Positions 1 to 9,732 of a stretch of 9,732 nt of DNA are shown one piece after another. Positions within the stretch are counted from its first letter, which is position 1, and every line of letters begins with the position of its first letter. Under the pieces are notes generated by a model. The model had not been told where the DNA came from and did no database searches. It worked only from the letters and a program-made list of their open reading frames with translations. Both the position numbers and the translations under genes were made by a program. The DNA is from an uncultured Gemmatimonadota bacterium (lineage in GTDB: Bacteria > Gemmatimonadota > Gemmatimonadetes > Gemmatimonadales > Gemmatimonadaceae), in the NCBI GenBank assembly GCA_946479995.1, contig CAMLIU010000036.1:1-9732 (forward strand), written 5' to 3'.

Positions 1-319
1 CGGTGACGATCCCCAGCTTGCTGGAGAGCCCCTGCAGGAGCACCGCCATCAGGTTGGAGAGCAGGATCACGCTGAGCAGCGTGTAGCCGAAGCGCGAGCC
101 GCCGGCGAGATCGGTGGCCCAGTTGCCGGGGTCCATGTAGCCGACCGCCACCAGGTAGCCGGGCCCGGCAAAGGCGAGCACCTTTCGCCAGATGGTCGTG
201 CCGGATACCGGCACCGAGCGGTAGACCTCCGCCAGGCTCGGCGCGACGCGCGCGCGGCGCCAGCCGGTCTCGGGCTGCGGTTCGGGTTCGGGTTGCGACG
301 TATGAAGGCGAACGGACAT
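1..319 (-). CDS. mntH: Nramp-family divalent metal transporter MntH (5' part of gene, cut by window edge)
   Basis: This is the N-terminal 106 residues of an Nramp (SLC11) proton-coupled Mn(II)/Fe(II) importer of the inner membrane; the rest lies off the left edge. A hydrophilic, Pro/Glu-rich leader of about 45 residues precedes the first membrane segment. That segment carries the family's unwound metal-binding motif DPGN at residues 63-66, in the context [12 protein letters not shown] second hydrophobic segment spans about residues 78-96 ([17 protein letters not shown]). In characterised Nramps the Asp and Asn of DPGN bind the metal directly. The ATG at 319 is preceded by AGGA (plus-strand positions 324-327) at suitable spacing. 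The gene is divergent from the VOC gene, and the DtxR/MntR-like inverted repeat at 368-383 lies 48 bases upstream of its start, so manganese- or iron-dependent repression is likely. Family identity is secure; metal preference is inferred. Confidence 0.93.
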
Positions 320-367
320 GGATTCCTGCTGGTGGTCCGTGGTCGCCAGAAGGACGACGAGCGGATA

Positions 368-383
368 TTTAGGGTAACCTAAA
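368..383. promoter_or_regulatory. DtxR/MntR-like operator between mntH and the VOC gene
   Basis: TTTAGG and CCTAAA form a perfect 6-base inverted repeat around a 4-base centre (GTAA). The site is AT-rich within otherwise very GC-rich DNA. It sits in the divergent intergenic region, 48 bases from the mntH start and 24 bases from the VOC start. The half-site resembles those of DtxR-family metalloregulators (IdeR/DtxR/MntR type, TTAGG...CCTAA), which commonly control mntH. The resemblance to a known operator class is established knowledge; binding here is inferred. It is close enough to both starts to regulate both genes. Confidence 0.65.
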
Positions 384-407
384 CAATTTTCGCTGGGAGA
401 CTAGACC

Positions 408-788
408 ATGGACGTCACCGCCCTCGGCCAGGTCGCGCTCACGGTGTCCGATGTCCCGCGCAGCACGGCGTTCTACCGCGACTCGGTCGGGCTGCGATTC
501 CTGTTCGCCGCGGGCCCTTCCCTCGCCTTCCTCGACCTGGGCAACGCGCGCCTGATGCTCTCGGCGCCGGAAGGCACCTTCACCCCGGGATCGGGGACGG
601 TGCTCTACCTGCGGGTGGCCGACATCCTGGCCTCCCACGCCGCCCTGTGCGGCCGCGGGGTGCAGTTCGTGGACGAGCCGCATCTCGTGGCCCCGATGCC
701 GGACCACGACCTGTGGATGTGCTTCTTCCGCGACCCGGATGGATACACCCTGGCGCTCATGTGCGAGCGCCCGAAGGGTGCCCGCTGA
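408..788 (+). CDS. VOC (glyoxalase/bleomycin resistance/dioxygenase fold) family protein
   Basis: A 126-residue cytosolic single-domain protein of the vicinal oxygen chelate superfamily, which includes glyoxalase I, fosfomycin and bleomycin resistance proteins and extradiol dioxygenases. Two beta-alpha-beta-beta-beta modules are visible. The first runs from GQVALTVSDVPRSTAFYRD (residues 7-25) to about residue 52. The second runs from VLYLRVADI (65-73) to the closing FFRDPDGYTLALMCE (106-120). The usual first metal ligand His is Gln8 here, a substitution seen in a known VOC subgroup; Glu120 sits at the usual last ligand position. Substrate cannot be deduced. The ATG at 408 has GGGAG at 395-399 as ribosome binding site. 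The gene shares a divergent promoter region, including the DtxR/MntR-like operator, with mntH, so it may respond to metal. It converges with the Nudix gene, leaving a 5-base gap and no obvious terminator. Confidence 0.85.
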   Translation: MDVTALGQVALTVSDVPRSTAFYRDSVGLRFLFAAGPSLAFLDLGNARLMLSAPEGTFTPGSGTVLYLRVADILASHAALCGRGVQFVDEPHLVAPMPDHDLWMCFFRDPDGYTLALMCERPKGAR

Positions 789-793
789 CGCGA

Positions 794-1483
794 TCAGCCG
801 GCGGCGGGCGGCGGCGTGTCGTCGTCGAACGAGGCGCCGACGGGGGGCACGCCGGCGTATTCCATGAACTGCCGGAGCACGCGCTCGGTGAGCCCCCACA
901 CCGTGTAGGCGCCGTGGCGGAACACGCTCACGCTGCGCTCCACGCCGCGCACCGTCACGACCCCGGTGCCCCACGCGGTGGGCGTGCGCAGCTCGGTCAG
1001 CGGGACCCAGAACGCCGCGGCCACTTCCTCGCTCGCCACGATGCGGACGTCACGGCGCACCAGTGCGACGTACGGACGGATGACGAGCGGCGGGAGATGA
1101 GGGGATATCGGACGAAGGTCGTCGAGGTGGCCGAGCACGCGCCCGTAGCGCGAGATGTCGACACCAGTCTCCTCGTAGGTCTCGCGGATGGCCGTCGCGG
1201 CGAGGTCGGCGTCACCCGGCTCGGCGCGGCCGCCGGGACAGGCGATGTGCCCGCTCCACGGATCGCGATCCACGACCGCGCGCTGGATCATCAGCAGCTC
1301 GGGCTCGTTGTCGGGGCGGGCGCGCAGCGCCAGCATCACCGCCGCGGCACGCGCCCCCTCGGGGAGCGGGATCTCACGCCCCGGACGCTCGGCGAGTGAG
1401 CGCTCGAGCTGCCTGACGACGGGATGTGTCGCGAGCCGGCCCATTTCAATCGTCCACGTCACCGCCCGCTTCGGCCCAGCCAC
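794..1483 (-). CDS. Nudix hydrolase, CoA-pyrophosphatase (NUDT7/8, YeaB)-like
   Basis: A 229-residue Nudix hydrolase, probably cleaving the pyrophosphate bond of coenzyme A or a related nucleotide diphosphate. The Nudix box covers residues 85-108 and ends in RETYEETGV, with the Mg-binding Glu residues at 101, 104 and 105. Just before it, DPWSGHIACPGG (74-85) matches the UPF0035 signature of the CoA-pyrophosphatase group, as does the slightly longer box spacing with Asp91 where classical enzymes have Glu. The C-terminal TVWGLTERVLRQF (194-206) is also typical. The GTG start at 1483 is chosen because GGGAGGA lies 5 bases upstream, although that stretch also encodes the conserved GGFRGW of the upstream rhodanese and may be coincidental. 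The alternative is ATG at 1444, one base after the rhodanese stop (216 residues). It is the last gene of the ldcA-rhodanese-Nudix cluster and probably translationally coupled. Substrate remains inferred. Confidence 0.87.
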   Translation of the reverse strand: MAGPKRAVTWTIEMGRLATHPVVRQLERSLAERPGREIPLPEGARAAAVMLALRARPDNEPELLMIQRAVVDRDPWSGHIACPGGRAEPGDADLAATAIRETYEETGVDISRYGRVLGHLDDLRPISPHLPPLVIRPYVALVRRDVRIVASEEVAAAFWVPLTELRTPTAWGTGVVTVRGVERSVSVFRHGAYTVWGLTERVLRQFMEYAGVPPVGASFDDDTPPPAAG

Positions 1484-1799
1484 GGAATCCTCCCGCCAGC
1501 GAGCTCACCTTCTCGTAGCCCATCTGGTGCAGCGTGTCCGCGGCGAATGCGCTCCGGTTGCCGCTCGCACAGTAGATCACCACCTCCGCGCTGCGCGGCA
1601 CGGCGGCCTCGATCTTCGATTCCAGCGTGCCGCGCGAGATGTGCAGCGCACCCGGGATGCGCCCGAGGTTCACCTCCTGCTGGTCGCGCACGTCGAGGAA
1701 GGTGACGTTGCCGCGCTGATGGAGCGCGAGTGCCTCGGCGGGACTCACTTCCCGGATGCGTGACTTCGCTTCGTTGACCAGATCGGTGCAGCTCTTCAT
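1446..1799 (-). CDS. Single-domain rhodanese-like sulfurtransferase
   Basis: A 117-residue cytosolic protein with one rhodanese domain covering almost its whole length. The opening is VSPAEALALHQRGNVTFLDVRDQQEV (split across residues 18-43), followed by GRIPGALHISRG (47-57). The active-site loop CASGNRS has its catalytic cysteine at residue 77, and the closing motif GGFRGWAEAGG lies at 103-113. In the family the loop cysteine carries a persulfide and transfers sulfane sulfur to cyanide, thiols or protein partners; the physiological acceptor here is unknown. The six-residue loop is the sulfurtransferase size rather than the longer Cdc25/arsenate reductase size. The ATG at 1799 fits the family's usual N-terminus. 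The frame stays open far upstream but overlaps ldcA and encodes only Arg/Ala-rich antisense-type sequence, so a longer form is rejected. It lies 50 bases downstream of ldcA and overlaps or abuts the Nudix gene. Confidence 0.9.
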   Translation of the reverse strand: MKSCTDLVNEAKSRIREVSPAEALALHQRGNVTFLDVRDQQEVNLGRIPGALHISRGTLESKIEAAVPRSAEVVIYCASGNRSAFAADTLHQMGYEKVSSLAGGFRGWAEAGGDVDD

Positions 1800-1849
1800 C
1801 GAGACTCGTGTAGTGATGGGTATGTCGTTCGTCGCGCAGCTGACCAGCG

Positions 1850-2749
1850 TCAGCTTCTCGTTACATGAAGCGTGCGAGCGTCGGCGTCGAGCTCGGCGCG
1901 TGCGCCGAGTGGGATGGTCCACTGGTCGGCGATGTGGCCGAGGGGGATTCCCGTCACGGACGGCACGCGTGCCGCATCGGCGGCATCGCGCAGGATGTCG
2001 TCCAGTTCGCAGGGCTCGCTGTCGAGCGGGTCGGCACCTTCGGTGAACTGGCCGAAGGCGATGCCGGCAAGGCGATCGAATGCGCCGGAGAGACGCAGCT
2101 GCTGCAGCATCCGGTCGATGCGGTAGTTCGCCTCGCCCACGTCCTCGAGAACGAGGATGGCATCGGTGTAGTCCGGCGCGTAGGGGGTGCCGGCGAGCGC
2201 CGCGAGCAGCGCGAGGTTGCCACCGACGAGGCGCCCCGCGGCGCGGCCGCCGCGCACGGTGCGTGCGAGCGGCGCACTGCCGCACGGATCTCCCTGCTGC
2301 ACCACGGCACGCACGAGCGAGTCACGCGAAAAATCCGTGAGCTCGCCCCGCGCCGTGGGTGCGTGATAGCTCACCACGCCGGAGCGCACGTTCACCGCGC
2401 AGTGAAGGGCGGTGATGTCGGAATAACCGAGCAGGGGCCGCGGGTTGCGGCGCAGCGCGTCGTAGTCGAGCGCGTCGAGGATGCGCATCGCGCCGTAGCC
2501 GCCGCGCAGGCACCAGATGCCGTCCACCGCATCGTCTCGCAGTGCGGCGTTGAAGTCGGCGGCGCGTTCGGCGTCGGTTCCCGCGAGGTAGCCGTGGCGC
2601 GACAGGGCGTGCGGCCCGACGACCGGCTCCCAGCCGAGGGAGGTGGCGTGGGCGATGGCCGCCTGCAGCTCCTGCTCGCCGCGCAGCGGGCCGGCCGGCG
2701 CGACGAGCGCGACGCGCGCGCCGGCAGAAAGTGGTGATGGAAGCTGCAT
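1850..2749 (-). CDS. ldcA: L,D-carboxypeptidase, peptidase family S66 (LdcA-like)
   Basis: A 299-residue serine peptidase of family S66, which removes the terminal D-Ala from murein tetrapeptides during peptidoglycan recycling. The N-terminal LPSPLSAGARVALVAPAGP is the family's usual opening. Numbered from the chosen start, the catalytic serine is Ser110 in LLGYSDITALH; the catalytic Glu lies in LVLEDVGEANYRIDRML (about 202) and the catalytic His in GIPLGHIADQWTIPLG (272), giving the full Ser-Glu-His set. FNAALRDDAVDGIWCLRGGYG is the well-conserved segment before the serine. No signal peptide is seen, consistent with a cytoplasmic recycling enzyme. The ATG at 2749 is preferred over ATG at 2785 because family homology begins just after it and a possible promoter sits 7 bases upstream. 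It is the first gene of a minus-strand cluster with the rhodanese and Nudix genes. Confidence 0.92.
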   Translation of the reverse strand: MQLPSPLSAGARVALVAPAGPLRGEQELQAAIAHATSLGWEPVVGPHALSRHGYLAGTDAERAADFNAALRDDAVDGIWCLRGGYGAMRILDALDYDALRRNPRPLLGYSDITALHCAVNVRSGVVSYHAPTARGELTDFSRDSLVRAVVQQGDPCGSAPLARTVRGGRAAGRLVGGNLALLAALAGTPYAPDYTDAILVLEDVGEANYRIDRMLQQLRLSGAFDRLAGIAFGQFTEGADPLDSEPCELDDILRDAADAARVPSVTGIPLGHIADQWTIPLGARAELDADARTLHVTRS

Positions 2750-2756
2750 GTGGCGC

Positions 2757-2785
2757 AACGTAGAGAGCGCTATTGCCCAGTGCAA
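2757..2785 (-). promoter_or_regulatory. Candidate leaderless promoter of ldcA
   Basis: On the minus strand TTGCAC (2785-2780) and TACGTT (2762-2757) are separated by exactly 17 bases and look like a weak sigma-70 -35/-10 pair (4 of 6 and 3 of 6 matches). Only 7 bases separate the -10 box from the ldcA ATG at 2749, so transcription would begin at or next to the start codon. No Shine-Dalgarno sequence fits in that gap. This is inference from spacing and weak matches. Confidence 0.35.
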
Positions 2786-2942
2786 CGCCGCGTTGACGAG
2801 TGCTCACGAAGACGAGCGGGCGCGACGGCGCGAGCGTTCTCGAGCGTGAATTGCGGCACCCGATATGCGCTTCCCTTGCCGTCACCCGGAGGAGACGGGC
2901 AGGGAGGCTGCGTGTCGCGCTCCGGGAGATGTCCACTGGCTT

Positions 2943-2948
2943 AGGAGG
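2943..2948 (+). promoter_or_regulatory. Consensus ribosome binding site of the Ser/Gly-rich gene
   Basis: AGGAGG lies 8 bases before the ATG at 2957, and the intervening bases are AT-rich (ACTTTTAT). It is the best Shine-Dalgarno match in the window and decides both strand and start for a low-complexity reading frame that would otherwise be doubtful. It suggests high translation. Confidence 0.75.
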
Positions 2949-2956
2949 ACTTTTAT

Positions 2957-3541
2957 ATGGCAGATCGCGACCGGAACACCTCAGGCTCATCGAACAGCGA
3001 CCAGAGCGGCAGGAGCGCCTCGTCGGGAAGCTCGAACCGGGATCCCGGAAGTTCGTCGCAGGGCGACGGACACTCCGCGTCCGACCGGGATCGGCATGCA
3101 TCGTCGAGCGGCTCGAGCACGGGCGGTGTCGGGGGGAGCTCGGGGTCGTCGAGCTCGCCGGGAAGTCCACGCAACGCATCGGGCAGCTCGTCCTCCGATC
3201 GCTCGAGCGGAATGAGCGGCAGCTCATCCAACTCGTCGCTGGATCGCGACGAGAACATCGGGTCCTCGGGCAGCCGCGAGAACTCCGGTGGGATGTCGGG
3301 CTCCAGCCGCACCGGCTCGAGCGGCGTATCCGGCTCGGGCAGCACTAGCGGGTCGAGCGGCATGTCGGGCTCTGGCAGCAGCGGCAGCTCGTCCGGCATG
3401 TCGGGCTCGAGCAGCAGCGGGCAGTCCGGCCGCAGCGCCTCCTCGGGCTCGTCCGGGTCATCGGGCTCCTCGGGTTCGTCCGGCTCGTCCGGATCCTCGG
3501 GCCGCTCGGGCAGCTCCGGCTCATCCGGCAGCAACAGGTAG
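2957..3541 (+). CDS. Low-complexity Ser/Gly-rich, predicted disordered protein
   Basis: A 194-residue protein of unrecognised family, built mainly of serine and glycine and predicted to be disordered throughout. The first half carries scattered charged patches (MADRDRN, SDRDRH, LDRDEN); the C-terminal 30 residues are nearly pure Gly-Ser-Ser triplets. Internal repeats are visible: GMSGS at 85-89, 112-116, 135-139 and 147-151, and an identical QSGRSASSGSS at 16-26 and 156-166. There is no cysteine, no signal peptide, no membrane segment and almost no aromatic residue, so a catalytic role is unlikely; a linker, hydration or stress-related role is only a guess. Reality as a gene rests on the consensus AGGAGG and the hairpin 20 bases after the stop. 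The opposite frame gives a Pro/Glu/Asp-rich reading frame that is the expected mirror of Gly-Ser codons. Its own promoter is not obvious in the 207-base upstream gap. Confidence 0.72.
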   Translation: MADRDRNTSGSSNSDQSGRSASSGSSNRDPGSSSQGDGHSASDRDRHASSSGSSTGGVGGSSGSSSSPGSPRNASGSSSSDRSSGMSGSSSNSSLDRDENIGSSGSRENSGGMSGSSRTGSSGVSGSGSTSGSSGMSGSGSSGSSSGMSGSSSSGQSGRSASSGSSGSSGSSGSSGSSGSSGRSGSSGSSGSNR

Positions 3542-3561
3542 CGATCGGATGACCGGCCAGG

Positions 3562-3597
3562 CGAAGGGCGCTCTCCCCACGGGGAGAGCGCCCTTCG
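3562..3597. terminator. Perfect long hairpin, probable transcription terminator
   Basis: Positions 3563-3578 and 3581-3596 are exact reverse complements (GAAGGGCGCTCTCCCC against GGGGAGAGCGCCCTTC), and C3562/G3597 add one more pair. With a realistic 4-base loop the stem is about 16 bp and GC-rich. It starts 20 bases after the Ser/Gly-rich gene's stop. No T-tract follows on the plus strand, so it is not a textbook intrinsic terminator, but strong hairpins without T-tracts are frequent gene ends in high-GC bacteria. It separates the Ser/Gly-rich gene from the methyltransferase gene. Confidence 0.65.
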
Positions 3598-3678
3598 TCG
3601 CTTCGACGGCAGGAGACCACGGTTCGCTGTCGCGTGCGATGTCCTGGTGCCGGCGAATGACGCACGACGCGGCACGAT

Positions 3679-6600
3679 GTGCGCGTGCGTACTCTCCGAC
3701 AGGCGGCAGCGCTCCTCGCGCGCGCTAACACCAACGACGGCCTCCTCGCGCTCGCCGGCGTGCTGGGATTCGACGGCGCGGCGATTCCGCTGGACGCGGA
3801 CACGCGCGCCAACCTCGGCATTCCGCCAGCCGCCGGCGACGTGCGCCTGATGCGCGGCGCCGGCGCGCTCCGCGCGCTGCTCGTGCTCGCGCCGCCGGAT
3901 GCGCCGCTTCGTCCCGTTCTCGCCCAGCTCGCCGCCTCACTCGCGCGCCGCACCTCCCACGTGCTGTGGACCCTCGTCGCCGCATCCGGCGACGGAGGGG
4001 AGGCAGCCATCGCCTGCTGGACGGGAGAGCAGCACCCTCCGCGGCTCGCCGCGCTATTCATACGCCCTTCACAAGTGGTGGCGAGCGACGCGGAGACGCT
4101 CTGTTCGCTGGAGGCGGCAAGCGCTGGCGATGACCTGCTGGTCCACACGCGCTGGTGCGAGCTGCTCGGCCGCACCGCGCTGTCGCGCCGCTTCTACCGG
4201 ACGTTGGAACAGCGCATCGCGGCCCTTGCCGGCTCGCTGCCGCGCATGCCGGAGCCGGACCGTGCCGAGCTTGCGCTGCTGTACGCGTCGCGCCTGCTCT
4301 TTCTCTCCTTCCTCCAGGCGAAAGGCTGGCTCGATGGCGACCGCGCCTTCCTCGCCAACCGGTTCGACGCGTGCATGGCGCGGGGCGGCGGCTTCCACGC
4401 GCGGGTGCTGGAGCCGCTCTTCTTCGGCACGCTCAACACGCCGCCACGCCGGCGCGCCGCCGCCGCCCGCGCCTTCGGCGAGATCCCCTTCCTGAATGGC
4501 GGCCTGTTCGGGCGAACGCCGCTGGAGCGCCGTCACGCCAGGGCGCGCTTCTCCGACGAGGCGTTCGGTGAGCTGTTCGCCCAATTGCTCGGCGCGTACC
4601 GCTTCACCGCGCGCGAGGAGCAGGCGCTGTGGTCCGAGGTGGCGATCGATCCGGAGATGCTCGGCCGCGCCTTCGAGTCGCTGATGGCGGCGCGCGAGCG
4701 CCGTGTCAGTGGCGCCTTCTACACACCGTACGCACTCGTGGCGCAGGTGGCGGACCATGCGCTCGTCGCCGCGCTCGCCACTCGAGGCGTGGATCCGTCG
4801 TGGGTCGAGCGTGCGCTGCGCGGCGAACCACTCGCAGACGATGCCGGACGCCAGCTCCGCGAGCACATGCGTTCGCTCACCGTGCTCGATCCCGCGTGCG
4901 GCTCCGGCGCGTTCCTCGTCTACCTGCTCGAGCGGCTGACGCAGCTTCACGTCGCTGCGGGTGACACCCGAGGCGTGGCGGCGATCCGGCGCGAGGTGCT
5001 GACGCGCGCCATTCACGGCGTGGACATCAATCCCACGGCGGTGTGGCTGTGCGAGCTGCGGCTCTGGCTCTCGGTGGTGATCGAGAGCGACGAGACGCGG
5101 ATGTCGGCGGTCCCGCCACTGCCGAACCTCGATTGCAACGTTCGCGTGGGTGACACCCTCGCCGGCGAGGCGTTCGACGAGCCGGCCATGCTGGTCGGGC
5201 CGCCCGCCACGCTGGCGCGGCTTCGTGATCGGTACGTGCGCGCGTCGGGTGCGCGAAAGGCCACGCTCCGGCGCGCGCTCGCCCGTGAGGAAACGCGCCG
5301 CGCCCTGGCGACGATCGACTTCCACCTGCGTCGCATCTCCGCCCAGCGGCGGGAGTGGGTGCTGGCGCGCCGCAGCCCTGACCTGTTCGGGGAGCGCGAC
5401 CGAGGCTCGATGCAGCCGGTGCAGGTCCGCCGTGAGCTGCGCGATCGCGCCTCCTCGCTGCGGCGGGAGCGACGTCGCATCGCCGATGGGGGTGCGTTGC
5501 CGTTCTCGTTCTCGACGCACTTCGCCCACGTGCACGCGGAGGGGGGATTCGGGCTCGTGATCGGCAATCCGCCATGGGTCCGCCTGCACAACATCGCGCC
5601 GGCGGCGCGCGACGCCCTGCGCTCGCGGTATCGCGTGTTCTCCGACGCCGCGTGGGAGCCCGTCGCCGAGTCGCCCGTGCGCGGCCGTGGCTTCGCGGCG
5701 CAGGTGGACCTGGCTGCGCTGTTCGTGGAGCGGAGCATCGCGCTCGCGGCCGCCGGCGGCGCAATCGCGCTCCTGCTGCCGGCGAAGCTGTGGCGGTCCC
5801 TGTCGGGCGGTGGCGTTCGTCGGCTCATCGCCGCGCGGACGCACCTTCGTCGCCTCGAGGACTGGACCGACGCACCCTGCGCGTTCGACGCGGCCGTGTA
5901 TCCGTCGGTGCTCGTCGCCACGCGGCTGTCACACGACGACTCCTCGACGCAACGTGACAATCCGAGCGACGAGACGTTGACGGACTACGCCGTGCGCCGG
6001 CGCACACTGAGCGTCGGATGGCGCGCCGCGCCCCGCAGGGCGCTGCTCGATCCCGGCGACCCGGCGAGCCCATGGCTCATCGTGCCGAACGAGGTGCGCG
6101 CGGTCTTCGACGAGCTTCGCAACCATGGCCACCCACTCGCCGCGGGGCGGTTCGGCCGCGCCGTGCTCGGCGTGAAGTGCGGCTGCAACGAGGCGTTCGT
6201 CGTGAATCACGCCGGTGGAGACCAGGTGATGGCGACGGTGGAGTGGCAGGGACGCCGCGGCACGCTCGAGCGCGAGCTGCTGCGGCCGCTGCTGCGCGGC
6301 GACGCCGTGCAGTCCTGGCACGTGCCGCCTTCCCCCCGCGCCATCGTGTGGACGCACTCCGATGCGGGCGCTCCCCTCGGCACGCTGCCGCCGGCGGCGG
6401 CGCGTTGGCTCGCGCCGTGGCGACGCCGGCTGCGCGCCCGCTCCGACCTGCGCGGCACGGGAAGCTGGTGGATGCTCTTTCGCACCGAGAGCGCCGACAG
6501 CACGCGCACGCGCGTCGTGTGGAACGACTTCGGCCGGTCGCCGCGCGCGGCCATCCTCCCCGCCGGCGATCCGACCGTGCCACTGAACAGCTGCTACGTG

Positions 6601-6906
6601 CTGCCATGCGTCGACCCGGTCGACGCCCTGGCCCTCGCCGCGCTGCTCAACAGCCCGCTCGCGGCCGCGTTCCTCAACGCCATTGCCGAACCGGCACGCG
6701 GCGGATGGCATCGGTACCTCGCCTGGACGGTGGAGCTCCTCCCGGTGCCACGCGAGTGGGCACGCGCACGCCGCATCCTCGCGCCGCTCGCCGAGCGTGC
6801 CCTGCTCGGCCAGCCGCCCACCGACAGCGAGCTCCTGGCCGCGGCCTGTCACGCCTATCGCCTTGGTCACGAGGACGTGGCACCGCTCGTGGCGTGGTGT
6901 CGCTGA
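3679..6906 (+). CDS. Class I N6-adenine DNA methyltransferase, Eco57I/PglX-like core with TaqI-type specificity domain
   Basis: A 1075-residue SAM-dependent DNA adenine methyltransferase. Residues 1-340 form an N-terminal region with the RLLFLSFLQAKGWLDGDRAF and LNGGLF segments typical of large Eco57I-type methylases. The catalytic core follows: motif X FYTPY (347-351), SAM motif I DPACGSGAF (404-412), motif II VDINP with Asp449, motif III NVRVGDTL (Asp492), then an Arg-rich helical insert (about 500-600) and catalytic motif IV NPPW (630-633). From about residue 795, RFGRAVLGVKCGCNEAFVV to NSPLAAAFL and ELLPVPREW match a TaqI_C-like target-recognition domain, so one specificity is expected. 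No PD-(D/E)xK nuclease motif is visible in the N-terminal region, unlike true type IIG enzymes. The GTG at 3679 is used because an in-frame TGA ends at 3660; GTG at 3685 is the only close alternative, and no clear ribosome site is seen. It overlaps and is probably coupled to the helicase gene. Confidence 0.9.
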   Translation: MRVRTLRQAAALLARANTNDGLLALAGVLGFDGAAIPLDADTRANLGIPPAAGDVRLMRGAGALRALLVLAPPDAPLRPVLAQLAASLARRTSHVLWTLVAASGDGGEAAIACWTGEQHPPRLAALFIRPSQVVASDAETLCSLEAASAGDDLLVHTRWCELLGRTALSRRFYRTLEQRIAALAGSLPRMPEPDRAELALLYASRLLFLSFLQAKGWLDGDRAFLANRFDACMARGGGFHARVLEPLFFGTLNTPPRRRAAAARAFGEIPFLNGGLFGRTPLERRHARARFSDEAFGELFAQLLGAYRFTAREEQALWSEVAIDPEMLGRAFESLMAARERRVSGAFYTPYALVAQVADHALVAALATRGVDPSWVERALRGEPLADDAGRQLREHMRSLTVLDPACGSGAFLVYLLERLTQLHVAAGDTRGVAAIRREVLTRAIHGVDINPTAVWLCELRLWLSVVIESDETRMSAVPPLPNLDCNVRVGDTLAGEAFDEPAMLVGPPATLARLRDRYVRASGARKATLRRALAREETRRALATIDFHLRRISAQRREWVLARRSPDLFGERDRGSMQPVQVRRELRDRASSLRRERRRIADGGALPFSFSTHFAHVHAEGGFGLVIGNPPWVRLHNIAPAARDALRSRYRVFSDAAWEPVAESPVRGRGFAAQVDLAALFVERSIALAAAGGAIALLLPAKLWRSLSGGGVRRLIAARTHLRRLEDWTDAPCAFDAAVYPSVLVATRLSHDDSSTQRDNPSDETLTDYAVRRRTLSVGWRAAPRRALLDPGDPASPWLIVPNEVRAVFDELRNHGHPLAAGRFGRAVLGVKCGCNEAFVVNHAGGDQVMATVEWQGRRGTLERELLRPLLRGDAVQSWHVPPSPRAIVWTHSDAGAPLGTLPPAAARWLAPWRRRLRARSDLRGTGSWWMLFRTESADSTRTRVVWNDFGRSPRAAILPAGDPTVPLNSCYVLPCVDPVDALALAALLNSPLAAAFLNAIAEPARGGWHRYLAWTVELLPVPREWARARRILAPLAERALLGQPPTDSELLAAACHAYRLGHEDVAPLVAWCR

Positions 6907-9137
6907 CCGAGCTGCGCCTGCGCGCCGTGCGGGCGCGCATGGCCGACGTCGTCACCACGTGCGCCGCGCCGCCGGCCATGGGCAGCATCACCCTGCAGCC
7001 GCACCAGCAGCTCGCCGTCTCGCGCGTGGCGCAGATGATGGCGCGCCACGGGGGCTGCCTGCTCGCCGACGACGTGGGACGCGGCAAGACGTACGTCGCC
7101 CTCGCCGTCGCCAGGCGGTGGACGCGACCGCTCGTCGTGCTGCCGGCATCACTGCGGACTACCTGGCAGCTCGCCATGCGTCGGGCGGGAAGCGACTGCA
7201 CGATGATCACGCACGAGGCGCTCAGCCGAGGCTCGCTTCCCTCGTGCGAGCCCGACGTCGTGATCGTGGACGAGTCGCACCGCTTCCGGTCGCCGGACTC
7301 GAAGAGACATGCCTGCCTCGCCGCGATCACGGCTCACGTGCCGGTGCTGCTCCTCTCGGCCACCCCTCTCCAGAACCGGACGCGTGATCTGGCGGCGCAG
7401 CTGGCACTGTTCCTGGGCAGCGCGGCCTTCCGACGGGACGACGCGGCCCTGGCGCGATTCGTCGTTCGCGGAGGCGCGGCGGGCGAAGGCGGGGTCGTGC
7501 CCCTCGTCGCGCCGCCCAGATGGCTGCACACCGGCCACGACGACTCGACTGTGCTCAACGCCATCCTCGCCTTGCCGCCACCGGCGCGCACGCTCGACGC
7601 GGGAGACGCTGGCGCCCTGCGCACCATCGGCCTCGTTCGAGCCTGGGCCTCCAGCCGCGCGGCGCTCCTGGCGACGGTGCGGAGACGCATGCAGGCGGTC
7701 ACGGCGCTCGAACAGTGCGCCGCCAGCGGGCTCGCTCCCACGCGTCGTGAGCTTCGCGCCTGGTACGGCGCTGACGGAAACGTGCAGCTCGCCTTCGCGC
7801 CGCTGCTCGTGGCAGCTCCGGCGAACGATGCCGACCTCGTGAGCGCCGTGAATGCCGAACGCGCGGCGCTCGATCGCCTGCACGCGGCGCTCCGTGATTC
7901 ACCCGATCCCGACCCTGCTCGCGTCGCGGCGCTTCGCCGACTGCGCACCGAGCATCCCCGCGTGCGTATCCTCGCCTTCAGCGAGTTCGCCAGCACGGTG
8001 CGCGCATTCTTCAGGCTGCTCGCGGCCGATCCCGGCGTGGGGATGCTCACGGCGAGCGAGGCACGCATCGCCAGCGGCCGGCTGTCGCGCGACCAGCTGC
8101 TCGACCGCTTCGCACCGGCCAGCCGCGGAGCGCGCGATCCTGTGCCGCGTGAGCAGGTGACGCTGCTGCTCACCACCGACCTGCTGTCGGAGGGCGTGAA
8201 CCTTCAGGACGCGGGAATCGTGGTCCATCTCGACCTGCCCTGGAATCCCGCCCGACTGGCGCAGCGCGTGGGCCGGGTGCGGCGCCCGGGAGGAGCGTTA
8301 CTGGTGCGGAGCTGCCTGATGTCGCCTCCGGCCAGCAGCGAGCTGCTTCTGCGCGTGGAGGCCCGCCTGCGTGCCAAGCTCGCGCGTGCCGAGCGGACGA
8401 TCGGCCCCATGCTCCACGTGATGCCGACGCTGGCACCGCCGGAGAAGGCAGAGGCCGAGCAGCACGACCTTCTCAATGGCGACGTCGCGACCAACGTGCC
8501 GAACGCCGAGGCGCAGGGCGCAATCGCCGAGCGGGTAGCGAGCTGGAGGCGCAGCCGCTGGTGCGATCGCTGTCGCGGCAACGAGCCGCTGGTGGCGGCG
8601 GTGAAGTGCAGGAATGAAGGCTGGCTCGCCGCCCTGAGCGACGGACGGCTGGTCGCCCGCGTCGGCTCCTCGGCGCCGGACGCGAGCGTCGCCGTTGGAC
8701 GAGCCGTGGAGCTGCCCTGCTCACGTGCGCGCGCGTGCCGTGACGACGAACGCGCCGCGGCACTGGGCGAGGCGGCTGGATGGCTGGAGCGCGAGCGATT
8801 GACGCTCGACTGCGGCGTGCACGACGGCACGTCGACGCTCGATGCCGTGCTGGAGCGACGCATCGCCGGCGTGCTCGCGCGCGTGCCACGTCACCAGCGC
8901 GTGCGCCTTCTCGCCCTGGCCACACGCCTGCGTGGCGGTCTCGGACGGCCACGCCCCATTGGTGCGGAGCGCGAGCTCGAGACGCTGCTCGTCATGCAGT
9001 CCGAACGTCGGATCGTCGACGTCGAATGGCTCGCCCGCTCCGTCGGGGTCATCGACCGCATGCCCGCACGCGCGCGTGATGCCGAGCCGCCGCGCGTCGT
9101 CGCGTTGGTGGTGTTCGGGCCCGCGTCAGGCGCCTGA
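6897..9137 (+). CDS. SNF2-family (SF2) helicase/translocase, partner of the methyltransferase
   Basis: A 746-residue superfamily 2 ATPase of the SNF2/RapA type, expected to translocate on double-stranded DNA. Motifs in order: Walker A DDVGRGKT (58-65, Lys64), Walker B DESH (125-128), motif III SATPLQN (154-160), motif IV ILAFSEF, motif V DLLSEGVNLQ (428-437) and motif VI QRVGRVRRPG (456-465), so both RecA lobes are intact. Residues 470-746 form an unrecognised C-terminal region with cysteines at 556, 559, 571, 608 and 614; it shows no HKD, HNH or PD-(D/E)xK signature. The start is placed at GTG 6897 (or 6894), overlapping the methyltransferase stop by about 10 bases; ATG 6939 is a possible alternative. 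The longer upstream frame is the shifted shadow of the methyltransferase gene. The tight overlap implies co-translation and a joint function, most simply DNA modification with ATP-driven surveillance, as in DISARM DrmD with DrmMI. That role is inferred. Confidence 0.9.
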   Translation: MSLTELRLRAVRARMADVVTTCAAPPAMGSITLQPHQQLAVSRVAQMMARHGGCLLADDVGRGKTYVALAVARRWTRPLVVLPASLRTTWQLAMRRAGSDCTMITHEALSRGSLPSCEPDVVIVDESHRFRSPDSKRHACLAAITAHVPVLLLSATPLQNRTRDLAAQLALFLGSAAFRRDDAALARFVVRGGAAGEGGVVPLVAPPRWLHTGHDDSTVLNAILALPPPARTLDAGDAGALRTIGLVRAWASSRAALLATVRRRMQAVTALEQCAASGLAPTRRELRAWYGADGNVQLAFAPLLVAAPANDADLVSAVNAERAALDRLHAALRDSPDPDPARVAALRRLRTEHPRVRILAFSEFASTVRAFFRLLAADPGVGMLTASEARIASGRLSRDQLLDRFAPASRGARDPVPREQVTLLLTTDLLSEGVNLQDAGIVVHLDLPWNPARLAQRVGRVRRPGGALLVRSCLMSPPASSELLLRVEARLRAKLARAERTIGPMLHVMPTLAPPEKAEAEQHDLLNGDVATNVPNAEAQGAIAERVASWRRSRWCDRCRGNEPLVAAVKCRNEGWLAALSDGRLVARVGSSAPDASVAVGRAVELPCSRARACRDDERAAALGEAAGWLERERLTLDCGVHDGTSTLDAVLERRIAGVLARVPRHQRVRLLALATRLRGGLGRPRPIGAERELETLLVMQSERRIVDVEWLARSVGVIDRMPARARDAEPPRVVALVVFGPASGA

Positions 9138-9142
9138 GCGCG

Positions 9143-9732
9143 TCAGCGGGAGGGGTGCGGCCTCGGCAGCCAGCGCGCGATGCGCCCCTTCGGCCCTACC
9201 GCCCACCCGCTGCCGTCACGCGCGAAGGCCACGCTGTTGTAGGCGACGGAGTCAATCGCCGTCCACGTCGCACCGCCATCGTGTGACACGTCCGTACCGG
9301 TGAGCCCGACGGCGACGAGGGCGCGGCCGTTCGACTTCGGCAGGAAAGCCACCGCGGAGCGATAGCCGGCGGGTGAGGAGGCGCTGTCGGCGAGCGTCCA
9401 GGTGATGCCGCCGTCGCTCGTCACGGCGAGGTTCCGTCCGCGTAGCGCCGGTTGCTGGTAGTCGCCTCCGGCGACCACGCCATGCCGCGCGTCGCGAAAA
9501 GCGACGGAGAAATTCCCCGCCGACGCTACCCCCGCGCGCAGCGGCGTGTCGTGCACCGTCCACGTGCGCCCACGATCCGACGTGTGGAAGATCCGCGCGA
9601 CGGGCGCGCCTCCGCTCACCAGCCACGCGTCGCTGTCGCCGCCGACGATGAGGCAGGTGCCGCTTGCCGCGAACCCGCCCTCGCCGGGAAGCGCCGCCGG
9701 CATCCCCGACGCGGGCATCTCGTGCCAGCTGT
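9143..9732 (-). CDS. BNR/Asp-box (YCF48-like) beta-propeller repeat protein (3' part of gene, cut by window edge)
   Basis: This is the C-terminal part of a beta-propeller protein; the frame stays open to the right edge, so the Met at 9718 is not taken as the start. Three Asp-box repeats of the S-x-D-x-G-x-x-W type are visible when counted from that Met: SDRGRTW (47-53), SDGGITW (101-107) and SHDGGATW (145-152). Each is preceded by a strand pair such as NFSVAFRDARHGVVAGGD. PGEGGFAASGT (11-21) is a further typical segment of YCF48/sialidase-like propellers annotated as photosystem II assembly-like or oxidoreductase. Such proteins are often exported, but the N-terminus lies outside the window, so a signal peptide cannot be judged. 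Function is unknown; members outside phototrophs have no settled role. It converges with the helicase gene across a 5-base gap. Confidence 0.85.
   Translation of the reverse strand, partial: SWHEMPASGMPAALPGEGGFAASGTCLIVGGDSDAWLVSGGAPVARIFHTSDRGRTWTVHDTPLRAGVASAGNFSVAFRDARHGVVAGGDYQQPALRGRNLAVTSDGGITWTLADSASSPAGYRSAVAFLPKSNGRALVAVGLTGTDVSHDGGATWTAIDSVAYNSVAFARDGSGWAVGPKGRIARWLPRPHPSR

Follow-up and report, generated by a model that had tools for sequence, protein, structure and literature searches.

Core orphan methylases are known in a few lineages, CamA being one example. CamA, an orphan N6-adenine methyltransferase (CAAAAA) composed of a catalytic and a recognition domain, is present in all sequenced C. 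difficile genomes, and a counterpart of a dedicated SNF2 partner does not appear in the abstract that describes it (PMC8187626, abstract). According to PMC12839542, N6-methyltransferases are combined with SNF2 helicases in the DUF499-centred BREX-Related systems of Types 1–3, which include Hma; the helicase carries an HKD nuclease in Type 2 and is nuclease-less in Type 3. As described there, these systems are defined by the DUF499 ATPase, to which Type 3 adds PglZ and iSTAND. A large adenine methyltransferase (DrmMI) and an SNF2 helicase (DrmD) are also part of class 1 DISARM. In type ISP enzymes (LlaGI-like), nuclease, helicase and methyltransferase form one polypeptide, and type IIG/IIL enzymes such as MmeI carry PD-(D/E)XK in the same chain as the methyltransferase.

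Here, we analysed a stretch of 9,732 nucleotides from an uncultured Gemmatimonadota bacterium (contig CAMLIU010000036.1), referred to as the window. It encodes an adenine methyltransferase and an SNF2 ATPase, the same protein types as in class 1 DISARM. Unlike in type ISP enzymes, the two are encoded by separate overlapping genes. In contrast to type IIG/IIL enzymes, no PD-(D/E)XK signature was found and the ATPase is a separate protein. The DUF499 ATPase that defines the BREX-Related systems was found neither in the window nor in the examined neighbour families. The best explanation of our data, to which we give about an even chance, is that Gemmatimonadota carry the pair as a chromosomal, lineage-core module for adenine methylation, derived from a restriction-modification (R-M)-like system minus its nuclease.

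The methyltransferase ORF (3679–6906, + strand) encodes 1075 amino acids of an Eco57I/CamA/MmeI-like N6-adenine DNA methylase. An alternative GTG start at 3685 gives a better fit to the starts of most homologues. The protein matches the Pfam family Eco57I with 63.6 bits. Motif I (DPACGSGAF, 4888–4914, +) is invariant or nearly so in 20 aligned rows, and its pattern is found in 88 of 91 Gemmatimonadota methyltransferases. Motif IV (NPPW, 5566–5577, +) is invariant in the 20 rows; NPP[WYF], and indeed NPPW itself, is found in 91/91. The SNF2-family ATPase (6897–9137, +) comprises 746 residues from GTG 6897, or 747 from GTG 6894. As the methyltransferase stop lies at 6904–6906, the genes overlap by 10–13 nt. 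Matches to SNF2-rel_dom (41.4 bits) and Helicase_C (47.9 bits) both exceed the Pfam cut-offs. Walker A (GRGKT, 7077–7091, +) follows a GxGK[TS] pattern present in 65/67 Gemmatimonadota helicases, the DESH box (7269–7280, +) a DExH pattern present in all 67, and helicase motif VI (QRVGRVRR, 8262–8285, +) a pattern present in 65/67. Both proteins thus keep their catalytic motifs, in agreement with the original prediction of two overlapping genes for an intact adenine methylase and an intact SNF2 ATPase. Among the best 120 protein matches listed for each, identity ranges from 95 to 63% for the methyltransferase and from 98 to 49% for the helicase, and almost every alignment spans more than 90% of the query. 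Judged from these sequence comparisons, both ORFs are real, with identities far beyond chance.

The predicted structures have a mean pLDDT of 91.7 for the methyltransferase and 89.4 for the ATPase. Among the structures listed, CamA has the fold closest to the methyltransferase model. The two are alike in fold and in the order of catalytic and recognition domains, at only ~18% identity. CamA is also much shorter (577–578 versus 1075 amino acids), and the solved CamA chains align from model residue 312 on, with model residues 312–1066 being superimposed. A single TaqI-type specificity domain had been predicted. The TaqI_C match reaches just 15.7 bits against a Pfam cut-off of 26.5, but the model superimposes on both the catalytic and the recognition domain of CamA, which makes a single specificity domain a reasonable interpretation. 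We set the boundaries of this target-recognition domain at residues 791–1024 (6049–6750, +).

Neither protein has a nuclease match in Pfam, and no recognised nuclease or third subunit was found beside the pair in the window or among the neighbour families searched with Pfam, as had been predicted. A complete restriction system would then need an unrecognised nuclease, either in methyltransferase residues 1–165 (the N-terminal domain; 3679–4173, +) or in the part of the helicase that follows residue ~530 of the folded chain. Both regions lie outside the coverage of the solved structures listed, and type IIG/IIL enzymes usually have their nuclease at the N-terminus. None of the 50 solved structures listed aligns upstream of methyltransferase residue 128; as these listings barely cover the methyltransferase before ~165 or the helicase past ~526–530, a family absent from them is no evidence. 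The methyltransferase N-terminus is, however, poorly conserved (mean identity 0.315), and it has no lysine in residues 1–150, so that a canonical PD-(D/E)XK site is not possible there. Together with the lack of nuclease Pfam matches, this makes a hidden nuclease very unlikely.

The surroundings of the pair were compared with those of its homologues. On the left, the predicted perfect hairpin (3562–3597) is present, with 17-nt arms (3562–3578 and 3581–3597) that are 100% complementary; no T-run terminator was scored there. On the right, a convergent gene for a BNR/Ycf48-like repeat protein (9143–9730, −; cut at the window edge) ends at 9143, five bases from the helicase stop, again as predicted. 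Genes related to this neighbour were also observed in two other loci, L001 and L029. Neither an Rfam family nor a tRNA was detected in the window. Upstream of the pair lie four genes that recur at homologous loci: an LD-carboxypeptidase of family S66 (1850–2785, −; 23 of the 56 distinct loci having 7 kb of upstream sequence), a rhodanese-like protein (1446–1772, −; 21/56), a NUDIX hydrolase (794–1483, −; 39/56) and a fragment of an Nramp transporter (2–319, −; 27/56; cut at the window edge). At least one of the four is found near the pair in 44/56 loci and at least two in 36/56, and 12 of the loci have none. Ten recurring neighbour families, examined with Pfam by one representative each, are mostly housekeeping genes; eight belong to kinds other than DrmA or DrmC, one gave sub-threshold matches only and one gave none.

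Partial matches of the pair to PADLOC profiles include DrmMI, DrmD, BrxHI, PglX, HmaA and IIG enzymes. The pair could therefore be a leftover of a DISARM, BREX or BREX-Related (Hma) system with its other subunits elsewhere in the genome, which the original prediction had offered as one of two readings. No ORF for DrmA, DrmB or DrmC is present in the window, and neither DrmA nor DrmC was found among the ten neighbour families. More generally, drm, pglZ or brx genes, the adjacency of which had been named in advance as evidence against an isolated pair, were found neither in the window nor in these families. The DrmB-type MZB/DUF1998 domain (PF09369) was detected in none of 18 genomes with the methyltransferase (17 of them with a helicase match), whereas the same search matched 8/14 control genomes. 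PglZ-domain matches were obtained in 15 of the 18 genomes, 14 of them above the cut-off, and none adjoins the pair. The two of these proteins that were checked are response regulator–PglZ (PorX-like) fusions, and we rejected them as signs of BREX. In view of these results, in which MZB/DUF1998 and PglZ were searched for in whole genomes and DUF499 in the window and the neighbour families, and of the mostly housekeeping neighbours, the idea of an orphan part was not borne out, and we consider it highly improbable.

The methyltransferase was found in 155 of 179 Gemmatimonadaceae genomes and in 169 of 298 genomes sampled across the phylum, with the best four candidates per genome scored in the family set and the best two in the phylum set. 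The genomes lacking a match (24/179 and 129/298) may reflect assembly gaps, misses or true absence. Compared with CamA, the methyltransferase is present in most rather than nearly all genomes of the family. The helicase directly follows the methyltransferase in 124 of the 132 genomes in which both genes are listed, a figure that rests on listed gene places only; the suggested search for conserved co-occurrence as an isolated pair thus gave a positive result. Our gene-calling script overlooked the helicase at loci L023, L032, L121 and L136, where profile searches detect it. The 184 matches of the helicase profile were rejected as a count of partners, since SNF2 proteins of other kinds may be among them.

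Distances between methyltransferases and between their helicases are correlated (r 0.90, 51 loci; 0/199 permutations as high). Methyltransferase distances also correlate with those of eight flanking families (r 0.70–0.94; 0/199 permutations as high for each). Linkage between these genes and the pair makes the congruence less telling than agreement with an unlinked marker would be. The helicase, which diverges faster than the methyltransferase, is weakly correlated with some flanking families (Nramp 0.51, Nudix 0.57, ECF 0.57). Estimates of dN/dS are 0.11–0.26 for the methyltransferase (12 pairs) and 0.13–0.29 for the helicase (5 pairs), compared with 0.06–0.28 for four flanking genes, which places both proteins under purifying selection. 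At catalytic-domain identities of ~0.38, 0.44–0.45 and 0.56–0.57, the Gemmatimonadota recognition domains share identities of 0.37, 0.40 and 0.54, respectively. For 21 distant relatives the values at the same levels are 0.26, 0.33 and 0.39, in alignments that were anchored on the window sequence, to the disadvantage of the distant set. In Gemmatimonadota, conservation of the specificity domain thus comes close to that of the catalytic domain, which is not the case in the distant relatives. No plasmid or phage record covering 80% of the methyltransferase in one place was found. The pair seems closer to an inherited system for marking DNA than to a mobile island directed against viruses.

Homologous methyltransferases and SNF2 ATPases lie in nearby genes in other phyla as well, where the SNF2 protein has an N-terminal PLD nuclease; its motifs HxK and GSSN are present in 19/19 aligned distant helicases. 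Partial PADLOC matches for loci of this kind are 'HKD+Snf2' and 'PLD_Helicase'. In these loci, the helicase lies 5′ of the methyltransferase in 19/24 cases (14 adjoining) and 3′ in two, and was not seen in three; the neighbours change and the recognition domain diverges faster. Homologous pairs are thus not always part of a complete system: in Gemmatimonadota they are not, whereas the distant homologues make up a system that includes a nuclease. No PLD Pfam match was obtained for the window helicase or for seven other helicases encoded after the methyltransferase. At most 105 residues precede Walker A in 62/65 Gemmatimonadota helicases (median 65). Three others (L122–L124) have 225–235 residues in this place, possibly a decayed PLD domain, of which the profile alignment covers only the Walker A-proximal part.

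These relatives bear on the main rival to core methylation, a vertically inherited phage defence without a nuclease. Here the methyltransferase would mark self DNA and the SNF2 ATPase would translocate on unmodified foreign DNA, blocking replication or transcription without cutting. Such a role would fit the R-M-like distant homologues with their PLD nuclease, some of which have defence-type neighbours (GmrSD at L069 and L080; AAA/SMC-like at L056, L067 and L077), as well as the partial PADLOC matches to DrmD, BrxHI and IIG enzymes. Nuclease-less SNF2 helicases are known in Type 3 BREX-Related systems (PMC12839542); the PglZ and DUF499 ATPase described for that type were, however, not seen beside the pair. 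Of the original prediction of a minimal two-gene defence system, the conserved, isolated pair without a recognised nuclease or third subunit is supported. Core methylation nevertheless fits better, because of the recurrent chromosomal setting among housekeeping genes, the presence of the methyltransferase in 155/179 family genomes, divergence congruent with the flanks and a specificity domain that does not diversify. We therefore regard nuclease-free defence as possible but rather unlikely.

In the core-methylation module, the methyltransferase would place N6-methyladenine at one conserved motif across the chromosome. The SNF2 ATPase would translocate on double-stranded DNA and work together with the methyltransferase, most likely by shifting bound proteins or stripping them off, which would keep the sites in a fully methylated state. 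We infer that the ancestor was an R-M-like system in which a PLD nuclease formed part of the helicase, and that the nuclease was probably lost in Gemmatimonadota rather than gained elsewhere. A bolder and doubtful form of this proposal would make the pair a bacterial counterpart of the eukaryotic HELLS/DDM1–DNA methyltransferase partnership. An ATP-driven SNF2 motor, shared by much of the phylum, would free DNA of bound proteins and thereby allow the methyltransferase to maintain full methylation of a single adenine motif; such a pair would have arisen when an R-M-like system lost its nuclease and kept the motor. If true, a core methylase that occurs in the majority of genomes of a family, extends to much of the phylum and has a dedicated SNF2 motor would be a new arrangement. 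It would also illustrate how an R-M-like system seems to have become a resident system for marking DNA, for which relatives with the nuclease and a member without the helicase are available for comparison. Literature listings showed no description of the pair or its methylation, although one could still be in print, nor were methylation or expression data found for any strain carrying the two genes together.

The helicase-less member is G090, a putative Gemmatirosa genome. Its methyltransferase locus lacks the helicase, and a profile search with the three best candidates scored found no match elsewhere in the genome; the partner therefore seems dispensable there. This is compatible with an SNF2 ATPase that acts on transcription, in the manner of RNA polymerase recycling by RapA, and whose only link to an orphan methyltransferase is co-transcription. 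Among solved sequences, RapA gives the best match to the helicase profile. On the other hand, adjacency in 124/132 genomes and the correlated divergence (r 0.90) suggest a shared task, and in the distant homologues the two protein types also occur together, there with a helicase that is fused to a nuclease. A RapA-like role thus seems unlikely.

Cultured strains of Gemmatimonadota exist and one methylome is published, making the core-methylation module testable by long-read sequencing; the Gemmatirosa methylome motifs are RGATCY, ATGCAC and CCAGN7TCA (PMC3974934). G090 has at least four adenine-methyltransferase genes, namely the pair-type gene, an HsdM-like gene, an MmeI-like gene (928-aa open frame) and an MT-A70 gene. 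PF01555 and PF02086 gave no match in G090 (controls matched in 12/14 and 7/14 genomes), and the MT-A70 profile matched 0/14 control genomes. With four candidate genes for three motifs, we rejected a motif assignment to the pair-type methyltransferase, and the methylome therefore does not establish activity of this family. In another genome, G050, which has the intact pair, its methyltransferase is the only adenine methyltransferase detected with six families (PF07669, PF02384, PF20473, PF05063, PF01555 and PF02086). Following usual practice, HsdM presumably accounts for CCAGN7TCA and the MmeI-like enzyme for ATGCAC. Passages of PMC10734518 and PMC11711589 do not settle the assignment in G090, and neither does PMC4490391, in which RGATCY is methylated by an orphan methyltransferase of another bacterium.

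The methyltransferase-helicase pair consists of an intact gene for an Eco57I-type adenine methyltransferase (3679-6906) and an intact gene for a SNF2-family ATPase (the helicase), which runs from a GTG at 6894 or 6897 to 9137 and overlaps its partner by 10-13 bases. To the left lies a perfect 17-nt hairpin (3562-3597) that carries no T-run tail; on the other side, only five bases separate the helicase stop from the end of a convergent BNR-repeat gene. The layout described in the original prediction, with overlapping intact genes between the hairpin and the convergent gene, is correct. Pfam matched no nuclease domain in either protein. The first 150 residues of the methyltransferase contain no lysine, which excludes a canonical PD-(D/E)XK site in this stretch. 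Among PADLOC profiles, the methyltransferase partly matched those of IIG enzymes (149.4 bits), DrmMI and PglX, and the helicase partly matched those of DrmD, BrxHI, DpdE and others.

The best 120 matches of the methyltransferase are 95-63% identical and those of the helicase 98-49%, and a number of entries in one set lie on contigs equal in length to contigs of the other; the named relatives of the pair come mostly from Gemmatimonadaceae and other Gemmatimonadota. A methyltransferase profile of 20 rows (E <= 1e-20) matched 169 of 298 genomes sampled from the phylum, scoring at most two candidates per genome, and 155 of 179 genomes of the family, scoring at most four; completeness is not stated for either set, and two of the family matches (G240 and G176) are weak. 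In the helicase profile search, at most three candidates were scored per genome. Methyltransferase places were listed for 148 of the 169 matching genomes and helicase places for 142 of 184. Where both were listed (132 genomes), 124 carry the helicase on the methyltransferase contig, downstream and in the same orientation, the two profile matches being separated by -9 to 2205 bases. In seven of the remaining eight the two are on different contigs, and in one (G036) they are 11.9 kb apart; this genome has a shortened methyltransferase frame, with Cas1-family and Hypoth_Ymh genes in the interval (loci L185 and L186). Ten genomes have only a helicase place listed and 16 only a methyltransferase place. 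Twelve of the latter do have a helicase profile match, leaving four genomes: in G227 and G274 the contig stops at the downstream side of the methyltransferase, G298 has a short frame (597 aa) though its contig continues, and the fourth is G090, which fits Gemmatirosa in size. Among 272 matching records of a plasmid collection and 6 of a phage collection, none covered 80% of the methyltransferase in one place and all were less than 60% identical.

Pairwise protein distances of methyltransferase and helicase are correlated (r 0.90, 51 loci; none of 199 permutations as high). Eight flanking families also correlate with the methyltransferase (r 0.70-0.94, a level that none of 199 permutations reached for any family) and with the helicase (r 0.51-0.87). 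Since these genes are linked to the pair, the correlation argues against the pair having moved by itself, but not against the region having moved as a unit. Between the most similar sequences, dN/dS was 0.11-0.26 for the methyltransferase (12 pairs), 0.13-0.29 for the helicase (5 pairs) and 0.06 to 0.28 for four flanking genes (at most 12 pairs each). The catalytic motifs of both proteins are retained. Leaving out methyltransferases below 940 aa, helicases below 590 aa and copies identical except at their ends, the motif I pattern was found in 88 of 91 methyltransferases (two of the other three carry the variants LDAACGSG and LDPTCGSG) and NPPW in all 91; helicases showed Walker A in 65 of 67, DExH in 67 of 67 and motif VI in 65 of 67.

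A rival explanation is that the pair provides defence without a nuclease. The surroundings of the pair are housekeeping genes and not a defence island. Genes were called by a codon-usage script and clustered in 151 loci including the window, of which 122 were taken as Gemmatimonadota (104 distinct). Nramp transporter, Nudix hydrolase, rhodanese, LD-carboxypeptidase, SDF symporter and family-2 glycosyltransferase genes recur upstream; on the downstream side, the recurring genes are an ECF sigma factor, two families for which no Pfam match exceeded the cut-off, and a HAD phosphatase that in some loci lies upstream. The window keeps the order and orientation of the Nramp, Nudix, rhodanese and LD-carboxypeptidase genes seen in other loci. 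Upstream sequence of 7 kb or more is available for 56 distinct Gemmatimonadota loci: 44 of them have one or more of these four families, 36 have two or more, 19 three or more and 12 none. A glycosyltransferase gene occurs somewhere upstream in 29 of the 56; the window has there, between LD-carboxypeptidase and hairpin, a low-complexity Ser/Gly/Asp-rich frame (2957-3541, + strand) with a sub-threshold Collagen match. A Glyoxalase/VOC-family protein (408-788, + strand) lies between the Nramp and Nudix genes and has relatives in six other loci. Of 60 distinct Gemmatimonadota loci that extend 2.6 kb or more downstream, clustering recovered the helicase in 54, and profile search added four (L023, L032, L121 in G015 and L136 in G119); the two loci without it are L031, which has a short methyltransferase frame, and L118 of G090.

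In restriction-modification families, the recognition domain usually diversifies. Here, the recognition domain (residues 791-1024) had a mean pairwise identity of 0.48; two catalytic blocks each reached 0.52, and the N-terminus 0.32. At a catalytic identity of about 0.38, recognition-domain identity was 0.374 in Gemmatimonadota (132 pairs) versus 0.259 in distant relatives (16 pairs), at 0.44-0.45 it was 0.398 (1594 pairs) versus 0.330 (123 pairs) and at 0.56-0.57 it was 0.539 (2285 pairs) versus 0.394 (65 pairs), where the distant set comprises 21 methyltransferases and the alignment, being anchored on the window, may exaggerate the gap. These identities suggest that the Gemmatimonadota methyltransferases may share one common target.

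Of 24 loci of other phyla, with methyltransferases 23-27% identical, 19 have a helicase upstream in the same orientation (as the next gene in 14) and 2 have one downstream; none was seen in 3. These helicases are mostly about 1,000-1,160 aa long. PLDc_2 was above cut-off in all four tested by Pfam (L062, L067, L078, L080), and HxK and GSSN motifs were both present in 19 of 19 aligned, two short pieces having been dropped. Some distant loci have defence-type neighbours, e.g. GmrSD and AAA/SMC-like proteins. The next genes vary at L056, L062, L067, L069, L077 and L080, including GmrSD-type nucleases, AAA/SMC-like ATPases and a Piwi-domain protein. Two Myxococcales and three 'Proteobacteria' records likewise have the methyltransferase first, followed by a short helicase of 653-780 aa (truncated at a contig end in some); the two of these five helicases that were examined with Pfam gave no PLD match. 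In three Gemmatimonadota helicases (L122-L124), 225-235 residues precede Walker A, compared with at most 105 in the other 62 of 65; this stretch shows neither HxK nor a PLD match and is possibly a decayed PLD domain. The simplest history would be that the Gemmatimonadota line lost the nuclease; gain of the nuclease elsewhere is a possible alternative.

The pair would work like part of a restriction-modification-like system and is similar to a core orphan methylase, but is classed here as a member of neither. Most likely, the methyltransferase would maintain methylation at one adenine motif, and the ATPase would travel on DNA, giving the methyltransferase access or acting at its sites. A known analogy for such a partnership is provided by HELLS/DDM1, SNF2 ATPases described in PMC10538959 as critical for maintenance of 5mC in eukaryotes. 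G090 offers a natural test of whether the methyltransferase can work without the helicase. Its methyltransferase (L118) retains motifs I and IV and has no helicase match; the next same-strand gene, 87 bases on, belongs to the sigma-factor family. The published Gemmatirosa motifs are each >99% methylated (PMC3974934), but G090 (loci L118, L162, L165, L175 and L181) has at least four adenine-methyltransferase genes, so that four candidates compete for three motifs.

The closest described systems are the BREX-Related systems centred on DUF499 (PMC12839542). In Type 2 of these, the SNF2 helicase bears an HKD nuclease; in Type 3 the helicase is without nuclease, and PglZ is present. The pair has no adjacent DUF499 ATPase. 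Nor does it classify as DISARM, judged by the DrmB-type domain (MZB/DUF1998), which matched in none of 18 genomes. PglZ matches over the cut-off were found in 14 of 18 genomes and could be misread as BREX. At loci L182 and L184, the PglZ-domain proteins are PorX-like fusions of a response regulator with PglZ.
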